Of a stretch of DNA of 64,000 nucleotides, positions 1 to 64,000 are shown piece by piece (position 1 is the first letter of the stretch; each line of letters starts with the position of its first letter). Where the stretch lies: assembly GCF_005862305.2 (NCBI RefSeq), contig NZ_CP054021.1, forward strand, positions 1,922,001 to 1,986,000, read 5' to 3'. Below the pieces are notes generated by a model. The model was not told where the DNA came from. It was given only the letters and a program-made list of their open reading frames with translations, and did not search any database. The position numbers were made by a program, and so were the translations under genes. This DNA is from Rhizobium indicum (GTDB lineage Bacteria; Pseudomonadota; Alphaproteobacteria; Rhizobiales; Rhizobiaceae).

Positions 1-517
1 GAACATCGGAAATGCCGCCGTCATCATCGTCGCTGACCTTGTCCGTATCGGTTTCCAGCGCGTCGGCCTTGGTATGTTTGCCGCCCTTGGCTGCCGGAGC
101 GACCTCGTCTGCGGGACTGTCCTTCGGATCGAGCTTGCCGAAGGCGAGATCGGCCGGCATTTTGACCTCAGCCTTTACGGGCTTTGTCGTGGCCTTTTCA
201 ATACTGGCAATCGTTTCCGGCTGTACCTCCGCCTGTGCCTTCAGCGCGGCGTCGCCGAGGTCGATCAACGGCTTTGCACTGCTGCGGCCGCGGATCGTCC
301 GCGCCACTTTCTCGGCGCCGCCATCGGCAGCCACGCCCTGATCCGGCTGCGCATCGTCGGGCTCGTCATTGACGGCATCGCTGCCTGCCTTGGCAAGCGC
401 GTCGAAGAAGCCGCTCTTTTGGCCGTCAGCATCACCTTTTCCGGCCAGTCGCGCGGATTTCGCAACCGCGGCCGTCTCCGTACCGGAGGCTCCGCCCGAG
501 ACGCTTATATCCATCAT
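1..517 (-). CDS. fliK: FliK, flagellar hook-length control protein (formerly MotD), N-terminal part
   Basis: The gene starts with an ATGA overlap on the motC stop and stays open to the window edge, so only about 172 N-terminal residues are visible. They read MMDISVSGGASG followed by a long Ala/Asp/Lys/Pro-rich low-complexity stretch ending in an acidic DDDD run. This is typical of the poorly conserved, exported N-half of FliK; the conserved C-terminal domain lies outside. The position directly after motB-motC matches the rhizobial gene once called motD and later reassigned as the hook-length regulator FliK. The identification therefore rests on synteny and composition, not on a conserved domain. 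Confidence 0.8.
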   Translation of the reverse strand, partial: MMDISVSGGASGTETAAVAKSARLAGKGDADGQKSGFFDALAKAGSDAVNDEPDDAQPDQGVAADGGAEKVARTIRGRSSAKPLIDLGDAALKAQAEVQPETIASIEKATTKPVKAEVKMPADLAFGKLDPKDSPADEVAPAAKGGKHTKADALETDTDKVSDDDDGGISDV

Positions 518-1809
518 TGTTCGTTGCCTTCTTGCGCCAGAAGACCGTCGATCTCGTCGAGCTTGGATCGACTGGTCGTCACAAATGCGTTGAATGAGGG
601 GTCGGTATCCTGGCTTCGGCCAGTTGATGCCACACCTCCCGGAACAGGCTCGGGAAGCGCGCCTGGCGCTCCCGGTTGCATGGCTATCGCCGCAGCCTTT
701 TCAGAAGTGATTTCTTGATGATCAGTGTTAGGATTGGAGGCTTGCGTCAAGCTTGCCGGGTCGGGAGCGCGCAGGATCTGCTCGGCAACGGATCGCGCCG
801 CCTCCTGCAGCGCCTGATCCCGCCGCGACAGCGCGTCGCCGTCGATGCCGCTGACATTCTTTGCTGCCTGATCGATATCCTCGGTGGGAAGACCGGCCAT
901 GCCGCCATAGAAATCCGCGAGCGGACCGAAAGCATTGTCGGTGCCGCCGCCAAGCGACTGCACGCGTCCGACCGCCATGCGCGCCAGCTCCGGCTTGCCT
1001 GATATAGCGGCGGCGCGGGCGATGCGCAGATAGACCTCGCGCTGGCGCGGTGCGTCCATGAAGGACAGGATGTCGATGACATCCTGCGGCTTCACGTCGT
1101 GATCGTGGCCGACGACGAGGGTGACGAAAAGATCGGCGAACTGGCTGGCATAGGGCGAATGCAGGAAGCGACGGACATAGCGCTGCGAATAGGCCATTCC
1201 CCTGTCGAGCATCCCCTTGTCGACGCAAATGGCGACGGAGCGGCGCAACGCCGCCTCCTCGACGATCGTGCCCGGGGCGGCAAGGCGCGCCTGGTCGTAG
1301 AGATCCAGCGCGTCTGTCGGTTTCGTCGCGATCAGCACGTTGCCGCCGATCAGCGCAAGGTAGGGGCCGATCTTCTTGTCGCGATATTCCCTGGCCGTCT
1401 CCTGCAGCGTCTTGGCGACGAGGAGGCCCTTGCCGCTCAAATATTTGCGCAGCACATCGGTGACACGGTTGTCGAAATAGCCGTTGACGTCGTGGGCGAT
1501 CAGATATTCGAGCGTCTGGGGGTTGCCGCCGCTCATCGTGTAGATCAGCGCTGCGTCGACATTGCGGTCGTCCTCGAAGATCGACGGTTCGACGGTGCGC
1601 AGCCGCGTGTCGATCGTGCCCAGCATGAAGCGCTGCATCTCACCGGCCGAATGATCGCCGGTAACGACGGAATCCTGCACGAATTGCAGCGACCGCAGCA
1701 TTTTGTAGGGAGCGAGATCGTCCGGATCCTGCGCATTGGCTGCGGCCGGCGAAAGCATCGCCAGGCCGAGAGCCACAAATCCGACGTAACAATGCTGCCG
1801 ACGCGCCAT
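514..1809 (-). CDS. motC: MotC, periplasmic motility protein
   Basis: The protein has 431 residues with a clear Sec signal peptide (hydrophobic core FVALGLAMLSPAAANA, cleavage near residue 26). The rest is a soluble, helix-rich, Ala-rich periplasmic protein with no membrane segment. MotC is restricted to Rhizobiaceae; in Sinorhizobium meliloti it is needed for flagellar rotation and thought to act on the MotB periplasmic part. It starts 4 bp after the motB stop and overlaps fliK by ATGA, so fliH-like-motB-motC-fliK form one transcription unit. Its dedicated chaperone MotE is encoded near 13.3 kb. Confidence 0.93.
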   Translation of the reverse strand: MARRQHCYVGFVALGLAMLSPAAANAQDPDDLAPYKMLRSLQFVQDSVVTGDHSAGEMQRFMLGTIDTRLRTVEPSIFEDDRNVDAALIYTMSGGNPQTLEYLIAHDVNGYFDNRVTDVLRKYLSGKGLLVAKTLQETAREYRDKKIGPYLALIGGNVLIATKPTDALDLYDQARLAAPGTIVEEAALRRSVAICVDKGMLDRGMAYSQRYVRRFLHSPYASQFADLFVTLVVGHDHDVKPQDVIDILSFMDAPRQREVYLRIARAAAISGKPELARMAVGRVQSLGGGTDNAFGPLADFYGGMAGLPTEDIDQAAKNVSGIDGDALSRRDQALQEAARSVAEQILRAPDPASLTQASNPNTDHQEITSEKAAAIAMQPGAPGALPEPVPGGVASTGRSQDTDPSFNAFVTTSRSKLDEIDGLLAQEGNEQ

Positions 1810-1813
1810 TCGA

Positions 1814-3145
1814 CTATCCTTGATCCGCCTGCACCAGAATCTCGATCCGGCGGTTGGTGGCGTTGAACGGGTCAGACGGCAGCTTCAGCCGACGGTCGGC
1901 AAAGCCGGAGACCTGGGAGATGCGTTTCTCGTCGAGCCCGCCGCGCACGAGCATGTAGTAGGCGCTCTGAGCGCGGTCCATCGAAAGCCGCCAGTTCTCG
2001 TTCTGCGCGCCCTTATACTGGCGACCGTCCGTGTGGCCGCGGATGGCGACCGCGCCACCCCTCTCCTTCAGGATCGTGCCGATCTTTTCCATGGCGAGCA
2101 CCATTTCCTGGCGCGGAACCGCAGAACCGATATTGAACATCGAATCGTCGGTCTGGTCGGAGATGCTGACCAGCAATCCGCCTTCGGACGCCGTCACGGT
2201 CAGGCCTTCGGCGAGCTTGCCGGCAACGCCGCCGATCTGCTGGGCGATCTGCGCCTGCAGCTGCTCGGCTTCCTTCTGCTGCTTCTGCTCGGTCTCGGCG
2301 GCACTCTTGTCCGCATCCTTCTGATGATCGGCGTCCTTCTGAGCTTCGGCCTTCTTGTCTTCGGGCGACTTGCCACCCGGCGTCTTGCCGTCCTTGGCCT
2401 CGACCGCGCCCTTGATTTCCTTGGTTTCTTTGGTCTCCTGGGCGGCCTTCTGATCGGTGGTCAGCGGTATCGGCTTGGCGTCCTCAAGCTTGGCGATCTC
2501 GGTCGTCTCGCTCTCGACCGCCTGCTCGTCGCTCTTGCCGGGCGGCAACGGCTTGCCGGCCGTCGTGACCTCGACCTGCTTCGTCCAGAAATCCGGATCG
2601 AAGGGATCACGATAGGCCTCGCCGCCATCGGCACCGGTGGCCGGGCCGGAATCGGCGGCACCGCCATCGCCCTTGGCGCTGACATTGGCCTGCTGGCCGA
2701 CTTCCTGGGCAATCTCGGCGAGAACCGAATAAGGGTTTTCGAAGAAATCGGCCTCGGAATAATTGGTTTGGTCGCCGGAGGTCGATGTCTGGTCGTCACC
2801 ATCCGCCGCAGCCTTGCCGTCGTTCGGATCTTCTTCCTTCTGTTTCGACTTCTCCTGCTTCTCCTCACCCTCGGCATTGTCGACGGGCTTCTTCAGGCCC
2901 TTCTCGGTCGGCTTTTCGTCGGAGAGTTTGATCGGATTGAAATAGGTCGCGACCGAAGCCTTGGTCTCCTCGTTGGCGGCATTGACCAGCCACATGACCA
3001 GGAAGAACGCCATCATCGCCGTCATGAAGTCGGCATAGGCAATTTTCCACGCACCGCCATGGGCGCCATCGTGATCACCGCCGCCATGTCTCTTGACGAT
3101 GATGATCTCGTTCTTGCCGTGGTGGTGGTTTTCGCCTTCGCTCAT
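1814..3145 (-). CDS. motB: MotB, flagellar motor stator protein
   Basis: The protein has 443 residues. After a His/Gly-rich cytoplasmic start comes the single membrane helix (about residues 36-56, [17 protein letters not shown]), with Asp39 matching the proton-binding Asp32 of E. coli MotB. A long charged Lys/Glu/Asp/Ala linker (about 70-300) precedes a C-terminal OmpA/peptidoglycan-binding domain with the motif RGHTDGRQY and NWRLSMDRA. At 443 residues it is longer than enteric MotB because of the linker, as in other rhizobia. It overlaps the upstream fliH-like gene by ATGA. MotA, its partner, is encoded separately at 20.4 kb. Confidence 0.96.
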
Positions 3146-3771
3146 TCCAGAACTTTCTTCAAGCTGGCCGCCCAGGCGGACATACGGGTGACGATGACGG
3201 AATCACCGATTTCAACGGCAAGATCGATATCGTCGGTCTCAAAGTGGCGAACCGCGCCGGCATGTTCGCCGAGCTCGGCCTTCAATATATCGAAAAGCCG
3301 GGTCGGGCCCCTGACGACGATCGCTCCGGCCGCGCCTTCGAGGATCGCATCACGCAGCAGGGCGGCGAGGCTTTCGGCAGCCTTGGCCGCAAGCGCTTCC
3401 GTCATCACAGGCGCGATGGCCTGGGCGGCGCCGGCGCTGACCAGCTGAGCGACCTCTTCGGCGATATCGCGGATGCGGGACGCAATGACCGCCGCCGCCT
3501 CGACTTCGTAACGAAGCTTCAGCTCTTCGAGTTCACGCGCATGGACCTCCGCCAGCGTCCGCGCCTCGCGTTCGTACTTTTCGGTCAATTCCACGGTCGC
3601 TGCGGCATGACCTTCCGCATAGGCTTCGCGGCGCTCCGCCTCGACGTCGATCGCCGGTTCGCTCGGCATTTCGGGGAAATCGTCGCCGCCGAAATCGTTC
3701 ATGTCGAGGATCGGCGCTGACGATTCCGGTTCACCGAAATCCTTCAAATACCGGGAAAGCGTAATGCTCAT
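3142..3771 (-). CDS. FliH-like flagellar assembly protein, first gene of the motB operon
   Basis: The chosen start ([13 protein letters not shown]) gives 209 residues; an in-frame upstream extension of 30 codons is possible but runs into low-complexity DNA. The middle (about 50-120) is a charged Glu/Arg/Ala helix of coiled-coil type with the spaced Ala/Glu pattern of FliH/YscL ATPase regulators, followed by a small alpha/beta C-terminal domain. FliH binds the export ATPase FliI, and no other FliH candidate is seen among the many flagellar genes here, which supports the guess. Its stop overlaps the motB start (ATGA). Similarity is structural rather than clear in sequence, so the function is inferred. 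Confidence 0.6.
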
Positions 3772-3974
3772 AAAAAACCATCCAGCATTCGGGAGGCATG
3801 CAGCATGCCCGCCCCCGCTCAAAGTGACCTTGCGCGCCGGCATCCCCTTCGAAACGGGCAAGGGCCTGACCTTGCACCGGCACGGATTCGGACGATGCCT
3901 TCATGCCGGAAACTAGGCAGTCAAACTTGCGCGAGGATGAATGGCGCCGCCGCCACCCGTGATCGCGCCCACCC

Positions 3975-4937
3975 CTATTCCAGCAGGATCAGGATCTTGC
4001 TTGCGGCCGTGTTGAGGATCGAGATCGCTTCGACCGCCATCTGCTTCTGGGTCTCGATCGCCTTCTGCCGGATCGAAGCCTCGTCCATGTCGGTATCGAC
4101 GAGCGCGCCGACGCTCTTGTCGATCGAATCGGCCAGATCGGCGGTATAGTCGATCTGATCGTCGATGCGCGTCTTCATCACACCGATGGACGCGGCCGTC
4201 GTCGTCAGCGAGGAGAGAAGCGCGTCGGTGACGTCAAGCATGTCGGTGAGTTGCTCACCGGTCGTGTTGTTGTCGATCGCAATTTCCGTACCCGTCGCCG
4301 GCGTGGTCGAGTTGGCGTTCAAAAGGTAGTAGTTGCGCGACGTCGCACCGCTGTTGTTGATCGCATTGGCATCGACCGACTTGGTCAGCAGGCCACCGCT
4401 CGCATTGTTCTTGTCGATGAGGATGGTCTGCGACGATGGGAAATCGATGGTCTGGGCCTGATATTCGCCGGTCGGAGCGCGCACGAAACCAGAGATGACC
4501 TGCCATGTCGGCGGCGCAGCGGTGTCGCCGTTCAACAGCCAGTTTTCACCCGCAAACGACGTCGATTCAACGATCGTCTGCAGCTGCTCTTTGTATTCGC
4601 TAATCTCGGCGTTGATCTTGTCCTTGTCGGCGCCGGGCTCTCTTGCCGAAACCAGTTTGGCGCGAATATCGCCTATGAGATCGATCGCCGAGTTCATCGC
4701 CGTGTAGGTCGCATCCACCTTGGCAGCGCCGAGACCGAGCGCATCTCCGATCGTTCCGAGATTGGTGCTGTCCGAGCGCATGACGGTCGCGACCGACCAA
4801 TAGGACGCATCGTCGGCGGCCGTCTCGATACGATATCCCGACGACACTTGCTGCTGGGTCTGGTTGGCTTCTTTGTTGATGCTGCGCAGCACCGCAAGCG
4901 CATTCACCGCGGCCGCGTTGGTAATCTTAACGGTCAT
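3975..4937 (-). CDS. flaD: FlaD, divergent flagellin
   Basis: The protein has 320 residues and begins MTVKITNAAAVNALAVLRSIN. The N-terminal flagellin domain (about 1-130, with QQQVSSGYRI and AADDASYWS) and the C-terminal D0/D1 helices are present, with a variable centre. It is the most different of the four tandem flagellins: it is 17-19 residues longer, and it ends ASKILILLE instead of the NILxLFR ending of FlaA-FlaC. A long in-frame upstream extension was rejected because flagellins are exported through an N-terminal D0 helix that must start here and because the shared promoter-like element lies just upstream. The name follows gene order in R. leguminosarum. Confidence 0.9.
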   Translation of the reverse strand: MTVKITNAAAVNALAVLRSINKEANQTQQQVSSGYRIETAADDASYWSVATVMRSDSTNLGTIGDALGLGAAKVDATYTAMNSAIDLIGDIRAKLVSAREPGADKDKINAEISEYKEQLQTIVESTSFAGENWLLNGDTAAPPTWQVISGFVRAPTGEYQAQTIDFPSSQTILIDKNNASGGLLTKSVDANAINNSGATSRNYYLLNANSTTPATGTEIAIDNNTTGEQLTDMLDVTDALLSSLTTTAASIGVMKTRIDDQIDYTADLADSIDKSVGALVDTDMDEASIRQKAIETQKQMAVEAISILNTAASKILILLE

Positions 4938-4963
4938 CGACAGGTCTCGGAATCGGGGTGAAA

Positions 4964-5005
4964 GGGCAGGCCGGATTGCCGGCGGCGACTGAAGTGGCGT
5001 CATGC
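4964..5005 (-). promoter_or_regulatory. Shared flagellin/che upstream element, flaD copy
   Basis: On the minus strand a GCATGACGCC core is followed by two CCGG blocks and a CTGCCC end, finishing 26 bp before the flaD start. It is the weakest of the four flagellin copies, with CTGCCC where the others have ATGTCC. Whether it is a promoter or an activator site cannot be told from sequence. Confidence 0.5.
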
Positions 5006-5141
5006 CTCCGGCAGAGTTTCTACCGGCGTGTCGCAAAAGCAAATCAACTCGAGGCGAAGTTAACTCGATACCAACCTGTTGGGCAAGTGCGCAGCACTGA
5101 GCCCGATGCAGCGATCGCAATTCCGACCAAAGCATTGATAT

Positions 5142-5173
5142 AAAAGAAAGAACCGCGCCATTTCGGGCGCGGT
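5142..5173 (-). terminator. Rho-independent terminator of flaC
   Basis: A GC-rich 7-bp stem (CCGCGCC/GGCGCGG) with a short loop is followed on the minus strand by TTCTTTCTTTT, 65 bp after the flaC stop. It separates flaC from flaD. Confidence 0.75.
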
Positions 5174-5237
5174 CCGGGATGCTTTGCACTTCTTGCCAGA
5201 CGACGGCGCAAGATTGGGTCCAGCTTCAGCGCCTGAT

Positions 5238-6149
5238 TTAGCTGCGGAACAGCGTGAGGATGTTCTGAGCGCTGGAGTTGGCAATCGACAGCGACTGGAT
5301 GGCCAGCTGCTGCTGCGTTTGCAGCGCCGTCAGCTTGCTCGATTCCTCTTCCATGTCGGCATCGACGAGGCGGCCGACACCCGATTCGATCGAGTCGCTG
5401 AGCGCGCCGACGAAGTTTTCCTGCAGATCGATGCGCGTGGAAATCGAGCCGAGCTGCGATGCAGCCTTGGTCATCGCCTCCAGGCCGGCCTCGATCGACG
5501 TCAGAGCCATGGAGATCTCAGCCGAGCCGAAAGTGCTGATGTCCATCGAGTAGATCGAGCCGATCGTTCCATATGATGTGCCGATGATGCCGGAACTCGT
5601 GTCGATCACGCCGGCCGAGGTCATGCCGAAGAGGACGTTGCCTGTGGAGCTCGAGTTCAGGATGTAGTCCGTCGTCTTGACGGAGACATTGCCATTGCCA
5701 TCACGCACGAAGGTGGAAACGACGCTCTTGGTGCCGTCGGCGCCGGCAACCCAGTTTTCACCGGAGAAGGAAGCCGATTGCGCGATGCTCAGGAGCTGCT
5801 GCTGCAGCTGGCTGATTTCTTCCTGGACCTTGGTCTTGTCGACGCCCTTTTCGGTCGCGGCGACGATTTTCGCCTTGATTTCGCTGATGACGTCGATGGC
5901 GCTGTCCATGGCAGAGTAAGCGGTGTCGACTTTGGCGGCGCCGAGGCCGAGAGCGTCGGAAACAGCTCCGAGAGCCTTGTTGTCCGAACGCATGGTCGTT
6001 GCGATCGACCAGTAGGCGGCGTTATCGGCTGCCTTTTCGACGCGGTAACCCGACGATACGTGGTTCTGCGTCGTCTCAAGGCTGTCGTTGATACCGCGGA
6101 GTGTCTGAAGAGCGGCCATCGCCGCGACGTTCGTCAAAATGCTGGTCAT
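5238..6149 (-). CDS. flaC: FlaC flagellin
   Basis: The protein has 303 residues: MTSILTNVAAMAALQTLRGIN at the start, a conserved N-terminal flagellin domain with HVSSGYRVEKAADNAAYWS, a variable centre, and a C-terminal D0 helix ending in AQNILTLFRS. It forms the filament with FlaA, FlaB and FlaD after export through the flagellar type III apparatus. The gene is its own transcription unit: a shared upstream element lies 32 bp before the start and a terminator follows the stop. It is closely related to FlaA and FlaB, as expected for tandem duplication. Confidence 0.94.
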   Translation of the reverse strand: MTSILTNVAAMAALQTLRGINDSLETTQNHVSSGYRVEKAADNAAYWSIATTMRSDNKALGAVSDALGLGAAKVDTAYSAMDSAIDVISEIKAKIVAATEKGVDKTKVQEEISQLQQQLLSIAQSASFSGENWVAGADGTKSVVSTFVRDGNGNVSVKTTDYILNSSSTGNVLFGMTSAGVIDTSSGIIGTSYGTIGSIYSMDISTFGSAEISMALTSIEAGLEAMTKAASQLGSISTRIDLQENFVGALSDSIESGVGRLVDADMEEESSKLTALQTQQQLAIQSLSIANSSAQNILTLFRS

Positions 6150-6181
6150 GAAATGATTGCCCCTTGGCGTGTGGAAAAAAG

Positions 6182-6224
6182 GGACATTCCGGAAAGCTAC
6201 CGGGAACGGGAAGCAGCCTCATGC
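6182..6224 (-). promoter_or_regulatory. Shared flagellin/che upstream element, flaC copy
   Basis: On the minus strand GCATGAGGCTG is followed by two CCGG blocks and GGAATGTCC, ending 32 bp before flaC. Just upstream, two GTTAAC blocks (minus strand GAGTTAAC and GGTTAACA) flank the element exactly as in front of flaB. Confidence 0.65.
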
Positions 6225-6306
6225 CTGTTAACCGGTTCTTAAATTTGGTTAACTCTCCGTCTCGTTGACCGCAGAAGACAGCATTATGGTTAATCATTGG
6301 TTAACG

Positions 6307-6340
6307 AAAATTAAAAAGCCGCGCTCCATCGGAGCGCGGC
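6307..6340 (-). terminator. Rho-independent terminator of flaB
   Basis: A 10-bp perfect stem (GCCGCGCTCC/GGAGCGCGGC) with a 3-nt loop is followed on the minus strand by TTTTTAATTTT, about 50 bp after the flaB stop. Confidence 0.85.
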
Positions 6341-6392
6341 TCGATTCCGAGATGCCCGCCGGAGACCGGCGGGCCGATGTTTCTGCGGGCTA

Positions 6393-7301
6393 TTAGCCGC
6401 GGAACAGCGTGAGGATGTTCTGCGAAGAGGAATTCGCGATCGACAGCGACTGGATCGCCAGCTGCTGCTGGGTCTGCAGGGCGCTGAGCTTGGAAGATTC
6501 TTCTTCCATGTTGGCGTCGACGAGGCGGCCGACACCGGAGTCGATCGAGTCGCTGAGCGCGTTGACGAAGTCTTCCTGCAGGCCGATGCGGGTGGAGATC
6601 GAGCCGAGAGCAGCGCCTGCGCTGGTCATGGCCTTCAGAGCCGATTCAACGTTGGTCAGAGCCGTCTGGATCTGGCCGAGCGTGAAGGTGGTGATGCTCA
6701 TCGAGTAGACCGAGCCGGTAGCGCCCGACGAGGTGCCGAGGATACCGGTGGAGGTTTCGACCGAGCCGCCGCTCATGCCGAACAGGACGTTGCCGGTGGA
6801 GGTGTTCGAGAGAACGTAATCGGTCGTCTTGACCGAAACGGCGTTGGAGGCGTCGCGGACGAAGGTGGAAACGACGCTCTTGGTGCCGTTTGCGCCGGCA
6901 ACCCAGTTTTCGCCCGAGAAGGAGGCTGACTGAGCAATGCTCAGGAGCTGCTGCTGCAGCTGGGTGATTTCTTCCTGGACCTTGGCCTTGTCGACGCCGT
7001 TTTCAGTGGCGGCAACGAGCTTAGCCTTGATGTTGCCGACAACGTCGATGGCGCTGTCCATGGCGGAGTAAGCGGTGTCGACCTTGGCAGCGCCGAGTCC
7101 GAGAGCGTCGGAGACAGCCGAGAGAGCCTTGTTGTCCGAACGCATGGTCGTTGCGATCGACCAGTAAGCGGCGTTGTCGGAAGCCTTGCCGACGCGATAG
7201 CCGGACGAAACGTGAGCCTGGGTTTCCTGGAGGCCCTGGTTGATGCCACGGAGAGTCTGGAGGGCTGCCATTGCAGCGTTATTGGTGTTGATGCTCGTCA
7301 T
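6393..7301 (-). CDS. flaB: FlaB flagellin
   Basis: The protein has 302 residues starting MTSINTNNAAMAALQTLRGIN and ending SSQNILTLFRG. The N-terminal (to about 135) and C-terminal (from about 215) flagellin domains are nearly identical to FlaA. The central region repeats the motif STGNVLFGMSGGSVETSTGI found also in FlaA. The gene has its own upstream element and a strong terminator, so it is transcribed alone. High identity with flaA at the DNA level makes this pair a possible site of gene conversion or deletion. Confidence 0.95.
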   Translation of the reverse strand: MTSINTNNAAMAALQTLRGINQGLQETQAHVSSGYRVGKASDNAAYWSIATTMRSDNKALSAVSDALGLGAAKVDTAYSAMDSAIDVVGNIKAKLVAATENGVDKAKVQEEITQLQQQLLSIAQSASFSGENWVAGANGTKSVVSTFVRDASNAVSVKTTDYVLSNTSTGNVLFGMSGGSVETSTGILGTSSGATGSVYSMSITTFTLGQIQTALTNVESALKAMTSAGAALGSISTRIGLQEDFVNALSDSIDSGVGRLVDANMEEESSKLSALQTQQQLAIQSLSIANSSSQNILTLFRG

Positions 7302-7336
7302 AGTTTGCTTGCCCCTTGTTGGCAGATTTTAAGAAG

Positions 7337-7381
7337 GGACATTCCGGATTTTCGGCCGGCCCACAGCGATCAGCATCATGC
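7337..7381 (-). promoter_or_regulatory. Shared flagellin/che upstream element, flaB copy
   Basis: On the minus strand GCATGATGCTG is followed by two CCGG blocks and GGAATGTCC, ending 35 bp before flaB. Two GTTAAC-type blocks lie immediately upstream, as for flaC. Confidence 0.7.
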
Positions 7382-7519
7382 CTGTTAACCATTCCTGTTA
7401 GGGTTAACTCGCCGTTTCGATGGGCCTAGATGACAGCAAGATGGTTAAGGAAAGCTAAACTCGAATTGGAAATAGCGTAAAAATATCTGAGACTTAGAAG
7501 GATTTTCATTAACCTTATG

Positions 7520-7558
7520 TTAAAACATTTCGCGGCCGGGGATGACCCGGCCGCGAAA
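7520..7558 (-). terminator. Probable terminator of flaA
   Basis: A 13-bp stem (TTTCGCGGCCGGG and its complement, 5-nt loop) lies about 25 bp after the flaA stop. The minus-strand tail ATGTTTTAAC is less uniform than a classic U-run, so efficiency is uncertain. Confidence 0.65.
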
Positions 7559-7583
7559 CTTGGAAGCCTTGTGCCGACCGGTC

Positions 7584-8489
7584 TTAGCGGAAGAGCGACA
7601 GGATGTTCTGCGAAGAGGAGTTCGCAATCGACAGCGACTGGATCGCCAGCTGCTGCTGGGTCTGCAGGGCGCTGAGCTTGGAGGATTCTTCTTCCATGTT
7701 GGCGTCGACGAGGCGGCCTACACCGGAGTCGATCGAGTCGCTGAGGGCGTTGACGAAGTCGTCCTGGCTGTCGATGCGGCTGGAGAGCGAGCCGAGAGCA
7801 GCGCCGGCGCTGGTCATGGCCTTCAGAGCCGCTTCAACGTTGGTCAAAGCCGTCTGGATCTGGCCGGCGGTGAAGTTGGTGATGCTCATCGCGTAGATCG
7901 AGCCGGTCGCGCCCGACGACGTGCCGAGGATACCGGTGGAGGTTTCGACCGAGCCGCCGCTGATGCCGAACAGGACGTTGCCGGTGGAGGTGTTCGAGAG
8001 AACGTAGTCGGTCGTCTTGATCGAAACGGCGTTCGAGCCATCGCGGACGAAGGAGGAAACAACGCTCTTGGTGCCGTTTGCGCCGGCAACCCAGTTTTCG
8101 CCGTTGAAGGAAGCCGATTGAGCGATGCTCAGGAGCTGCTGCTGCAGCTGACCGATTTCTTCCTGGACCTTGGCCTTGTCGACGCCGCTTTCGGTTGCGG
8201 CAACGAGCTTGGCCTTGATGTCGGTGACGACGTCGATGGCGCTGTCCATGGCGGTGTAAGCGGTGTCGACCTTGGCAGCGCCTACGCCGAGAGCGTCGGA
8301 AACGGCCGAGAGAGCCTTGTTGTCCGAACGCATGGTCGTTGCGATCGACCAGTAGGCAGCGTTGTCGGAAGCCTTTTCGACGCGATAGCCCGACGAAACG
8401 TGGTTCTGCGTCTGGTTGAGGCCCTGGTTGACGCTACGCAGCGTCTGGAGAGCGGCCTGTGCGGAAGAATTGGTGTTAATGCTTGTCAT
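7584..8489 (-). CDS. flaA: FlaA, principal flagellin
   Basis: The protein has 301 residues, starting MTSINTNSSAQAALQTLRSVN and ending SSQNILSLFR. Both flagellin terminal domains are complete and the central domain is short, as in other rhizobial complex filaments. It is first in the flaA-flaB-flaC-flaD tandem; by analogy with S. meliloti and R. leguminosarum FlaA is the main filament subunit. Its upstream element lies 35 bp before the start and no other gene follows before a hairpin terminator. The adjacent divergent gene encodes a glycosyltransferase that may modify it. Confidence 0.95.
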   Translation of the reverse strand: MTSINTNSSAQAALQTLRSVNQGLNQTQNHVSSGYRVEKASDNAAYWSIATTMRSDNKALSAVSDALGVGAAKVDTAYTAMDSAIDVVTDIKAKLVAATESGVDKAKVQEEIGQLQQQLLSIAQSASFNGENWVAGANGTKSVVSSFVRDGSNAVSIKTTDYVLSNTSTGNVLFGISGGSVETSTGILGTSSGATGSIYAMSITNFTAGQIQTALTNVEAALKAMTSAGAALGSLSSRIDSQDDFVNALSDSIDSGVGRLVDANMEEESSKLSALQTQQQLAIQSLSIANSSSQNILSLFR

Positions 8490-8524
8490 AAGTCTGTCCC
8501 CTGGAAAACTAGATACAAAAAGGA

Positions 8525-8570
8525 GGACATACCGGACTATAGTACCGGCGATGACGGACCAGCTTCATGC
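8525..8570 (-). promoter_or_regulatory. Shared flagellin/che upstream element, flaA copy
   Basis: On the minus strand GCATGAAGCTGG is followed by CCGGTAC, then TCCGGTATGTCC, ending 35 bp before flaA. It is the longest-spaced copy (46 bp). The rest of the 430-bp flaA-glycosyltransferase gap shows only a direct repeat TAGTTAATGCCT at 8683 and 8707. Confidence 0.65.
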
Positions 8571-8920
8571 TACTCGGCGCCTGTTTTGTTTGGCCCAAAC
8601 CCGTCATGTCCAGGGCAATTTCGCAGCCAATGCTTGCCAACTTCTTAAAAATACAGACCCTGGGCCGGCTCCTTGCAGGGCATAGTTAATGCCTTCTCAC
8701 AAGGCTTAGTTAATGCCTGCTGAAGATAATTTTTGGCATCCGAATTCGAGCGGCAAAAGCGAACTTTACCGGCGAAAGGGGCGCTTTCCTGGGACAGTCG
8801 AGGCTTTCCGGACAAAGCAGGCGCTCATCGCGCCACCGGTTTCAAGCAAGCTTCGAATGCCAGTATGGCAGATGCCGGGATAGCATCATCGGACTGACCC
8901 CGTTTTTGGGAGGACGGTCC

Positions 8921-10936
8921 ATGCGCGCTTCGGCGATCGACAGTCATGCCAGAACATTTCCTTCACGGAGTTGGGTTTTGAACAGCAAAGTTTCGTTCTC
9001 TGCGGCATCCAAGGATTACCAGATGGGCCGCTACACACAGTCCTTGGCGACGCTCAACCAGCTCATGGATATCCAGCAGGACGCCAAGACCTATGCGCTG
9101 CTGGCCAAGAACCTCGTGCAGCTCGGCTTCAAGGCCGATGCCGCGAAAGCCTATGGCCTGGCCGGCAATTGCGAAGGACCAAACGCCTACGAATACCAGA
9201 AACAGGCTGCCAAGCTGCATTACGAGACCGGCAGCGAGGACGATGCTCTGCTGATCGCCATGCGAAACCTCGCCAAGGCGCAGGAAGACCCGGAGCTCGC
9301 CTTCATCATCACCGCGATCTATCTGAAGCGCCAGCAGCGGGATATCATCCGCCCGTTCAAAACGGTGCTGTCGCAGAGCCAAAACCCCGATCATATGCGC
9401 CTGGCGGCCTTGCTTCTCAGCGACGATCTGAACGACCCAACCAACCAGAGCCTCTCGCGCAACCTTTTCAAGCGGTTTCCCGGCAATCTCGCATTCCGCT
9501 TCCTGCATCTGGTTTTCGCCCGCGAATTCAATGAGTTCGAAGAGGCCGGCAAACATCAGGCGGTGATCGACGCTGCACTCGCAAAGGGGGATATCGAGAT
9601 CCTGCGCAAGGACAATCCGTTCTATCACCTGCACTGGTGCGGCAACGAGGACTTCAACCGGTATGCGACGATCGGCTTCGCCCCCCTCAACCCGGAACGG
9701 GTGTCCTTCCGCCGCAGCCAGCCGCACAGCTGGTCGGACAAGATCCGGATCGGCTACATGTCATCGGACTTCTGGGATCGCCACGCGACGATGAAGCTCT
9801 TGCAGCGCATCCTGGAACTGCACGACAAGGACCGGTTCGATGTGACGCTGTTCTGCCATACGGACCCGGAGTTCCTGAAGCACAACGATACCGACCGCAA
9901 CCGCTGGGGCAGGATCGTCACAATTCACGGCTTCTCCGACCAGGCGATGCTGGAAGCGGTGCGCGAGCACAATATCGACATCATGGTCGACCTGAAGGGC
10001 CATACATCAGGCAGCCGCGCCACGGCCTTCAACTTGCCGCTGGCACCGGTGCATGTCGGCTGGCTCGGTTTTCCCGGCAGCACGGTCAATATCGACCTCG
10101 ATTATGTCATCGGCGACCATTCGGTATTGCCCGACGTGGCAAAGCCCTTCTATCATGAGAAGTTCTGCCGGCTGCCGGAGAGCTACCAGCCGAACGACCC
10201 GATGCATCGCCCGAAGCCCCGCCCCGTCACCCGCGAAAAGCTCGGCTTGCCGGAAGAGGCCTTCATCTTTGCGTCCTTCAACGGCAATCGCAAAATCACA
10301 CCGGAGACGATCGACAGCTGGTGCCGCATTCTCAAGCGTGCGCCAAACAGCGTGCTCTGGCTGATGGCAAATACGCCGCGCAACCAGGCGAACCTCTTGA
10401 AGCAATTCCAGACGGCCGGCATTTCGCCCAAGCGGATCATCTTCTGCCCGCGCGCGCCCTATGAAGAACATATCGACCGTCAGCAAGCAGCCGACCTCGG
10501 CATCGACACCTTCCCCGTCAACGGCCACACGACCACCTCGGAGCAGCTCTGGGGCGGCCTGCCAGTCCTGACCGTCAAAGGCACGAACTTCGCCTCACGC
10601 GTCAGCGAGAGCCTGCTCAGGGCCATCGACCTGCCCGATCTCGTCGCGCCCGACCTGCAGGCCTATGAGGATATGGCCGTCGAACTGGCTGAGAATCCCC
10701 GGCGGATCGCCGAATACAAGGCGCATCTCAAGGAGAAGCGTTATATCGCGCCGCTCTTCGATGCCGAACGGTTCTGCGACCATCTGGAGAAGGCCTATGA
10801 AGTCATGGCCGAGCGTGCCAAGCAGGGTCTCGCACCCGATCACATGGACATTCCGGCGCTGCCGCCGCGCACGGCGCCGTTCGCGGCGGAGAGGCTTTTC
10901 GACCGCTACAGCGTCGCGCGTCTTTCAGATGGGTAA
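8921..10936 (+). CDS. TPR/GT41-family (SPINDLY/OGT-like) protein O-glycosyltransferase, possible flagellin modifier
   Basis: The protein has about 671 residues from an ATG with GGGAGGA 7 bp upstream; a TTG at 8978 with GGAG is an alternative start. Residues about 35-240 are helical repeats of TPR type. From about 275 the GT41 catalytic region follows: IGYMSSDFWDRHAT (His288 at the place of the catalytic-site His of human OGT), VDLKGHTSGSR, LGFPGSTVNIDLDY, FASFNGNRKITPET (Lys of the UDP site) and NGHTTTSEQLWGG. Such enzymes move a sugar from a nucleotide sugar to Ser/Thr. It lies among flagellar genes but is transcribed the other way, so flagellin is a likely though unproven target. The last about ten residues are encoded by a palindromic repeat. 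Confidence 0.85.
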   Translation: MRASAIDSHARTFPSRSWVLNSKVSFSAASKDYQMGRYTQSLATLNQLMDIQQDAKTYALLAKNLVQLGFKADAAKAYGLAGNCEGPNAYEYQKQAAKLHYETGSEDDALLIAMRNLAKAQEDPELAFIITAIYLKRQQRDIIRPFKTVLSQSQNPDHMRLAALLLSDDLNDPTNQSLSRNLFKRFPGNLAFRFLHLVFAREFNEFEEAGKHQAVIDAALAKGDIEILRKDNPFYHLHWCGNEDFNRYATIGFAPLNPERVSFRRSQPHSWSDKIRIGYMSSDFWDRHATMKLLQRILELHDKDRFDVTLFCHTDPEFLKHNDTDRNRWGRIVTIHGFSDQAMLEAVREHNIDIMVDLKGHTSGSRATAFNLPLAPVHVGWLGFPGSTVNIDLDYVIGDHSVLPDVAKPFYHEKFCRLPESYQPNDPMHRPKPRPVTREKLGLPEEAFIFASFNGNRKITPETIDSWCRILKRAPNSVLWLMANTPRNQANLLKQFQTAGISPKRIIFCPRAPYEEHIDRQQAADLGIDTFPVNGHTTTSEQLWGGLPVLTVKGTNFASRVSESLLRAIDLPDLVAPDLQAYEDMAVELAENPRRIAEYKAHLKEKRYIAPLFDAERFCDHLEKAYEVMAERAKQGLAPDHMDIPALPPRTAPFAAERLFDRYSVARLSDG

Positions 10937-10970
10937 AGGACGCTGTAGCACTTTGAATTGTTGCATAATG
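10905..10970 (+). repeat. Second-family palindromic repeat, overlapping the glycosyltransferase stop codon
   Basis: CTACAGCGTCGCGCGTC and GGACGCTGTAG form the outer stem, followed by CACTTTGAATTGTTGCATAATG. The same block order occurs at 17.2, 40.3, 45.7 and 55.4 kb. Here the left half is translated as the C-terminus of the glycosyltransferase and the stop codon TAA is inside the element. Confidence 0.75.
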
Positions 10971-10971
10971 A

Positions 10972-11005
10972 AAGAACCCGCTGGAGCGATCCAGCGGGTG
11001 TTTTT
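10972..11005 (+). terminator. Terminator between convergent glycosyltransferase and fliP, possibly bidirectional
   Basis: A 9-bp stem (ACCCGCTGG/CCAGCGGGT) is followed on the plus strand by GTTTTTC and preceded by AAAGA, so it could stop transcription from both sides. Confidence 0.85.
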
Positions 11006-11032
11006 CATTGGTGAATATCAAGCGGTAGCCGG

Positions 11033-11770
11033 TCAGCTGAACGAGCGCACCAGGCTGCCGACGAGCAGGTTCCAGCCGTCGATCAGCACGAAGAAGAGAA
11101 TCTTGAAAGGCAGCGAGATCGAGGTCGGCGGCAGCATCATCATGCCCATCGCCATGGTGATGGTCGCGACGATGAGGTCGATGACGAGGAACGGCAGCAC
11201 GATGAGGAAGCCGATCTCGAAGCCGCGGCGAATCTCGGAAATCATGAAGGCCGGGATCAGCACGCGGTAGTCGATCGGATCGGTCGTCTGGATATTCTGT
11301 CCGCGTTCGCGCGCCAGATCGACAAAGAGCGCCAGATCCTTGTCGCGGGTATTGGCCGCCATGAAGGTGCGGAAGGGTTCGGCGATACGCTGGACCGCCT
11401 CGGTCTCGTTGATCTGATTGGCAAGCAGCGGCTGCACGCCGTTCTGCCAGGCCTGATCGAAGGTTGGCGACATGACGTAGAAGGTCATGAACAGCGACAG
11501 CGACAGGAGGATCATGTTGGAGGGCGTCGAGGAGAGGCCCATCCCTGAGCGCAGGATCGAGAAGGCGATGATGAAGCGCGGAAAGCTCGTCACCATGATC
11601 AGGATGCCCGGCGCGACCGAAAGAATGGTCAGCAGGCCGAATGTGCGGATGATCCAGGCGGCGACGGAGCCATCGACCGGCACGTTCAACAAGTCAGTCG
11701 GCAGCTGCTGTGCCACCGCCAGTTCCGGTACCGCCATCATGGCGGCAAGGAAAACTATGAGACGAATCAT
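11033..11770 (-). CDS. fliP: FliP, flagellar type III export gate protein
   Basis: The protein has 245 residues with an N-terminal signal-like hydrophobic segment and further membrane helices (about 45-75, 185-215 and the C-terminus). The family block APGILIMVTSFPRFIIAFSI is intact. FliP forms the export gate with FliQ, FliR and FlhB in the inner membrane inside the basal body. It overlaps fliL by ATGA and is last in the long flgF/fliI-to-fliP row; fliQ and fliR are not in the window. Confidence 0.97.
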   Translation of the reverse strand: MIRLIVFLAAMMAVPELAVAQQLPTDLLNVPVDGSVAAWIIRTFGLLTILSVAPGILIMVTSFPRFIIAFSILRSGMGLSSTPSNMILLSLSLFMTFYVMSPTFDQAWQNGVQPLLANQINETEAVQRIAEPFRTFMAANTRDKDLALFVDLARERGQNIQTTDPIDYRVLIPAFMISEIRRGFEIGFLIVLPFLVIDLIVATITMAMGMMMLPPTSISLPFKILFFVLIDGWNLLVGSLVRSFS

Positions 11771-12273
11771 TCGATGACAAATGTCCTGAACATGACCTTC
11801 GATACCCGCCCTTGCGAGCGAAGGTCAACACGTTCCTGTATGTCATCCTTGAGATATTGAAAGCCCCGCGGCCCCTCGATCTGCTGGAGGGAAACGGTCC
11901 TGATATAAGCGAGGATATCCTGGTGAATATCCTCGGAAACCTTGACATCCGGCGGCCCGTTGAACAGCAGCGCGACTTCGAGTCGCACCCAGTTTTCTGA
12001 GGGGTAGGCGAGGTTCGAGGTGATCGGCTCGAGCTGGACGACGTTGTTGGCCTCGGTCGAGATGCGCGCCAGGCCTTCCTCGGCCTTCTTCTTCGCCTCC
12101 TCATCCTTGGCCTGCTCGACCTCCTTGGCACCCTTGACGTTGGGCGCCACGATCGTGCCGACCGCCCAGCCGCCGCCGGCGCCGAGCAGGGTCAGGACGG
12201 CGATGCCGATGATCGTCATCAGCGAGCCGGATTTCTTCTGCGATTGACCTGCGCTTGCGTCTGGTTCTGCCAT
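11767..12273 (-). CDS. fliL: FliL, stator-associated basal body protein
   Basis: The protein has 168 residues. One membrane helix (about 19-40, TIIGIAVLTLLGAGGGWAVG) follows a short cytoplasmic tail. A charged Glu/Lys/Ala helix (about 50-75) precedes the conserved periplasmic domain (LEPITSNLAYPSENWVRLEVALLF, cut here to mark its start). FliL surrounds the MotAB stator and supports torque. The spacing to flgH is 12 bp and its stop overlaps fliP. Confidence 0.95.
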   Translation of the reverse strand: MAEPDASAGQSQKKSGSLMTIIGIAVLTLLGAGGGWAVGTIVAPNVKGAKEVEQAKDEEAKKKAEEGLARISTEANNVVQLEPITSNLAYPSENWVRLEVALLFNGPPDVKVSEDIHQDILAYIRTVSLQQIEGPRGFQYLKDDIQERVDLRSQGRVSKVMFRTFVIE

Positions 12274-12285
12274 CGTCGTTCAGCC

Positions 12286-13002
12286 TCAAAGCGGCGAGAA
12301 AAGATCGACGGCCTGCTGGCCGCGCGGAGGCTGCTGCACTTCCATCAGACGGCCGCGGCCGCCGTAGGAGATACGGGCTTCGGCGATCTTGTCGTAGGAG
12401 ATCTGGTTGTCGGCATTGACGTCCTGCGGACGAACGATACCGGCGACATTCAGGATGCGCAGCTCCTGGTTCAGGCGGACTTCCTGCGAGCCCGATATGA
12501 CGAGGTTGCCGTTTTCGAGAATACCGGTGACGACGGCGGCGACCAGAAGGGTGAGCTTATCGGTACGCTCGATCTTGCCCTTGCCGTCGGTGCTGGTGTC
12601 GGAGCCGTAAGTCAGGTCGGTCTTCGACTCGGGCGTCCAGCCGAAGATCTGGGCGTTGACATCCCAGTTCATGCCGCTCGAATTCGTGCGGCTGCGGTTG
12701 GTCTCGTTGTCGAAGGAGGCCTTGTCGTTGATCTGGATGTCGACGGTCAGGATGTCGCCGACGTTGAGCGCGCGCGCGTCCTTGAAGAGGGCAGCCTGCG
12801 AATCGCTCCACAGCGAATAGCCCTGCGCCACGGCGCGCGGCTGCTTCGGATAAAGCGCCATCTGTGGCGTCTGGCCGTAGGCGAGGCCGCTGCCGATCGG
12901 GCTCATGGCAGGCGCACGGCCGATCTCGCTGACCGCCGTCGGAGACTGGCAACCTGCAAGGAGTGCGAGGGCGGCGATCGCGGCCGGGAAACGCATATTC
13001 AT
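12286..13002 (-). CDS. flgH: FlgH, flagellar L-ring lipoprotein
   Basis: The protein has 238 residues with a lipoprotein signal peptide and lipobox LLAGC, so it is anchored in the outer membrane after lipidation of Cys18. The typical FlgH body follows (SLWSDSQAALFKDARALNVGDILTV region and ESKTDLTYGS). It forms the L ring around the rod. The start ATG overlaps the motE stop; a second ATG two codons later is possible. Confidence 0.96.
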   Translation of the reverse strand: MNMRFPAAIAALALLAGCQSPTAVSEIGRAPAMSPIGSGLAYGQTPQMALYPKQPRAVAQGYSLWSDSQAALFKDARALNVGDILTVDIQINDKASFDNETNRSRTNSSGMNWDVNAQIFGWTPESKTDLTYGSDTSTDGKGKIERTDKLTLLVAAVVTGILENGNLVISGSQEVRLNQELRILNVAGIVRPQDVNADNQISYDKIAEARISYGGRGRLMEVQQPPRGQQAVDLFSPL

Positions 13003-13541
13003 GAAGGATCCTTCGACGTATTGGGATCGGACGCACTGGCGATGACGCTGGCGATGACCGCGGCCTTCTCAGGGTCCATCTCGTTGAGGATGAGGCTCGA
13101 CTGACGCGGGCCGAGCCGCATGATCACGGCGGAGGCCACCTCGATCTTCATGTCCTGCAACTGAAGTGCGGCCGCATCCGGCTTCATCTTCCTGTAGATT
13201 TCGGTGAGGCCGGCTTCCGCCTGCTTCAGGAAATCGTCACGCCGCTTCAGCCAGTCCTGGTATTCGGCCTTGCGCTTGTCCATTTCTTCCATGCGGGCGT
13301 CGATGTCGGCGCGAAGCTTTTCCAGTTCCTGCTTCTGCAGGAGGTAACGCTGGTCGCGGGCGGGCTCGGCGATGTTGGTGCAGAACTGCTTGATTTCATC
13401 CTGCGAGGTGATGTCGCCTGCCGGCGCATGTTCCTGCGCGAAGGCGCTGGGGATCGACAGAAGGACGAGGCCTGCGGCCGGCAGCGCCAGCCGGCGCAGC
13501 AATTGCAGAACCGTCATGTCGGGGTTGATGATATCAATCAT
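12999..13541 (-). CDS. motE: MotE, chaperone for periplasmic MotC
   Basis: The protein has 180 residues with an N-terminal signal peptide ending near AFAQE (an ATG at 13517 would shorten the tail before it). Most of the mature protein is a charged coiled coil (about 60-130, QKQELEKLRADIDARMEEMD). In S. meliloti the equivalent gene between flgI and flgH was shown to encode the dedicated chaperone of MotC; gene position and architecture match here. It overlaps flgI and flgH by 4 bp each. The C-terminal part with MKPDAAALQL and LGPRQSSLILNEMDP resembles the MgtE-N-like fold seen in such proteins. Confidence 0.9.
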   Translation of the reverse strand: MIDIINPDMTVLQLLRRLALPAAGLVLLSIPSAFAQEHAPAGDITSQDEIKQFCTNIAEPARDQRYLLQKQELEKLRADIDARMEEMDKRKAEYQDWLKRRDDFLKQAEAGLTEIYRKMKPDAAALQLQDMKIEVASAVIMRLGPRQSSLILNEMDPEKAAVIASVIASASDPNTSKDPS

Positions 13542-14659
13542 TGCAGCACAAGCTCCGCCTGCAGGGCGCCTGCCGACTTGATGCCTTGGAGAATGGCGAT
13601 GATGCCATCCGGTTTCACACCGATATTGTTGAGGCCGGCGACAAGGGTCCTGAGATCTGGACCATCGATGATGGCGACGCGCCCGCCGGTCTGCTCGGCC
13701 GCGATATCGGTCTGCGGCTGGACGGCGGTCCGGCCGCGCGAGAAGGGTTCGGGCTGGATGATCTGCGGCGTCTCGGTGACCTGGACAGTCAAGGTACCGT
13801 AGCTGACGGCGACCGGCGAGACGCGGACGTCGGAGCCGATGACGATCGTTCCAGTGCGCTCGTTGATGACCACCTTGGCCGGCGTATCGGTTTCGACGAT
13901 GAGATTTTCGACATCGGCCATCAACCGGGTGAGATCGGCCGCGCGCGGCTTCTGGATCACGACTTCCTGCGAATCCTTGGCTTCGGCGACGGGGCCGCCG
14001 AAGCGCGCCGAGGCATAACCGTTGACGATGTCGGCGATACGGATCGCCGTCGAGAAGTCTGGGTTGCGCAGCTGCAGGACGAGATTGACCGAATCCTTGA
14101 AGCGGGACGGCAGTTCGCGTTCGATGATCGCGCCGCCGGGCACGCGGCCTGCGGTGGTGACGCCTTCGGTCACGGTCGCCGCCTGGCCCTGTGCCTGGAA
14201 ACCGGAGACGATGACGGCGCCCTGCGCAACGGCGTAGATCTGGCCGTCGGCGCCGGAAAGCGAGGTCATGACGAGCGTGCCGCCGCGCAGCGACGTCGCG
14301 TCGCCGAGCGAGCTCACCGTCACGTCGATACGGCTGCCAGGACTTGCGAAGGGCGGCAGGTTGGCGGTGACCATCACGGCCGCAGTGTTCTTGGCGTTGG
14401 ACTGACCGCCCTGCGTCGAGATGCCGAGATTCTGCAGCATCGCCCGCATCGACTGCTCGGTGAAGGGCGAGGCACGGAAGCCGTCGCCGGTTCCCTGCAG
14501 GCCGACGATCAGACCATATCCGATCAGCTGGTTGTCGCGACCGGCCTGAAGGGAGGCGATGTCCTTGATGCGGGAGGTCAGCGCCCAGGCGGGCGCGACA
14601 TCAGCCAAACTCATGGCGAGAACCGCGACAAGGGTGACGAAACGGAAGAACAATTTCAT
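13538..14659 (-). CDS. flgI: FlgI, flagellar P-ring protein
   Basis: The chosen start gives 373 residues, the usual FlgI length, with a signal peptide (MKLFFRFVTLVAVLAMSLADV) cleaved near ALT. The family start SRIKDIASLQAGRDNQLIGY is immediately recognisable. FlgI is secreted by Sec and polymerises around the rod in the peptidoglycan layer with FlgA as chaperone. A longer frame reaching into flgA is antisense-free but spurious, since the true ATG overlaps the flgA stop by 4 bp. Confidence 0.97.
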   Translation of the reverse strand: MKLFFRFVTLVAVLAMSLADVAPAWALTSRIKDIASLQAGRDNQLIGYGLIVGLQGTGDGFRASPFTEQSMRAMLQNLGISTQGGQSNAKNTAAVMVTANLPPFASPGSRIDVTVSSLGDATSLRGGTLVMTSLSGADGQIYAVAQGAVIVSGFQAQGQAATVTEGVTTAGRVPGGAIIERELPSRFKDSVNLVLQLRNPDFSTAIRIADIVNGYASARFGGPVAEAKDSQEVVIQKPRAADLTRLMADVENLIVETDTPAKVVINERTGTIVIGSDVRVSPVAVSYGTLTVQVTETPQIIQPEPFSRGRTAVQPQTDIAAEQTGGRVAIIDGPDLRTLVAGLNNIGVKPDGIIAILQGIKSAGALQAELVLQ

Positions 14660-15138
14660 TTTGCCCTCACATGGACCGTGCCGTCCGCAAGCACCGTGCC
14701 GCTGACGATGACGCCGGAGTCCATATTGCGTGCGCGGACGACCTGCCCGATCGTGCCGTCTTCGAGCGGCGTGCCGGCGGCGGAGATTGTCATCGCGCCG
14801 AGCGATAAGACCAGGCGGATCGAAGAGCCGCGCGTCACCGTATAGGCCTCGCGCAGACCCGAAACCGAAATCGTGCGGCCCGGCAACAGCGTGCGCTTGG
14901 AAACCATGCCTTCGACCTGGGAAATGGATTTGGCATAATCGCCGGCGAGGTTGGGGTTGGTGACCTCGACCTCCTGAAGCTGGCTCGACGACAATGTGTC
15001 GCCGGGGTAGATGATCGTCGTCGGGACGACGGCATAACCCATGCCGGCGTCCACGTCCGCGGGCAAGAAAATGCCCGCGACTGCGATCGTGGCTGCCGCC
15101 ACCCATCCTGAGATGTGTCCTGCCCGGCAAAACATCAT
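14656..15138 (-). CDS. flgA: FlgA, P-ring assembly chaperone
   Basis: The protein has 160 residues with a signal peptide (AAATIAVAGIFLPADVDA). The periplasmic SAF-type domain starts with VVPTTIIYPGDTLSSSQL and ends with ARNMDSGVIVSGTVLADGTV. Rhizobial FlgA is short, with only the C-terminal SAF part of the enteric protein. It lies between flgG and flgI, and overlaps flgI. Confidence 0.94.
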   Translation of the reverse strand: MMFCRAGHISGWVAAATIAVAGIFLPADVDAGMGYAVVPTTIIYPGDTLSSSQLQEVEVTNPNLAGDYAKSISQVEGMVSKRTLLPGRTISVSGLREAYTVTRGSSIRLVLSLGAMTISAAGTPLEDGTIGQVVRARNMDSGVIVSGTVLADGTVHVRAK

Positions 15139-15154
15139 GTTTCGGCCCTTCCCT

Positions 15155-15943
15155 TTACTTCAGGTTCTTGCTGACGATGGAGGCCATTTCATCAGCGGTG
15201 GTGATCACCTTGGAATTCATTTCGTAAGCGCGCTGGGCCGAGATCAGCTCGGTGATTTCCTTCACCGGGTCGACGTTCGAAGATTCCAGGTAACCCTGCT
15301 TCATGTAGGCGAAACCTTCCTCGTCAGGATTGCCGATGACGGCTTCGCCGGAGGCCGGCGTTTCCTGGAAGAGATTGTCGCCGAGCGGCTGGAGACCCGC
15401 CTCGTTGACGAAGTCGGCAAGGGTCAACTGGCCGAGCTCGGTTGCCTCCGTCGCCCCCGGCAGCTTGGCCGAGACCTGGCCGGAGCGGCTGATCGTCAGT
15501 TCGGTCGAGCCCGTCGGAATGGTGATGCCGGGAAGGACCTCGTAGCCGTCGATGGTGACGAGCTGGCCCTGGTCGTTTTTATTGAAGGCGCCGGCGCGGC
15601 TGTAAAGCGTCGTACCGTCGGTCGACTGGATCTGGAAGAAGCCCTTGCCGATCAGCGCCACGTCGAGATCGTTGCCGGTCTGGGTCAGTTCGCCCTGGAG
15701 ATGCAGGTTGCGGACCGCCGAAGTCTGGACGCCGAGACCGATATTGGCACCTTCCGGAACTACGGCCTGATTGGCGCGGTTGGCGACACCCTTGGCACGT
15801 TCAGTCTGGTAGAGAAGATCCGAGAATTCGGCGCGGGCGCGCTTGAAACCGGTCGTATTGATGTTCGCGATGTTATTCGCGATGACTTCCAGATTGGTCT
15901 GCTGGGCATCCATGCCCGTTGCTGCGATGGCGAGCGCTCTCAT
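15155..15943 (-). CDS. flgG: FlgG, distal rod protein
   Basis: The protein has 262 residues. The N-terminal rod/hook signature ([20 protein letters not shown], then [20 protein letters not shown]) and the C-terminal helix ([25 protein letters not shown]) are intact. It forms the distal rod, exported without a cleaved signal by the flagellar type III system. Gene order flgB-flgC-fliE-flgG-flgA-flgI is the usual rhizobial one. Confidence 0.97.
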
Positions 15944-15962
15944 GTGTTCGTCCTCAAATCAG

Positions 15963-16304
15963 TTACATCTGCATCTTGGTGACTTCGAGAAAGGCCGAGA
16001 CGACCTTGTCGCGGATGGCAATCGCGGTCTGCAGCGTCTGCTCGGCCTGGAGCATGGAATCGACGACTTCACGCGTCGTCGCCGTGCCCTTGATACCGGC
16101 AAAGGACATGCTTTCCGCACCCTTCAGGCTGGTGACCGCGTCGCTCGCCATGTTGCCCATGACAGAGGCGAAGCTCATGCCATTGGCCGCACCTGCGGCG
16201 CCCGACATGGTGGCGGCAGACGAGGAGGCGGAATTTTCGGTGTCGACGGCGCCGAGCGCACGGGTCATCGAAAGGTTGCTGACATTCTGGACGCTGCTGA
16301 TCAT
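15963..16304 (-). CDS. fliE: FliE, MS ring-rod junction protein
   Basis: The protein has 113 residues and the classic C-terminal FliE helix ([20 protein letters not shown], then [16 protein letters not shown]). FliE joins the FliF ring to the proximal rod and is the first rod protein exported. It begins 2 bp after the flgC stop. Confidence 0.95.
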
Positions 16305-16306
16305 TA

Positions 16307-16723
16307 TTATTGGCTCTTCAGGAGGTCGATCGTGGAGGAGATGAGATCGCGGGTCTGTTTGATGGTCTGCAGATTGGCGTCATACGAGCGGTTGGCTTCG
16401 CGCATGTCGGCCATCTCGACCAGGATATTGACGTTGGGCAGTTTGACGACGCCCTTCTGGTCCGCAGCCGGATTGCTGGGGTCGAATTCAGTGCTGAAGT
16501 CGCCTTCGTCGACGCCGACCTTCTTGACGCCGACAGTCTCGACGCCGTTGCTGCGATCCATCTGCTGGCCGAAGGTGATCGTCTTGCGGCGGTAGGGGTC
16601 GGCACCGGGCGTGTCGCCGGTCGAGCGGGCGTTGGCGATGTTTTCCGAAACGATGCGCAGGCGCGTCGACTGCGCCTCGAGCCCGGAACCGGCGATTTTC
16701 ATTGCTGCTGAAAGCGGATCCAT
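16307..16723 (-). CDS. flgC: FlgC, proximal rod protein
   Basis: The protein has 138 residues. The N-terminal rod motif ([20 protein letters not shown], then [21 protein letters not shown]) and the C-terminal [17 protein letters not shown] helix define FlgC. It is exported to build the proximal rod. Spacing to flgB is 4 bp. Confidence 0.96.
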
Positions 16724-16727
16724 GACT

Positions 16728-17120
16728 TTACCTCCTGACCGTCATCAACATCATGCGGTTGAAGGAACTGACCAGCGAGGTGTTCAGATCGTACTGGCGC
16801 TTGATATCGCCCGACTTGGAGAGCTCCTCGGCCAAACCGACCGTGTTGCCGGATTCCTGGACACCGATTTCCTGGTCGAGTGCGGCGTCCTTGACGTCGA
16901 TATCGCCGCTGTCGCTGAAATCGTTGCCGCTGAGATGCGCCGGATTGGTGCGCGCCATGTTGATATTGGCATTGTCGAGCACCGCATCAAAGGGCGTAAC
17001 GTCCTTGGCATGGAACTTCGGCGTATTGGCATTCGCGATGTTGCCGGCAACAACCTGCTGACGGATCGTCAGCCATTCCGCCTGCCGCGAAGCCAAGTCG
17101 AAAAGTTGGATCGGTTGCAT
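16728..17120 (-). CDS. flgB: FlgB, proximal rod protein
   Basis: The protein has 130 residues. It shows the flagellar rod motif [21 protein letters not shown] in the N-terminal part and a C-terminal helix with [18 protein letters not shown]. It starts the flgB-to-fliP block. The 260 bp between it and the upstream hypothetical gene hold a palindromic repeat but no clear promoter, so read-through from flgF-fliI and a local promoter are both possible. Confidence 0.95.
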
Positions 17121-17224
17121 GAGAACTCTCCGTTTTTACTGTCCCGAACCTAGTGCGGTAATCTTGCGTGGGACTTACGGGGAATTCAGGCTTCGAGGCG
17201 GTTTTCGGCGAAGGCCGCCGCTTT

Positions 17225-17315
17225 GACAGCGCCGCGCGTCTTTCGGACGCGCAAGGACGCTGTAACTCTTTGAATTGCTGCGTCATTCCATAAATCGGAA
17301 TGGATCTAAGGAATC
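17225..17315 (+). repeat. Second-family palindromic repeat upstream of flgB
   Basis: GACAGCGCCGCGCGTC and GACGCGC...GGACGCTGTAAC form nested stems, followed by TCTTTGAATTGCTGCGTCATTCC and a second small palindrome ATTCCATAAATCGGAAT. The order matches the complete copy at 55.4 kb. Confidence 0.75.
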
Positions 17316-17382
17316 GCGCAGAAAAAAGGGCTCCGGCCGATTCGCGGCGGAGCCCTGTTGCCTTTGGCGTTTGCGGACAGGT

Positions 17383-17925
17383 TCAATTGTTCTGGTAGAT
17401 CTCGCCCTTGGAGGTGACGATCACCCATTTGCCGTCGCGCTGCTCGAGTGTCGCAAGGCGGCTTTCGTCGGGCAGGATCGAGCCGATGCGCACTACATAC
17501 ATGCCCGAGGGATCCTCGATCAGCGCCCGGCCGTTGGAAACATGCAGCAGACGGAAGGAAGACTTTCCGGGGAAAGGCTGATCTTCCTGTATGGCGCGGC
17601 CAGCGCGCTCCTTGCCGAGATCGGAGACCGTCGCCGTCGTCAGCGGATCGATCGGCGGGGCCTTCTTGTCCGCCTCGTTCTTGTTGACCATGGCAAGCGG
17701 CGAGACGCTGAAAACGTTGCGGGCCGGCCAATCCGGCAGTTCACGCGAATTCTCGCTGGCGGCGACATTGATGCCGAATTTGTCCGCGTTGAAGAAGACG
17801 TACCAGGGAAAGAAGGCGGAGGCGCCGGCAAGTGCCAGGCCGGAGAAGGTCAGAAACCGATCCAGGATGGCGGCTTTCCTGCGCTGCTTCAGGGAAGCGA
17901 TACGTTCGTCGTCGAAATCAGCCAC
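17383..17925 (-). CDS. Hypothetical flagellar-operon membrane protein after fliI
   Basis: The protein has 180 residues. A basic cytoplasmic start (about 1-22) precedes one membrane helix (about 24-46, FLTFSGLALAGASAFFPWYVFF). The periplasmic remainder has a Pro/Lys linker and a small beta-rich end (LLHVSNGRALIEDPSGMYVVRIGS). It starts 2 bp after the fliI stop, inside the flagellar row, where a protein of this layout is also found in other rhizobia. It is probably a basal-body or assembly factor, but I know no assigned function. Confidence 0.75.
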   Translation of the reverse strand: MADFDDERIASLKQRRKAAILDRFLTFSGLALAGASAFFPWYVFFNADKFGINVAASENSRELPDWPARNVFSVSPLAMVNKNEADKKAPPIDPLTTATVSDLGKERAGRAIQEDQPFPGKSSFRLLHVSNGRALIEDPSGMYVVRIGSILPDESRLATLEQRDGKWVIVTSKGEIYQNN

Positions 17926-17927
17926 GT

Positions 17928-19328
17928 CTAGCCTCTCCTCTGAATAGGGGCGCCCTGATTGCCCATGCCGGCTGCAGCCTTGAGCGCGCCGGCGAGATCG
18001 GCGAAAGCATCGAGCGAGTCGCGATCGCCCGGAGACTGCTTCAGAACGTCGAAAATAATCGGCACCTGCTTGATCGCCATGTCGAGATCGGGATCAGCAC
18101 CCTGGCGGTAACCGCCGATCATGCGCAGGTCGCGCGTCTCTTCGAAGCGATGGATCAGCACCTTCAGCCGCGATACCAGCTTTTCCTGATCCGGCGTCCA
18201 AGCCTTGCGGGCGAGACGCGAGATCGAGGCGAGCGGATCGATCGGCGGATACCGCCCTTCTTCGGCGAGACTGCGCTGCAGGACGATATGACCGTCGAGG
18301 ATGCCGCGGGTCGAATCGGCGATCGGATCATTGTGATTGTCGCCGTCGACGAGGATTGAGATGATCGCCGTGATGGTGCCGGCGCCCTCGGGACCGGGAC
18401 CGGCGCGTTCCAGGAGGCGCGGCAGCTCGGTGAAGACGGAAGCGGGATAACCGCGCGCGATCGGCGGTTCGCCGGAGGCGGTCGCCACCTCGCGGATCGC
18501 ATGGGCGAAACGCGTGACGCTATCGACGATGAAGAGGACGTTCTCGCCCTTGTCGCGGAAATGCTCGGCGATGGTGACCGCCGTCAGCGGCGCCATCTTG
18601 CGCAGCATCGGGCTCTCGTCGCTGGTGGCGACGACGGCGATCGCCTTCTTCATATTGCTGCCGAGCGTATCCTCGATGAATTCGCGCACCTCGCGGCCGC
18701 GTTCGCCGACGAGCGCAATGACAACCTTGTCGAAGGCATCGGCGCGGGCGAGCATGGACAGAAGCGTCGACTTACCGACGCCGGAACCGGCGAAGATGCC
18801 GAGGCGCTGGCCGAGGCAGAGCGGCGAGAAGATGTCGATCGCGCGCACGCCGGTCTTGAAGCCGGTCTCGACACGCTTGCGGGTCATCGAGGGCGGCGCG
18901 GTATTGGAGATCGAGCGGCGATCGAGGCCCTCGGTGATCGGGCCCAGCCCGTCGATCGGCTCGCAGAGCGAGTTGACGGTGCGCCCGCACCAGCTGTCCG
19001 TCGGTGAAATGCGGAAGGCGCCCTTGCGGATGACGGTATCATGGATGCCGATCGGTTCACCGGGTTCGATCGGGCAGACATAGATCAGTTCCGGCTCGAC
19101 GCGCACGACCTCGCCGAGATGGATGCCGGTGGCCGATTTATGGGCCACGAACTCGCCGAGACGAACATGGCGGGAGAGACCGTGAACCGTGTAGTGGCCG
19201 GCAGCGATGGTCTGCACGCGGCCGCCATGGGCAACCGCGAACTCCGGCGATGCGTATCGGTCGACGAGGTCGGACAGATGCGCCAGCTTCGGAGAAAGAC
19301 CGTCCACTGATAGTAGCGTGGTGCTCAT
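17928..19328 (-). CDS. fliI: FliI, flagellum-specific export ATPase
   Basis: The protein has 466 residues of the F1-ATPase beta-like family. The Walker A motif is AGSGVGKST at residues 180-188, and the Walker B region VLFIVDSVTRFAHAIREV and the family block PARGYPASVFTELPRLLER-like segment (ARGYPASVFTELPRLLERAG) follow. It unfolds and releases export substrates at the base of the flagellum. Its start lies directly behind a RIME1-like repeat that fills the whole gap to flgF. Confidence 0.96.
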   Translation of the reverse strand: MSTTLLSVDGLSPKLAHLSDLVDRYASPEFAVAHGGRVQTIAAGHYTVHGLSRHVRLGEFVAHKSATGIHLGEVVRVEPELIYVCPIEPGEPIGIHDTVIRKGAFRISPTDSWCGRTVNSLCEPIDGLGPITEGLDRRSISNTAPPSMTRKRVETGFKTGVRAIDIFSPLCLGQRLGIFAGSGVGKSTLLSMLARADAFDKVVIALVGERGREVREFIEDTLGSNMKKAIAVVATSDESPMLRKMAPLTAVTIAEHFRDKGENVLFIVDSVTRFAHAIREVATASGEPPIARGYPASVFTELPRLLERAGPGPEGAGTITAIISILVDGDNHNDPIADSTRGILDGHIVLQRSLAEEGRYPPIDPLASISRLARKAWTPDQEKLVSRLKVLIHRFEETRDLRMIGGYRQGADPDLDMAIKQVPIIFDVLKQSPGDRDSLDAFADLAGALKAAAGMGNQGAPIQRRG

Positions 19329-19335
19329 ACTTCAA

Positions 19336-19450
19336 ATCCCACCCCAAAATACGTCGCGTGCAGCTTGCTGCATGCGACGTATTTTGGATCTTTGTTCTTG
19401 TGCGTGTCGTTCTCCCAAAACCGCCGGACACTTTTGGGCGACATGCATTA
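19336..19450 (-). repeat. RIME1-like double palindrome between flgF and fliI
   Basis: The element consists of a 14-bp perfect hairpin arm pair (CCAAAATACGTCGC/GCGACGTATTTTGG), the spacer TCTTTGTTCTTGTGCG, and a second hairpin with CCCAAAA/TTTTGGG and outer TGTCG/CGACA. It ends in CATTAG, which contains the flgF stop codon (minus strand CTAA). The first hairpin has changed in both arms relative to the other copies while staying paired. Confidence 0.85.
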
Positions 19451-20182
19451 GCGGCTGCCCCCAAGCGTCTGAACGGCTTCCTTGAAAGAATCCTCGCTGT
19501 CACGCATCAGCGACGAGACGCTTTCGAAGGCGCGGTTGACTTCGATCAGCTGGGTGATTTCGCGCATGGCGTTGACGTTGGAGTTTTCGAGATAACCCTG
19601 CTCGACACCGACATTGAAGCGGTCGACGACGGCGCGCGGCTGGTCGGTGGTCATGATACCGCTGTTTTCGTAGCGCAGGTAACCCTTGCTGACATCGGCC
19701 TCGAACAGGCCGAGCGAGGCGATCTGGCGTCCGCCCTGATAGATGATGCCGTCGGTGCCGACGGCCGGTTCGCCGCCTGTCGTGTTGAGCTGGATCGGCG
19801 CGCCGCCGGCGTCAAGAACCGGGTATCCGCGGATCGAGACGAGTTCGCCGGTATCCTTGATCGTAAAGCGGCCGTCTCGCGTCAGAACCTGGCCGGCCGG
19901 CGTGTCGAGCGCAAACCAGGCATCACCCTTGATAGCGAAATCGAGCATGTTGCCGGTGTGCTGCAACTCGCCATTTCCCTCGTTCAGGTAGTCGTTGCCC
20001 TGGGAAACGAAGGCGACCTTGGTGTTCAGCTTGTTCTTGGTGGCTGCCACCATCTCGTCGAACTTCACCTCGGTGGCGCGAAAACCGGTCGTGTTCACGT
20101 TCGCCATGTTGTCTGCGATGGTGGTCAGGCGCTTTTCGAGGGCCATCTGCGACGACAGAGAAACATAAAGACCGGATTGCAT
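19448..20182 (-). CDS. flgF: FlgF, proximal rod protein
   Basis: The chosen start MQSGLYVSLSSQMALEKRLT gives 244 residues, typical for FlgF; 19 codons of upstream open frame lack family similarity. The rod signature is ADNMANVNTTGFRATEVKFD and the C-terminal helix NVNAMREITQLIEVNRAFESV. It is divergent from motA over a 254-bp gap that must hold promoters in both directions, though I see no copy of the flagellin element there. Its stop codon TAA lies within the end of the RIME1-like repeat. Confidence 0.95.
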   Translation of the reverse strand: MQSGLYVSLSSQMALEKRLTTIADNMANVNTTGFRATEVKFDEMVAATKNKLNTKVAFVSQGNDYLNEGNGELQHTGNMLDFAIKGDAWFALDTPAGQVLTRDGRFTIKDTGELVSIRGYPVLDAGGAPIQLNTTGGEPAVGTDGIIYQGGRQIASLGLFEADVSKGYLRYENSGIMTTDQPRAVVDRFNVGVEQGYLENSNVNAMREITQLIEVNRAFESVSSLMRDSEDSFKEAVQTLGGSR

Positions 20183-20436
20183 GTCGGTAAGCTCCAAGCA
20201 TTGGCGATGAACGGGACGAAAAGCCGGGCGTCGTCTCATGTGGTTCGGCCGGGATTTCGCTGAGGCGGCATCTCAGAAACGGGCGCGGGCACCCATTCGT
20301 CCCCTTTAGACTGACGGCAGATGCTTGCGCGAAGCTGGCACGCGGAAATGCCTCGCGAGCGGGCCTTTCATCAGCCTCACGCAAGGCAGAAACCCTATCG
20401 GTCTCAATGAAAAGCAACGTTCAGATTGGGCTGACG

Positions 20437-21309
20437 ATGAACATCATTATCGGATTTATAGTGACTTGCGGCTGTGTCATCGGCAGCTTCATGGCGATGG
20501 GCGGCGACGTGAACGCTCTGTTCCAGCCCTTCGAATTCGTCATCATCGGTGGCGCCGGTCTCGGCAGCTTCATCATGGCGAACCCGATGAAGGTGGTGAA
20601 GGATTCCGGCAAGGCGCTCGGCGAAGCCTTCAAGCATGCCGTGCCGAAGGAACGTAACTATCTCGATACGCTCGGCGTGCTCTATTCGCTGATGCGCGAC
20701 CTGCGCACCAAGTCGCGAAACGAAATCGAAGCCCATATCGACAATCCGGCCGAATCGACAATCTTTCAATCGGCTCCGACCATTCTGAAGAACAAGGAAC
20801 TGACGGCGTTCATCTGCGACTACGTGCGCCTGATCATCATCGGCAACGCCCGCAGCCACGAGATCGAGGCGCTGATGGATGAAGAGCTCAACACCATCAT
20901 GCACGACAAGATGAAGCCCTACCACGCGATCCAGATCATGGGCGATTCCTTCCCTGCGATCGGTATTGTCGCGGCCGTTCTCGGCGTCATCAAAGCGATG
21001 GCCCACATCAACGATTCGCCCGAAGTGCTCGGTCACCTGATCGGCTCGGCGCTCGTCGGCACCTTCCTCGGCATTCTCTTGTCCTACTGCGTCTGCTCGC
21101 CGCTGGTCTCCCAGATCAAGGTCGTGCGCAACAAGCAGCACCGCCTCTACGTCATCGTCAAGCAGACGCTGCTTGCCTATATGAATGGCTCGGTGCCGCA
21201 GGTCGCTCTCGAATACGGTCGCAAGACGATCTCGGCTTACGAGCGTCCGTCCATCGATGCGGTCGAGCAGGAAATGATGAACCCAGGTGGCGAAAACAAG
21301 GCGGCTTAA
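20437..21309 (+). CDS. motA: MotA, flagellar motor stator protein
   Basis: The chosen start [20 protein letters not shown] places the first membrane helix at the N-terminus and gives 290 residues, as in other MotA proteins; a longer start ten codons upstream is less likely. Four membrane helices (about 1-20, 32-48, 170-195, 200-225) flank a large cytoplasmic loop with charged residues that contacts FliG. The block [20 protein letters not shown] is intact. It forms the proton channel with MotB. fliM follows directly (TAAATG). Confidence 0.96.
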
Positions 21310-22260
21310 ATGACTATGAGCAATGCTTCGCACGACAAACCGGCAATGGATCCTGCCCTCCTCGCCAAGTTGACAGGCGGGCTTGGCGACAGAGGCAGGG
21401 TCGCCAAGATCTGCAGCTCCTTCGGGGAAATCTACAGCGAATTCTTTCCCGACGTCATCAAAAGCGAGACCGGCCTCGACGTGACGGTCAACTATCTCGG
21501 CTGCGAGATCGGCTACAAGAACCACCTCATCGAAGACCTGAGCGCGAACGTCACACTCGTCGACGCGACGCTGCGCAACTGGTCGCAGAACATTACGCTT
21601 GCCTGCGGCAACGGCTTCGTCATCACGCTGATGGAGCATCTGCTCGGCGCCACAGCCGATACGATCGAGGAACCGGCCGACCGGCTGCTGTCGATCATCG
21701 AGCTCGATCTGGCGGTCATGGTCTTCGACAAGATCGCCAAGGTGCTGCGCTCGGCCGTCAACGCGCCGGGCGGTTTCGAACCGAGCCTTTCGGCCCCGTA
21801 CGCCCATGACATGCGCGCCCGGCCGCAGGAGGATCGTCCGGATGAATTCGCCGCTGCCATCAACATGTCGATCACGCTTGCCGGCATCGTTTCGGAATTT
21901 TCGTTGATCGTTCCGCAGACGGCACTGCTCAAGACCAAGGTGACGCCGCCGAAGCCGAAACGCCAGGCCAGCAGCAACTCAGCGGAATGGACCGAACAGC
22001 TTGGCGACCAGGTCCGCCGCTCACATGTCACGCTCGAGGCCAAGATCAGGCTGCAGGACCTGACGCTGCGCACGATATCGAAGCTGATGGTCGGCGACGT
22101 CATTCCGTTCCGCGACCACGGCGACGTGCGTGTCGAGGTCAGCGCCAACAGCAAGGAATTGTATGTGTGCGAGTTCGGGCGTTCAGGCGAAAACTACATG
22201 GTCCGCGTCAAGGATACGATGAACTCGGATGACGAACTCATCCGTCATTTAATGAATTAA
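21310..22260 (+). CDS. fliM: FliM, flagellar motor switch protein
   Basis: The protein has 316 residues. It lacks the well conserved N-terminal CheY-binding peptide of enteric FliM, a known feature of alphaproteobacterial FliM. The middle CheC-like domain spans about 40-215, and the C-terminal SpoA/FliN-like domain is at about 235-310 ([20 protein letters not shown], then GDVIPF). It forms the C ring with FliN and FliG and receives CheY-P. The start is at the base after the motA stop. Confidence 0.92.
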
Positions 22261-22325
22261 TCGGTTCTCTGGCTTTTGGGCTGCAAAGGCAGTTTGAGGC
22301 AAGTTTCAACTGGAATAGTGATTTC

Positions 22326-22913
22326 ATGGCTACGAAGAAAACACAGCAGAACAGCGACCTCTCCCTGGATCTTCCGGGCAGCGAAGCCGATCTCGACCAG
22401 GCGATCGACGATCTGCGCGGCGTGCTGAAGCAGGATGCCGATGGCGACCTGTCGCAGTTTGGCGACGACCTGCAGAGCGACCCCTTCGCAGCAGGAACGG
22501 ACCTGGCGGCCTTTGGCGGCGAGACTTCGGAAACCCCGTTTGGCAGCGACGATTTCGGCGGCGACTTCGGCGGCGGCGATGCCAGCCCGGCGGCCGGCAT
22601 GGATTTCGGCAGCAGCCCCTCCTTCGAGGCGTCGCCGGCCCCGCTCGGCAGCGCTTTGAATTCCAACTTCGACCTGATCATGGACATCCCGATCGACGTC
22701 CAGATCATGCTCGGCACCAGCCGCATGCAGGTCTCCGGTCTGATGAACCTCAATGAAGGGGCGACGATCGCCCTCGACAAGAAGATCGGTGAACCGGTCG
22801 AGATCATGGTGAATGGCCGCAGGATTGCCCGCGGCGAAATTACGGTGCTTGATAACGACGACACGCGATTCGGTGTGAAACTGATTGAAGTTTTGAGTAC
22901 GAAAAAAGCCTGA
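22326..22913 (+). CDS. fliN: FliN, flagellar motor switch protein
   Basis: The protein has 195 residues. The C-terminal SpoA domain (about 118-190, [20 protein letters not shown] and [22 protein letters not shown]) is standard FliN. The N-terminal 110 residues are an acidic, Gly/Asp/Phe-rich extension (repeated [13 protein letters not shown] blocks), much longer than in enteric FliN (137 residues in total) but seen in rhizobia. The gap to fliM is 65 bp. Confidence 0.95.
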
Positions 22914-22941
22914 TCCCTGTGTGGGACGGAGAGGTTAGACC

Positions 22942-23982
22942 ATGATGGACTTTGACGATTTCGGCGGCGCACTAGCCGGGAAACCGTTGACCCAGGCTGA
23001 AAAGGCGGCGGCTGTTCTTCTCGCTATGGGAAAGGGCGTCGCCGGCCGGCTGTTGAAATATTTCACCCAGGCCGAACTGCAGACCATTATCTCATCCGCC
23101 CAGTCGCTGCGCGCTATTCCGCCGGACGAGCTCCTGTTGCTCGTCTCCGAGTTCGAAGACCTCTTCACCGAGGGCGCCGGACTGATGGACAACGCCAAGG
23201 CGATCGAGGCCATTCTTGAAGAAGGCCTGACGCCCGACGAGGTCGACAGCCTGCTCGGCCGCCGCACCGCATTCCAGGCCTACGAAACCTCGATCTGGGA
23301 TCGCCTCAGCGAGGCGGAGCCGACATTCATCGCACAGTTCCTGCTGCGCGAACATCCGCAGACCGTCGCCTATATTCTTTCGATGATGCCCTCCTCCTTC
23401 GGCGCCAAGGTGCTGCTGCAGCTTCCCGACAACCGCCGCGCCGACATCATGAACAGAACGGTCAACATGAAGGCGGTCAGCCCGAAGGCTGCGCAAATCA
23501 TCGAAAACCAGGTCATGACGCTGCTTGCCGAGGTCGAGGCAGAGCGCAATGCAGCCGGCTCGACGAAGGTCGCCGATCTTATGAACGAGCTCGACAAGCC
23601 GCAGGTCGACACGCTGCTCAGCTCGCTCGAATCGATCAGCCGCGAGTCGGTCAACAAGGTCCGCCCGAAGATCTTCCTGTTCGAGGACCTCATGTACATG
23701 CCGCAGCGCAGCCGCGTCATGCTGCTCAACGACATCTCGACGGACGTGCTCACCGTCGCGCTGCGCGGGTCGCCCCCGGAGATCCGCGAATCGGTTCTCT
23801 CCGCCATCAGCCCACGCCAGCGCCGCATGATCGAATCGGATCTGCAGAGCGGCATGGGTGGCGTCAATCCGCGCGAGATCGCGATTGCCCGCCGCGCCGT
23901 GGCGCAGGAAGCGATTCGCCTGGCCAATTCCGGCCAGATCGAGCTCAAGGAAAAGGAAGGCGACGCTTCGGCGGCCGCCTAA
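22942..23982 (+). CDS. fliG: FliG, flagellar motor switch protein
   Basis: The protein has 346 residues. The N-terminal FliF-binding part begins with KPLTQAEKAAAVLLAMGKGVAG. The middle domain carries REHPQTVAYILSMM (close to the EHPQ motif), and the C-terminal torque helix contains KIFLFEDLMYMPQRS with the charged residues that contact MotA. Transcription is with motA-fliM-fliN; a RIME1-like repeat separates it from flhB. Confidence 0.97.
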   Translation: MMDFDDFGGALAGKPLTQAEKAAAVLLAMGKGVAGRLLKYFTQAELQTIISSAQSLRAIPPDELLLLVSEFEDLFTEGAGLMDNAKAIEAILEEGLTPDEVDSLLGRRTAFQAYETSIWDRLSEAEPTFIAQFLLREHPQTVAYILSMMPSSFGAKVLLQLPDNRRADIMNRTVNMKAVSPKAAQIIENQVMTLLAEVEAERNAAGSTKVADLMNELDKPQVDTLLSSLESISRESVNKVRPKIFLFEDLMYMPQRSRVMLLNDISTDVLTVALRGSPPEIRESVLSAISPRQRRMIESDLQSGMGGVNPREIAIARRAVAQEAIRLANSGQIELKEKEGDASAAA

Positions 23983-24067
23983 CACGTCGAGACTGTTGAC
24001 AAATCCGGCATGCCGAAAGGCGGCTGTTGATCGCCGTGCCACAGGCGACTACCCTTCCAGCAACAGA

Positions 24068-24182
24068 CCGCGCTCTAAAGCGCGTCGCATAGAACTCGGT
24101 TCCTGCGACGCGCTTTAGGTCTTTGTTCTGATGCATGTCATTATCCCAAAACCGCTGCACGTTTTTGGGCGACAAGCATTAG
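24068..24182 (+). repeat. RIME1-like double palindrome between fliG and flhB
   Basis: The arms CTAAAGCGCGTCGC and GCGACGCGCTTTAG form the first hairpin. After GTCTTTGTTCTGATGCATGTC comes a second hairpin with CCAAAA/TTTTGG, and the end is AAGCATTAG. This is the most regular copy in the window. It is open in the flhB frame and could mislead gene callers into a longer FlhB. Confidence 0.88.
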
Positions 24183-24214
24183 CTGCGGCCTATTTCTTTG
24201 AAGAGGGCCGCGAC

Positions 24215-25294
24215 TTGGCAGACGATGACAAGGACAGCAAAACAGAAGCCCCAACCGCGAAAAAGCAAAGCGATGCCGCGGAAAAGGGCAACGTGCCGTC
24301 TTCGCGCGAACTTTCGATCTTTGCGACGATCCTCGCGACCTTCATTTACCTCGTATTCTTCCTTCCAGAAAGTGTCGGGCGCATGACTGAAATGCTGCGC
24401 GACATCTTCGAGCAGCCCGACCAGTGGAAGATCGAGACGGGACCGGATGTGCTGGCGCTGTTCGTCCGGATCGGCTGGGCAAGTGCGGCGCTGGTGGCGC
24501 CCGCCTTCATCCTATTCATGGTGTTCGGCGTCGCCTCCTCCGTCTTTCAGAATCTGCCGACGCCGGTGCTCGAACGCATCCGCCCGCAGGTCTCGCGGAT
24601 CTCGCCGATCAAAGGCTGGTCACGGCTGTTCAGCGTGCCCGGCCTGGTCGAATTCGGAAAGTCGCTGTTCAAGGTGGTCGTCGTCGGGGTGATCCTGTTC
24701 TTCGTGCTCAGGAGCGAATATTTCGGCTCGATCGACGCGATGTTCTCCGATCCGCAGACGATCCTGGTGCGAATGATGGCGGCGATGCGCAAGATCATCA
24801 TCGTCATGCTGATCGCCACGGCTATCGTGGCGATCGCCGATCTTTTCTGGACGCGCCATCACTGGTTTACCGAGCTGAAAATGACGCGGCACGAGGTGAA
24901 GGAAGAAAACAAGCAGGCGCAGGGCGATCCCTTCGTCAAGAGCCGGCAGCGCTCGCTGATGCGCGACCGGGCGCGCCGGCGCATGATCGCCAACGTGGAC
25001 CGCGCGACGCTGGTGATTGCAAACCCGACGCACTATGCGGTGGCGCTGCGCTACGCGCGCGAAGAGAACGACGCGCCGGTGGTGCTGGCCAAGGGTCAGG
25101 ACCTGATTGCGCTCAAAATCAGGGAGATCGCCGAGAAGAACGGCATACCGGTGTTCGAAGATCCGCCACTTGCGCGCTCCATGTTTGCGCAAGTCTCGAT
25201 CGATAGTGTCATCCCGTCAGTCTTTTATAAGGCGGTAGCGGAGCTCATCCACCGGGTCTACGCTGCGGACGCCAGGAACAAACGGGTGAGATAA
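24215..25294 (+). CDS. flhB: FlhB, flagellar export switch protein
   Basis: The chosen TTG start ([20 protein letters not shown]) has GAAGAGGG about 7 bp upstream and gives 359 residues, the normal FlhB length. An ATG at 24131 would add 28 residues translated from the RIME1-like repeat and is rejected. Four membrane helices lie between about 30 and 215. The cytoplasmic autocleavage motif NPTH is present ([13 protein letters not shown]), after the charged linker [14 protein letters not shown]. FlhB switches export from hook to filament substrates. Confidence 0.96.
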
Positions 25295-25299
25295 GCCGA

Positions 25300-25743
25300 A
25301 TGAAAAAATGCCCCCACTCTACGCAGCGTGAAAAGATCCTTGCAGACGCGATCAGCCCGGTCGCTACCGAACTGCGACTTCTGGATGCTTCTGACCTTAT
25401 TTCACTGCTGCGCTTCGAGTATTACGGCAATCTTTCCGATCTCGTCGCTTCGGCGGCGGAGCTTTTCTTTCATCCGGGCACGGTGAATTTCGGCCTGGGC
25501 GGCAATTATACTCTGGAGTGGGGCGGCAAGCCCGAAGTCGTTCTCGATCTGGAAATCAAGCCGCGCGGCGTCACCGTCTACGCACAGCTCACTCTTGCCG
25601 AAGATCACGCCGGCATCGAGATCAGCCATATCGCTTTCCAGGAGCCCTCGGCCGATCCGGACGAAAACACCATCTTCCTCAAAAAGAGCCTTCGGGAAGC
25701 GCGTTACAGCGTCAACCAGCCGCCGCAGGCGCTGACCGGCTGA
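25300..25743 (+). CDS. Hypothetical protein downstream of flhB
   Basis: The protein has 147 residues, begins 5 bp after the flhB stop and is probably cotranscribed. There is no signal peptide or membrane helix. An N-terminal helical part (about 15-55) precedes a beta-rich middle (NFGLGGNYTLEWGGKPEVVLDLEI) and a charged tail. I do not recognise the family beyond its conserved place between flhB and visR in rhizobia; a motility accessory role is only inferred. Confidence 0.7.
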   Translation: MKKCPHSTQREKILADAISPVATELRLLDASDLISLLRFEYYGNLSDLVASAAELFFHPGTVNFGLGGNYTLEWGGKPEVVLDLEIKPRGVTVYAQLTLAEDHAGIEISHIAFQEPSADPDENTIFLKKSLREARYSVNQPPQALTG

Positions 25744-25751
25744 CTTTCTTC

Positions 25752-25815
25752 CATGCACACTTTTGCGCGACATGCTCTCGCGCGTCTCAAAAGACGCGCG
25801 GCGCTGAAAGGCACA
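25752..25815 (-). repeat. Mosaic repeat: RIME1-like end joined to second-family hairpin
   Basis: GCACACTTTTGCGCGACATGCT is the right end of RIME1-like elements. It runs directly into CGCGCGTCTCAAAAGACGCGCGGCGCTG, the hairpin of the second family. The two families are thus joined here between flhB-orf and visR, which converge. Confidence 0.65.
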
Positions 25816-25825
25816 ACGCGTGGGT

Positions 25826-26572
25826 TCAGCTGATATAACCGAGCCGGATCGCCTTGGCGATCGCCTGGATGCGGTTGACGGAATCGAGCTTGATGGTCGC
25901 CGAGCCGAGATAGGCGTTCACCGTGTGCACGGACAGGCCGAGCTTGTCGGCAATCTCTTCGCTGATGCGGCCGTCGCCGGCAAGCTGCAGACAGGCGATC
26001 TCGCGTTCGCTGAGCGCCTCGGCGGCAGCCGTGCGGCGTTCGTCGAGCGAGAGCAGATCCATCATGATATGGCAGCAGCGACCGTGCAGCTCGACGATGG
26101 TATCGCTCGAAGGATCGATCTCATCGCCGGTGAAAAGGATGAAACCATTGCCGACGGCGCCGAGCCGCACCGGAAAGGCAAGGCCGGAGAAAGACAGGAT
26201 ACCGTCCTGCAGCCGGGTCATGAACGGCGAGAAGTCTGCCGGACCGGGTGCCGCGCGGTCGTAACCGCCGGCCCATGAGAGCGGCAGCAGCGACTTGTCG
26301 ATATGATCGAGAAGAATATCGCCGTAGGCATCCGTGAAGGCCTTGCCGAAACCGGCATTGGAAGAACCCCAGTTCTCAAGCTCGCAGACAAGCCGCTGCT
26401 TTGCCGGAAGGCCAGAGCCGCTGACGCGGAAGATCGCGAAGCCTTGCGCATCGGCGAGCTTCTGCATCGCGATCAGCCGCGGAAAAAGATCGGACCGGCT
26501 GGAAATCCTGTTCACACGCACCGTGCGCAGCTGCTCGGCGCTGCTCATCGTCCTGCCTGCTGGATAGCCCAT
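25826..26572 (-). CDS. visR: VisR, LuxR-type master regulator of motility
   Basis: The protein has 248 residues. The N-terminal ligand/dimerisation domain (about 20-170) is of LuxR autoinducer-binding type. The C-terminal GerE helix-turn-helix is at about 185-245 (EREIACLQLAGDGRISEEIADKL, quoted in part, and SVHTVNAYLGSATIKLDSVN). VisN and VisR act together in S. meliloti and R. leguminosarum to switch on rem and thereby flagellar genes. The start has AGGGGGA 6 bp upstream and lies 8 bp after visN. Confidence 0.92.
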   Translation of the reverse strand: MGYPAGRTMSSAEQLRTVRVNRISSRSDLFPRLIAMQKLADAQGFAIFRVSGSGLPAKQRLVCELENWGSSNAGFGKAFTDAYGDILLDHIDKSLLPLSWAGGYDRAAPGPADFSPFMTRLQDGILSFSGLAFPVRLGAVGNGFILFTGDEIDPSSDTIVELHGRCCHIMMDLLSLDERRTAAAEALSEREIACLQLAGDGRISEEIADKLGLSVHTVNAYLGSATIKLDSVNRIQAIAKAIRLGYIS

Positions 26573-26580
26573 AGATCCCC

Positions 26581-27327
26581 CTATACGAGATTATTGCGGA
26601 CGGCGAAGGCTATGGCCTCGGACCGGGTCTTGGTCGCCGTCTTGCGCATCACGCTGGTGATGTAGTTGTTGATGGTATTGCGAGAGATTCCGAGGATCAT
26701 CGCGATCTCGTCGCTGGTCTTGCCCTCGGCGATCCAGAACAGGCATTCCAGTTCGCGGTCGGTCAATTCGAAATCGCGATCGACCTTCGTCCCACCGCAG
26801 CGCAGGAAGCTCGCGACATAACCTGCAAGCAGGCCTACGTCCCGCAGGCGCTCCGGCGAAAGGATGAACCCCTCGCCGAACAGGAACATCAAGGCCAGCC
26901 GCGACCGGCCGACATTGAAGGTCACCGAACAATATTGACGGCTGGCGCCATCCGGAACCTCGGCACTGTCAGGCAGAAGAGCAAAATTCGGCTGGAATAC
27001 CTGCATGCATTTTTCCAGCTCCGTCGACCGGGCATAGCCGCGAACCAGATCATTGGCGATGTCCCTGACAAGATCGAAAGGCCAGTCAGACGAAACGATG
27101 AAATCGAGGCCACTTTCCTGAAGAAGATCGCAGCGCGCCAGAAGGTAGTGCGACGCACCCACGTAGTCCGTCAATGCGCGCAAACCAGACTGCAACCTGC
27201 CGGTGCTGGCGACACCGTGGAGGCGCTGGAGCAGCTCATCGCGCGGCAACAGATCCGGCACCACCGCATTCGCGAAATTCGCCATATGCCTCTCGCCTTT
27301 GCTCGCCTGAATTACATTCATATCCAT
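26581..27327 (-). CDS. visN: VisN, LuxR-type master regulator of motility
   Basis: The chosen start MDMNVIQASKGERHM gives 248 residues, equal to VisR; an ATG at 27285 with GAGAGG is an alternative, and a longer frame to 27375 is less likely. The ligand-type domain is N-terminal (about 40-180) and the GerE helix-turn-helix C-terminal (DRELECLFWIAEGKTSDEIA, then LGISRNTINNYITSVMRK). The fliF terminator lies between fliF and visN, so visNR should have a promoter of its own in the roughly 370-bp gap. Confidence 0.9.
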   Translation of the reverse strand: MDMNVIQASKGERHMANFANAVVPDLLPRDELLQRLHGVASTGRLQSGLRALTDYVGASHYLLARCDLLQESGLDFIVSSDWPFDLVRDIANDLVRGYARSTELEKCMQVFQPNFALLPDSAEVPDGASRQYCSVTFNVGRSRLALMFLFGEGFILSPERLRDVGLLAGYVASFLRCGGTKVDRDFELTDRELECLFWIAEGKTSDEIAMILGISRNTINNYITSVMRKTATKTRSEAIAFAVRNNLV

Positions 27328-27699
27328 TGGCAATGTCCTGCGGCTGAGAAACGATCGAACTCGGTGCAACAGCAATTTTTCTGCAAGGGATTCAATTCAA
27401 GTCCCGCTCGAATCCCATTTCGAATCACCCAAGGGTAAGCCAGTCGATGCAAATCACCATCTCCGACTTCTAGGGATTTACTTTCGCTGTCGCCAATGCA
27501 CTGATTCGACCGCTCGTTCCAGCCTTCAAGATATAGGGAGGCTAAGGTGATTCTGGCGGTATCGCAACTTGCTTCGCGTTTTACGCGAGTCCGTCTCATC
27601 ATATCGCCCTACAGCCGCATTTCAGTGGTCGGGTCTTTCGCATTTCCAGTCACGGCTTTTCAGCAAACAGCGATTGGGATCCAGCTTCGGTATCGACAT
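27328..27699 (-). promoter_or_regulatory. visNR upstream region
   Basis: This gap between the fliF terminator and visN must carry the visNR promoter. The only structure I see is the inverted repeat TCGCGTTTTACGCGA at 27574-27588. No flagellin-type GCATGA element is present, in line with visNR standing above the other motility genes. Confidence 0.4.
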
Positions 27700-27726
27700 G
27701 AAAAAAGGCCGGTTGCCCGGCCTTTC
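27700..27726 (-). terminator. Rho-independent terminator of fliF
   Basis: The stem AAAGGCCGG/CCCGGCCTTT with a 3-nt loop is followed by TTTTTTCATG on the minus strand and begins 3 bp after the fliF stop. It ends the icpA-to-fliF transcription unit before visN. Confidence 0.85.
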
Positions 27727-27728
27727 CT

Positions 27729-29420
27729 TTACGCTGCTTCGTCGATCGCCCATTTCCTGAGGATTTTCGCGGCGCGTTCCTCGTTGATCTCGACCATACG
27801 GGAAAGCTTGCGTTCCGGGCCTTCCTTGACGCGACGATTGAAGTTTCCATCGTCGTCGCCGAGGCTGAGCAGGTCCTCGGTACTGTCGAAGCCGAAGTCG
27901 GACCCGAAGCCGTCCATGAGAGCGCCACCGGGCGCTCCCGATGCAGGCGCGAAGTCCGGAAGCTCGAGGCCGGCCGCTTCCGGCGTCGCGTCGCCGAAAG
28001 CCGCGGAGCTGCCGTTGCCGTTGATGCTGCGCACCAGGGGCCGCAGGCCCATCCAGACCACCACGAAGGCGACCGCGACAAAGGCGAGTGAGTTGATAAT
28101 GCCGGCAAGGTTGCGGCTCAGCATGTCCATGACGCGGACGCCACCGGTGGCGTCTTCGAGCAACTGGTTCTCGAGGAAGTCCATGGCCGTCACGGTGACG
28201 ACGTCGCCGCGCTTGGCGTCGATGCCGGCCGCCGAAGCGACGATCTTCTGCATTTCGGCAAGATAGGCGTCGACCTTGGTCTGATCGGCGGGCTCACCGA
28301 CCATCTTGGCGATGCGGCCCTTGTTGACCACCACGGCGATCGAAAGCTTTTCGACCTTGTAGCTGCTGCGGGTCGTCGCCGTCGTCTTGCTGTTGATTTC
28401 GTAGTTGGTCTGCTCTTCGCGCTTGTCGGACTTGTCTTGCGATTCAGGCCCGGCGGAACCGCCGGCCTCGGGAGCCGCCTGCGGAATGTTCTGCTCGACC
28501 GTCGTCGCGCTATCGGACTGCTTCTGCTGCGACTGCTGAGCTTCCTTCGTCGAGCGGACCGAGCGTTCGACCTTGGATTCGGGATCGTAGGTCGTTTCCT
28601 GGATCTGCTGGGCGTCGGTGTTGAGATCGGCGGTGACGCTGGAGCGGAAGTTGTCCATGCCGAGGAAGGGTGCCAGAGCTTTGTCGATGTTGGATTCGAC
28701 TTCCTGCTGAACGTTCTGGACGATGTTGAGCGAGCGGTTCAGCGAGCTGTTGCTCGCCTCGTCGCCGGAAGCGAGCAACTGGCCGGCGGAATCGAGGATG
28801 GTCACGTCATCGACGTCGAGCCCCGGCACGGCCGAGGCGACGAGATGGCGGATCGAGGTCGCCGCGCTGCGCCCGGTGGTGGCGCTGGCGCGAATCATGA
28901 CGGATGCGGTCGGTTTCTGCTCCGCCTTCCGGAAGTTGCCAACCTCCGGCATGACGATATGGACGCGCGCGGCTGTTATACCCGAGATCGACTGGATGGT
29001 ACGGGCGATTTCGCCTTCCAGCGCTCGAACCCGCGTTACCTCCTGCATGAAGGAGGTCAGGCCGAGGGAGCCGACATTGTCGAAGAGTTCATAACCGGCA
29101 TTGGCGCTGTTCGGCAGGCCGCGCTCGGCGAGCATCAGGCGGGCCTTGCCCGTCATCCCCGCGGGAACGCTGATGCTGGTGCCGTCCGTGCCGACCTGGA
29201 AATTGATGTTGGCTTCGGCAAGCGCCATGCTGATCTGGTTGAGATCCGGTGAGTCCAGCCCGACATAGAGCGTTTCCTGTGCCGGCTTGTTGACGAAAAG
29301 GGCGGCCGCAAGGATGATTGCAATGGAAACGGCACCGACGCCTCCAAGAATCATCAGGCGTGTTCGGCCCAGGGAACCGAAGTTCTTAAAGATCTGAACT
29401 AATTGATTTAACAGATTCAT
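27729..29420 (-). CDS. fliF: FliF, flagellar MS-ring protein
   Basis: The protein has 563 residues. A first membrane helix (about 24-46) and a second near 440-462 (LAGIINSLAFVAVAFVVVWMG) flank the periplasmic ring-building domains (YscJ/FliF block with ALEGEIARTIQSISGITAARVHIVMPE, cited by its start). The C-terminal cytoplasmic end (ERKLSRMVEINEERAAKILRKW) binds FliG. The central region is Gln/Ser/Asp-rich. It is downstream of cheT across a 314-bp gap filled with repeats. Confidence 0.96.
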   Translation of the reverse strand: MNLLNQLVQIFKNFGSLGRTRLMILGGVGAVSIAIILAAALFVNKPAQETLYVGLDSPDLNQISMALAEANINFQVGTDGTSISVPAGMTGKARLMLAERGLPNSANAGYELFDNVGSLGLTSFMQEVTRVRALEGEIARTIQSISGITAARVHIVMPEVGNFRKAEQKPTASVMIRASATTGRSAATSIRHLVASAVPGLDVDDVTILDSAGQLLASGDEASNSSLNRSLNIVQNVQQEVESNIDKALAPFLGMDNFRSSVTADLNTDAQQIQETTYDPESKVERSVRSTKEAQQSQQKQSDSATTVEQNIPQAAPEAGGSAGPESQDKSDKREEQTNYEINSKTTATTRSSYKVEKLSIAVVVNKGRIAKMVGEPADQTKVDAYLAEMQKIVASAAGIDAKRGDVVTVTAMDFLENQLLEDATGGVRVMDMLSRNLAGIINSLAFVAVAFVVVWMGLRPLVRSINGNGSSAAFGDATPEAAGLELPDFAPASGAPGGALMDGFGSDFGFDSTEDLLSLGDDDGNFNRRVKEGPERKLSRMVEINEERAAKILRKWAIDEAA

Positions 29421-29529
29421 TCTGTTCTCGCACGATCCGTCAAAGACAAAGCAGGCTTATTGCCTCATCAGACGAATAGTCGGCGAAACTTGTGCGAGCG
29501 TTTCGTGAGAGCGTGCGGGAGTGAAAAGG

Positions 29530-29628
29530 CCTAAAGTAATTCCAGCCAAACTGCGCAGCGGTTTTGCGTCCGGAATTGCGCAAGAACAAGGAGAGAGCGT
29601 TTCCGTGACTCGGAGAAAAACGGGGGCG
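29530..29628 (+). repeat. Additional palindromic repeat between cheT and fliF
   Basis: AATTCCAG and CCGGAATT flank GCGCAGCGGTTTTGCG, followed by GGAGAGAGCGTTTCCGTGACTCGGAG. The block looks like a further rhizobial intergenic palindrome type and directly abuts the RIME1-like element. Family assignment is uncertain. Confidence 0.45.
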
Positions 29629-29631
29629 TTC

Positions 29632-29738
29632 TAAAGCATGTCGCGCAAAAGTGTACGGCGGTTTTGCGACAACGACATGCGTAAAAACAAAGACCTAAAG
29701 CGCGAGGAACGAATCTGAAAGATCGCGACGCGCTTTAG
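29632..29738 (-). repeat. RIME1-like double palindrome at the end of cheT
   Basis: It lies in reverse orientation: CTAAAGCATGTCGCGCAAAA and its TTTTGCGACAACGACATGC partner, then AAAACAAAGAC, then CTAAAGCGCG...GCGACGCGCTTTAG. The outermost CTAA on the minus strand contains the cheT stop codon. Confidence 0.88.
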
Positions 29739-30124
29739 AAGAAATCGAAGTCACCGGCTGCCTTGCTCAATGGCTGGGAGTGGCCGTGGCGTGTGGCGCC
29801 GCCCAATGCCTTCTGCATCTCTGCCAGCTTGACGAGGCTGAGCGCGGTTGCGACGTCGACTGCCCAGCCGTGCGGGATTTCGCCGGTGATGGTATCGATG
29901 AATTCAGCAAGGCCGCGCGATTTCTGCACGGCCAGATCAATGCCCTGCATGACCTTCATGGCATCCGGCGAATTCAGGATTTCGGCGCCGCCGATTTCGA
30001 GAAGCTGCGGCTCGATGCGCTCGATGAGGTAGGCGACATCGTGCAGTTCGGACACGATGCGCATCAGGATGTCGCTCAGCGCTTCGACAGGCGCAGGCGG
30101 CTCCATCATCTGGGTAAATGTCAT
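29735..30124 (-). CDS. cheT: CheT, CheZ-like chemotaxis signal-termination protein
   Basis: The protein has 129 residues, mainly helical. The motif D63-L-A-V-Q67 matches the DxxxQ active motif of CheZ-type CheY phosphatases, and the C-terminus GDFDFF recalls the acidic-aromatic CheY-binding tail of CheZ. The last gene of the S. meliloti che operon has been described as CheT with such a motif and a role in signal termination and adaptation. It begins 16 bp after cheD. Its stop codon lies in a RIME1-like repeat. Confidence 0.85.
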   Translation of the reverse strand: MTFTQMMEPPAPVEALSDILMRIVSELHDVAYLIERIEPQLLEIGGAEILNSPDAMKVMQGIDLAVQKSRGLAEFIDTITGEIPHGWAVDVATALSLVKLAEMQKALGGATRHGHSQPLSKAAGDFDFF

Positions 30125-30140
30125 ATGAAAATCCTCGCCA

Positions 30141-30695
30141 TCAAAAAAATTCGATACTGGTTTCGACGGGTTTCTGCGGAGCGGCGGGGCGCTGCTCGAG
30201 AGCGACGGTTCTCTGCGTTTCGGCGCCGGTCAGGGGGTATTGCCGGGCACGACCGGAGACCGGCCAATATTCAAGCTTGCGTCCGTGTTCTCCGCCGGTC
30301 GAGGAACCGACCACCGGAATGCCTTCATCCCTGAGGAACTGCACGGCGAAGGCCGCGTTCTGCTCACCGACATTGGAGAATGTCGAGATCGTCTTCGCGC
30401 CGCCGAAGATCTTTGCCTCCAGCCGGTCGCGCCGGGCGCCCTGCTTCAGGAGACCGTTGATCAGCAGTTCCATCAGATGCACGCCGTACCGCGTTGCATC
30501 GCCGCCTGATGTCGGCGACGTCGCCGAACCGGGCAGCAGAAAGTGGTTCATGCCGCCGACACCGGCGACAGGATCTCTGAGGCACGCAGCCACGCACGAA
30601 CCGAGAATGGTCGAGAGGACCGCATTCGGATCGTTCAGAACCTTGTACTCGCCCTGAATGATGTGCACGCGGCGGGCTGCCCCCTCAGTGATCAT
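30141..30695 (-). CDS. cheD: CheD, chemoreceptor glutamine deamidase
   Basis: The protein has 184 residues. The catalytic Cys is in the block [15 protein letters not shown], with the His in GGMNHFLLP and the Thr in [18 protein letters not shown] (family block, quoted in part). CheD deamidates receptor Gln residues. A basic C-terminal extension of about 25 residues ends in SIEFF, similar to the acidic-FF end of CheT. It overlaps cheY2 by ATGA. Confidence 0.95.
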
Positions 30696-31081
30696 TTCAG
30701 GGCTCCAAACACGGCTTCGATCGCCGCTTTCATCTTCTCGATCGTGAATGGCTTGGCGAGCACGTTGTTGGCGCCGAGCTGAGCCGCCTTCTGCACCAGT
30801 GCGCGGTCGCCCTGGGCGGTCAGGATGATGAAGGCCGCCTTCTTGGTGTTGGGGTTGGTGCGCACCGCCTGAAGGAAGCCGATGCCATCCATCTTCGGCA
30901 TGTTGAAGTCCGAGATCACCAGGTGGTGCGGCTGCTCGGACATGATCTTCATGCCCTGCTCACCGTCGCCGGCCGACGTGATCTGCTTGAAACCGAGCTG
31001 GGTCAGCGCGTCACTGAGCAGCAACCGGCTCGTTACCTGATCGTCGACGATCAGAACTTTGATTTTCTCCGCGATCGACAT
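30692..31081 (-). CDS. cheY2: CheY2, main flagellar-motor response regulator
   Basis: The protein has 129 residues, a single receiver domain with Asp13, Asp14, phosphoacceptor Asp58 ([12 protein letters not shown]), Thr near 88 and Lys110 (LAKPF). In S. meliloti CheY2-P slows the motor while CheY1 drains phosphate; gene order identifies this copy. It starts directly at the cheB stop and overlaps cheD. Confidence 0.93.
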
Positions 31082-32125
31082 TTATTCGGTCCCTTCCTTT
31101 CGGGCGGCTGTCATTTTCAATATTTCTTCACCGATGGCAGACAGCGGCAGCTGCTGCTCAACGGCGCCAAGTTCATGAGCAACCCTTGGCATTCCGTAAA
31201 CGACACAGGTTTTTTCGTTCTGGCCGAGGGTTCTGGCGCCGGCGTGGCGCATTTTCAACAATCCGGCGGCGCCATCGCGGCCCATTCCGGTCAAAATCAC
31301 GCCGACAGCGTTGCGGCCCGCCAGTTCCGCGACCGAATCGAACAGCACGTCCACCGAGGGGCGGTGACCGTTGACCGGCGCGCGGTCGATGAGACGGCAG
31401 CACGGTGCCGAGGCACCACTGACCTGCAGGTGCCGCTCGCCGCCGGGGGCCAGATAGATCTTGCCGATTTCGAGCCGGGCGCCGTCGGTCGCTTCCTGCA
31501 CCACCGGCGCACAGAGGCGGTTCAGCCGTTCGGCAAAGCTCTTGGTGAAGGTCGGCGGCATATGCTGGGTGATGACGGTCGGCGGGCAATTCGCCGGAAA
31601 TTTCTGCAGCACGGCAATGAGTGCCTCGACGCCGCCGGTCGACGAGCCGATCGCGACGATCTTGCGGCCGACGCGGAAGTCGGCGACCGAGGGTGGTGGC
31701 GCGACGGCAGCGACGGGCTGGGAATACTGGCGTTGCGTGCGGGCGGCTGCCTTGACCTTCTCGGCGAGGTCGCCGAAAGGCCTGAGTTCGCCCGGCGCCG
31801 GCTTGCCGACACAGTCGAACGCGCCGATCTCCAGCGCCGCAAGCGTCGCCTCGGCGCCGCGATGGGTCATCGTGGATACCATGATGACCGGCATCGGACG
31901 CAGCGTCATGATCTTTTCGAGGAAATCGAGGCCGTTCATGTTCGGCATCTCGATGTCGAGCGTCAGGACGTCGGGGTTCAGCCGCTTGATCGCCTCGCGC
32001 GCTTCCAGAGCGTCGCCGGCCTGGCCGATGACGTTGACCTCGGGGTCGGAACTCAGCACGGCGGTGATCAGGCCCCGCATCGTCGGCGAGTCGTCAACAA
32101 CGAGAACTCTTGCCGGAGCGCTCAT
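31082..32125 (-). CDS. cheB: CheB, receptor methylesterase/response regulator
   Basis: The protein has 347 residues. The receiver domain holds Asp57 ([11 protein letters not shown]). A linker of about 35 residues ([17 protein letters not shown]) leads to the methylesterase domain with the catalytic Ser in [10 protein letters not shown], His in [15 protein letters not shown] and Asp in [10 protein letters not shown]. It removes receptor methyl groups on phosphorylation by CheA. It overlaps cheR by ATGA. Confidence 0.96.
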
Positions 32126-33030
32126 GCCTTCCTCCCGAGACCTTTGGCCGTATAGCGATAGGTCGTGATGCCGATATTGTCGAAGACGTGTTTTGCCTCA
32201 CCCGAAACACGCTCGGAATGGCCGATATAGAGATGACCGCCCTCCGGCAGCAGACCGGCAAAACGCTGCCAGATCTTCATCTGCGTCGGCTCGTCGAAAT
32301 AGATGACGACGTTGCGGCAGAAGATGACGTCGAACTTGCCCTTGAACGGCCATTGCGCCATCAGGTTCAGCTCGTTGTAGGTGATCAGCCGCTTCACGCG
32401 GTCGTCGACCTGGAACTTCCTGCGGCCCTGCACCTCAACTTCGCTGAACCATTGCTTGCGCATGGCCGGTGACACGGTTTCGAGCGCATTTTCGTCATAG
32501 GCGCCGGCGCGGGCGATCGCGAGGATCTTCGGATCGATGTCGGTCGCCAGGATCTTGAAGTCGTAATCGGCGACATTCGGCATCAGCGACAGCACCGTCA
32601 GCGCGATCGAATAGGGTTCCTGCCCGTCGGAAGAGGCAGCCGACCAGATGCGCACCCTGCCGCCCGATCTCGCCCGCTGCAGAAGCTCCGGCAGGACATG
32701 GTCGCGCAGATGGTCGAAATGGTGGTTTTCGCGAAAGAAGCGGGTAAAATTGGTCGTCAGATGCGAGAGCATCTCGCGGCGCGGCGCAGCACCCGCCGGC
32801 GAGGCGACGAGGTCGCAATACTCCCGGAAGCCGGACAGGCCGAGATTGCGGATATGCTTCGACAGGCGCGAATAGACGAGCGACGCCTTCGTCTCGTTGA
32901 GGAAGATGCCGGCATCTGAATAGATCATCGCGGCGATCTCAGTGAGGTCGCGGCGCGTCAGCGGATATTCTCCGCTTGCCAGGACCTCGTCGGATCCCTG
33001 CCTCTGATCTTTTGCGCCCATTACACTCAT
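32122..33030 (-). CDS. cheR: CheR, receptor methyltransferase
   Basis: The chosen start [15 protein letters not shown] overlaps the cheW stop (ATGA) and gives 302 residues; an upstream open frame across cheW is an artefact. The N-terminal helical domain (about 25-95) precedes the SAM-binding methyltransferase domain ([18 protein letters not shown], then [14 protein letters not shown] and GHSERV). It methylates receptor Glu residues with S-adenosylmethionine. Confidence 0.96.
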
Positions 33031-33494
33031 GCGGCTTCGCTTTCGGTCTCTGGAAAGAGGGATTCGAGTTCGATCAGGCAGATCATGCGCTTCTCGATGG
33101 CGAGAACGCCGCGGGCAAATTGACGCTCGAGTTCGGAGGAGATCTCGGGCGTCGGCTGGATGGTTTCGTCGGTCACCGTCAGGATATCGGAAACGGCATC
33201 GACCAGCAGGCCGACAACCTTGCGCCGGACCTGGGCGACGATGATGACATGACGGGCAGTCGGATCGGCCGGCTTCATGCCGAGCCGGGCCGCAAGATCG
33301 ATGATCGGCAGCACCGCGCCGCGCAGGTTGATGACACCCAGCATATAGCCAGGCGAATGCGGCATCGCGGTTGCCGGGGTCCAGCCGCGGATTTCGCGAA
33401 CCGACATGATGTTCACGCAAAATTCCTGATCCCCGATGCGGAACGCGATCAGCTCGCGATCCCCCTCGTTCAGATTTTTTACAGTGTACGACAT
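33027..33494 (-). CDS. cheW: CheW, receptor-kinase coupling protein
   Basis: The protein has 155 residues, a single CheW domain ([40 protein letters not shown]). It couples receptors to CheA. It starts 4 bp after cheA. No second CheW is seen in the window, apart from the CheW-like domain of CheA. Confidence 0.95.
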
Positions 33495-33498
33495 TCCC

Positions 33499-35784
33499 TT
33501 ATCCCACCGCTGCTAAAGACATTTCCGCTTTGAGCGACTGGCCGCGCGAGGCGCCGACGACCGCGTCGACATCGAGGATGAGAGCGACGCGCCCGTCACC
33601 GAGGATGGTGGCGGCGGCAATGCCCGGCACATGGGTGTAGTTCGCTTCCAGGCTCTTGATGACCACCTGGCGCTGACCCTGGATGGCGTCGACCATCAGG
33701 GCGCGCTGGCCGCCGCCTTCGGATTCCACCAGAAGCGCCACGCCCTCGACCGGATTGGCCTGCGTCGCGCGGAAGTTCAGGATGCGGCCGACATCGACCA
33801 GCGGGCAGAAGCTGTTGCGGATCGAGATCAGCCGGTGGTTCGCACCGAAGGAGTGGATCGCGGCCGCTTCCGGCTGCAGGGTTTCGACGATTGCCGTCAG
33901 CGGCACGACCAGCGTCTGGCCGGCGACGGTGACCACCATGCCGTCGAGGACGGCGAGCGTCAGCGGCAGGCTCATGGTGAAGACCGAGCCGTGACCCGGC
34001 TTCGAGGTGATGTTGATGCGGCCGCCGAGCGCCTGGATCGAACGCTTGACGACGTCCATGCCGACGCCGCGGCCGGAGATGTCTGAGATCTTATCGGCCG
34101 TCGAGAAGCCCGGCAGGAAGATCAGGTTGTCGATTTCCTCGTCCGACAGGTTGGAATCGGCCGGGATGAGGTCGTTGTCGATCGCCTTCTGACGGACCTT
34201 CTCGCGGTTGATGCCGGCGCCGTCGTCGGCAAGCTCGATCAGGATGCGTCCCGAACGATGCTTGGCGGTCAGGCGGACCGTGCCTTCGGTGTTCTTGCCG
34301 GCGGCTGCACGCTTTTCGGGCGTTTCGATGCCGTGGTCGACGGCATTGCGGATCATGTGGGTCAGCGGTTCGGCCAGCTTGTCGATGACCGTCTTGTCGA
34401 CTTCGGTGTTTTCACCTTCGGTGATCAGGCGGATCGACTTGCCGGTCATGTCGGCGATTTCGCGAACGATACGCGACATGCGCTGGAAGACCGGCTTCAC
34501 CGGCTGCGCACGGATCGCCATGACCGAGTCCTGGATCTCGCGGGTGAGCTGCTGCAACTCCTCGAGGCCCATATTGATCGAGGAGGTGCCGGTCGTATCA
34601 TTCTCGATGACGCTCTGCGACAGCATCGCCTGGTTGATGACCAATTCGCCGACGAGGTTGATGAGGCGGTCGACACGGTCGAGATCGACGCGGATGGTCT
34701 GGCCGGCACCGGCGGCATTGTTCTGGGCGGCGGCACTTGCTGCGGCCGCTGCGGCGGCTGCCGATTCCTTCTTCTCGACGCGGGCGGCGACAATCTGCGT
34801 GACGTTGGAGGCAGTCTCGGCGGCGGCAACGGCTGCAGCCGTCTCCTCGGCCCGCGCGTCTCCGGCGGAAACCTCTTCCATTGCGCCCGTTTCGTCCAGG
34901 ATCGACAGATCGAAGGGAACCGGTACCATCGGCAGTTCGTCGTTGCTGGTCGCGTCAGCCCTTGCTTCTTCGACCGGCTTGACCGTCAGTTCGCAATCCC
35001 ACTCGGCGAATTCGAAGACGGTGCGGATGGCGTCCTCGCCCTTGTCCGTCTTGATCGTGACGTTCCAGAAGAAATAAGCGCCTTCCGGATCGAGTTCCTC
35101 AAGGCCCGGCAGGTCATCCGTATTGCAATAGATCGTCATTTCACCCAGGCGCGAGAGATCACGCAGCAGCAGGGTGGCGTCATTGCCCTTGGAATAGAGC
35201 TCGTAGCGCGGCTTGAAGATGACTTCATAGGTCGGCATGCCGCCCGCATCGTCTTCGCCGCCAAAATCGTCGAAGGAAAAGGGGACCGGCTGGAAGCCGC
35301 TGTCGTCCGTCGGCTTGGGGGTCGGCGCCGGAGCGGCCGATGCTGCCTTTGCGGCGGCCTTCGGCGCGGGCGCCTCGGCTGACGCAGAGGGAGACGGCAA
35401 TTCGCCGTTGGCCAGCGCCTCGAGCTCCTTGACGAGGCCGCGGCTGCGGCTTTCATCGACGCTGCCGCCGTCGCGCGCAGCATTCGTCAGGTCGGCGAGC
35501 ACGTCGGCCGACTTCAGCATCACCTTCAGGACATCCTGGTTCGGCTCAAGCTTGTTGGATCGAACGCAATCGAGAGTGGTCTCGAAGACATGGGCGAAGG
35601 CGACCAGATCGTCAAGGCCGAAGGCGCCGGCGCCACCCTTGATCGAATGCACGGCACGGAACACCGCATTGACGGTTTCCGGATCGCGATCGCCATCATT
35701 CAATTTCAGAAGACCGGATTCCAACTCGGCGAGCTGTTCCTCGCACTCCTGGAAAAAGATCTCTTTGATTTCGTTCATATCCAT
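33499..35784 (-). CDS. cheA: CheA, chemotaxis histidine kinase
   Basis: The protein has 761 residues. It has an HPt domain with His46 ([13 protein letters not shown]), an Ala/Pro-rich linker, and a P2-like CheY-binding region (about 180-290). A second Ala/Glu-rich linker leads to the dimerisation helices ([20 protein letters not shown]), the HATPase domain ([23 protein letters not shown]) and a C-terminal CheW-like domain. It phosphorylates CheY1, CheY2 and CheB. Its length and order are those of the rhizobial che1-type operon. Confidence 0.97.
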
Positions 35785-35801
35785 AGGAGCAAATCCTGGG
35801 T

Positions 35802-36167
35802 TTAAGCGGTTACACGCTCAATGGCATCGATCAGCTTGGCCGGGTCGAAAGGCTTGACGATCCAGCCCGTGGCACCGGCCTGGCGGGCGCGGTTCTTCTT
35901 TTCCGCGTCGCTTTCGGTGGTCAGGACCAGGATCGGGATCGCCCGATATTTCTCGTTGCGGCGGACACCTTCGATGAAGCCGAAACCGTCGAGGCGCGGC
36001 ATGTTGATGTCGGTCACGATGACGTCGGGATTGGACTCTTCGAGAACCTCGAGGCCCTCGATGCCGTCTTCCGCCTGGATCGTCTCGAAGCCGGCATTGT
36101 TCAGCGTCACGAGAAGCATGTTTCGGATGGTGCGGGAATCATCCACGGTCAGCACTTTTTTCTTCAT
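35802..36167 (-). CDS. cheY1: CheY1, phosphate-sink response regulator
   Basis: The protein has 121 residues, a single receiver with Asp9, Asp10, Asp53 (VTDINMPRLDG), Thr83-84 and Lys105 (IVKPF). In S. meliloti the CheY encoded before cheA accepts phosphate back from CheY2 through CheA and acts as a sink. It overlaps cheS by ATGA and lies 17 bp before cheA. Confidence 0.93.
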   Translation of the reverse strand: MKKKVLTVDDSRTIRNMLLVTLNNAGFETIQAEDGIEGLEVLEESNPDVIVTDINMPRLDGFGFIEGVRRNEKYRAIPILVLTTESDAEKKNRARQAGATGWIVKPFDPAKLIDAIERVTA

Positions 36168-36460
36168 TGCCGAATCTCCTTGGCAAGCAGGTGGTCAATA
36201 TTGACGCCAACCAGCTGCATGGTTTTCTGAAATGCGTCGGACACCTTGGAGAAGGTGAACGGCTGCTTGTCCTGCTCCCAGGTCTTCTCGGCGGACATCA
36301 GAACCTGGGCGCAAAGCGCACCGATCCGTTCGACGCCGGAAGCGTCTATCGAAAGACCGCTACCCCGGAGAGAAAGGAGTTTATCGCGCAAGGCGGAAGC
36401 CTCGTTGAGGTCGAGCACCGCTGTCAAATCCAGCGTTTTGCCACTCTTCTTTGCTGCCAT
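36164..36460 (-). CDS. cheS: CheS, STAS-domain partner of CheA
   Basis: The chosen start MAAKKSGKTLDLTAVLDLNE gives 98 residues, close to the 97-residue S. meliloti CheS. The fold is STAS/anti-sigma-antagonist-like (LSIDASGVERIGALCAQVLM), but the DSSG phosphorylation loop is replaced. CheS binds CheA and speeds dephosphorylation of CheY1. An in-frame extension of 17 codons toward icpA is possible but not needed. Confidence 0.88.
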   Translation of the reverse strand: MAAKKSGKTLDLTAVLDLNEASALRDKLLSLRGSGLSIDASGVERIGALCAQVLMSAEKTWEQDKQPFTFSKVSDAFQKTMQLVGVNIDHLLAKEIRQ

Positions 36461-36523
36461 CAGCTTTTCCTTGTCCCCTTGTCCCCGGCCCGAAAAGACA
36501 GGCTGAGGCAATCATCCGATAGG

Positions 36524-38158
36524 TTAGTAAACATTCCGCCCACCTCCGACGCTTGCGAAGGGCTGTGGAAGGCCAAAATCTTCATTTTCGTATTCGTCGA
36601 CGACCGGTGCCGGGCGGGTAGCGCCCTCAAGGGCGCGCGGCGGTGTCACGCGCACCGGCGCCGGGCGCCCGGCAGTGGCGTTTTCCCGGGCGATGCGGAA
36701 TTCGCGAATCGTCTGGCCGAGCTCGAGAATGACGGTGTGGAGGTGGTCGGCGCCTTCGGCCGAGCGCTCCGCAAGGCCGGCGCTATCGGCCACCTCGCCA
36801 CCCAGGCCCTTGACGTCGGCTGTCACGCTGTCGAGGCTTGCGGCATGTTCGCCGGTTCGGGTGGCGATGCCTGATATGGCGGCGTTGATGTCGGTGACCT
36901 GACGCACGATGCTGCCGATCGAATCCTGTGTGCGGCCAACCATCTGCACGCCGGCATCGACCTGCGCCTTGGTCGTCGTCACCAGGGTTTTGATCTCGCG
37001 GGCGGCTTCGGCCGAACGCTGGGCAAGGGCGCGGACTTCCTGGGCGACGACGGCAAAACCGCGGCCGGAATCGCCGGCGCGGGCGGCCTCGATGCCGGCA
37101 TTCAGCGCCAGAAGATTGGTCTGGAAGGCGATCTCGTCGATCGCGCCGATGATCTGGCCGATCTTTTCGGCCGACTGCTCGATATCGGCCATGGCGCTGA
37201 TCGCGCGGCCGACGACCTCGCCGCTTTCCTCGACGGCAGCGCGCGTCGTGGCGGCCGCCTGTTCGGCAGCGCGGCTGTCGGCGGCGCCGTCGCGCACACT
37301 GCCGGCGATGCCGGCAAGGGCAGCGGCGGAAAGCTGCAGCCGGTCGGCCTGGCCGGACGCCGTGCTTGCAAACTGCCGCGACAGACCCGCAAGTGAGCCC
37401 GTCGCCGCTTCGGCCTTGACCGTGCGCTCGGTAATAGTGGTGAATTCGGCCTGGAGGCCATCCAATGCACTGTTCAGCGCGACAGCGATGCCGCCATAGG
37501 CGCCGTCGCTGTCGACCGGCGCGCGTCGCGTCAGGTCGCGTGCGGACAGGCCGTCGATGACATCGCCGAAGATCCGGATGATTTCGGCCTCGTTGGCGGC
37601 GCGCTGATCGGCGAGCGCGCGCTGCTCCCCGGCGCGCAGCGCATTGAAGCGGAGCGAGACGGCAATTTCCACATCGACCATGACGATGCGGATGATCGCC
37701 GTCATCAGGTCGGAGATTTCGCGGGTGCGGCGCTTGGCCGACGGCAGCAGTGGACGGCCGGCGATCTCTTCGGCGAGGCCGGAAACGAGATGCTCCAGCA
37801 TGACGCCATGGCCGGCCACGTGCCAGCGCGGGTCAAGACCCATCTTGCTTTCGGTATCGGAGAGAACCTTGACGCGCTCGGCATAGAGGCTGTCGAACCG
37901 TGCATCCGTCAGCACGTCCCAATGCGAAGATTGCAGATCGTGCAGGCGCTCGACCTGGCGCTCGCTCTCGAAATTGCGCGAGGCGTCTGGGAATGACTGG
38001 AACCGGTGGAAGAGATCCCTGAGGCCCGCCTTCAGATGGGCTTCAAGCGCCGGCCGGTTACGGCGCACCAGCTCGCACTGGTCGGCATCGAGACCGGCAA
38101 AGCGCAGGCGGTCGCGCAAGCTGCCTGCCTGCGCTCCACGAGCCTGATCTGATGGCAT
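36524..38158 (-). CDS. icpA: IcpA (McpE-type) cytoplasmic globin-coupled chemoreceptor
   Basis: The protein has 544 residues from an ATG with GAGGCAGG upstream (a TTG four codons earlier is possible). Residues about 15-180 are a protoglobin-like sensor domain ([20 protein letters not shown]). Residues about 270-490 form the receptor signalling domain with the hairpin tip [22 protein letters not shown] (quoted in part) and [20 protein letters not shown]. There is no membrane helix, so it is cytoplasmic. The place of the proximal haem His (HxxIGL in HemAT) reads E103-SKMGL, so haem binding is doubtful. No NWxxF tail is present. The equivalent S. meliloti gene is essential for normal chemotaxis. 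Confidence 0.92.
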
Positions 38159-38323
38159 GTCCTGCCTCAACGCCTGTCCCCAACCACTTTCCGGGCGAAA
38201 GCCCGGCCAAAAACTTGTGCAGCATCCGATGAACGCGAAGCGTTGAGACGGTCCTCACCACCGGTTACAACCGGCGGAGCGAAGCCCCCTGATCAGCTAT
38301 GTTTCGGAGCTGTCTGAAGAGAT

Positions 38324-38363
38324 GGATACCGGATCAACCCGGTACGGCGGGACGGCGTCATGC
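38324..38363 (-). promoter_or_regulatory. Shared flagellin/che upstream element, icpA copy
   Basis: On the minus strand GCATGACGCCG is followed by ACCGGG and TCCGGTATCC, with the same order and almost the same spacing as in front of the flagellin genes. It ends 165 bp before icpA, so the che transcript would have a leader. Confidence 0.6.
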
Positions 38364-38589
38364 CTGGTGGGAACGAGTGCATCTTCCCATTCCGACGTGT
38401 AGACCAATGTTTATGGTTAATTCCTTGCTTGAAGGTTAATAAGCCTTTCGGAGGACAGGCTTTTCAAGCAATTCAAGGCAGTTCGCAGCAAATACTGTTG
38501 CGGAGTTGCATGGCTGCTACAAGGCACACGCAAGCTCCGTGTTATATGCCGGTCGATAACCAAGACATGACGTCGACAAGGACAGAGCA

Positions 38590-38703
38590 ATGATTGTTCT
38601 CGGATTGGGTGCCTGCTTGATTGCAATGACGCTGCTTGCTGCCGTCGCCCGCCTCGATTCCATCGCCGCAAACCGCGACATCCGCGCCCTTCGGGTGTTC
38701 TAA
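38590..38703 (+). CDS. Small single-membrane-helix peptide, hypothetical
   Basis: This 37-residue open frame, MIVLGLGACLIAMTLLAAVA then a charged tail ending in RVF, has AGGACAG 6 bp upstream of the ATG. The first 20 residues form one membrane helix. It lies alone between icpA and the glycosyltransferase gene; its stop TAA coincides with the start of a RIME1-like repeat. Whether it is translated is unknown; the helix and ribosome site are the only support. Confidence 0.4.
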   Translation: MIVLGLGACLIAMTLLAAVARLDSIAANRDIRALRVF

Positions 38704-38805
38704 ACGCGTCGCAATCTTTCAGATACGCTCCGCGCGCTTTAGGCTTTATTTCCACCATGTCGTTGTCGCAAAACCGCTGCACAGTTTTGCGTGACATGCT
38801 TTAGA
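38700..38805 (+). repeat. RIME1-like double palindrome upstream of the ArnT-like gene
   Basis: CTAAACGCGTCGC and CGCGCTTTAG form an imperfect first hairpin. The second is CATGTCGTTGTCGCAAAA with TTTTGCGTGACATG, ending CTTTAG. The left CTAA holds the stop of the small upstream frame. Confidence 0.85.
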
Positions 38806-38882
38806 CCCACCCTTCCCGTTGGCAGTCCGGCACCTTTGGTGTATCGCACTCGCGCCTTTCATGTCAGCGGAACTATCGGTTC

Positions 38883-40304
38883 ATGTCCCCCAGATCTGGT
38901 CTCCTCATCGTTCTTGGCTTCACGCTCTGGCGCGTCGTCATGCTCAATTTCGATACGACGGACCTTTTCGTCGACGAGGCGCAGTACTGGTTCTGGTCGC
39001 AAAACCTCGACCTCGGCTATTATTCCAAGCCGCCGATGATTGCGTGGGTGATCCGGGCGATGACCGAGCTTTCCGGCTCCAACGCCATCTATTGGATCAG
39101 GCTGCTCGGACCGCTGATCCACATGGCAGCAGCACTGGTGCTGATGAAGACGGCAAAACGTTTCGTCGGGCCGGAGATCGAAGGCTGGACGGGCGCCACT
39201 TACATCACGCTCCCCGGTGTGGCGCTTTCTTCGGTGTTCTTCTCGACCGACGTGATCCTGCTGTTCTTCATCGCGATCGCCTTGCTTGCCTATTTCGGCC
39301 TGACGCAGCGGCGCTCGGTCGGGCTGGCGCTCGTCATGGGCCTTGGCGTCGGCCTCGCCTTCCTGACGAAATATGCCGTGCTGTTCGTCGTTCCGGGCGG
39401 AGCGATTGCCCTCCTCCTCATTCCGGCGGCCCGCATCGCCATTCGCGATTTCATCATCGCGGTCGCGGTCGCGGCGGTCGTCGCCCTGCCGAACCTCTGG
39501 TGGAACCTGCAGCACGACAACACGACGGTGCGACATACCCAGGACATCGCCCATTGGAGCGAACTCGGCATCAATCTCCGTCGCGGGCTTGAATTCTTCT
39601 CCGCCCAATTCGGCGTCGTCGGGCCGATCATCTTCTTTGCGATGCTCTGGGCGGTCTACCGGATGATCAGAGGCAGGAGCGACGATCGGGAAAAGATGCT
39701 GGTCTGGCTGTCGATGCCGGTCGTGCTGCTCATCACGCTGCAGGCAACGGTCGCCAAGGCCTATGCCAACTGGGCGGTGACCGCCTATGTCGCAGGCACC
39801 ATCCTTGCCGTCTGGCTGCTCTACCTGAAGTGGCCGAAGGGGCTCAGGCTGTCGCTCACCATCAACGGCATCGCCAGCCTGCTCTTTCCGCTGGCGACGA
39901 TCTTTCCGCATCAGTTGCTGCTGCCGAACGGCGACGCGCTGATGAAGCGCTATCTCGGCCGCGCCGAGGTCAGCCGCGAGGCCGCAGCACTCGCAGCTCA
40001 GGCCGGCACCGACATTATCGTCACCGACAATCGCGACATGGTCGCCGATCTTTTCTATACGCTGCGGGATGCATCCGACAGGATCTATGCGCGAGCGCCC
40101 GCCGGCCTTCCGGAAAGCTATTACGAGCAGGAATTCGCTCTGCCCGCCGGCATCACCGGCAAGGTGCTTTTCCTAACGGACGGGGCCTTTACCTGCGCCA
40201 CCGAGACGCCCGAGGTGCTGAAGAACTGGCAGCCGACGGAGGGCAACTACAAGGGTAAGACGCTTTCCATCTACAAGGTCTCTGCCACCTGCCTGGCGCC
40301 CTGA
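38883..40304 (+). CDS. ArnT-like (GT39/GT83) lipid-linked sugar transferase, possible lipid A/LPS GalA transferase
   Basis: The protein has 473 residues. The first membrane helix is followed by the periplasmic signature DLFVDEAQYWFWSQNL then GYYSKPPMIAW, in which the Asp-Glu pair is the catalytic/metal site of ArnT/PMT enzymes. About ten further helices occur up to residue 340, then a soluble periplasmic end. Such enzymes move a sugar from a polyprenyl phosphate to LPS or lipid A. In R. leguminosarum the Rgt galacturonic acid transferases are of this family, and I recall one of them (rgtD) beside the che cluster, but I cannot confirm this copy, so no symbol is given. Confidence 0.82.
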   Translation: MSPRSGLLIVLGFTLWRVVMLNFDTTDLFVDEAQYWFWSQNLDLGYYSKPPMIAWVIRAMTELSGSNAIYWIRLLGPLIHMAAALVLMKTAKRFVGPEIEGWTGATYITLPGVALSSVFFSTDVILLFFIAIALLAYFGLTQRRSVGLALVMGLGVGLAFLTKYAVLFVVPGGAIALLLIPAARIAIRDFIIAVAVAAVVALPNLWWNLQHDNTTVRHTQDIAHWSELGINLRRGLEFFSAQFGVVGPIIFFAMLWAVYRMIRGRSDDREKMLVWLSMPVVLLITLQATVAKAYANWAVTAYVAGTILAVWLLYLKWPKGLRLSLTINGIASLLFPLATIFPHQLLLPNGDALMKRYLGRAEVSREAAALAAQAGTDIIVTDNRDMVADLFYTLRDASDRIYARAPAGLPESYYEQEFALPAGITGKVLFLTDGAFTCATETPEVLKNWQPTEGNYKGKTLSIYKVSATCLAP

Positions 40305-40319
40305 GGTTTCAGCCCGTTT

Positions 40320-40385
40320 TATGACAGCGCCAAGCTTTTTTCAGAGGCGCGGCGCGGTAACACTTTGTATTGCTGCATCATTTTA
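40320..40385 (-). repeat. Second-family palindromic repeat, partial
   Basis: GACAGCGCC and GGCGCGGTAACACTTTGTATTGCTGCATCATTTTAT match the general order of the family, but the first stem has decayed (AAGCTTTTTTCAGAGGCG). It ends directly at the stop of the XRE-type gene. Confidence 0.6.
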
Positions 40386-40640
40386 TTAGGCAGTGGGCAG
40401 GCAGAGACCGGTGCCCGTCCCTTCGATCTCCACGAATTTGACGCCGCCTTCCTCGAAGGCGAGGCGCAGCTGCGCCTCCGTCGCACGATGGATGTCGTGG
40501 TGCCGGCCCTCGTAATCGCGGATGGTGCTGCGCGAGACGGCGGCCTTTTCAGCAAGGTCTGTCTGGGTCCAGTCCAGCAGGCCGCGCGCCGCGCGGCAGA
40601 GAGCGGGAGTGAGAATTGTTTCTCTTGCGCCTTGACCCAT
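40386..40640 (-). CDS. Small XRE-type helix-turn-helix regulator
   Basis: The chosen start MGQGARETILTPALCRAARG gives 84 residues; ATGs further upstream (to 40685) would add an AT-rich promoter-like segment. The helix-turn-helix is LDWTQTDLAEKAAVSRSTIRDYE (residues about 24-46, quoted in part by its core), followed by a C-terminal part with AFEEGGVKFVE typical of a small alphaproteobacterial regulator group. It is divergent from ybaL with a 76-bp gap and may control it or itself. Confidence 0.8.
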   Translation of the reverse strand: MGQGARETILTPALCRAARGLLDWTQTDLAEKAAVSRSTIRDYEGRHHDIHRATEAQLRLAFEEGGVKFVEIEGTGTGLCLPTA

Positions 40641-40659
40641 GATTTCAAGTTGCCCATAT

Positions 40660-40716
40660 TGGTCGATATAACCCATATATGTCATATTACGAACGGGATT
40701 TCCAGATCGGGAGACA
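40660..40716. promoter_or_regulatory. Divergent promoter region of the XRE gene and ybaL
   Basis: The short gap contains the AT-rich block GATATAACCCATATATGTCATAT, far lower in GC than its surroundings and built of repeated ATAT units in both strands. It is the natural place for -10 boxes and an operator of the regulator. Confidence 0.45.
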
Positions 40717-42540
40717 ATGATGCCACACGATACGCCCTTGATTTCGACAATCGTCGGCGGCCTTGTGCTGGCTTTCATCTTCGGCGCCTTCGCCCATCGG
40801 CTGCGGATGCCGCCGCTCGTCGGTTATCTGATCGCCGGCGTGCTCGTGGGGCCACATACGCCGGGTTATGTGGCAGATCAGAACCTTGCGCCGGAGCTTG
40901 CCGAAATCGGCGTCATCCTGCTGATGTTCGGCGTCGGGCTGCATTTCTCCCTGAAAGACCTGCTGTCGGTGCGCGGCATCGCCGTGCCGGGCGCGATCGT
41001 GCAGATCGCTTTTGCGACATTGCTCGGCTGGGGGCTCGGCGCCTTCATGGGCTGGTCGACCGGCGGCAGCCTGGTCTTCGGCCTGGCGCTTTCGGTCGCT
41101 TCCACCGTCGTGCTGCTGAAGGCGCTGCAGGAGCGGCGCCTGGTCGAGACGGAGCGCGGCAGGATCGCCGTCGGCTGGCTGATCGTCGAGGATCTCGCCA
41201 TGGTGCTGGCGCTGGTGCTGATCCCGGCCGCAGCCAGCATCGGCGGTGAGGGTCACGCTCCCGTCGAGCCGCTGTCGGCCGCGCTGAGCCGCCTGTTCGG
41301 CCTCGATCTCGGCATCGGCGGCATGATCGCCATGACGCTGGTGAAGGTGGCGCTGTTCGTGGCGCTGATGCTGGTTTTCGGCCGCAAGCTCATTCCCTGG
41401 ACGATGCACCGCATCGCCCATACCGGTTCGCGCGAACTCTTCCGGCTGGGCGTCCTGGCGATCGCGCTCGGCGTCGCCTTCGGAGCGGCGAAGCTCTTCG
41501 GCGTGTCGCTGGCGCTCGGCGCCTTCTTTGCCGGCATGGTGCTTGCCGAAAGCGAGCTCAGCCATCGCGCCGCACAGGAAAGCCTGCCGCTGCGCGACGC
41601 CTTTGCCGTACTGTTCTTCGTCTCGGTCGGCATGCTGTTCGATCCGAACATCCTGATCGACAAACCGCTGCCGATCCTTGCCACCATCTTCATCATCGTC
41701 ATCGGCAAGTCCGTCGCCGCGCTCCTCATCGTGCTCGCCTTCAAGAAGCCGCTCAGTACGGCGCTGACGATTTCGGCCAGCCTCGGCCAGATCGGCGAAT
41801 TCTCCTTCATCCTCGCCGCCCTCGGCGTCGAACTGGGGCTGCTGCCGGAGGAAGGCCGCGATCTGATCCTTGCCGGCGCCATCATCTCGATCATCCTCAA
41901 TCCGCTGCTGTTCTTCCTTTGCGACCGCATGCGGCCGCTGCTGGATGGTGCAAAGCGGGAAGATGTCGTGGCAGACCCTGCTCCCGCTGCAGATGCGATA
42001 GCGGCGCAGGAGGAGATGCCGCCCGAAGACGACGAGGTGCACCCGACCGCTCTCAGCGGCCACGCCATTCTCGTCGGCTACGGGCGGGTTGGCAGCATCG
42101 TCGGACAGAATCTCAAGTCGTCAGCCACACCTTTTCTCGTCATCGAGGACTCCGACAAGCGCATCGGCGAACTGAAGGCGCAGGGTATCGAAACTCTGTC
42201 GGGCAATGCGGTGATGCGGGAAACGCTCGACCTTGCCAATCTCTCTGGCGCCCGCAGCATTGCCATCGCCATCCCGAACGCCTTCGAAGCCTGCCGCATC
42301 ATCGAGCAGGCCCGCAGCGTCAATCCATCGATCCTCATCGTCGCCCGCGCCCATTCCGACGCCGAGGTCGATGAGCTGAAGCAATATGGCGCCGACACCG
42401 TCATCATGGGCGAGCGTGAAATCGCGCTTGGCATGGTTGACCGGCTCGCTCAAGTGCATCATGAGAGTGTGCCCTATGAAGACGGGCATGGGCCTGATAC
42501 AATTATGCCGACGGATGACCCTCCGCCGGAAAGAGAATGA
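40717..42540 (+). CDS. ybaL: YbaL/KefB-type monovalent cation:proton antiporter
   Basis: The protein has 607 residues. About 12 membrane helices to residue 410 form a CPA2 Na+/H+-exchanger domain. The sequence follows E. coli YbaL closely in the N-terminus (TPLISTIVGGLVLAFIFGA, LAPELAEIGVILLMFGVGLH). A hydrophilic linker leads to a TrkA-N (RCK) domain at about 445-560 with the Rossmann motif ILVGYGRVGSIVGQNL. It probably exports K+ or Na+ in exchange for protons and is gated by nucleotides through the RCK domain. Confidence 0.92.
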   Translation: MMPHDTPLISTIVGGLVLAFIFGAFAHRLRMPPLVGYLIAGVLVGPHTPGYVADQNLAPELAEIGVILLMFGVGLHFSLKDLLSVRGIAVPGAIVQIAFATLLGWGLGAFMGWSTGGSLVFGLALSVASTVVLLKALQERRLVETERGRIAVGWLIVEDLAMVLALVLIPAAASIGGEGHAPVEPLSAALSRLFGLDLGIGGMIAMTLVKVALFVALMLVFGRKLIPWTMHRIAHTGSRELFRLGVLAIALGVAFGAAKLFGVSLALGAFFAGMVLAESELSHRAAQESLPLRDAFAVLFFVSVGMLFDPNILIDKPLPILATIFIIVIGKSVAALLIVLAFKKPLSTALTISASLGQIGEFSFILAALGVELGLLPEEGRDLILAGAIISIILNPLLFFLCDRMRPLLDGAKREDVVADPAPAADAIAAQEEMPPEDDEVHPTALSGHAILVGYGRVGSIVGQNLKSSATPFLVIEDSDKRIGELKAQGIETLSGNAVMRETLDLANLSGARSIAIAIPNAFEACRIIEQARSVNPSILIVARAHSDAEVDELKQYGADTVIMGEREIALGMVDRLAQVHHESVPYEDGHGPDTIMPTDDPPPERE

Positions 42541-42594
42541 GAGATTGGCGCGCTTTTGAGCCGATACGGGAGTGACATCGCCGGGACGGAGAAG

Positions 42595-42975
42595 ATGGAG
42601 CTGGACCAGCGCCGTCTGACGAGCCGTATCGCCGCTTCCCTCCTCGTCGCCGTCCTTGCCTATCTCGGCCTGCTTTTCGGCGGCAATCTGGCGATCTCGC
42701 CGACCGCCGCCGCCAATGCGCTTTCCTCTTCCGATCGGGATTCGCAGCCGCCGCAGCTGACTGCGCGCGATGCCGTGCGCGGGCTGCTTGCCACTGAACG
42801 CAAGCTTGCACCGAAGCAGGCGGCGCATGACGCCGGACCGCTTGCCCTTGCCGCCGCCCCGGCTGTCGATTTTTCCGGCTGGACCATGGCCGCGCCTTTT
42901 CCGGCATTTGAAGCTTCGCTTCATGCCGCAGTCTCCAGGACCCATCAGCCGCGCGCACCGCCGGTCGCTGCCTGA
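42595..42975 (+). CDS. Small membrane-anchored protein between ybaL and secDF, hypothetical
   Basis: The protein has 126 residues from an ATG preceded by ACGGAGAAG. One membrane helix (about 11-30, SLLVAVLAYLGLLFGGNLA) is followed by an Ala/Pro-rich periplasmic part without recognisable motif. It lies 83 bp before secDF, in the same direction. It could be a helper of the translocase or unrelated; no family is recognised. Confidence 0.5.
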   Translation: MELDQRRLTSRIAASLLVAVLAYLGLLFGGNLAISPTAAANALSSSDRDSQPPQLTARDAVRGLLATERKLAPKQAAHDAGPLALAAAPAVDFSGWTMAAPFPAFEASLHAAVSRTHQPRAPPVAA

Positions 42976-43058
42976 CGCTCGCGCCGATCGGCGCTTCCGA
43001 CCATTGACGACATGCCGCCAGCGCCCGAGCGCCGGCCCTCGATATCAAGGAATACAAT

Positions 43059-45608
43059 ATGCGTACTTCACGATGGCTGGTGGTCACCTATACGGTGATC
43101 ATCCTACTCGGCCTATTGATCGCCCTACCGAACGTCCTGCCGCAATCCGTCCTCCAGCGCGTGCCGGCCTGGCTGCCGCATGAGCAGGTGTCGCTCGGCC
43201 TCGACCTTCGCGGCGGTTCGCACCTCGTTCTGGAAGTCGACGAAGCCGACCTTACCAAGGAGCGGCTGCAATCGCTGCTTCAGGACGCGCGCCGCGTGCT
43301 GCGCGAAAAGGGCATCCAGCCGAAAGCCGTGGTCCGCAGCCAGAACCAGATCGTCGTGACGCTCGCCGATGCCTCACAGAGCGATGCTGCCGTCACCGAA
43401 CTCAAGACGCTTGCCAACCCGATCAGCACCGGCCTCAGCGCCGGTCAGGCGGATCTTGATGTCACGGCGAACGGCGCCACCATCACCATCGGCTTCTCGC
43501 GGGCCGGCATCGCCGCCAATGTCGACAATGCCGTCCAGCAGAGCCTCGAAGTCATCCGCCAGCGCGTCGACCAGGTCGGCGTCTCCGAGCCGACCATCCA
43601 GCGCATCGGCGCCAACCGCGTGCTCGTCCAGCTTCCGGGCGCGCAGGATCCCTCGCGCCTGCGCGAACTTCTCGGCTCCACCGCCAAGATGTCGTTCCAT
43701 ATGCTGTCGCCGAACAATGCGCCCGGACCCGGCGTGACCATGCTGAAGGACGATGAAGGCAGGTCCTATCCGGTCCTCGACCGCGTCGAAATCTCCGGCG
43801 ACCGCCTTTCGGATGCCCGCGTCAGCTTCGACCCGAACACGCGTGAGCCGATCGTCAGCTTCCGCTTCGACAGCGCCGGCGCCCGCCGCTTTGCCGAGAT
43901 CACCCGCCAGAACGTCGGCAATCCCTTCGCCATCGTCCTCGACGACAAGGTGCTGAGCGCGCCTGTTATCCGCGAGCCGATCACTGGCGGCTCCGGCCAG
44001 ATCTCGGGCAGCTTCTCGGCCGACAGCGCAACGACGCTGGCCGCCATGCTGCGCGCCGGCGCCCTGCCCGCCAAGCTGACGGTCATCGAGGAACGCACCG
44101 TCGGCGCCGACCTCGGCGCTGACGCCATCAAGATGGGTATTTATTCCGGCCTCGTCGGCTTTGCTCTCGTCGCACTCTTCATCTTCGTTCTCTATGGCAC
44201 CTGGGGCATCCTGGCGAATGTGGCGCTGCTGATCCACACGATCCTAACCTTCTCGGCACTGACGCTGGTTGGCGCGACGCTGACGCTGCCGGGCATTGCC
44301 GGTGTCGTGCTCGGCATCGGCCTTGCGGTCGACGCCAACGTTCTCATCAACGAGCGTATTCGTGAAGAGACCCGCAAGGGCAAGGGCGCCTTTGCCGCCA
44401 TCGATACGGGCTTCCGCCGTGCCTATTCGACCATCATCGACGGCAACATGACGGCCCTGATCGCTGCGGCCATCCTGTTCTTTTTCGGCTCCGGACCGGT
44501 TCGCGGCTTTGCCGTGACCATGGCGCTCGGCCTGATCATCTCGATGTTCACATCGGTCGCCTTCGTGCGTGTCGCGATGATCGAGATCACCCGCCGCCGC
44601 AAGCTCAAGGTGCTGAACATCCGGCCGTTGATCCCGTTCAGCCCCTATGACAAGCACATCGAGTTCATGAAGGCCCGCTTCTTCGGCGTCACCGTCTCGG
44701 CGCTGCTTTCGATTGCCTCCGTCGTGCTCTTCATTCATCCCGGTCTCAACTACGGCGTCGATTTCCGCGGCGGCATCCAGATGGCCGTCAAGACCCAGGG
44801 CACGGCCGATCTTGCGAAGTTCCGCGAAGGTCTTGATAGTCTCGGCCTCGGCGAAATCACGCTGCAGTCCTTCGGCGACAAAAGCAGCATTCTCGTTCGT
44901 GCCCAACGGCAGGAAGGCGGCGAAGAGGCGCAGACGGCAGCAGTGACCAAGCTGAAGGCCGAAGTCGCCAAGATCGATCCGACCGCCACCGTCGAAGGCA
45001 CCGACGTCATCGGCCCGAAGGTCAGCGGCGAGCTTGCCTGGGCCGGCATCCTGTCGGTGGTGATCGCCAGCTTTGCAATGCTCATCTATATCTGGGTGCG
45101 GTTCGAATGGCCGTTCGCCGTCGGCGCCATCGTCACGCTAGTGCTCGACGTCACCAAGGCGATCGGCTTCTTCGCGATCACCGGCCTCGACTTCAATCTG
45201 ACGGCGATCGCCGCCATCCTGACGCTCGTCGGCTACTCGGTGAACGACAAGGTCGTCGTCTATGACCGCATGCGCGAAAACATGCGGCTCTACAAGTCGA
45301 TGCCGTTGCGCGAGATCATCGACAAGTCGATCAACGAGACGCTGGCGCGAAGCCTTTACACCAATGCGACGGCCTTCCTCGCGCTGGTGCCGATGGCGAT
45401 CTGGGGCGGCAGCGCGGTTTCGAGCTTCGCGATCCCGATGGTCTTCGGCATTCTCGTGGCCGGCGCCTCGTCGATCTTCATCGCGGCACCCATCCTGCTC
45501 TTCCTCGGCGACTGGCGCCGCCGCCATGCCAAGGCGGCAACGGCAACCGATGAGGCAGTCGAGATCATTCCGCCGGAACAGGGTCGCCCGCGCAAATCCG
45601 CCAGCTAA
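43059..45608 (+). CDS. secDF: SecDF, fused protein-translocase accessory subunits
   Basis: The protein has 849 residues and joins SecD (about 1-520) and SecF (about 545-830) in one chain. SecD shows VSLGLDLRGGSHLVLEVD, a periplasmic head, and the membrane block VDANVLINERIREE. SecF shows GLNYGVDFRGGIQMAV and the block GYSVNDKVVVYDRMREN. SecDF uses the proton gradient to pull exported proteins across the membrane. Fusion is common in rhizobia. A strong terminator follows. Confidence 0.96.
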   Translation: MRTSRWLVVTYTVIILLGLLIALPNVLPQSVLQRVPAWLPHEQVSLGLDLRGGSHLVLEVDEADLTKERLQSLLQDARRVLREKGIQPKAVVRSQNQIVVTLADASQSDAAVTELKTLANPISTGLSAGQADLDVTANGATITIGFSRAGIAANVDNAVQQSLEVIRQRVDQVGVSEPTIQRIGANRVLVQLPGAQDPSRLRELLGSTAKMSFHMLSPNNAPGPGVTMLKDDEGRSYPVLDRVEISGDRLSDARVSFDPNTREPIVSFRFDSAGARRFAEITRQNVGNPFAIVLDDKVLSAPVIREPITGGSGQISGSFSADSATTLAAMLRAGALPAKLTVIEERTVGADLGADAIKMGIYSGLVGFALVALFIFVLYGTWGILANVALLIHTILTFSALTLVGATLTLPGIAGVVLGIGLAVDANVLINERIREETRKGKGAFAAIDTGFRRAYSTIIDGNMTALIAAAILFFFGSGPVRGFAVTMALGLIISMFTSVAFVRVAMIEITRRRKLKVLNIRPLIPFSPYDKHIEFMKARFFGVTVSALLSIASVVLFIHPGLNYGVDFRGGIQMAVKTQGTADLAKFREGLDSLGLGEITLQSFGDKSSILVRAQRQEGGEEAQTAAVTKLKAEVAKIDPTATVEGTDVIGPKVSGELAWAGILSVVIASFAMLIYIWVRFEWPFAVGAIVTLVLDVTKAIGFFAITGLDFNLTAIAAILTLVGYSVNDKVVVYDRMRENMRLYKSMPLREIIDKSINETLARSLYTNATAFLALVPMAIWGGSAVSSFAIPMVFGILVAGASSIFIAAPILLFLGDWRRRHAKAATATDEAVEIIPPEQGRPRKSAS

Positions 45609-45628
45609 AATCCCGTTAACGCATCCTT

Positions 45629-45667
45629 GAAGAGGGCGCCGGTTGCAGAGCCGGCGCCCTCTTTCTA
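45629..45667 (+). terminator. Rho-independent terminator of secDF
   Basis: A 12-bp perfect stem (AGAGGGCGCCGG/CCGGCGCCCTCT) with an 8-nt loop is followed by TTTCTATT, 22 bp after the secDF stop. Confidence 0.88.
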
Positions 45668-45676
45668 TTGTCGGCT

Positions 45677-45748
45677 ATTGCATTATGTGCCAATTCAAGG
45701 TGTTACAGCGTCTTTCGCGCGTCTCAAAAGACGCGCGGCGCTGTCATT
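45677..45748 (-). repeat. Second-family palindromic repeat upstream of the first kinase
   Basis: Reverse copy: GCATTATGTGCCAATTCAAGGTGTTACAGCGTC then GCGCGTCTCAAAAGACGCGCGGCGCTGTC. It fills most of the gap between secDF and the kinase gene. Confidence 0.75.
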
Positions 45749-45768
45749 GAGATCGGGGAAGCCGCCAG

Positions 45769-46485
45769 ATGTCATCCGACCCGACAAGACCGCCGGAAAC
45801 CACCGTTGCCAGTGACAGCGAGGAGCGCATCAAGCGTTTTCTCGCGACCGCTTCGCACGACCTGCAATCGCCGCTCCGCCATATCGCCATGTATGCCGAA
45901 CTGCTGCTCGACGATCTCGAGGAGACGCTCGACGGCGAACAGCTTCAGAGCCTGCGGATGATCATGGAAAAGGCGCAGACGGCGCAGCGCCTCACCAAGG
46001 CATTGATGAGCCTTGCCGGCGGCACACCCCAGGTGACGCCTGAAGAGGTCGATCTGCAGGCGCTCGCCGAAAATGTCTGGGGCGAACTGACCGACGAGAC
46101 GGCGGTCGGCGAGGCGACGCTTGAAAGCGACGGCCTGCCCTCCATCCGTACCGACCCTGCCCTCTTCGGTCTGGTGCTGCGGCATCTGCTGACCAATGCC
46201 CTCATGTATCGCAGCGAAGCGCCGCCGCATGTGGCCATTGCCGCGGAGCGCGAGGGGACGGACTGGTTCATCCGGATTTCCGACAACGGCACGGGCATCG
46301 ATCCCGCCTATCGGGAGCGGATATTTGAGCCTTTCTGGAAATTGCCGAAGCCCGGAACGGTCCAGGGCGCCGGTCTCGGATTGACCACGACGCGGGAGTT
46401 TCTGACGGCGCTCGGCGGCGATATCAGCCTCGAACATTCGGATGAAAGCGGCAGCCGCTTCATCATCCGCCTTCCCATCGCTTGA
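45769..46485 (+). CDS. Soluble sensor-less histidine kinase
   Basis: The protein has 238 residues and no sensor domain or membrane helix. HisKA starts at once with phosphoacceptor His30 in ASHDLQSPLRHIAMYAE. The HATPase domain carries RHLLTNALMYRSEA (N box), ISDNGTGIDP (G1) and GAGLGLTTTREFL (G2). The lack of input suggests activation by a partner protein. It converges with a receiver gene whose stop is 2 bp away, so the two may form a pair. The His motif resembles those of the two other kinases in this island. Confidence 0.88.
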   Translation: MSSDPTRPPETTVASDSEERIKRFLATASHDLQSPLRHIAMYAELLLDDLEETLDGEQLQSLRMIMEKAQTAQRLTKALMSLAGGTPQVTPEEVDLQALAENVWGELTDETAVGEATLESDGLPSIRTDPALFGLVLRHLLTNALMYRSEAPPHVAIAAEREGTDWFIRISDNGTGIDPAYRERIFEPFWKLPKPGTVQGAGLGLTTTREFLTALGGDISLEHSDESGSRFIIRLPIA

Positions 46486-46487
46486 GA

Positions 46488-46925
46488 TCAGATGCTGTAA
46501 TCGTCCTTCCAGAAATCCGGGACGTCATAGGTCACATATTCGCGAATGATGTGTTGCAGCGTCTGGGCATCGATTTCGTCCTTGCCGATGCGGAAATCGA
46601 CGCCGTAATCCGGGAATTCCTGGAAATAACCGCCCGATATATCGGTCGAGACGACGCCGATCGGACCGGTGTAACCGATGCCGCGCAACTCCGGCACCGT
46701 GTCGCGGAAATCGGCATTGGGCAAAAGGCGATTGTCGAGCAGGATGAGATCGAAGCGCGCCGCGCGGATCTTTTCCAGCGCGTCACCGATCGATTGCGAA
46801 TATTCAACCTCGACGGCCGGCTCGGAGAGATCGGCGATCTTCTTCTTGAGCGCGCGGAATTCGATGAATTCGTCGTCGACAAAGAGAACCTTTACGGCAT
46901 TCCTCCGGCCCGTTTCGGTGATCAT
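46488..46925 (-). CDS. Single-domain response regulator
   Basis: The protein has 145 residues: one receiver with Asp17, Asp18, phosphoacceptor Asp64 (LILLDNRLLPN), Ser/Thr in VVSTDIS and Lys in IGKDE. The region after the acceptor Asp is unusual (NRLLPNADFRDTV instead of xMPxxDG), and the C-terminal 25 residues extend past the receiver. There is no output domain. It is 30 bp downstream of a LuxR-type gene in the same direction. Confidence 0.85.
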   Translation of the reverse strand: MITETGRRNAVKVLFVDDEFIEFRALKKKIADLSEPAVEVEYSQSIGDALEKIRAARFDLILLDNRLLPNADFRDTVPELRGIGYTGPIGVVSTDISGGYFQEFPDYGVDFRIGKDEIDAQTLQHIIREYVTYDVPDFWKDDYSI

Positions 46926-46955
46926 CGTCTCATTTCCCCAATCCCGAAACCAACT

Positions 46956-47666
46956 TCACGAAACCAAACCATTCCTCAAGGCGATCGCCACCATATGAAC
47001 GCGGTTCACAGCGTCAAGTTTGCGCGCGGCCGCGGTGATGTGCGAATTGACCGTATGTTCGGAAAGACCGAGAATGATGGCGATTTCCGCCGACGTCTTG
47101 CCTTCGCTCGTCCATTTGACGATTTCCGATTCGCGCTGGGTCAGCCGTCCGGACATTTCCGGCGTCAGGATTTCCTCGTAGAGCTTGTCGAAAATGCGCA
47201 TGGCGTCGAGAAGCATGTCGGCGATCTCACTCTGATCCGGCTCCTGACGCTCGCCGCTGAGCACGAGACAATATCGCCGACCTTCCGGCGTGAACAGCGG
47301 GATGAAGAGAAAGACGCCGCCGAGGAACTCGTTGAAAACAAGATCGGACGGATAATCTTCCGGCTGTGCGCTCCTGCCATGGACCGGCGTGGCCAGGAAC
47401 TGGGCGGTCTTTGCCCGGACGGTGCCCAGCGCTTCCTTCAACGTCGTGATGAAAAGGCCGACACGCCGCTCGGCAACATTGGTGATGACGATATCGCGTT
47501 CACCGAAAGGGGCCGAAGCCTCGGAAATGCGGGCCAGCGCGAAATTATCGAAGTTGTAATGCTGTGCCGCCGATTTCAGCAGACGGAAAAAATCGGTGCG
47601 GTTGATCGCCCGGCTCAGCTCCGGTCCGGCATGAAAGGGAATTGCCGGGGCATTGTTCATTCCCAC
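46956..47666 (-). CDS. LuxR-type regulator with ligand-like domain, VisN/VisR-like
   Basis: The protein has 236 residues. The N-terminal 160 residues form a LuxR autoinducer-binding-like domain, although the Trp/Tyr/Asp signature of AHL binders is not evident. The C-terminal GerE helix-turn-helix is at about 173-230 (TQRESEIVKWTSEGKTSAEI, LGLSEHTVNSHITAAARKLD). Length, layout and the tail ALRNGLVS resemble VisN and VisR. It may regulate the neighbouring signalling genes. Ligand and targets are unknown. Confidence 0.82.
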   Translation of the reverse strand: MGMNNAPAIPFHAGPELSRAINRTDFFRLLKSAAQHYNFDNFALARISEASAPFGERDIVITNVAERRVGLFITTLKEALGTVRAKTAQFLATPVHGRSAQPEDYPSDLVFNEFLGGVFLFIPLFTPEGRRYCLVLSGERQEPDQSEIADMLLDAMRIFDKLYEEILTPEMSGRLTQRESEIVKWTSEGKTSAEIAIILGLSEHTVNSHITAAARKLDAVNRVHMVAIALRNGLVS

Positions 47667-48140
47667 TCTTCCTCTCCTCCCGCCAATGCCTCTAATCCCG
47701 AAATCTTGGGATATACGTCTTAAACGCGAAGAGCTACAAAAATTGCGAGACGATTGATGAGAGATATCGAAAACGGGGACTTTCGATATGTAAGGCGGAA
47801 ATCATCAATTATCTCAACGACAGGTGATGCACGGGCAGATTTTACTGAGGGGCAGTAGTTCTTACCTGGGTATCGTATTCTTCCTGCATTCAACATCCAT
47901 GAATGCGAGAAGGCAGTGCCAGACGTAAGCGCGAGAGAGCCGATAGACCCATTCAGCTAAGGGGTTGGCTGATGTTCGTGGCGGCGAACGCGGGTTGATC
48001 GGTTCTCTCAGCGCTTATTTTGCGTTCCATATTCTTCGCTTCGGTTGCATCTTGTGATGCGTCCTCGACCTTGTCAATTGCGGTTTGTCAGATGGCTTGG
48101 ACGAATGGTAGGGAATAGGGCATACGGCTTTCGCCGTTTT
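47667..48140. other. 474-bp gap without gene
   Basis: The stretch lies between the LuxR-type start and the end of a receiver gene, both on the minus strand. It is less GC-rich than its surroundings and should hold the LuxR-gene promoter. No open frame with a ribosome site, no repeat and no clear hairpin terminator was found. Confidence 0.5.
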
Positions 48141-48518
48141 CTACATCTCAAGATTGAGAATGATCTTGGCAAGGTCAAGTGGCTTTTCCAGATAGACATC
48201 GGCGCCGGCATCGAGTGAGCGCGCGCGGTCCTCGGCAGCATCCGATCCGCTGCAGATAGCAAGCCGCATCGCCTTGAAACGATCATCCAGGCGCAACCGA
48301 GTGATCAGGCCGATTCCGCTATCGAGCGGCATGTAGAGATCGGCGACCAGCAGATCGGGCGAGGTCTTGCCTTCCGCCGCGCGCGTCTCCAGTGCCTCCA
48401 GCGCCAATTCGGCGGTCGAAAAACAGAATAGATCGACGTCTAACTGCTGTTTTTTGCTCATATAGTCGACATAGAAGAGGTCATCCTTGCTATCGTCGAC
48501 ATAAAATAGGGTGGTCAT
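48141..48518 (-). CDS. Single-domain response regulator (Rcp1-like)
   Basis: The protein has 125 residues, one receiver with VDDSKDD at the acidic pocket, Asp60 as acceptor (LLVADLYMPLDSG) and Lys in LEKPL. The sequence fits the group of small receivers that accept phosphate from HDLxEPLR-type kinases. It is divergent from the FixL-PAS kinase gene over a 193-bp gap, so one intergenic region may control both. Confidence 0.87.
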   Translation of the reverse strand: MTTLFYVDDSKDDLFYVDYMSKKQQLDVDLFCFSTAELALEALETRAAEGKTSPDLLVADLYMPLDSGIGLITRLRLDDRFKAMRLAICSGSDAAEDRARSLDAGADVYLEKPLDLAKIILNLEM

Positions 48519-48711
48519 CTAGCACCGTTATCTGGATATTGTTCGAATGAACCTCGCTGTCCTTCGACATCACCATACCGCGGTTCCACTAAAATTCGAT
48601 ATACCTCATCGCAGATCATTTCGCAAAAAGCGCGGCACCGCCCTGCCTTGCCTATTGAGTATTCCTCGATTTCGGAAAAGATGGCCGCGCAAACCGAAGG
48701 AGGACACACGG

Positions 48712-50853
48712 GTGCAGGATCAGGGCAACGTGGACCTGCAGGACCAGCCAAGGCGGCACTACCGTGCCTTTGCGATAGCCGTCGGCTGCCTGATGTTGCT
48801 TCTCGGCGTAACGGCGCTTACCGGCTGGCTGCTGCAGATCGAGATTGTCATTTCGCTGGTTCCCGGCTTTCCATCGATGGCCTTCAATACGGCGCTCTGC
48901 TTCGTGCTTTCCGGCGTGGGACTTGCCACTTCGACACTCGCCGCCCGCCGTTTTCGAGCAACGGCGGCGATCACGGCGGGGCTTGCGGCGGCGATCGCCG
49001 CTGCCCGGCTCGTGGAAATCGTCATGATCGGGCGAACTTTTCACAATGTCGACGTGTTGATCTCGCGCTTCCTGGTTTCGCCGGATTTCATCGCGGAGAT
49101 CGGCGGCGGCATGGGGCCGAACACGGCGCTGGTCTTCCTGATCGCCAATCTCTCGCTGCTGCTCTCGCTCCAGGTGGAGAGGTCCAGAAGCCAGGTGGTG
49201 CAGGAATTGACGAGCTACGTCGTCATCACGCTCGGCATGATCGCGCTGGCCAGCTATGTCACCGATGCCGAACAGGGCTACCGCTGGGGACCCTATGCGG
49301 CGATGGCGCTGCATACGGCGGTCGGCATGGTGATCTTCGGCTCCGGGCTTCTCGCCCGCTCCTGGTGGATGCAGCCGGCAAACCGGGCGCAGATCCCGCT
49401 GTGGATCCCGGCTGCGGTCTGCTTCACCGGCCTTCTCGTCGATCTCTATACGCCGCTGGGTGTCGCCAACGGCATTCTCTATGTACCGCTGGTGCTGACG
49501 GCGCTCTGGTTCGGCAACAGAAATGCGCCGCTTTTCTTCGCCTTTGCCTGTACCGTGCTCCTGATGCTCGGCTTCTTCGCCGTCAAGCACGACGAGGCGG
49601 GGTTCTGGCAGGAGATCGCCAACCGCACCATTACGGCTGCCACGCTTTGGCTGATCGCGCTCTTCGTCTTCTATTTCATGCGCAACACCCATCATCTGGA
49701 AAGCGAGCGTGTCCGCTTCGGCGCGCTGGTGCGCGGCACGCCTGATGCCGTCGTCGTCATCGACGAGCGTGGAACGATCAAGAATTTCAATCCGGCGGCT
49801 GAAAGCATGTTCGGCTACTCCCCGCAGGAGACGATCGGCAAAAACATCAAGATGCTGATGCCCGAACCCTACCATTCCGAGCACGACGGCTATCTCGCGC
49901 ATTACCGGCAGACCGGCGAGGAGCGCATCATCGGCACGACGCGCATGGTCTCCGGACGACGCAAGAACGGCATCGTCTTTCCGATCGATGTTTCCATCAG
50001 CGCCGTCGTCACCGGCCATACGAAAACCTTCGTTGGTATCGTGCGCGACATCAGCGAGCGCGTCCGGCAGGAAGAACGGATGAAAACGACGCTTTCTCAG
50101 CTCGAGGCCTATACGGCCGAGCTCGAGCGCAGCAACCACGACCTCGATGAATTCGCCTATATCGCCTCGCATGATCTCAAGGAGCCGCTGCGCGGCCTGC
50201 ACAACCACTCCCGCTTCCTGTTGGAGGATTATGAAGACAAGCTCGATGCGGACGGCGTGCGCCGGCTGAACCGGCTCGTGCGTCTCAGCCAGCGCATGGA
50301 GAAACTCGTCAACGAGCTTCTTTATTTCTCCCGGCTCGGACGCCAGCAGCTGGCGGTCAAACGCACCGATATCGGCCTGATCGTCAAGGATGTCGTCGCG
50401 ACGATGGAGTTGCTGCTGGAGGAACGGCACGCCAAGGTCATCATCGACGGCCGGCTGCCGGAGGTGGTCTGCGATGCGCCGCGGTTGACCGAAGTGTTCC
50501 GCAATCTCATTACCAACGCGATCAAATACAACGATAAACCGGCGCCGCTCGTCTCGATCGGCTATCTTGACCGGTTCGTCGGCAAGGACGGCACGGTTGC
50601 CCGCAACGTGTTTTTCGTTAAGGATAACGGCAAGGGCATTCCGCAGGAATTCCACGAGGATATTTTCCGCATTTTCAAACGGCTGGAAAAGTCGCAGGAT
50701 TCCGACGACGGGACCGGAGCAGGCCTCACCTTCGTTCGCAAGATCATCGCGCGGCACAATGGCGATATCTGGCTGGAATCCGAGGTCGGCACCGGCACGA
50801 CATTCTACTTCACTCTGGGAAAAAAGCGCGAGGGGCAGAATGCAGCAGCGTGA
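48712..50853 (+). CDS. Membrane histidine kinase with FixL-type PAS domain
   Basis: The chosen GTG start has AAGGAGGA 7 bp upstream and gives 713 residues; longer in-frame starts give a basic, unlikely N-terminus. About seven to eight membrane helices lie in residues 20-320. The PAS domain (about 335-455) has LMPEPYHSEHDGYL and GEERIIGTTR: His391 aligns with the haem-ligand His200 and Arg411 with Arg220 of Bradyrhizobium FixL. HisKA has His487 in ASHDLKEPLRG, and the HATPase has VKDNGKGIP and GTGAGLTFVRKI. It is followed by a receiver gene overlapping by 14 bp. Confidence 0.9.
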   Translation: MQDQGNVDLQDQPRRHYRAFAIAVGCLMLLLGVTALTGWLLQIEIVISLVPGFPSMAFNTALCFVLSGVGLATSTLAARRFRATAAITAGLAAAIAAARLVEIVMIGRTFHNVDVLISRFLVSPDFIAEIGGGMGPNTALVFLIANLSLLLSLQVERSRSQVVQELTSYVVITLGMIALASYVTDAEQGYRWGPYAAMALHTAVGMVIFGSGLLARSWWMQPANRAQIPLWIPAAVCFTGLLVDLYTPLGVANGILYVPLVLTALWFGNRNAPLFFAFACTVLLMLGFFAVKHDEAGFWQEIANRTITAATLWLIALFVFYFMRNTHHLESERVRFGALVRGTPDAVVVIDERGTIKNFNPAAESMFGYSPQETIGKNIKMLMPEPYHSEHDGYLAHYRQTGEERIIGTTRMVSGRRKNGIVFPIDVSISAVVTGHTKTFVGIVRDISERVRQEERMKTTLSQLEAYTAELERSNHDLDEFAYIASHDLKEPLRGLHNHSRFLLEDYEDKLDADGVRRLNRLVRLSQRMEKLVNELLYFSRLGRQQLAVKRTDIGLIVKDVVATMELLLEERHAKVIIDGRLPEVVCDAPRLTEVFRNLITNAIKYNDKPAPLVSIGYLDRFVGKDGTVARNVFFVKDNGKGIPQEFHEDIFRIFKRLEKSQDSDDGTGAGLTFVRKIIARHNGDIWLESEVGTGTTFYFTLGKKREGQNAAA

Positions 50854-51265
50854 TACGCAACCGATCCTGATCGTCGAGGACAGCGAAGACGATTTCGAAG
50901 CGACGATGCGCGCCTTCAAACGCACCAATCTGCGCAACTCGATCCGCTGGGCGGCCTCCGGTCAGGAAGCGCTCGACATGCTTGCCGAGATGGTGCCGAA
51001 ACCGGGGCTGATCCTGCTCGACCTCAACATGCCGGGTCTTGACGGCCGCAAGACGCTGGAGGCGATCAAGTCGAACGCCGGCTGGCGCAAGATCCCGGTG
51101 GTGATCCTCACGACCTCCGACGACGAACGCGATATCGAAGGCTGCTATGCGCTCGGCGCCAATACATATGTGCAGAAGCCGGTGGATCTCGACGGGCTCT
51201 TCGCCGCGATCCAGCGGCTGAAGGAATACTGGTTCGAAATCGCGATCCTGCCACTCGAGGACTGA
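50840..51265 (+). CDS. Single-domain response regulator (Rcp1-like), partner of the FixL-PAS kinase
   Basis: The protein has 141 residues: a receiver with VEDSEDD, acceptor Asp61 (LILLDLNMPGLDG), Thr in ILTTSDDE and Lys in VQKPV, then a short helical end. The start ATG lies inside the kinase end (14-bp overlap, GAGGGGC upstream), so translation is coupled and this is its probable phosphate acceptor. There is no DNA-binding domain, so output must be by protein contact or relay to the following hybrid kinase. Confidence 0.9.
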   Translation: MQQRDTQPILIVEDSEDDFEATMRAFKRTNLRNSIRWAASGQEALDMLAEMVPKPGLILLDLNMPGLDGRKTLEAIKSNAGWRKIPVVILTTSDDERDIEGCYALGANTYVQKPVDLDGLFAAIQRLKEYWFEIAILPLED

Positions 51266-51269
51266 CAGA

Positions 51270-52865
51270 TTGGCGGAACACTGCTCTATTCTCATCATCG
51301 ACGACAACATCGACGATCTCGAGGTCTATCGCCGCATATTGGGCCGCGTTTCCAGCACTGCCTATACCGTCGTGGAGGCGGAGACGGGCGAAGAGGGTCG
51401 TGCGCTGAATGGCCGGAAACGGCCGGACTGCATCCTGCTCGACTATTCGCTGCCGGGGCGAGACGGGCTGGGCGTTCTTGCCGATATCCTGGAGGATGAT
51501 CCCGCCGCCAACGTCATCATGCTGACCGGCCAGGGCAACGAAACCGTCGCCGTCGAGGTGATGAAGAGCGGCGCACGCGACTATCTGACAAAGGATTCGC
51601 TGTCGCCCGAGACACTGCATCGCTGCATTCAGAACGCCATCATGCACGGCATGCTGGAAGCAAAGCTGGAGCAGAAGCGGCAATCGCTTGAGATCTTCAC
51701 CCGCGCCATGGCCCATGATTTGAAGGAGCCGCTCCGGACGATCAAATCCTTCAGCCGCATCCTGCACGGTTCTGCGGCGCTCCCGGCCGAAGACCGGGAA
51801 TTGCTCGATTACGTGCTCAGCGCCGCCGACCACATGGAAGACCTGATCGTCAAGGTCTCGGGCTTCACCAAGCTCGAGGCCTCCGGCGGGCTAGAGCTCA
51901 GGCCGGTCTCGCTCTCGGCCGTGCTCGACCAGGTGGAGGACAATCTTCGCCAGCAGACCGAAAGCCGCGGAGCCGTCATCATCCGCGGGGCGCTGCCGGA
52001 GGTCATGGGCGATGCGACGCTGCTGACCCAGCTCTTGCAGAACCTGGTGTCGAATGCCATCCGCTATTGCGAGCAGAAGGTTCCGGAGATCAGCATCACA
52101 GGCGAAGCGCTGGGCGATACCTGCCGCCTCACCGTGCGTGACAACGGGCCCGGCATCGACCCCGAGCACCGCGAGCTGATCTTCCAGCCGTTCAAGCGTC
52201 TCGTCGGGCGTGGCATCGAAGGCACCGGGCTCGGCCTTGCCATCTGCCGCCGCATCGCGCAGATGCATGGCGGCTCGATCTGGTGCGAGGCAGAAAATGG
52301 GCCGGGCGCCACCTTCGTTCTCGAAGTGCCGCTCGCCGAGGCGAGGCCCGTGCCATCATCCGCATCGGCCGTCCCGCACAGCGCCAGGCCGGCGGAGCAG
52401 TCAGGCGAAGGTTCGGGCAGGCTCGCCGAAGTGCTGCTGGTCGAAGACAGCCCGGCCGACATCCAGCTTCTGAAGATCAAGCTGATGCGGCGGGACAAGG
52501 TGAATTTCAACCTGCATGTCGCCACCAACGGACGCGAGGCGATGCGGCTGCTCGAAGAGCGCGCCGGCATCGCCGATGTGCCGCAGATCGACCTGATGCT
52601 GCTCGATATCAACATGCCGATCATGGACGGCTTCGAGGTGCTGCATGCGCTTTCAGCCGACATCCGCCTCAAGCAAATTCCCGTCTGTATCCTCAGCACC
52701 TCAAGCGACGAGAGCGACATGCGGCGGGCCAGAAATCTCGGCGCGCGCGCCTATATGGTCAAGCCGCCGACCCTGCAGCAACTGGAAGAGGCACTTGAAG
52801 ATGTCGAACATTTGGAGTTGTTGCAGCGCGGCGATTCGCTTGCGCTTTGTGCGGAACAAAATTAA
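51270..52865 (+). CDS. Cytoplasmic hybrid protein: receiver-HisKA-HATPase-receiver
   Basis: The protein has 531 residues from a TTG start (GAGGA 8 bp upstream), 4 bp after the receiver gene. The first receiver (about 5-125) has DDNIDD and Asp58 (ILLDYSLPGRDG). HisKA has His149 in MAHDLKEPLRTIKSF, and the HATPase has LVSNAIRY, VRDNGPGID and GTGLGLAICRRI. A second receiver (about 388-515) has VEDSPAD and LLDINMPIMDG. The kinase is thus placed between two receivers: the first may switch it, the second may take its phosphate. No membrane or DNA-binding part is present. Confidence 0.9.
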   Translation: MAEHCSILIIDDNIDDLEVYRRILGRVSSTAYTVVEAETGEEGRALNGRKRPDCILLDYSLPGRDGLGVLADILEDDPAANVIMLTGQGNETVAVEVMKSGARDYLTKDSLSPETLHRCIQNAIMHGMLEAKLEQKRQSLEIFTRAMAHDLKEPLRTIKSFSRILHGSAALPAEDRELLDYVLSAADHMEDLIVKVSGFTKLEASGGLELRPVSLSAVLDQVEDNLRQQTESRGAVIIRGALPEVMGDATLLTQLLQNLVSNAIRYCEQKVPEISITGEALGDTCRLTVRDNGPGIDPEHRELIFQPFKRLVGRGIEGTGLGLAICRRIAQMHGGSIWCEAENGPGATFVLEVPLAEARPVPSSASAVPHSARPAEQSGEGSGRLAEVLLVEDSPADIQLLKIKLMRRDKVNFNLHVATNGREAMRLLEERAGIADVPQIDLMLLDINMPIMDGFEVLHALSADIRLKQIPVCILSTSSDESDMRRARNLGARAYMVKPPTLQQLEEALEDVEHLELLQRGDSLALCAEQN

Positions 52866-52949
52866 GCGATCGTCATTGGCAACGGTATGACCTTCGCAGC
52901 TCTCATACTCGCGCTCCTGACGACACCGCTTCAATCAGGACTGCTCTCG

Positions 52950-54506
52950 ATGGTATCAGGCATACATCACATCACGGCCGTCACCCGCAAGGTGCAGGCG
53001 AATGTGGACTTCTACGCGGGATTTCTCGGCATGCGGCTCGTCAAGCAGACAGCCGGTTACGAGGACGCGACACAGCTTCATCTGTTCTACGGCGATGCAG
53101 TGGGGGCGCCGGGCTCGCTGCTGACCTTCCTCGCCTGGGAAGATGGCGCGCCCGGCCGGGCCGGTTACGGCCAGATCAGCGAAATATCGCTGTCGATCAA
53201 TCCCACCAGCATCGGCTACTGGCTGACGCGCGCCATGAGCTTCGGTCTGAGCTCAGAGGGACCGGCCGACGAATTCGGCGAGCCAGTGCTCAGGCTGAAG
53301 GATCCTGACAACATCATCCTCAAGCTCGCGGGCGCAAAGAACCTCGCATCGCCGGCCGCCTGGGACGGCGCCTCGATCCCGGTCGAGCATGCCGTTCAGC
53401 GCGTGCGCGGCGCGACCATGCTGACGGAGAAGCCCGCCGAAAGCCGCAGTTTCCTCGAGACGCATTTCGGTTACCGCTTCCAGGCCAGCCGCGGCACGAT
53501 CGACAGGCTGGTGTCGCAATCCGGTGACGTCATCGACGTGCGGGATGCGCGCGGCTTCTGGTCCGGCGCGCCGGGCACCGGGACGGTCGATCACGTCGCT
53601 TTCCGCGCTGCCGACGAGGAGACGCTGCTTTCCGTTCGCAAGGCTCTTGAGGCGACCGAGGCATCGCCGACCAACATGCATGACCGCAAATATTTCCGCT
53701 CGCTCTACGCCCGCGAGCCCGGCGGCACGCTGGTGGAACTCGCCACCGACAAGCCCGGCATGACCGTCGACGAAGAGCAGGCCGCCCTCGGGGGGAAGCT
53801 GTTCGCGCCACCCGAAGCCATCACCAACCTTCACGACCTGAAGGTGATGTTGCCGCAATTTTCAATGCCTGGCCAGCCGCGTGTCAATTATCGCGAGCTG
53901 CCATTCGTCCACCGGTTCTATACGCCCCCGGACCCCGATGGCAGCGTCTTCGTTTTGTTGCACGGCTCCGGCGGCAATGAGACGACGCTGATGCCGCTCC
54001 TGAACAAGGCGGCGCCGCGGGCGACGCTGCTCGGCGTGCGCGGCCGGGCGACGGAGGAAGGTTTTCCGCGCTGGTACAAGCGCATTACGCCCTTCTCCTT
54101 CGATCAGAACGACATCAAGACCGAGGCCGAAGCCTTCGCGGCCTTCATCGAAGGCGCCGTCAAATCCTACGGGCTCGATCCTCAGAAGGTCGTCTATGTC
54201 GGTTATTCCAATGGCGCCAACCTCCTGAACTCGCTGCTTTACCTGCACCCGAACCTGGTTCACAAGGCGGTGCTGCTCCGCTCCATGCCTGTACTCAGCG
54301 ACTATCCGCATGCCGATCTGAAAGGCACGGACCTGCTCGTCATCAGCGGCAAGACGGATGCCTATGGCAAATATGCGAGCGAGTTGGAAGAAAGGCTGAA
54401 GAGTTCGGGCGCCACCGTCGATTCCGACGTCATCCCCGGCGGCCACGATCTCGGCGATGCCGACATTCCGATCATCCAGAAATGGCTGTTGCAGGAAAAT
54501 CGCTGA
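52950..54506 (+). CDS. Fused glyoxalase-fold ring-cleaving dioxygenase (MhqO-like) and carboxylesterase (MhqD-like)
   Basis: The chosen start MVSGIHHITAVTRKVQANVD gives 518 residues; 21 upstream codons look like non-coding leader. Residues 1-300 hold two VOC/glyoxalase modules with candidate metal ligands in IHHITAV, TVDHVAFRA and the Glu of GGTLVELATD. Residues about 325-515 form an alpha/beta-hydrolase of the phospholipase/carboxylesterase family with oxyanion LLHGSGGNE, nucleophile Ser420 in GYSNGAN and His in GGHDLG. In Bacillus the separate MhqO and MhqD proteins answer to quinones; the fusion suggests a two-step detoxification of quinone-like compounds. Confidence 0.88.
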   Translation: MVSGIHHITAVTRKVQANVDFYAGFLGMRLVKQTAGYEDATQLHLFYGDAVGAPGSLLTFLAWEDGAPGRAGYGQISEISLSINPTSIGYWLTRAMSFGLSSEGPADEFGEPVLRLKDPDNIILKLAGAKNLASPAAWDGASIPVEHAVQRVRGATMLTEKPAESRSFLETHFGYRFQASRGTIDRLVSQSGDVIDVRDARGFWSGAPGTGTVDHVAFRAADEETLLSVRKALEATEASPTNMHDRKYFRSLYAREPGGTLVELATDKPGMTVDEEQAALGGKLFAPPEAITNLHDLKVMLPQFSMPGQPRVNYRELPFVHRFYTPPDPDGSVFVLLHGSGGNETTLMPLLNKAAPRATLLGVRGRATEEGFPRWYKRITPFSFDQNDIKTEAEAFAAFIEGAVKSYGLDPQKVVYVGYSNGANLLNSLLYLHPNLVHKAVLLRSMPVLSDYPHADLKGTDLLVISGKTDAYGKYASELEERLKSSGATVDSDVIPGGHDLGDADIPIIQKWLLQENR

Positions 54507-54509
54507 CGA

Positions 54510-55403
54510 TCAGCCGCGGCGAGCAACCATGATGCCGGCAAGCACAACGGCGCCGCCGAGCGCCTGCATCGTCCCGATCGCCTCGTTGAGCAGAGCCCAG
54601 GCAAGGATTGCCGCAACGACCGGCTGCAACAGCAGCGTCAGCGAGGAAAAGGCCGCCGGCAGATAGGCGAGCGCATAGGTGATCGCCACCTGCCCGCCGG
54701 CATGGCTGATAAAAGCCAGGCCGAAGACGATCGACCAGCCATAGACGGTCGCGGGCAGCATATAGCCCTCGTAAATCAGGCCGATCGGGAAGATGCAGAC
54801 GGCAGCGCAGGCCGTGCTCCACAGCATGATGCGGATCGTATCGAAGCGGCTGCGCAGCCTGCCGATCGCAAGGATGTAGCAGGCATAGAAGAAGGCGGCG
54901 ATCATCGCCATGCCGTCGCCGCGAAGGTCGCCATTGCCGATGGCTGCCGGTCCGCCCTTCAGAATGACGACGCCTGATAGCGCCAGGACAAGCCCGAGCG
55001 CGAAGACGCGGCTGATCCTCGCGCTGAAAAAGGCGAAGGCGATCAGCGTGACGAAAACCGGTGCGAGATTGGCAAGCAGCGTTGCGTTGGCGACCGACGT
55101 CATGGTGAGCGAAAGGTGCCAAGCGGCGAGATCGAGCGCCAACATGACGCCCGGGAGAACCAGCATGCCATAGTCGGAAAGGCTTTGCGGCTTCGGCCCC
55201 CTTTCCTTCTTCATGAGCGCGACGATGACGATCGGGATCAACGCCAGCGCCACGCGCCAGAAGGCCGTCGCCATCGGACCGACTTCGGACAGCCTGACGA
55301 AAATCGGCGAGCCGCCGATCGCCGCCCCGCCGAGAAGGAGCGCGGCAAGAGCGAAACGATTGGAAGGCGAGGCTTCGGAAAGGGTGGGAGCGGCCTGCGA
55401 CAT
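54510..55403 (-). CDS. EamA/DMT-family membrane transporter
   Basis: The protein has 297 residues with ten membrane helices in two EamA repeats (first about 15-145, second about 158-295; for example MTSVANATLLANLAPVFVTL and YALAYLPAAFSSLTLLLQPV). Such proteins usually export amino acids or other small metabolites; the substrate is unknown. It converges with the dioxygenase fusion (stops 3 bp apart). Confidence 0.9.
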   Translation of the reverse strand: MSQAAPTLSEASPSNRFALAALLLGGAAIGGSPIFVRLSEVGPMATAFWRVALALIPIVIVALMKKERGPKPQSLSDYGMLVLPGVMLALDLAAWHLSLTMTSVANATLLANLAPVFVTLIAFAFFSARISRVFALGLVLALSGVVILKGGPAAIGNGDLRGDGMAMIAAFFYACYILAIGRLRSRFDTIRIMLWSTACAAVCIFPIGLIYEGYMLPATVYGWSIVFGLAFISHAGGQVAITYALAYLPAAFSSLTLLLQPVVAAILAWALLNEAIGTMQALGGAVVLAGIMVARRG

Positions 55404-55448
55404 GATCTCGATATTTCTGGTCGCCCAAATGCCGGGCCGGCGGGATAT

Positions 55449-55553
55449 TACAGCGCCGCGCGTCTTTTCGAGAGCCGCAAAGGACGCTGTAACACTTTAA
55501 ATTGCTGCATAATTTTATCCTTAAATCGATTTCGATTTAAGGAATTATGCAGT
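55449..55553 (+). repeat. Second-family palindromic repeat, complete copy
   Basis: ACAGCGCCGCGCGTC and its partner GCAAAGGACGCTGT form the first hairpin. Then AACACTTTAAATTGCTGCATAATTTTATCC leads to a second palindrome CCTTAAATCGATTTCGATTTAAGG. With about 105 bp it is the longest copy and serves as reference for the shorter ones. Confidence 0.8.
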
Positions 55554-55619
55554 GATGGCCGACGGACTATCAGAAGTCGATCACCGGGGACAGTCGAAGA
55601 GCGACGTATTGGTGGAAAA

Positions 55620-57104
55620 TCAGGCAGGATGCCTATTCGTCGTGCTGGTCCGCAGCTTTTCGGCGATCTCGGTCGCGACGAAGAAGGCATGCTCGGTCAC
55701 CTGCGGCAGTCCCATCAGCTCGCCGAAGGTCCCGCGCGCCAGCGGACCGGAGATCAGCAGCGAAGGATCTGCGTTTCCTGACGGACCGATCGCCTCCGAG
55801 CGCTCGGTGCAGGCAAGGCCGAGGCCGGTCGGGTCGAGCGTCAGATGGCCACTTGCCGCCAAGGCTGCGAGCCAGGGCTGGGTTTGGAGAATACCGCCAT
55901 GCGCCGGGCCGGTGGTGACGACGACGGCGTCATAGCGTCCCTCCAACGGCTGGCGCTGATGACGCGGCTGCAGGGTGCAAAGAATGAGCTCGCCCTCGAT
56001 GCGCGTATCGGCAACCGACCCGGCCAGGATATCGAGGCGACCCGCAGCAACCGCCGCGTCGAGCACGGCCTCGACCTGCGGTGCGATACGGAAACGATGC
56101 ACATCCCAATAGGGACGCAGATGGCGGACGAGACGGCGTCGTTCGGCAACCGGCAGCGTCTGCCAGAGATCGTATCCCTGCGCCCGCACCTGATCGATCA
56201 CCCCATGCCAGCTGATGCCCTCTTCCTTCGCCGCATCTATGGCGGCGCGGATCCCTCTCAGCAGCGACACGGCGGAATGGGTCGCATCGGAGATGAAATC
56301 GCCGAAGAGCTCCTGCGGTACCGGCGGATGGCCGCGAGACCGCAGACCGCGGCGCGAGATCGCGGTCACCGGACCGTCATGCCCGCGCTCAGCCAGCGAG
56401 GCGATGACATCGGCGGCCGTCAGGCCGTTGCCGATGACCAGCACCCGGTCCTGCGGGCGGATCACGTCGAGCGCGCCGGGCTTGGTGGTGTCGGCGACGA
56501 AACGGGGATGGGCGGCAAGCCGGCTCGCAAGCCGGCCCGGGGCTGCCGGCGGCGGATGGCTGGTGGCGATCGCGACGATATCGGCCTCCGTCACGCCGCC
56601 TCTGTCGTCGAGGATCGACCAGCGGCCGGCACGGCGTTCGACAGCCGTCACTGCGGCGCGGCAATGACGCACGCTTCCGTCTTCCAGCAGCGGCTTCAGC
56701 AGCGAGGCGACATATTCGCCGAACAGCCGGCGCCGGGGGAAGAGCGAGCCATCGGGCTGCCTGGCCTCAGGGTCGCCGGCGACGGCGTCGCGGGCTTCGA
56801 TCCAGGCCAGGAATTCGCCCAGGTCATCGGGCTGCAGGCTCATCTTGGCGGCTGGAACATTGATGCGGTGGGCCGGATCGGCCGTGTCATAGGCAAGGCC
56901 GCGGCCGAGTTCGGCGCGCGGCTCGAAGACCATAATGGCAGGGCGCTCGCCGCAGTTGGCTCTCGCGAGATGATAGGCGACACCGGCGCCGGAGACACCG
57001 CCGCCGATGATGGCGACGACGGGCTGTTCAGACGTCGGGAGAGGCTTGGGCTGCATGGTGGCCGGGATCATTGCTTTCGATGCCCGAGCATAGAAGCCGG
57101 GCAT
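55620..57104 (-). CDS. FAD/NAD(P)-binding oxidoreductase
   Basis: The protein has up to 494 residues; ATGs at 57071 and 57056 are equally possible starts because no ribosome site is clear. The N-terminal FAD-binding Rossmann motif is VVAIIGGGVSGAGVAYHLAR, followed by GRGLAYDTADPAHRINVPA, typical of the FAD-NAD(P)-binding group close to HcaT/PA4991-like proteins. A second Rossmann motif VLVIGNGLTAADVIASL lies at about 215. The substrate is unknown. It ends shortly after a repeat and is divergent from nothing; the OsmC-like gene lies upstream in the same direction. Confidence 0.82.
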   Translation of the reverse strand: MPGFYARASKAMIPATMQPKPLPTSEQPVVAIIGGGVSGAGVAYHLARANCGERPAIMVFEPRAELGRGLAYDTADPAHRINVPAAKMSLQPDDLGEFLAWIEARDAVAGDPEARQPDGSLFPRRRLFGEYVASLLKPLLEDGSVRHCRAAVTAVERRAGRWSILDDRGGVTEADIVAIATSHPPPAAPGRLASRLAAHPRFVADTTKPGALDVIRPQDRVLVIGNGLTAADVIASLAERGHDGPVTAISRRGLRSRGHPPVPQELFGDFISDATHSAVSLLRGIRAAIDAAKEEGISWHGVIDQVRAQGYDLWQTLPVAERRRLVRHLRPYWDVHRFRIAPQVEAVLDAAVAAGRLDILAGSVADTRIEGELILCTLQPRHQRQPLEGRYDAVVVTTGPAHGGILQTQPWLAALAASGHLTLDPTGLGLACTERSEAIGPSGNADPSLLISGPLARGTFGELMGLPQVTEHAFFVATEIAEKLRTSTTNRHPA

Positions 57105-57158
57105 TGGTCACGCAATCCTCCGCCCCCGATTGTCTATAATTATTATGTAGATTTAGCC

Positions 57159-57587
57159 TTACCCCGATATCGTCGTCGAGAACTCGGGATTGCCGCGGAT
57201 GGTGTTGCTCACCGTGCAGATCTCGTCTTCGGCGACATGGGCGATTTTCTGCCGGGTTTCTTCGTCGATATCGCCCTTGATCGAAAAAGCGATGTTAAAC
57301 TTGGCAACGCGCGAAAGGCCTTCCGTCGCCTTCTCGCCGGTGACCTCGGCATTGATCTCGCTGATCTTGTCGAGAATACCCATCTGGCTGGCGGCGATGC
57401 GGGCGCTGAGCACCAGACAGGCCGAGAGCGAGGAATAGAGCAGATCGAGCGGATTGAAACCCGGCTGTGACGGCGCGGTGACGATATCGATCTCGCCCTT
57501 GGTGGCGGAAGTGACGTGCGGGAAACCGGTACGGCCGACAACGGCGGTGGCGCCGGTCGGGCGGGGACGAGCCTTGAGATCGGCCAT
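57159..57587 (-). CDS. OsmC/Ohr-family peroxide-handling protein
   Basis: The chosen start MADLKARPRPTGATAVVG has GAGGATT upstream and gives 142 residues. The OsmC fold is recognisable by the central helix PLDLLYSSLSACLVLSARIA with Cys57 and the second Cys124 in EICTVSNTI, the two redox cysteines of the family. Members reduce organic hydroperoxides; this one is closer to YhfA/OsmC-like proteins than to Ohr. An extension of 31 codons upstream is unlikely. Confidence 0.87.
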   Translation of the reverse strand: MADLKARPRPTGATAVVGRTGFPHVTSATKGEIDIVTAPSQPGFNPLDLLYSSLSACLVLSARIAASQMGILDKISEINAEVTGEKATEGLSRVAKFNIAFSIKGDIDEETRQKIAHVAEDEICTVSNTIRGNPEFSTTISG

Positions 57588-57732
57588 GTTGAAAATCCTC
57601 TGACGAACATCTTGCAGATGGTGATTTCCGCCTGAGGCGGCAATGGCAAACGCCGCCCATGAGTTTCGGAACCTTTCCACCCGTCATCAGTTGAATACAC
57701 CTGAACGAAATCCGTGACAAAGGTGGATTGCG

Positions 57733-57993
57733 ATGCCTGACGTCCGCAGCATGGATAACCAAGGCCGGCGGTTGGATGCCCGCGATCGGCTGATCGTTGT
57801 GCTCTATGCGCAGCTGAAGGCCGAGCGCGAAACGCGCGAAACGCTGGAATGGGCGATCCGAAATGGCGCCGTCTCACGGGAGGTGCTGGAAGCAATCGCT
57901 GCCGATCCGGTTCCCGTCGTCACCAGCGAGGATATCGCATCGCTGGAGAAGATCATTGCGCTCGATGAACGCCGCAAACCAAATCGGAACTAG
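57733..57993 (+). CDS. Hypothetical 86-residue protein before the Ku locus
   Basis: The protein is charged and helical (RLIVVLYAQLKAERETRETL, DIASLEKIIALDERRK), with no membrane helix or known motif. It lies 46 bp before the DUF2188 gene in the same direction and may be cotranscribed with it and ku. Function is unknown. Confidence 0.6.
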   Translation: MPDVRSMDNQGRRLDARDRLIVVLYAQLKAERETRETLEWAIRNGAVSREVLEAIAADPVPVVTSEDIASLEKIIALDERRKPNRN

Positions 57994-58039
57994 CCGACGA
58001 CGACATGCACCCTATTTGAGTGAGAAGAGGAGATCCGAA

Positions 58040-58273
58040 ATGGCCGATATCACCTATCAGGTCGTGCCGCATGACGATGGCTGGGCCTATAAGCTCGGCG
58101 ACACACTTTCGGAAACCTATGCAACAGCTGATGAAGCGATTGTCCATGCCAAGGACGCCGCATCGCGCCAGAAGATCGGCAATGGCGATGCCCTGCTCGC
58201 CTATCCCGCGCCCGACGGCCGCGGCTGGGCTTTTCAGGAACTCGAAACCGACAAGAGCGGCAGCCGGCTCTGA
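58040..58273 (+). CDS. DUF2188-type small protein next to ku
   Basis: The start ATG has AGAGGAGATCC directly upstream; the protein has 77 residues. Features are YQVVPHDDGWAYKLGD, an Ala-rich helix with DEAIVHAKDAA and a Trp/Phe-rich end, as in the DUF2188 family of small proteins with a beta-beta-alpha-beta core. It lies 18 bp before a ku gene, suggesting a shared transcript and a stress or repair role, which is only inferred. Confidence 0.75.
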   Translation: MADITYQVVPHDDGWAYKLGDTLSETYATADEAIVHAKDAASRQKIGNGDALLAYPAPDGRGWAFQELETDKSGSRL

Positions 58274-58291
58274 TCTGCAACGGAGGATGGA

Positions 58292-59146
58292 ATGGCCGCT
58301 CGGGCAAGCTGGAAGGGTCATCTGAAGGTGGGTGACCTTGCCTGCGCCGTCGGGCTCTACACCGCCGTTTCCTCCTCCGACCGCGTCTCCTTCAACATTA
58401 TCAACCGCAGGACCGGCCACCGGGTGGAACGGCAATTCGTCGACAGCGAGACCGGCAAACCGGTCGAGCGGGGCGACCAGGTCAAGGGCTACCAGATGGA
58501 GAATGGCGACTACATCGTCATCGAGGGCGACGAGATTGCCGAAATCATGCCGGAAAGCGACAAGGTCCTCAATATCAAGGCTTTCATCGCCTACGACGAT
58601 ATCGACAAGCTTTATTTCGACCGCCCTTACTATCTCGCGCCCGTCGACGAACATGACGAGGAGGCGCTGTCGCTGATCGCCAGGGGCATGCGTGACGGCA
58701 AGGTCGCGGCTCTGGCCGAAGCCGTGCTTTTCCGGCGCAACCGGACGCTGCTGATCCGCCCGCATGACGACTGCATCGTCGCGACCATGCTGAATTTCGA
58801 CTACGAGGTGCGCTCGGCCGATACGGTTTTCAAGGACATTCCCGACATCCAGTTCGACAAGGAAATGATCGCGCTTGCGGGCCATATCATCGGCACCAAG
58901 CAGGGCAGTTTCGAACCGAGCACATACGAAGATCGCTACGAGGCTGCCCTCGTCGAGCTGGTGAAGGCGAAGATCGAGGGCCGGGCGCCACCGAAGAAGA
59001 AACCGGCTCCGGAACGCAAGGTCGTCGACCTGATGGAAGCGCTGCGCCAGAGCGCCAAGATGAGCGGCAAGGCGCCAGCAAAGAAGGCCCCGGCGAAGAA
59101 GAAGGCGCCGGCGCGCAGCGACAGCAGCAGCAAGAAGGCAAGCTGA
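58292..59146 (+). CDS. ku: Ku, non-homologous end-joining protein (first copy)
   Basis: The protein has 284 residues. The Ku core spans about 5-235 (ASWKGHLKVGDLACAVGLYT, RTGHRVERQFVDSETGKPVE, DQVKGYQMENGDYIVIEGDE). The C-terminal tail contains VVDLMEALRQS and then a Lys/Ala-rich segment (KKAPAKKKAPA) that can bind DNA. Ku rings load on DNA ends and recruit LigD. LigD is not in the window. The second, divergent ku copy is on the opposite strand 180 bp away, tail to tail. Confidence 0.95.
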   Translation: MAARASWKGHLKVGDLACAVGLYTAVSSSDRVSFNIINRRTGHRVERQFVDSETGKPVERGDQVKGYQMENGDYIVIEGDEIAEIMPESDKVLNIKAFIAYDDIDKLYFDRPYYLAPVDEHDEEALSLIARGMRDGKVAALAEAVLFRRNRTLLIRPHDDCIVATMLNFDYEVRSADTVFKDIPDIQFDKEMIALAGHIIGTKQGSFEPSTYEDRYEAALVELVKAKIEGRAPPKKKPAPERKVVDLMEALRQSAKMSGKAPAKKAPAKKKAPARSDSSSKKAS

Positions 59147-59239
59147 GATGGCCTCGCCCCCTGGCGGGCGATGGGCAATCTCAGGCGCACCCGACCTCGC
59201 TCGAATGCATCGGTTTGTCGCGCCGGCGAAGCTACTGGA

Positions 59240-59331
59240 CCTGAAGCGCGTCAAAGTAGATTCCCGCGGTGCGCTTTAAGTCCTTGATCTATTTATGTCG
59301 TTTCCCAAAATCGCTGGCCACTTTTTCATTG
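59240..59331 (+). repeat. Degenerate RIME1-like repeat between the two ku genes
   Basis: GCGCGTC and GTGCGCTTTAAGTCCTTGATC keep the outline of the first hairpin and the spacer, and ATGTCGTTTCCCAAAATCGCTGG keeps part of the second, but pairing is poor. It may be an old copy. Confidence 0.6.
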
Positions 59332-60132
59332 GCGCGGCTTCTCGCCGCCTTCCGCCGCCAGGCTCTTTTTCAGCGCATCCATGATATTGATGACGTTGCC
59401 GGTCGATTTCACCGGTGCAGGTTTTTGCGCGGGCGCTGCCTTCTTCAGGTTCTTCTGCTTGCCGCGGATCATCGACTTCAGACGTTTCTGGATCGGATCC
59501 TGCACCATGGTCGGGCTCCAATCCTTCGTCTCCTCCTTCACCAGTTGCGTCATCAGCGTCAGCAGCTTGGTGTCGATCTCGGTTTTGTCGTCGAGTTCAG
59601 CCACGGGATCACGCACCTCGTCGCCATAACGCAGGGTCCACAGAACGATGCCTTTGCCCAGCGGTTCCAGCAGCACCGCACGCTCGCGACGATAGAGGAC
59701 AAGGCGGGCAATGCCGACAACGTCATTTGCCTTCATCGCCTCGCGGATGACGCAGAAGGCTTCCACCCCGACCTTGTCCTCCGGCGCCAGAAAATGCGGT
59801 TTGTCGTACCAGATCCAATCGATCGAGCCGCGCGGCACGAATGTGTCGATCTCGATGGTGCGGGTGCTTTCGAGCCCGATTTCCTCGATCTCCTCGTCTT
59901 CGAGAAGAACATAGTCGTCCTCGCCGCGCGGATAGCCCTTTACCTGGTCCCTCTCGGCCACCGGCTTGTGGGTGACGCTGTCGACATAGCGGCTTTCGAC
60001 GCGGTTCTTCGTCTGGCGATTGAGGACGTGGAAACGGACCTTGTTGCTTTCGGTCGTCGCCGGCGTCAGCGAGACGGCGGCGGTGACAAGCGAGAGCTTG
60101 AGATAACCTTTCCAGAATGTCTGACGTGCCAT
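59326..60132 (-). CDS. ku: Ku, non-homologous end-joining protein (second copy)
   Basis: The chosen start MARQTFWKGYLKLSLVTAAV gives 268 residues. The Ku core is complete (LNRQTKNRVESRYVDSVTHK, ERDQVKGYPRGEDDYVLLED). The tail is shorter and less basic than in the first copy and ends near VINIMDALKKS, a match to its VVDLMEALRQS. The two copies are clearly different, so this is not a recent duplication. Several Ku proteins exist in S. meliloti, some acting in pairs. Confidence 0.95.
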   Translation of the reverse strand: MARQTFWKGYLKLSLVTAAVSLTPATTESNKVRFHVLNRQTKNRVESRYVDSVTHKPVAERDQVKGYPRGEDDYVLLEDEEIEEIGLESTRTIEIDTFVPRGSIDWIWYDKPHFLAPEDKVGVEAFCVIREAMKANDVVGIARLVLYRRERAVLLEPLGKGIVLWTLRYGDEVRDPVAELDDKTEIDTKLLTLMTQLVKEETKDWSPTMVQDPIQKRLKSMIRGKQKNLKKAAPAQKPAPVKSTGNVINIMDALKKSLAAEGGEKPRQ

Positions 60133-60367
60133 GTCTGTCCTGTCTCCCGGACACGGTTGGGCATGGCAATCAACGGCGAGTTCGGTCTTTGGTTCCGGCA
60201 ATTGAAGATTTCGTTGATCAGATACGGTCGGTGCATTTCCATTTCATGGATCGGCTGCCGTTGGGCCGAGCATTACGGGCGGAGAGCCAGAGCCACTCTT
60301 TCCTTGCCACCGCCATTTTCCTCTTCAATAATGAAAGCCCCAAGACGTCAGGATATCGGTAATCTGA

Positions 60368-61102
60368 ATGTTGCGACTTTTCGCCAACCTCGTCATCGTC
60401 CTCGCATGCAATTTCTTTCTGATCGTCGGCAATGCTGGCCCGTCCTTCGCACAGGAATGCCCCGACCCGACAAAAGCGACGAATGCCTCGGCCCAACAAA
60501 AGCAGGCAAGCAAGCGATTAAATCGCGCTCTTCCCATCTATCGCGCCAGATCGGCCCGATACAATCTGGCTCTTGTCGGCGATTCGCTCGTCGAACTCTG
60601 GCAGCCCTGGATCAAGGACAGCTTTCCCACCCGCCCGGTGATGAACCTCGCGGTCGCCGGCGACACCACGCAAAATGCATTGTACCGCCTCGATGGTTTA
60701 GACCTTCCGGATTTCCATCCCGCGGATGTCGTCGTGCTGATCGGCACGAACAACCTGGGTGCGAAAACTGCGCCATGCGCAGTGGCAGCTGGTGTCGTGG
60801 CTGTTGTCAGCAAGGTTCGCGCTCTTTGGCCGGGCGCCCATATTTATGCGTTGTCCATACCGCCTCGGGGCAAGCGCTATGCCTTCTACGAGGATGTCAG
60901 AATTCCGGCCAACCAACTTGTCGCATCGTCATTGGCTGAAATGCCGGGTGTCACGTTTGTTCAAATGAACGATGATATGTTGCGGTGCGGTAAGCCAAGC
61001 GATAAGGATTGTTCCAACTACAAGCCTGACCATCTTCATTTCAATGAAGGGGCATACAAGCTGATCACGAGCTTCCTCGCCACAGCGGGTCTACAGCTTT
61101 GA
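60368..61102 (+). CDS. Secreted SGNH/GDSL hydrolase
   Basis: The protein has 244 residues with a signal peptide (LVIVLACNFFLIVGNAGPSFA). Block I has Ser73 in LVGDSLVELW, block II Gly in VAGDTTQN, block III Asn in IGTNNLG and block V Asp221/His in DHLHF, so the catalytic set is complete. It probably removes acyl groups from a glycan or other periplasmic substrate. It lies 43 bp before an O-antigen ligase/polymerase gene. Confidence 0.88.
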   Translation: MLRLFANLVIVLACNFFLIVGNAGPSFAQECPDPTKATNASAQQKQASKRLNRALPIYRARSARYNLALVGDSLVELWQPWIKDSFPTRPVMNLAVAGDTTQNALYRLDGLDLPDFHPADVVVLIGTNNLGAKTAPCAVAAGVVAVVSKVRALWPGAHIYALSIPPRGKRYAFYEDVRIPANQLVASSLAEMPGVTFVQMNDDMLRCGKPSDKDCSNYKPDHLHFNEGAYKLITSFLATAGLQL

Positions 61103-61145
61103 TTTTTGCCGCTCAGGTGGTTACCAAAACGTAAGGCGGAATGTC

Positions 61146-62501
61146 ATGAGCACCTCATTTGACAGCTACCAACCGATTGGCCTGCAAAGACATAGACCCA
61201 GAGCTCGCGCGCAATATCGCATTCGGCGTGAAACCCTCGTTCGGATCCTCCTCTCGGTAATATTTTATGTTTCCCTCTGGAGAGCGACCGGCATGTGGTA
61301 TGGGCTGCCCGCCGACTTCCAGGAGGGTGTCGGCAAAGATCCCATGCCAATGCGGCTCTTGCTGATGTCGCTCGTTCCACTCATTGGCCTCTACTGCTTG
61401 CTGGAGCCCAGGCGAGTCGTTGAATTGCTCCGCAGCGCTTCGCCGCTGGTCGGCATAGTCTGCTTATGCGTCTTTCTGTCGATTGCTTTTTCCGTCAGCG
61501 TTACAGCCTCGCTCCGGGCTCTCGTCGCCGTCGCATTGCTGACAGCTGGACCCCTTCTTTACAGAGCCCGTTATGGAGCAGTCGACACATTTGAAAGCCT
61601 GGCGAAATTTGCCATTGCGACGGCTTTCATCAATATTCTTTACACGGCAGCCTTTCCCCGGTTTGCGGTGATGAGAGGCAGTTATGCCGGGATGGTGAAG
61701 GGCGCGTTCTACCACAAAAACATGCTCGGCCAGTTTTCGGCAACAAACTTCATCCTGCTGCTTCCAGCCCTGCCGATGTGGCGTCTGCGCTATTATGATC
61801 TCCTGCGATGGGCGGCAATGCTGCTCTACCTCGTGCTCATCGTGCTGGCGAAATCATCAACGGCGATCATCCTGCTTTCGATCGGAATAGCCGTATACTA
61901 CGGAATGAGCTGGATTCAGCGCTTTCCAGGCCGGATCTTCAGATCCTTCGTCGTTCTTCTTGCATTCGCCCTGCTGGGCTTTGTCGTCTCCGTCGCGTTG
62001 ATGGGTGTGGCGCAGGCGATTGCCGAGTCATTCGGGAAAGACCTTACGCTCAGCGGACGTACGAATGTCTGGGAACAGTTGCTGCCGCTGATCTACGAGC
62101 GGCCGCTTTCAGGCTGGGGATTCGCCTTGTTTCGACAGCCCGATATCATGGAGCAATATGTTCGCCTTACGTGGGACGCTCAATCCACCCACAACACCTA
62201 TATCGAACTTGCGTTGAACATGGGCATACCCGCCACCATCATCTGGACCTCGTTCGTCGTGGTGCGGCTCGTGGCGAAGATGACCTCGTCGCCCCTCAAT
62301 CAAGCGCTCGCCATCACCAAGAGAAAGGAGGTTGTCATCATCCTCCTGATCTTGATCGGCGCGTTCACCGAAGCCGGAATGATGCTCGCCCCCTTCATCT
62401 TATGGCCCCATACCGTGATCGCACTTACGAGCCTCGGCCCGGAGTTCCTGTCCCGCTTCCGCAAACCGACCCAGGCAGGCGCGCAACATGCATCAGGCTA
62501 A
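61146..62501 (+). CDS. O-antigen ligase/Wzy-type polysaccharide polymerase (ExoQ-like)
   Basis: The protein has 451 residues and 11-12 membrane helices. The conserved Wzy_C part is visible in the periplasmic loop: SGRTNVWEQLLPLIYERPLSG then THNTYIELALNMGIP, with the Arg and His typical of the family. The N-terminal 35 residues are basic and cytoplasmic. Such proteins polymerise or ligate undecaprenyl-linked sugar units. It overlaps the following acyltransferase gene. Confidence 0.87.
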   Translation: MSTSFDSYQPIGLQRHRPRARAQYRIRRETLVRILLSVIFYVSLWRATGMWYGLPADFQEGVGKDPMPMRLLLMSLVPLIGLYCLLEPRRVVELLRSASPLVGIVCLCVFLSIAFSVSVTASLRALVAVALLTAGPLLYRARYGAVDTFESLAKFAIATAFINILYTAAFPRFAVMRGSYAGMVKGAFYHKNMLGQFSATNFILLLPALPMWRLRYYDLLRWAAMLLYLVLIVLAKSSTAIILLSIGIAVYYGMSWIQRFPGRIFRSFVVLLAFALLGFVVSVALMGVAQAIAESFGKDLTLSGRTNVWEQLLPLIYERPLSGWGFALFRQPDIMEQYVRLTWDAQSTHNTYIELALNMGIPATIIWTSFVVVRLVAKMTSSPLNQALAITKRKEVVIILLILIGAFTEAGMMLAPFILWPHTVIALTSLGPEFLSRFRKPTQAGAQHASG

Positions 62502-63594
62502 AAAGATGACTTCAGATAATCGTAGACTGGTTGGCCTCGATGGGATTCGTGGCTTGGCGGCTATTTGTGTGGCAGTGCATCACACCGAAGGGTTTGTCGG
62601 ATTTGATGCAGCACCTGCTGCCTACCTCGCCGTCGACCTTTTCTTTTGTCTCAGTGGCTTCGTGATCGGCCACGCCTATGAGAAGAAACTCATTCAAGAG
62701 TCTTCACTCTCTGCCAATGATTTCGCCATCAAGCGTCTCATCCGCCTATACCCCCTCTATCTGCTCGGTTTGTTGCTCGGCGTGCTTGCATATGCAGGCA
62801 TGTCGCTCAGCAGAAATCAGCAAATGGATCCGATGCTGTTTGCCACCTCGTTGATTGCCTCGATGTTCTTCCTGCCGGCGATCGGTGGGACATCGCTGAA
62901 GGCGCCGAACCTGTTCCCCTTCAATGGTCCGTCATGGTCACTATTCCTGGAGATCGTGATCAACCTCGCCTACGGCTATACGGCAAGATTGCTGTCCAAC
63001 GGTGTGCTCGCTGTCATCCTGCTTGCGTCATGGGTTTGGCTGGCGGCGCAAACGCTGGCCCATGGAAGCGCCGACCTGATCCCGCTCGACGGCGCCTTGC
63101 TCTCCGGATTTCCCCGCGTTCTCTTTTCTTTCAGCCTCGGCATCTTGATGTACCGCTACCGCGCGCGGCTTTCCCCTTCAGGCATCGGAAAAGCAGCCGC
63201 AGTGACAGTTATCGTCGTCGCGACTGCTCTTCTCGTCTTCCAGGCGCCAGCCGCCCTGGTTGGCATAAAGGACCTGATTGTCATCACTGCTTTATTTCCT
63301 CTCGCCGTGCTTGTCCTTTACACAGCCAACTTCGATGGCGTGCTGCGACAGCCCCTTCTTATTGCGGGGGAGGCGTCCTACGCGCTCTATGCAATTCATG
63401 TTCCGCTGCTGGGATTGCTGCTGGGAGCCTGGAAAGCTGCGGGCCTGGGACAACCGCCGGCCTGGGCGATCTTTGCCATCGTTCTTCCGCTGATCGTCGT
63501 ATTGGCCATTGTCGTCACCCGCCTCTACGATGAACCGGTTCGCAAAGCGCTCAGCGCAGGAAAGGCCATGAGGCTTCGCTGGCGGCGATCCTGA
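62488..63594 (+). CDS. Membrane acyltransferase of the AT3 (ExoZ/OafA) family
   Basis: The protein has 368 residues; the ATG at 62488 has GGCAGG upstream and overlaps the previous gene, and an ATG at 62506 is possible. The N-terminal AT3 motif is LVGLDGIRGLAAICVAVHH with the conserved His, followed by about ten helices; PLYLLGLLLG and the GPSWSLFLEI motif are also typical. It adds acetyl or other acyl groups to a surface sugar. With the SGNH hydrolase it makes an acylation/deacylation pair. Confidence 0.9.
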   Translation: MHQAKKMTSDNRRLVGLDGIRGLAAICVAVHHTEGFVGFDAAPAAYLAVDLFFCLSGFVIGHAYEKKLIQESSLSANDFAIKRLIRLYPLYLLGLLLGVLAYAGMSLSRNQQMDPMLFATSLIASMFFLPAIGGTSLKAPNLFPFNGPSWSLFLEIVINLAYGYTARLLSNGVLAVILLASWVWLAAQTLAHGSADLIPLDGALLSGFPRVLFSFSLGILMYRYRARLSPSGIGKAAAVTVIVVATALLVFQAPAALVGIKDLIVITALFPLAVLVLYTANFDGVLRQPLLIAGEASYALYAIHVPLLGLLLGAWKAAGLGQPPAWAIFAIVLPLIVVLAIVVTRLYDEPVRKALSAGKAMRLRWRRS

Positions 63595-63604
63595 TTTTGG
63601 CGAA

Positions 63605-63640
63605 TTAGAGCGTCCTTTCTCCGCCTGAACGGACGCTCTA
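63605..63640 (+). terminator. Inverted repeat between acyltransferase and convergent gene
   Basis: TAGAGCGTCC and GGACGCTCTA form a perfect 10-bp stem with a 16-nt loop, 10 bp after the acyltransferase stop. It lacks a T-run, so it may be a repeat rather than an efficient terminator. Confidence 0.45.
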
Positions 63641-63668
63641 ATCCCCGTGTAGCCAAGCGATACGCCGC

Positions 63669-64000
63669 TTAAATCGAGAGATAGCGCTTCTGCCAAGGCA
63701 GCCTGTGTTCCTGCCATGCGCGCGGCGTGAAATCGTCATAGGCAGTTTCAGCGATCGCCAGCATCCAGTTCTGCGCCTTGCGGGCCAGCAGGACACATGA
63801 CAATTCCATGCCAGGCTCGACCGCAATGGAGGGCCGGTTGGCGCCTGGGATATCGATCCCCTTGTTCCGCCATTGGATGCGGATTTCGTCGGGCTCGGAT
63901 GTCCATTCGCCGGAGGCAACGGAGGCGTTGCCATCGGGCTTGAAGCGCAGCGGCGGCGGGGTAACATTCAGAAAGCTGCCATCGTTGCGATAGTTGCCAT
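63669..64000 (-). CDS. C-terminal part of an unrecognised protein
   Basis: The frame is open from the window edge to a TAA and gives about 110 residues: GNYRNDGSFLNVTPPPLRFK, then EWTSEPDEIRIQWRNKGIDI and AWQEHRLPWQKRYLSI at the end. The many Trp/Arg/Pro residues and GC-rich third positions support coding. No family is recognised and the start is outside the window. Confidence 0.7.
   Translation of the reverse strand, partial: GNYRNDGSFLNVTPPPLRFKPDGNASVASGEWTSEPDEIRIQWRNKGIDIPGANRPSIAVEPGMELSCVLLARKAQNWMLAIAETAYDDFTPRAWQEHRLPWQKRYLSI

Follow-up and report, generated by a model that had tools for sequence, protein, structure and literature searches.

A membrane histidine kinase of Rhizobium indicum with a FixL/DosP-type PAS domain, a bacteriophytochrome-type kinase core and an adjoining Rcp-type receiver: a candidate haem-based oxygen sensor

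The window analyzed here is a stretch of 64,000 nucleotides from Rhizobium indicum (contig NZ_CP054021.1, positions 1,922,001 to 1,986,000 of the forward strand). Toward its 3′ end lie genes for a membrane sensor histidine kinase, a stand-alone receiver and a hybrid kinase, with a further receiver divergent from them. The features, in window coordinates, are as follows.

48141..48518, minus strand: single receiver gene, transcribed divergently and in conserved synteny at the 59 Rhizobium-group loci (L025-L083) among the best 80 of at least 558 relatives
48712..50853, plus strand: membrane sensor histidine kinase, 713 amino acids, GTG start
48745..49686, plus strand: N-terminal membrane region of the kinase, residues 12-325, about ten helices, for which no Pfam family was found
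49717..50070, plus strand: FixL-like PAS domain, residues 336-453
49882..49884, plus strand: codon of His391, which aligns with the haem-ligand His200 of BjFixL and His194 of SmFixL
49942..49944, plus strand: codon of Arg411, which aligns with the O2-bonding Arg220 of BjFixL and Arg214 of SmFixL
50170..50172, plus strand: codon of His487 in HDLKEPLR, the predicted phosphoacceptor
50473..50820, plus strand: HATPase_c domain, residues 588-703
50840..51265, plus strand: stand-alone receiver similar to RcpB and Rcp1, with its ATG inside the last codons of the kinase gene (14-base overlap)
51270..52865, plus strand: hybrid kinase of 531 amino acids, REC-HisKA(HDLKEPLR)-HATPase-REC, the third gene

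The GTG at 48712 follows AAGGAGG by 8 bases; a longer open reading frame with an ATG at 48547 is also present, and the 768-amino acid database protein P0002 matches that length. The hybrid kinase starts with TTG at 51270, four bases past the receiver stop. Pfam searches of the kinase returned only PAS-type (338-447), HisKA (478-543) and HATPase_c (588-703) families, plus a sensor model overlying the PAS domain, and found no bacteriophytochrome PAS-GAF-PHY bilin module. The HDLKEPLR histidine motif named in the first-pass annotation is present, as are the many N-terminal membrane helices it described (ten candidates by hydropathy, and ten long helices before residue 342 in a structure model). 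Because this model had a mean pLDDT of 77 and a pTM of 0.46, the domain arrangement it gives was not used. Approximately 320 residues of membrane helices precede the PAS domain, and for this region the best that Pfam gave was DUF2754 at E 0.12. Beyond the list of kinase homologues, the region encoded at 48712-49686 matched 13 further proteins at 28-34% identity (53% for one short match), some of which have a GGDEF, CHASE or kinase domain. The region therefore resembles an as yet unnamed module found in several kinds of protein.

Translation of 48712-50853 confirmed His391 (in SEHDGYL) and Arg411 (in RIIGTTR) at a spacing of 20 residues. When the PAS domain was compared with the PDB, 19 distinct sequences matched at E ≤ 0.001. 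The first seven were FixL (E 7.7e-32 to 1e-28) and ranks 8-13 were six DosP/YddU sequences (E 1.3e-16 to 9.4e-15), followed by 10jx, named just as a multi-sensor kinase (5e-11), and others at 4.9e-5 and weaker. FixL and DosP/YddU are haem-binding proteins. Identity, counted over the shorter stretch of each pair, was 49% to SmFixL, 42% to BjFixL, and 49% and 44% to the two hFixL proteins of strain 3841. The modeled PAS domain superposed on the BjFixL haem domain 1lt0 at 1.8 Å over 116 columns, with a TM-score of 0.90 normalized by the target and 44% identity, and a helix begins at residue 391. Chance spacing of the two residues was rejected, given the homology to FixL and DosP and given that none of five other PAS domains in the fetched loci of the same genome has His at this column (two have Arg at the other).

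A study that also documents haem binding by FixL names His200/194 of FixL as the iron ligand, Arg220/214 as the residue that bonds to the O2, Arg206/200 as the holder of a haem propionate, and Ile215, Leu236 and Ile238 as the residues occupying the distal pocket (PMC10765370). By alignment, Ile215, Leu236 and Ile238 of BjFixL are kept or conservatively replaced in the kinase, as Ile406, Val427 and Ile429. The propionate-binding Arg is replaced by His397, a position that is His, Asn or Arg across orthologues, and Thr409-Thr410 stand in place of Ile-Gly or Ile-Asp. A propionate-binding Arg is not known to be common to all haem PAS domains. The domain thus has the proximal His at Fα, the distal Arg at +20, and the fold and nearest homology of a FixL/DosP-type haem PAS, and from its sequence we consider it likely to bind haem. 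To our knowledge, few members of the very large class of His/Arg PAS domains have been tested.

The remaining parts of the system resemble a different family. In a PDB search the kinase core matched best to the bacteriophytochromes 9ys3 and 8uph (2e-47), and the best match of the 50840 receiver was RcpB, 1k66 (3.7e-33), with Rcp1 among the following ten; a bacteriophytochrome-type core and a lone Rcp-type receiver were therefore both found. The earlier expectation of a partner receiver without a DNA-binding domain, not FixJ, was borne out by the Pfam domains and the similarity to RcpB. The arrangement is shared with bacteriophytochrome/Cph1 and their RcpB/Rcp1 partners, in both the core and the overlapping stand-alone receiver. 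What sets the present system apart is that the bilin module is missing, its place being taken by a haem-type PAS together with a membrane region. With the curated FixL model NF041777 the kinase scored about 170 bits against a cut-off of 850. Compared with the FixL proteins of Bradyrhizobium and Sinorhizobium, the PAS domain (42%–49% identity), its His and Arg and the like distal residues are shared, whereas the kinase core, receiver, membrane region, His397 and the Thr-Thr pair differ. From the PDB matches and the FixL score, we conclude that a PAS of the FixL/DosP type, a kinase of the phytochrome type and a receiver of the Rcp type, each a known module, have been placed on a membrane region.

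We consider it rather probable, from the sequence, the model and analogy, that this is a membrane-bound haem-PAS kinase of the FixL/DosP class with a bacteriophytochrome-type core, controlled by O2 and passing phosphate to the 50840 receiver. His391 would be the proximal holder of the haem iron, and Arg411 would form a distal hydrogen bond to bound O2. If the kinase works as FixL does, binding of O2 would lower its activity, so that falling O2 would lead to phosphorylation of His487 and transfer of the phosphate to the Rcp-type receiver. The receiver would then act by contacting a protein, for which the REC-controlled kinase encoded at 51270 is a possible candidate. On sequence grounds O2 has a better than even chance of being the physiological ligand.

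The distribution of the two residues was determined in several overlapping samples. Matches to the kinase at E ≤ 1e-150 were present in 94 of 148 genus genomes; 83 of these orthologues have His/Arg, ten have Leu with Gly, Ser or Cys, and one (G330) has Tyr/Arg. None has His without Arg, and the ten with Leu lack Arg and also Ile406/407. The first-pass annotation had named loss of these residues in close homologues as what would count against its reading. Both were kept in all 82 genus orthologues above 60% identity, and the ten that lost both are the more distant ones, at 57-59%. Among 48 aligned database orthologues, 38 have His/Arg, six lost both residues, three lost one (P0050, 61% identical, His/Gln; P0053, Tyr/Arg; P0100, Arg/Arg), and one has a gap (P0042).

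For gene neighborhoods, genome contigs were scanned with seeds drawn from the kinase motifs, leaving the PAS domain out of the seeds, and the best 80 of at least 558 relatives were taken; because these are best hits, the sample is biased to close relatives. Among them, 59 loci titled Rhizobium, Rhizobiaceae or Rhizobiales (L025-L083) were designated the Rhizobium group. This count overlaps with, and is not independent of, the 94-genome count. His/Arg was found in 50 of the 59, eight lost both residues, and one has Tyr/Arg (best 80 of at least 558 relatives). A tree was built from 66 of 81 rows (the 80 loci plus the window; L088 and L091-L104 omitted) after removing residues from about 335 to 454 to avoid circularity, with midpoint rooting only and with distant rows placed unsurely. 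In it the eight loci without His and Arg, from the best 80 of at least 558 relatives, form one side of a branch with support 100/98, nested among His/Arg rows. Over residues 380-412 these eight are 33-45% identical to P0001, versus 58-79% for six His/Arg relatives, and over the kinase core 78-80% versus 79-84%. All eight (best 80 of at least 558 relatives) keep the receiver, the hybrid kinase and the phosphoacceptor His. The simplest reading of these sequences would be that a ligand site dependent on both residues was lost once. Because the clade keeps the system, haem is not essential to whatever the kinase does, and the clade, with Leu and Gly, Ser or Cys for His and Arg, provides a natural control for the contribution of haem. 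One of its Leu/Gly members is R. metallidurans (L070).

These data bear on two alternatives to O2 control. It is unlikely that the PAS domain binds haem and senses redox, NO or CO instead of O2, or that it adds a further input to a membrane signal read by the N-terminal helices. Such a role would suit Thr409-Thr410 and His397, which make the pocket more polar than that of FixL, and the sizeable membrane region, unassigned to any named family, ahead of the domain. According to PMC10765370, SmFixL R200H, equivalent to the change at His397, rebinds CO at near the wild-type rate (Table 2), and in BjFixL R206A inhibition by O2 is significantly lower. Against this reading, the O2-bonding Arg411 is kept in 83 of 83 His-keeping genus orthologues and lost in all ten with Leu, and the sole His/Gln case seen is P0050. 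It is more unlikely still that the domain is a haem-free structural or dimerization domain, or binds another ligand, with His and Arg as inherited features of the class. The ten genus orthologues without both residues are as this would predict, with the gene run kept at the eight such loci with flanks (best 80 of at least 558 relatives), and so are the 26 of 121 proteins with four to six His/Arg PAS domains, which would mean many haems per chain. However, His and Arg mostly disappear together, and where His is missing it is the segment around the pocket that has diverged most, as one shared site predicts; FixL and DosP/YddU also account for all 13 of the closest sequences of known structure.

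It is very improbable that the kinase is simply the genome's diverged FixL or hFixL: several orthologues are named "Sensor protein FixL" in UniRef, but the score is 169.5 against 850 bits (the 3841 hFixL falls short too), the receiver is Rcp-like without a DNA-binding domain, and 3841 has this kinase plus two hFixL genes. An orthologue of FixL itself was ruled out on the score, the Rcp-like receiver and its missing DNA-binding domain. Nothing in the window's own genome or in 3841, hFixL included, passed the NF041777 cut-off. One frame of 1859 amino acids in the same genome (C1:1320598) scored 212.8 bits with this model, above the 170.1 bits of the kinase in that comparison; its PAS domain has Asp/Gln, and it was absent from the PAS search results of that genome.

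The same PAS profile detected in 3841 (G199) the kinase and two further PAS domains, at 1.1e-41 and 1.2e-39, both His/Arg and corresponding by position to hFixLc (RL1879) and hFixL9 (pRL90020). These proteins of R. johnstonii 3841 share the His/Arg PAS at 44-49% identity and, unlike the kinase, adjoin fixK/fxkR (PMC7888657). With the same profile no further hFixL-type PAS match was found in the window's own genome at E 1e-20, and the kinase was the one FixL-like protein with His/Arg that the searches of this genome found. Twelve further genomes, scored by profile alone, comprised six with another FixL-like PAS match (E ≤ 1e-36) and six without one at 1e-25. The oxygen sensors described for 3841 in the accessible text of PMC7888657 are hFixL, FnrN and NifA; the main text, as available, contained no term starting with RL06, the 3841 tag of the kinase itself being a guess. 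If the kinase binds O2, 3841 gains a further sensor, with an Rcp-type receiver beside it in the place of FixJ or FxkR, and a FixL-like sensor is present even in strains where no hFixL was detected.

In all 59 Rhizobium-group loci (best 80 of at least 558 relatives), the kinase is surrounded by the receiver, the hybrid kinase, the divergent receiver, a LuxR-type gene, a small receiver and a small kinase, and secDF is present in 57 of the 59. The other 21 of these best 80 come from other Alphaproteobacteria, Planctomycetes, Pelagicoccus, Vibrio, Nitrospinae and others. A receiver homologue lies directly downstream in 20 of the 21, and a REC-kinase homologue comes next on the same strand in 16 (by a loose criterion, and including two short frames). 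The kinase-adjacent PAS has His/Arg in 18 of these 21 loci from the best 80 of at least 558, the others being L088 (Leu/Arg), L101 (Glu/Gln) and L100 (unreadable). Among 199 genomes of the family (109 genera), four matched at E 1e-100, three of them within Rhizobium, so in that sample close full-length matches hardly occur outside this genus. Homologues other than orthologues contained 182 readable PAS domains: 168 with His/Arg, two with His only, eight with Arg only and four with neither.

The kinase had been described as a FixL-like haem PAS in a new setting. The sequence is consistent with a FixL-type haem PAS in a kinase other than FixL, whose output would pass through a receiver that lacks a DNA-binding domain. 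The kind of setting is no novelty, however: the PAS class is the published PAS cluster 3, and a FixL-like PAS, an HDLKEPLR kinase and a receiver occur together in several phyla. As reported in PMC10468136, cluster 3, which shares the His at Fα and includes FixL and DosP, holds more than 9700 sequences with this His and is tied to kinases and diguanylate cyclases, which makes it no surprise that a kinase other than FixL has a haem-type PAS. The LvrA/LvrB system of Leptospira was also compared: the hybrid kinase matched LvrB at 105.5 bits and the kinase core LvrA at 165.4, both far below the cut-off. LvrB is a REC-controlled kinase, and the Leptospira pair differ in domain arrangement and host. 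What looks new is the assembly of the modules, the standing of the kinase as the sole FixL-like His/Arg protein found in its genome, and the joint loss of both residues in one clade. A search of the literature on haem-PAS kinases and Rhizobium sensors, by title and start of abstract with few subscription journals covered, returned nothing on the kinase, which is weak evidence. More tentatively, and at slightly less than even odds, the system may be to oxygen what the phytochrome two-component system is to light. A haem PAS, in the position of the bilin module, would drive the phytochrome-type kinase, the Rcp receiver and the REC-controlled kinase, as a gene run shared by Rhizobium, Planctomycetes and Vibrio. 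For Rhizobium this would mean an oxygen sensor so far left uncounted, in some genomes the only FixL-like one, with one clade that dropped the haem site as a natural knock-out.

The kinase had also been placed next to motility genes. Adjacency did not hold: a stretch of 10.5 kb that includes genes for a Na+/H+ exchanger, secDF and others separates the kinase from the end of the chemotaxis and flagellar block at about 38.2 kb. Proximity is conserved, with a similar spacing (about 8-10 kb) in nine of nine Rhizobium flanks read. In G061, a genome of another genus, six queries for chemotaxis, secDF and exchanger genes found none in the 20 kb upstream of the kinase. A motility output has no support past the proximity kept in the nine flanks; G061 has the system without these genes. 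Beside cheR- and cheA-type genes, 36524-38170 (minus strand) encodes a methyl-accepting chemotaxis protein with a protoglobin domain (E 3.9e-34), presumably a haem-based sensor for oxygen or aerotaxis; such a protein was near the kinase in nine of ten flanks read.

The G061 kinase (L134) is an 854-amino acid frame with two tandem His/Arg PAS domains, followed by a receiver and a hybrid kinase that are 74% and 51% identical to those of the window. The 26 of 121 listed proteins with four to six FixL-like His/Arg PAS domains per chain lie among homologues P0048-P0102, and the four with a named organism (P0067, P0073, P0074 and P0102) are all from planctomycetes. If all these domains bind haem, the proteins would be multi-haem kinases; if not, the His/Arg signature means less. 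Within the window, 45769-47666 encodes a small soluble kinase (238 amino acids, HDLQSPLR), a LuxR-type regulator and a receiver that falls narrowly short of the Pfam cut-off, all of which keep their place beside the system in the 59 Rhizobium-group loci (best 80 of at least 558 relatives), and 52887-54506 is one frame of 539 amino acids with a glyoxalase/dioxygenase-like domain and a weak alpha/beta-hydrolase match.
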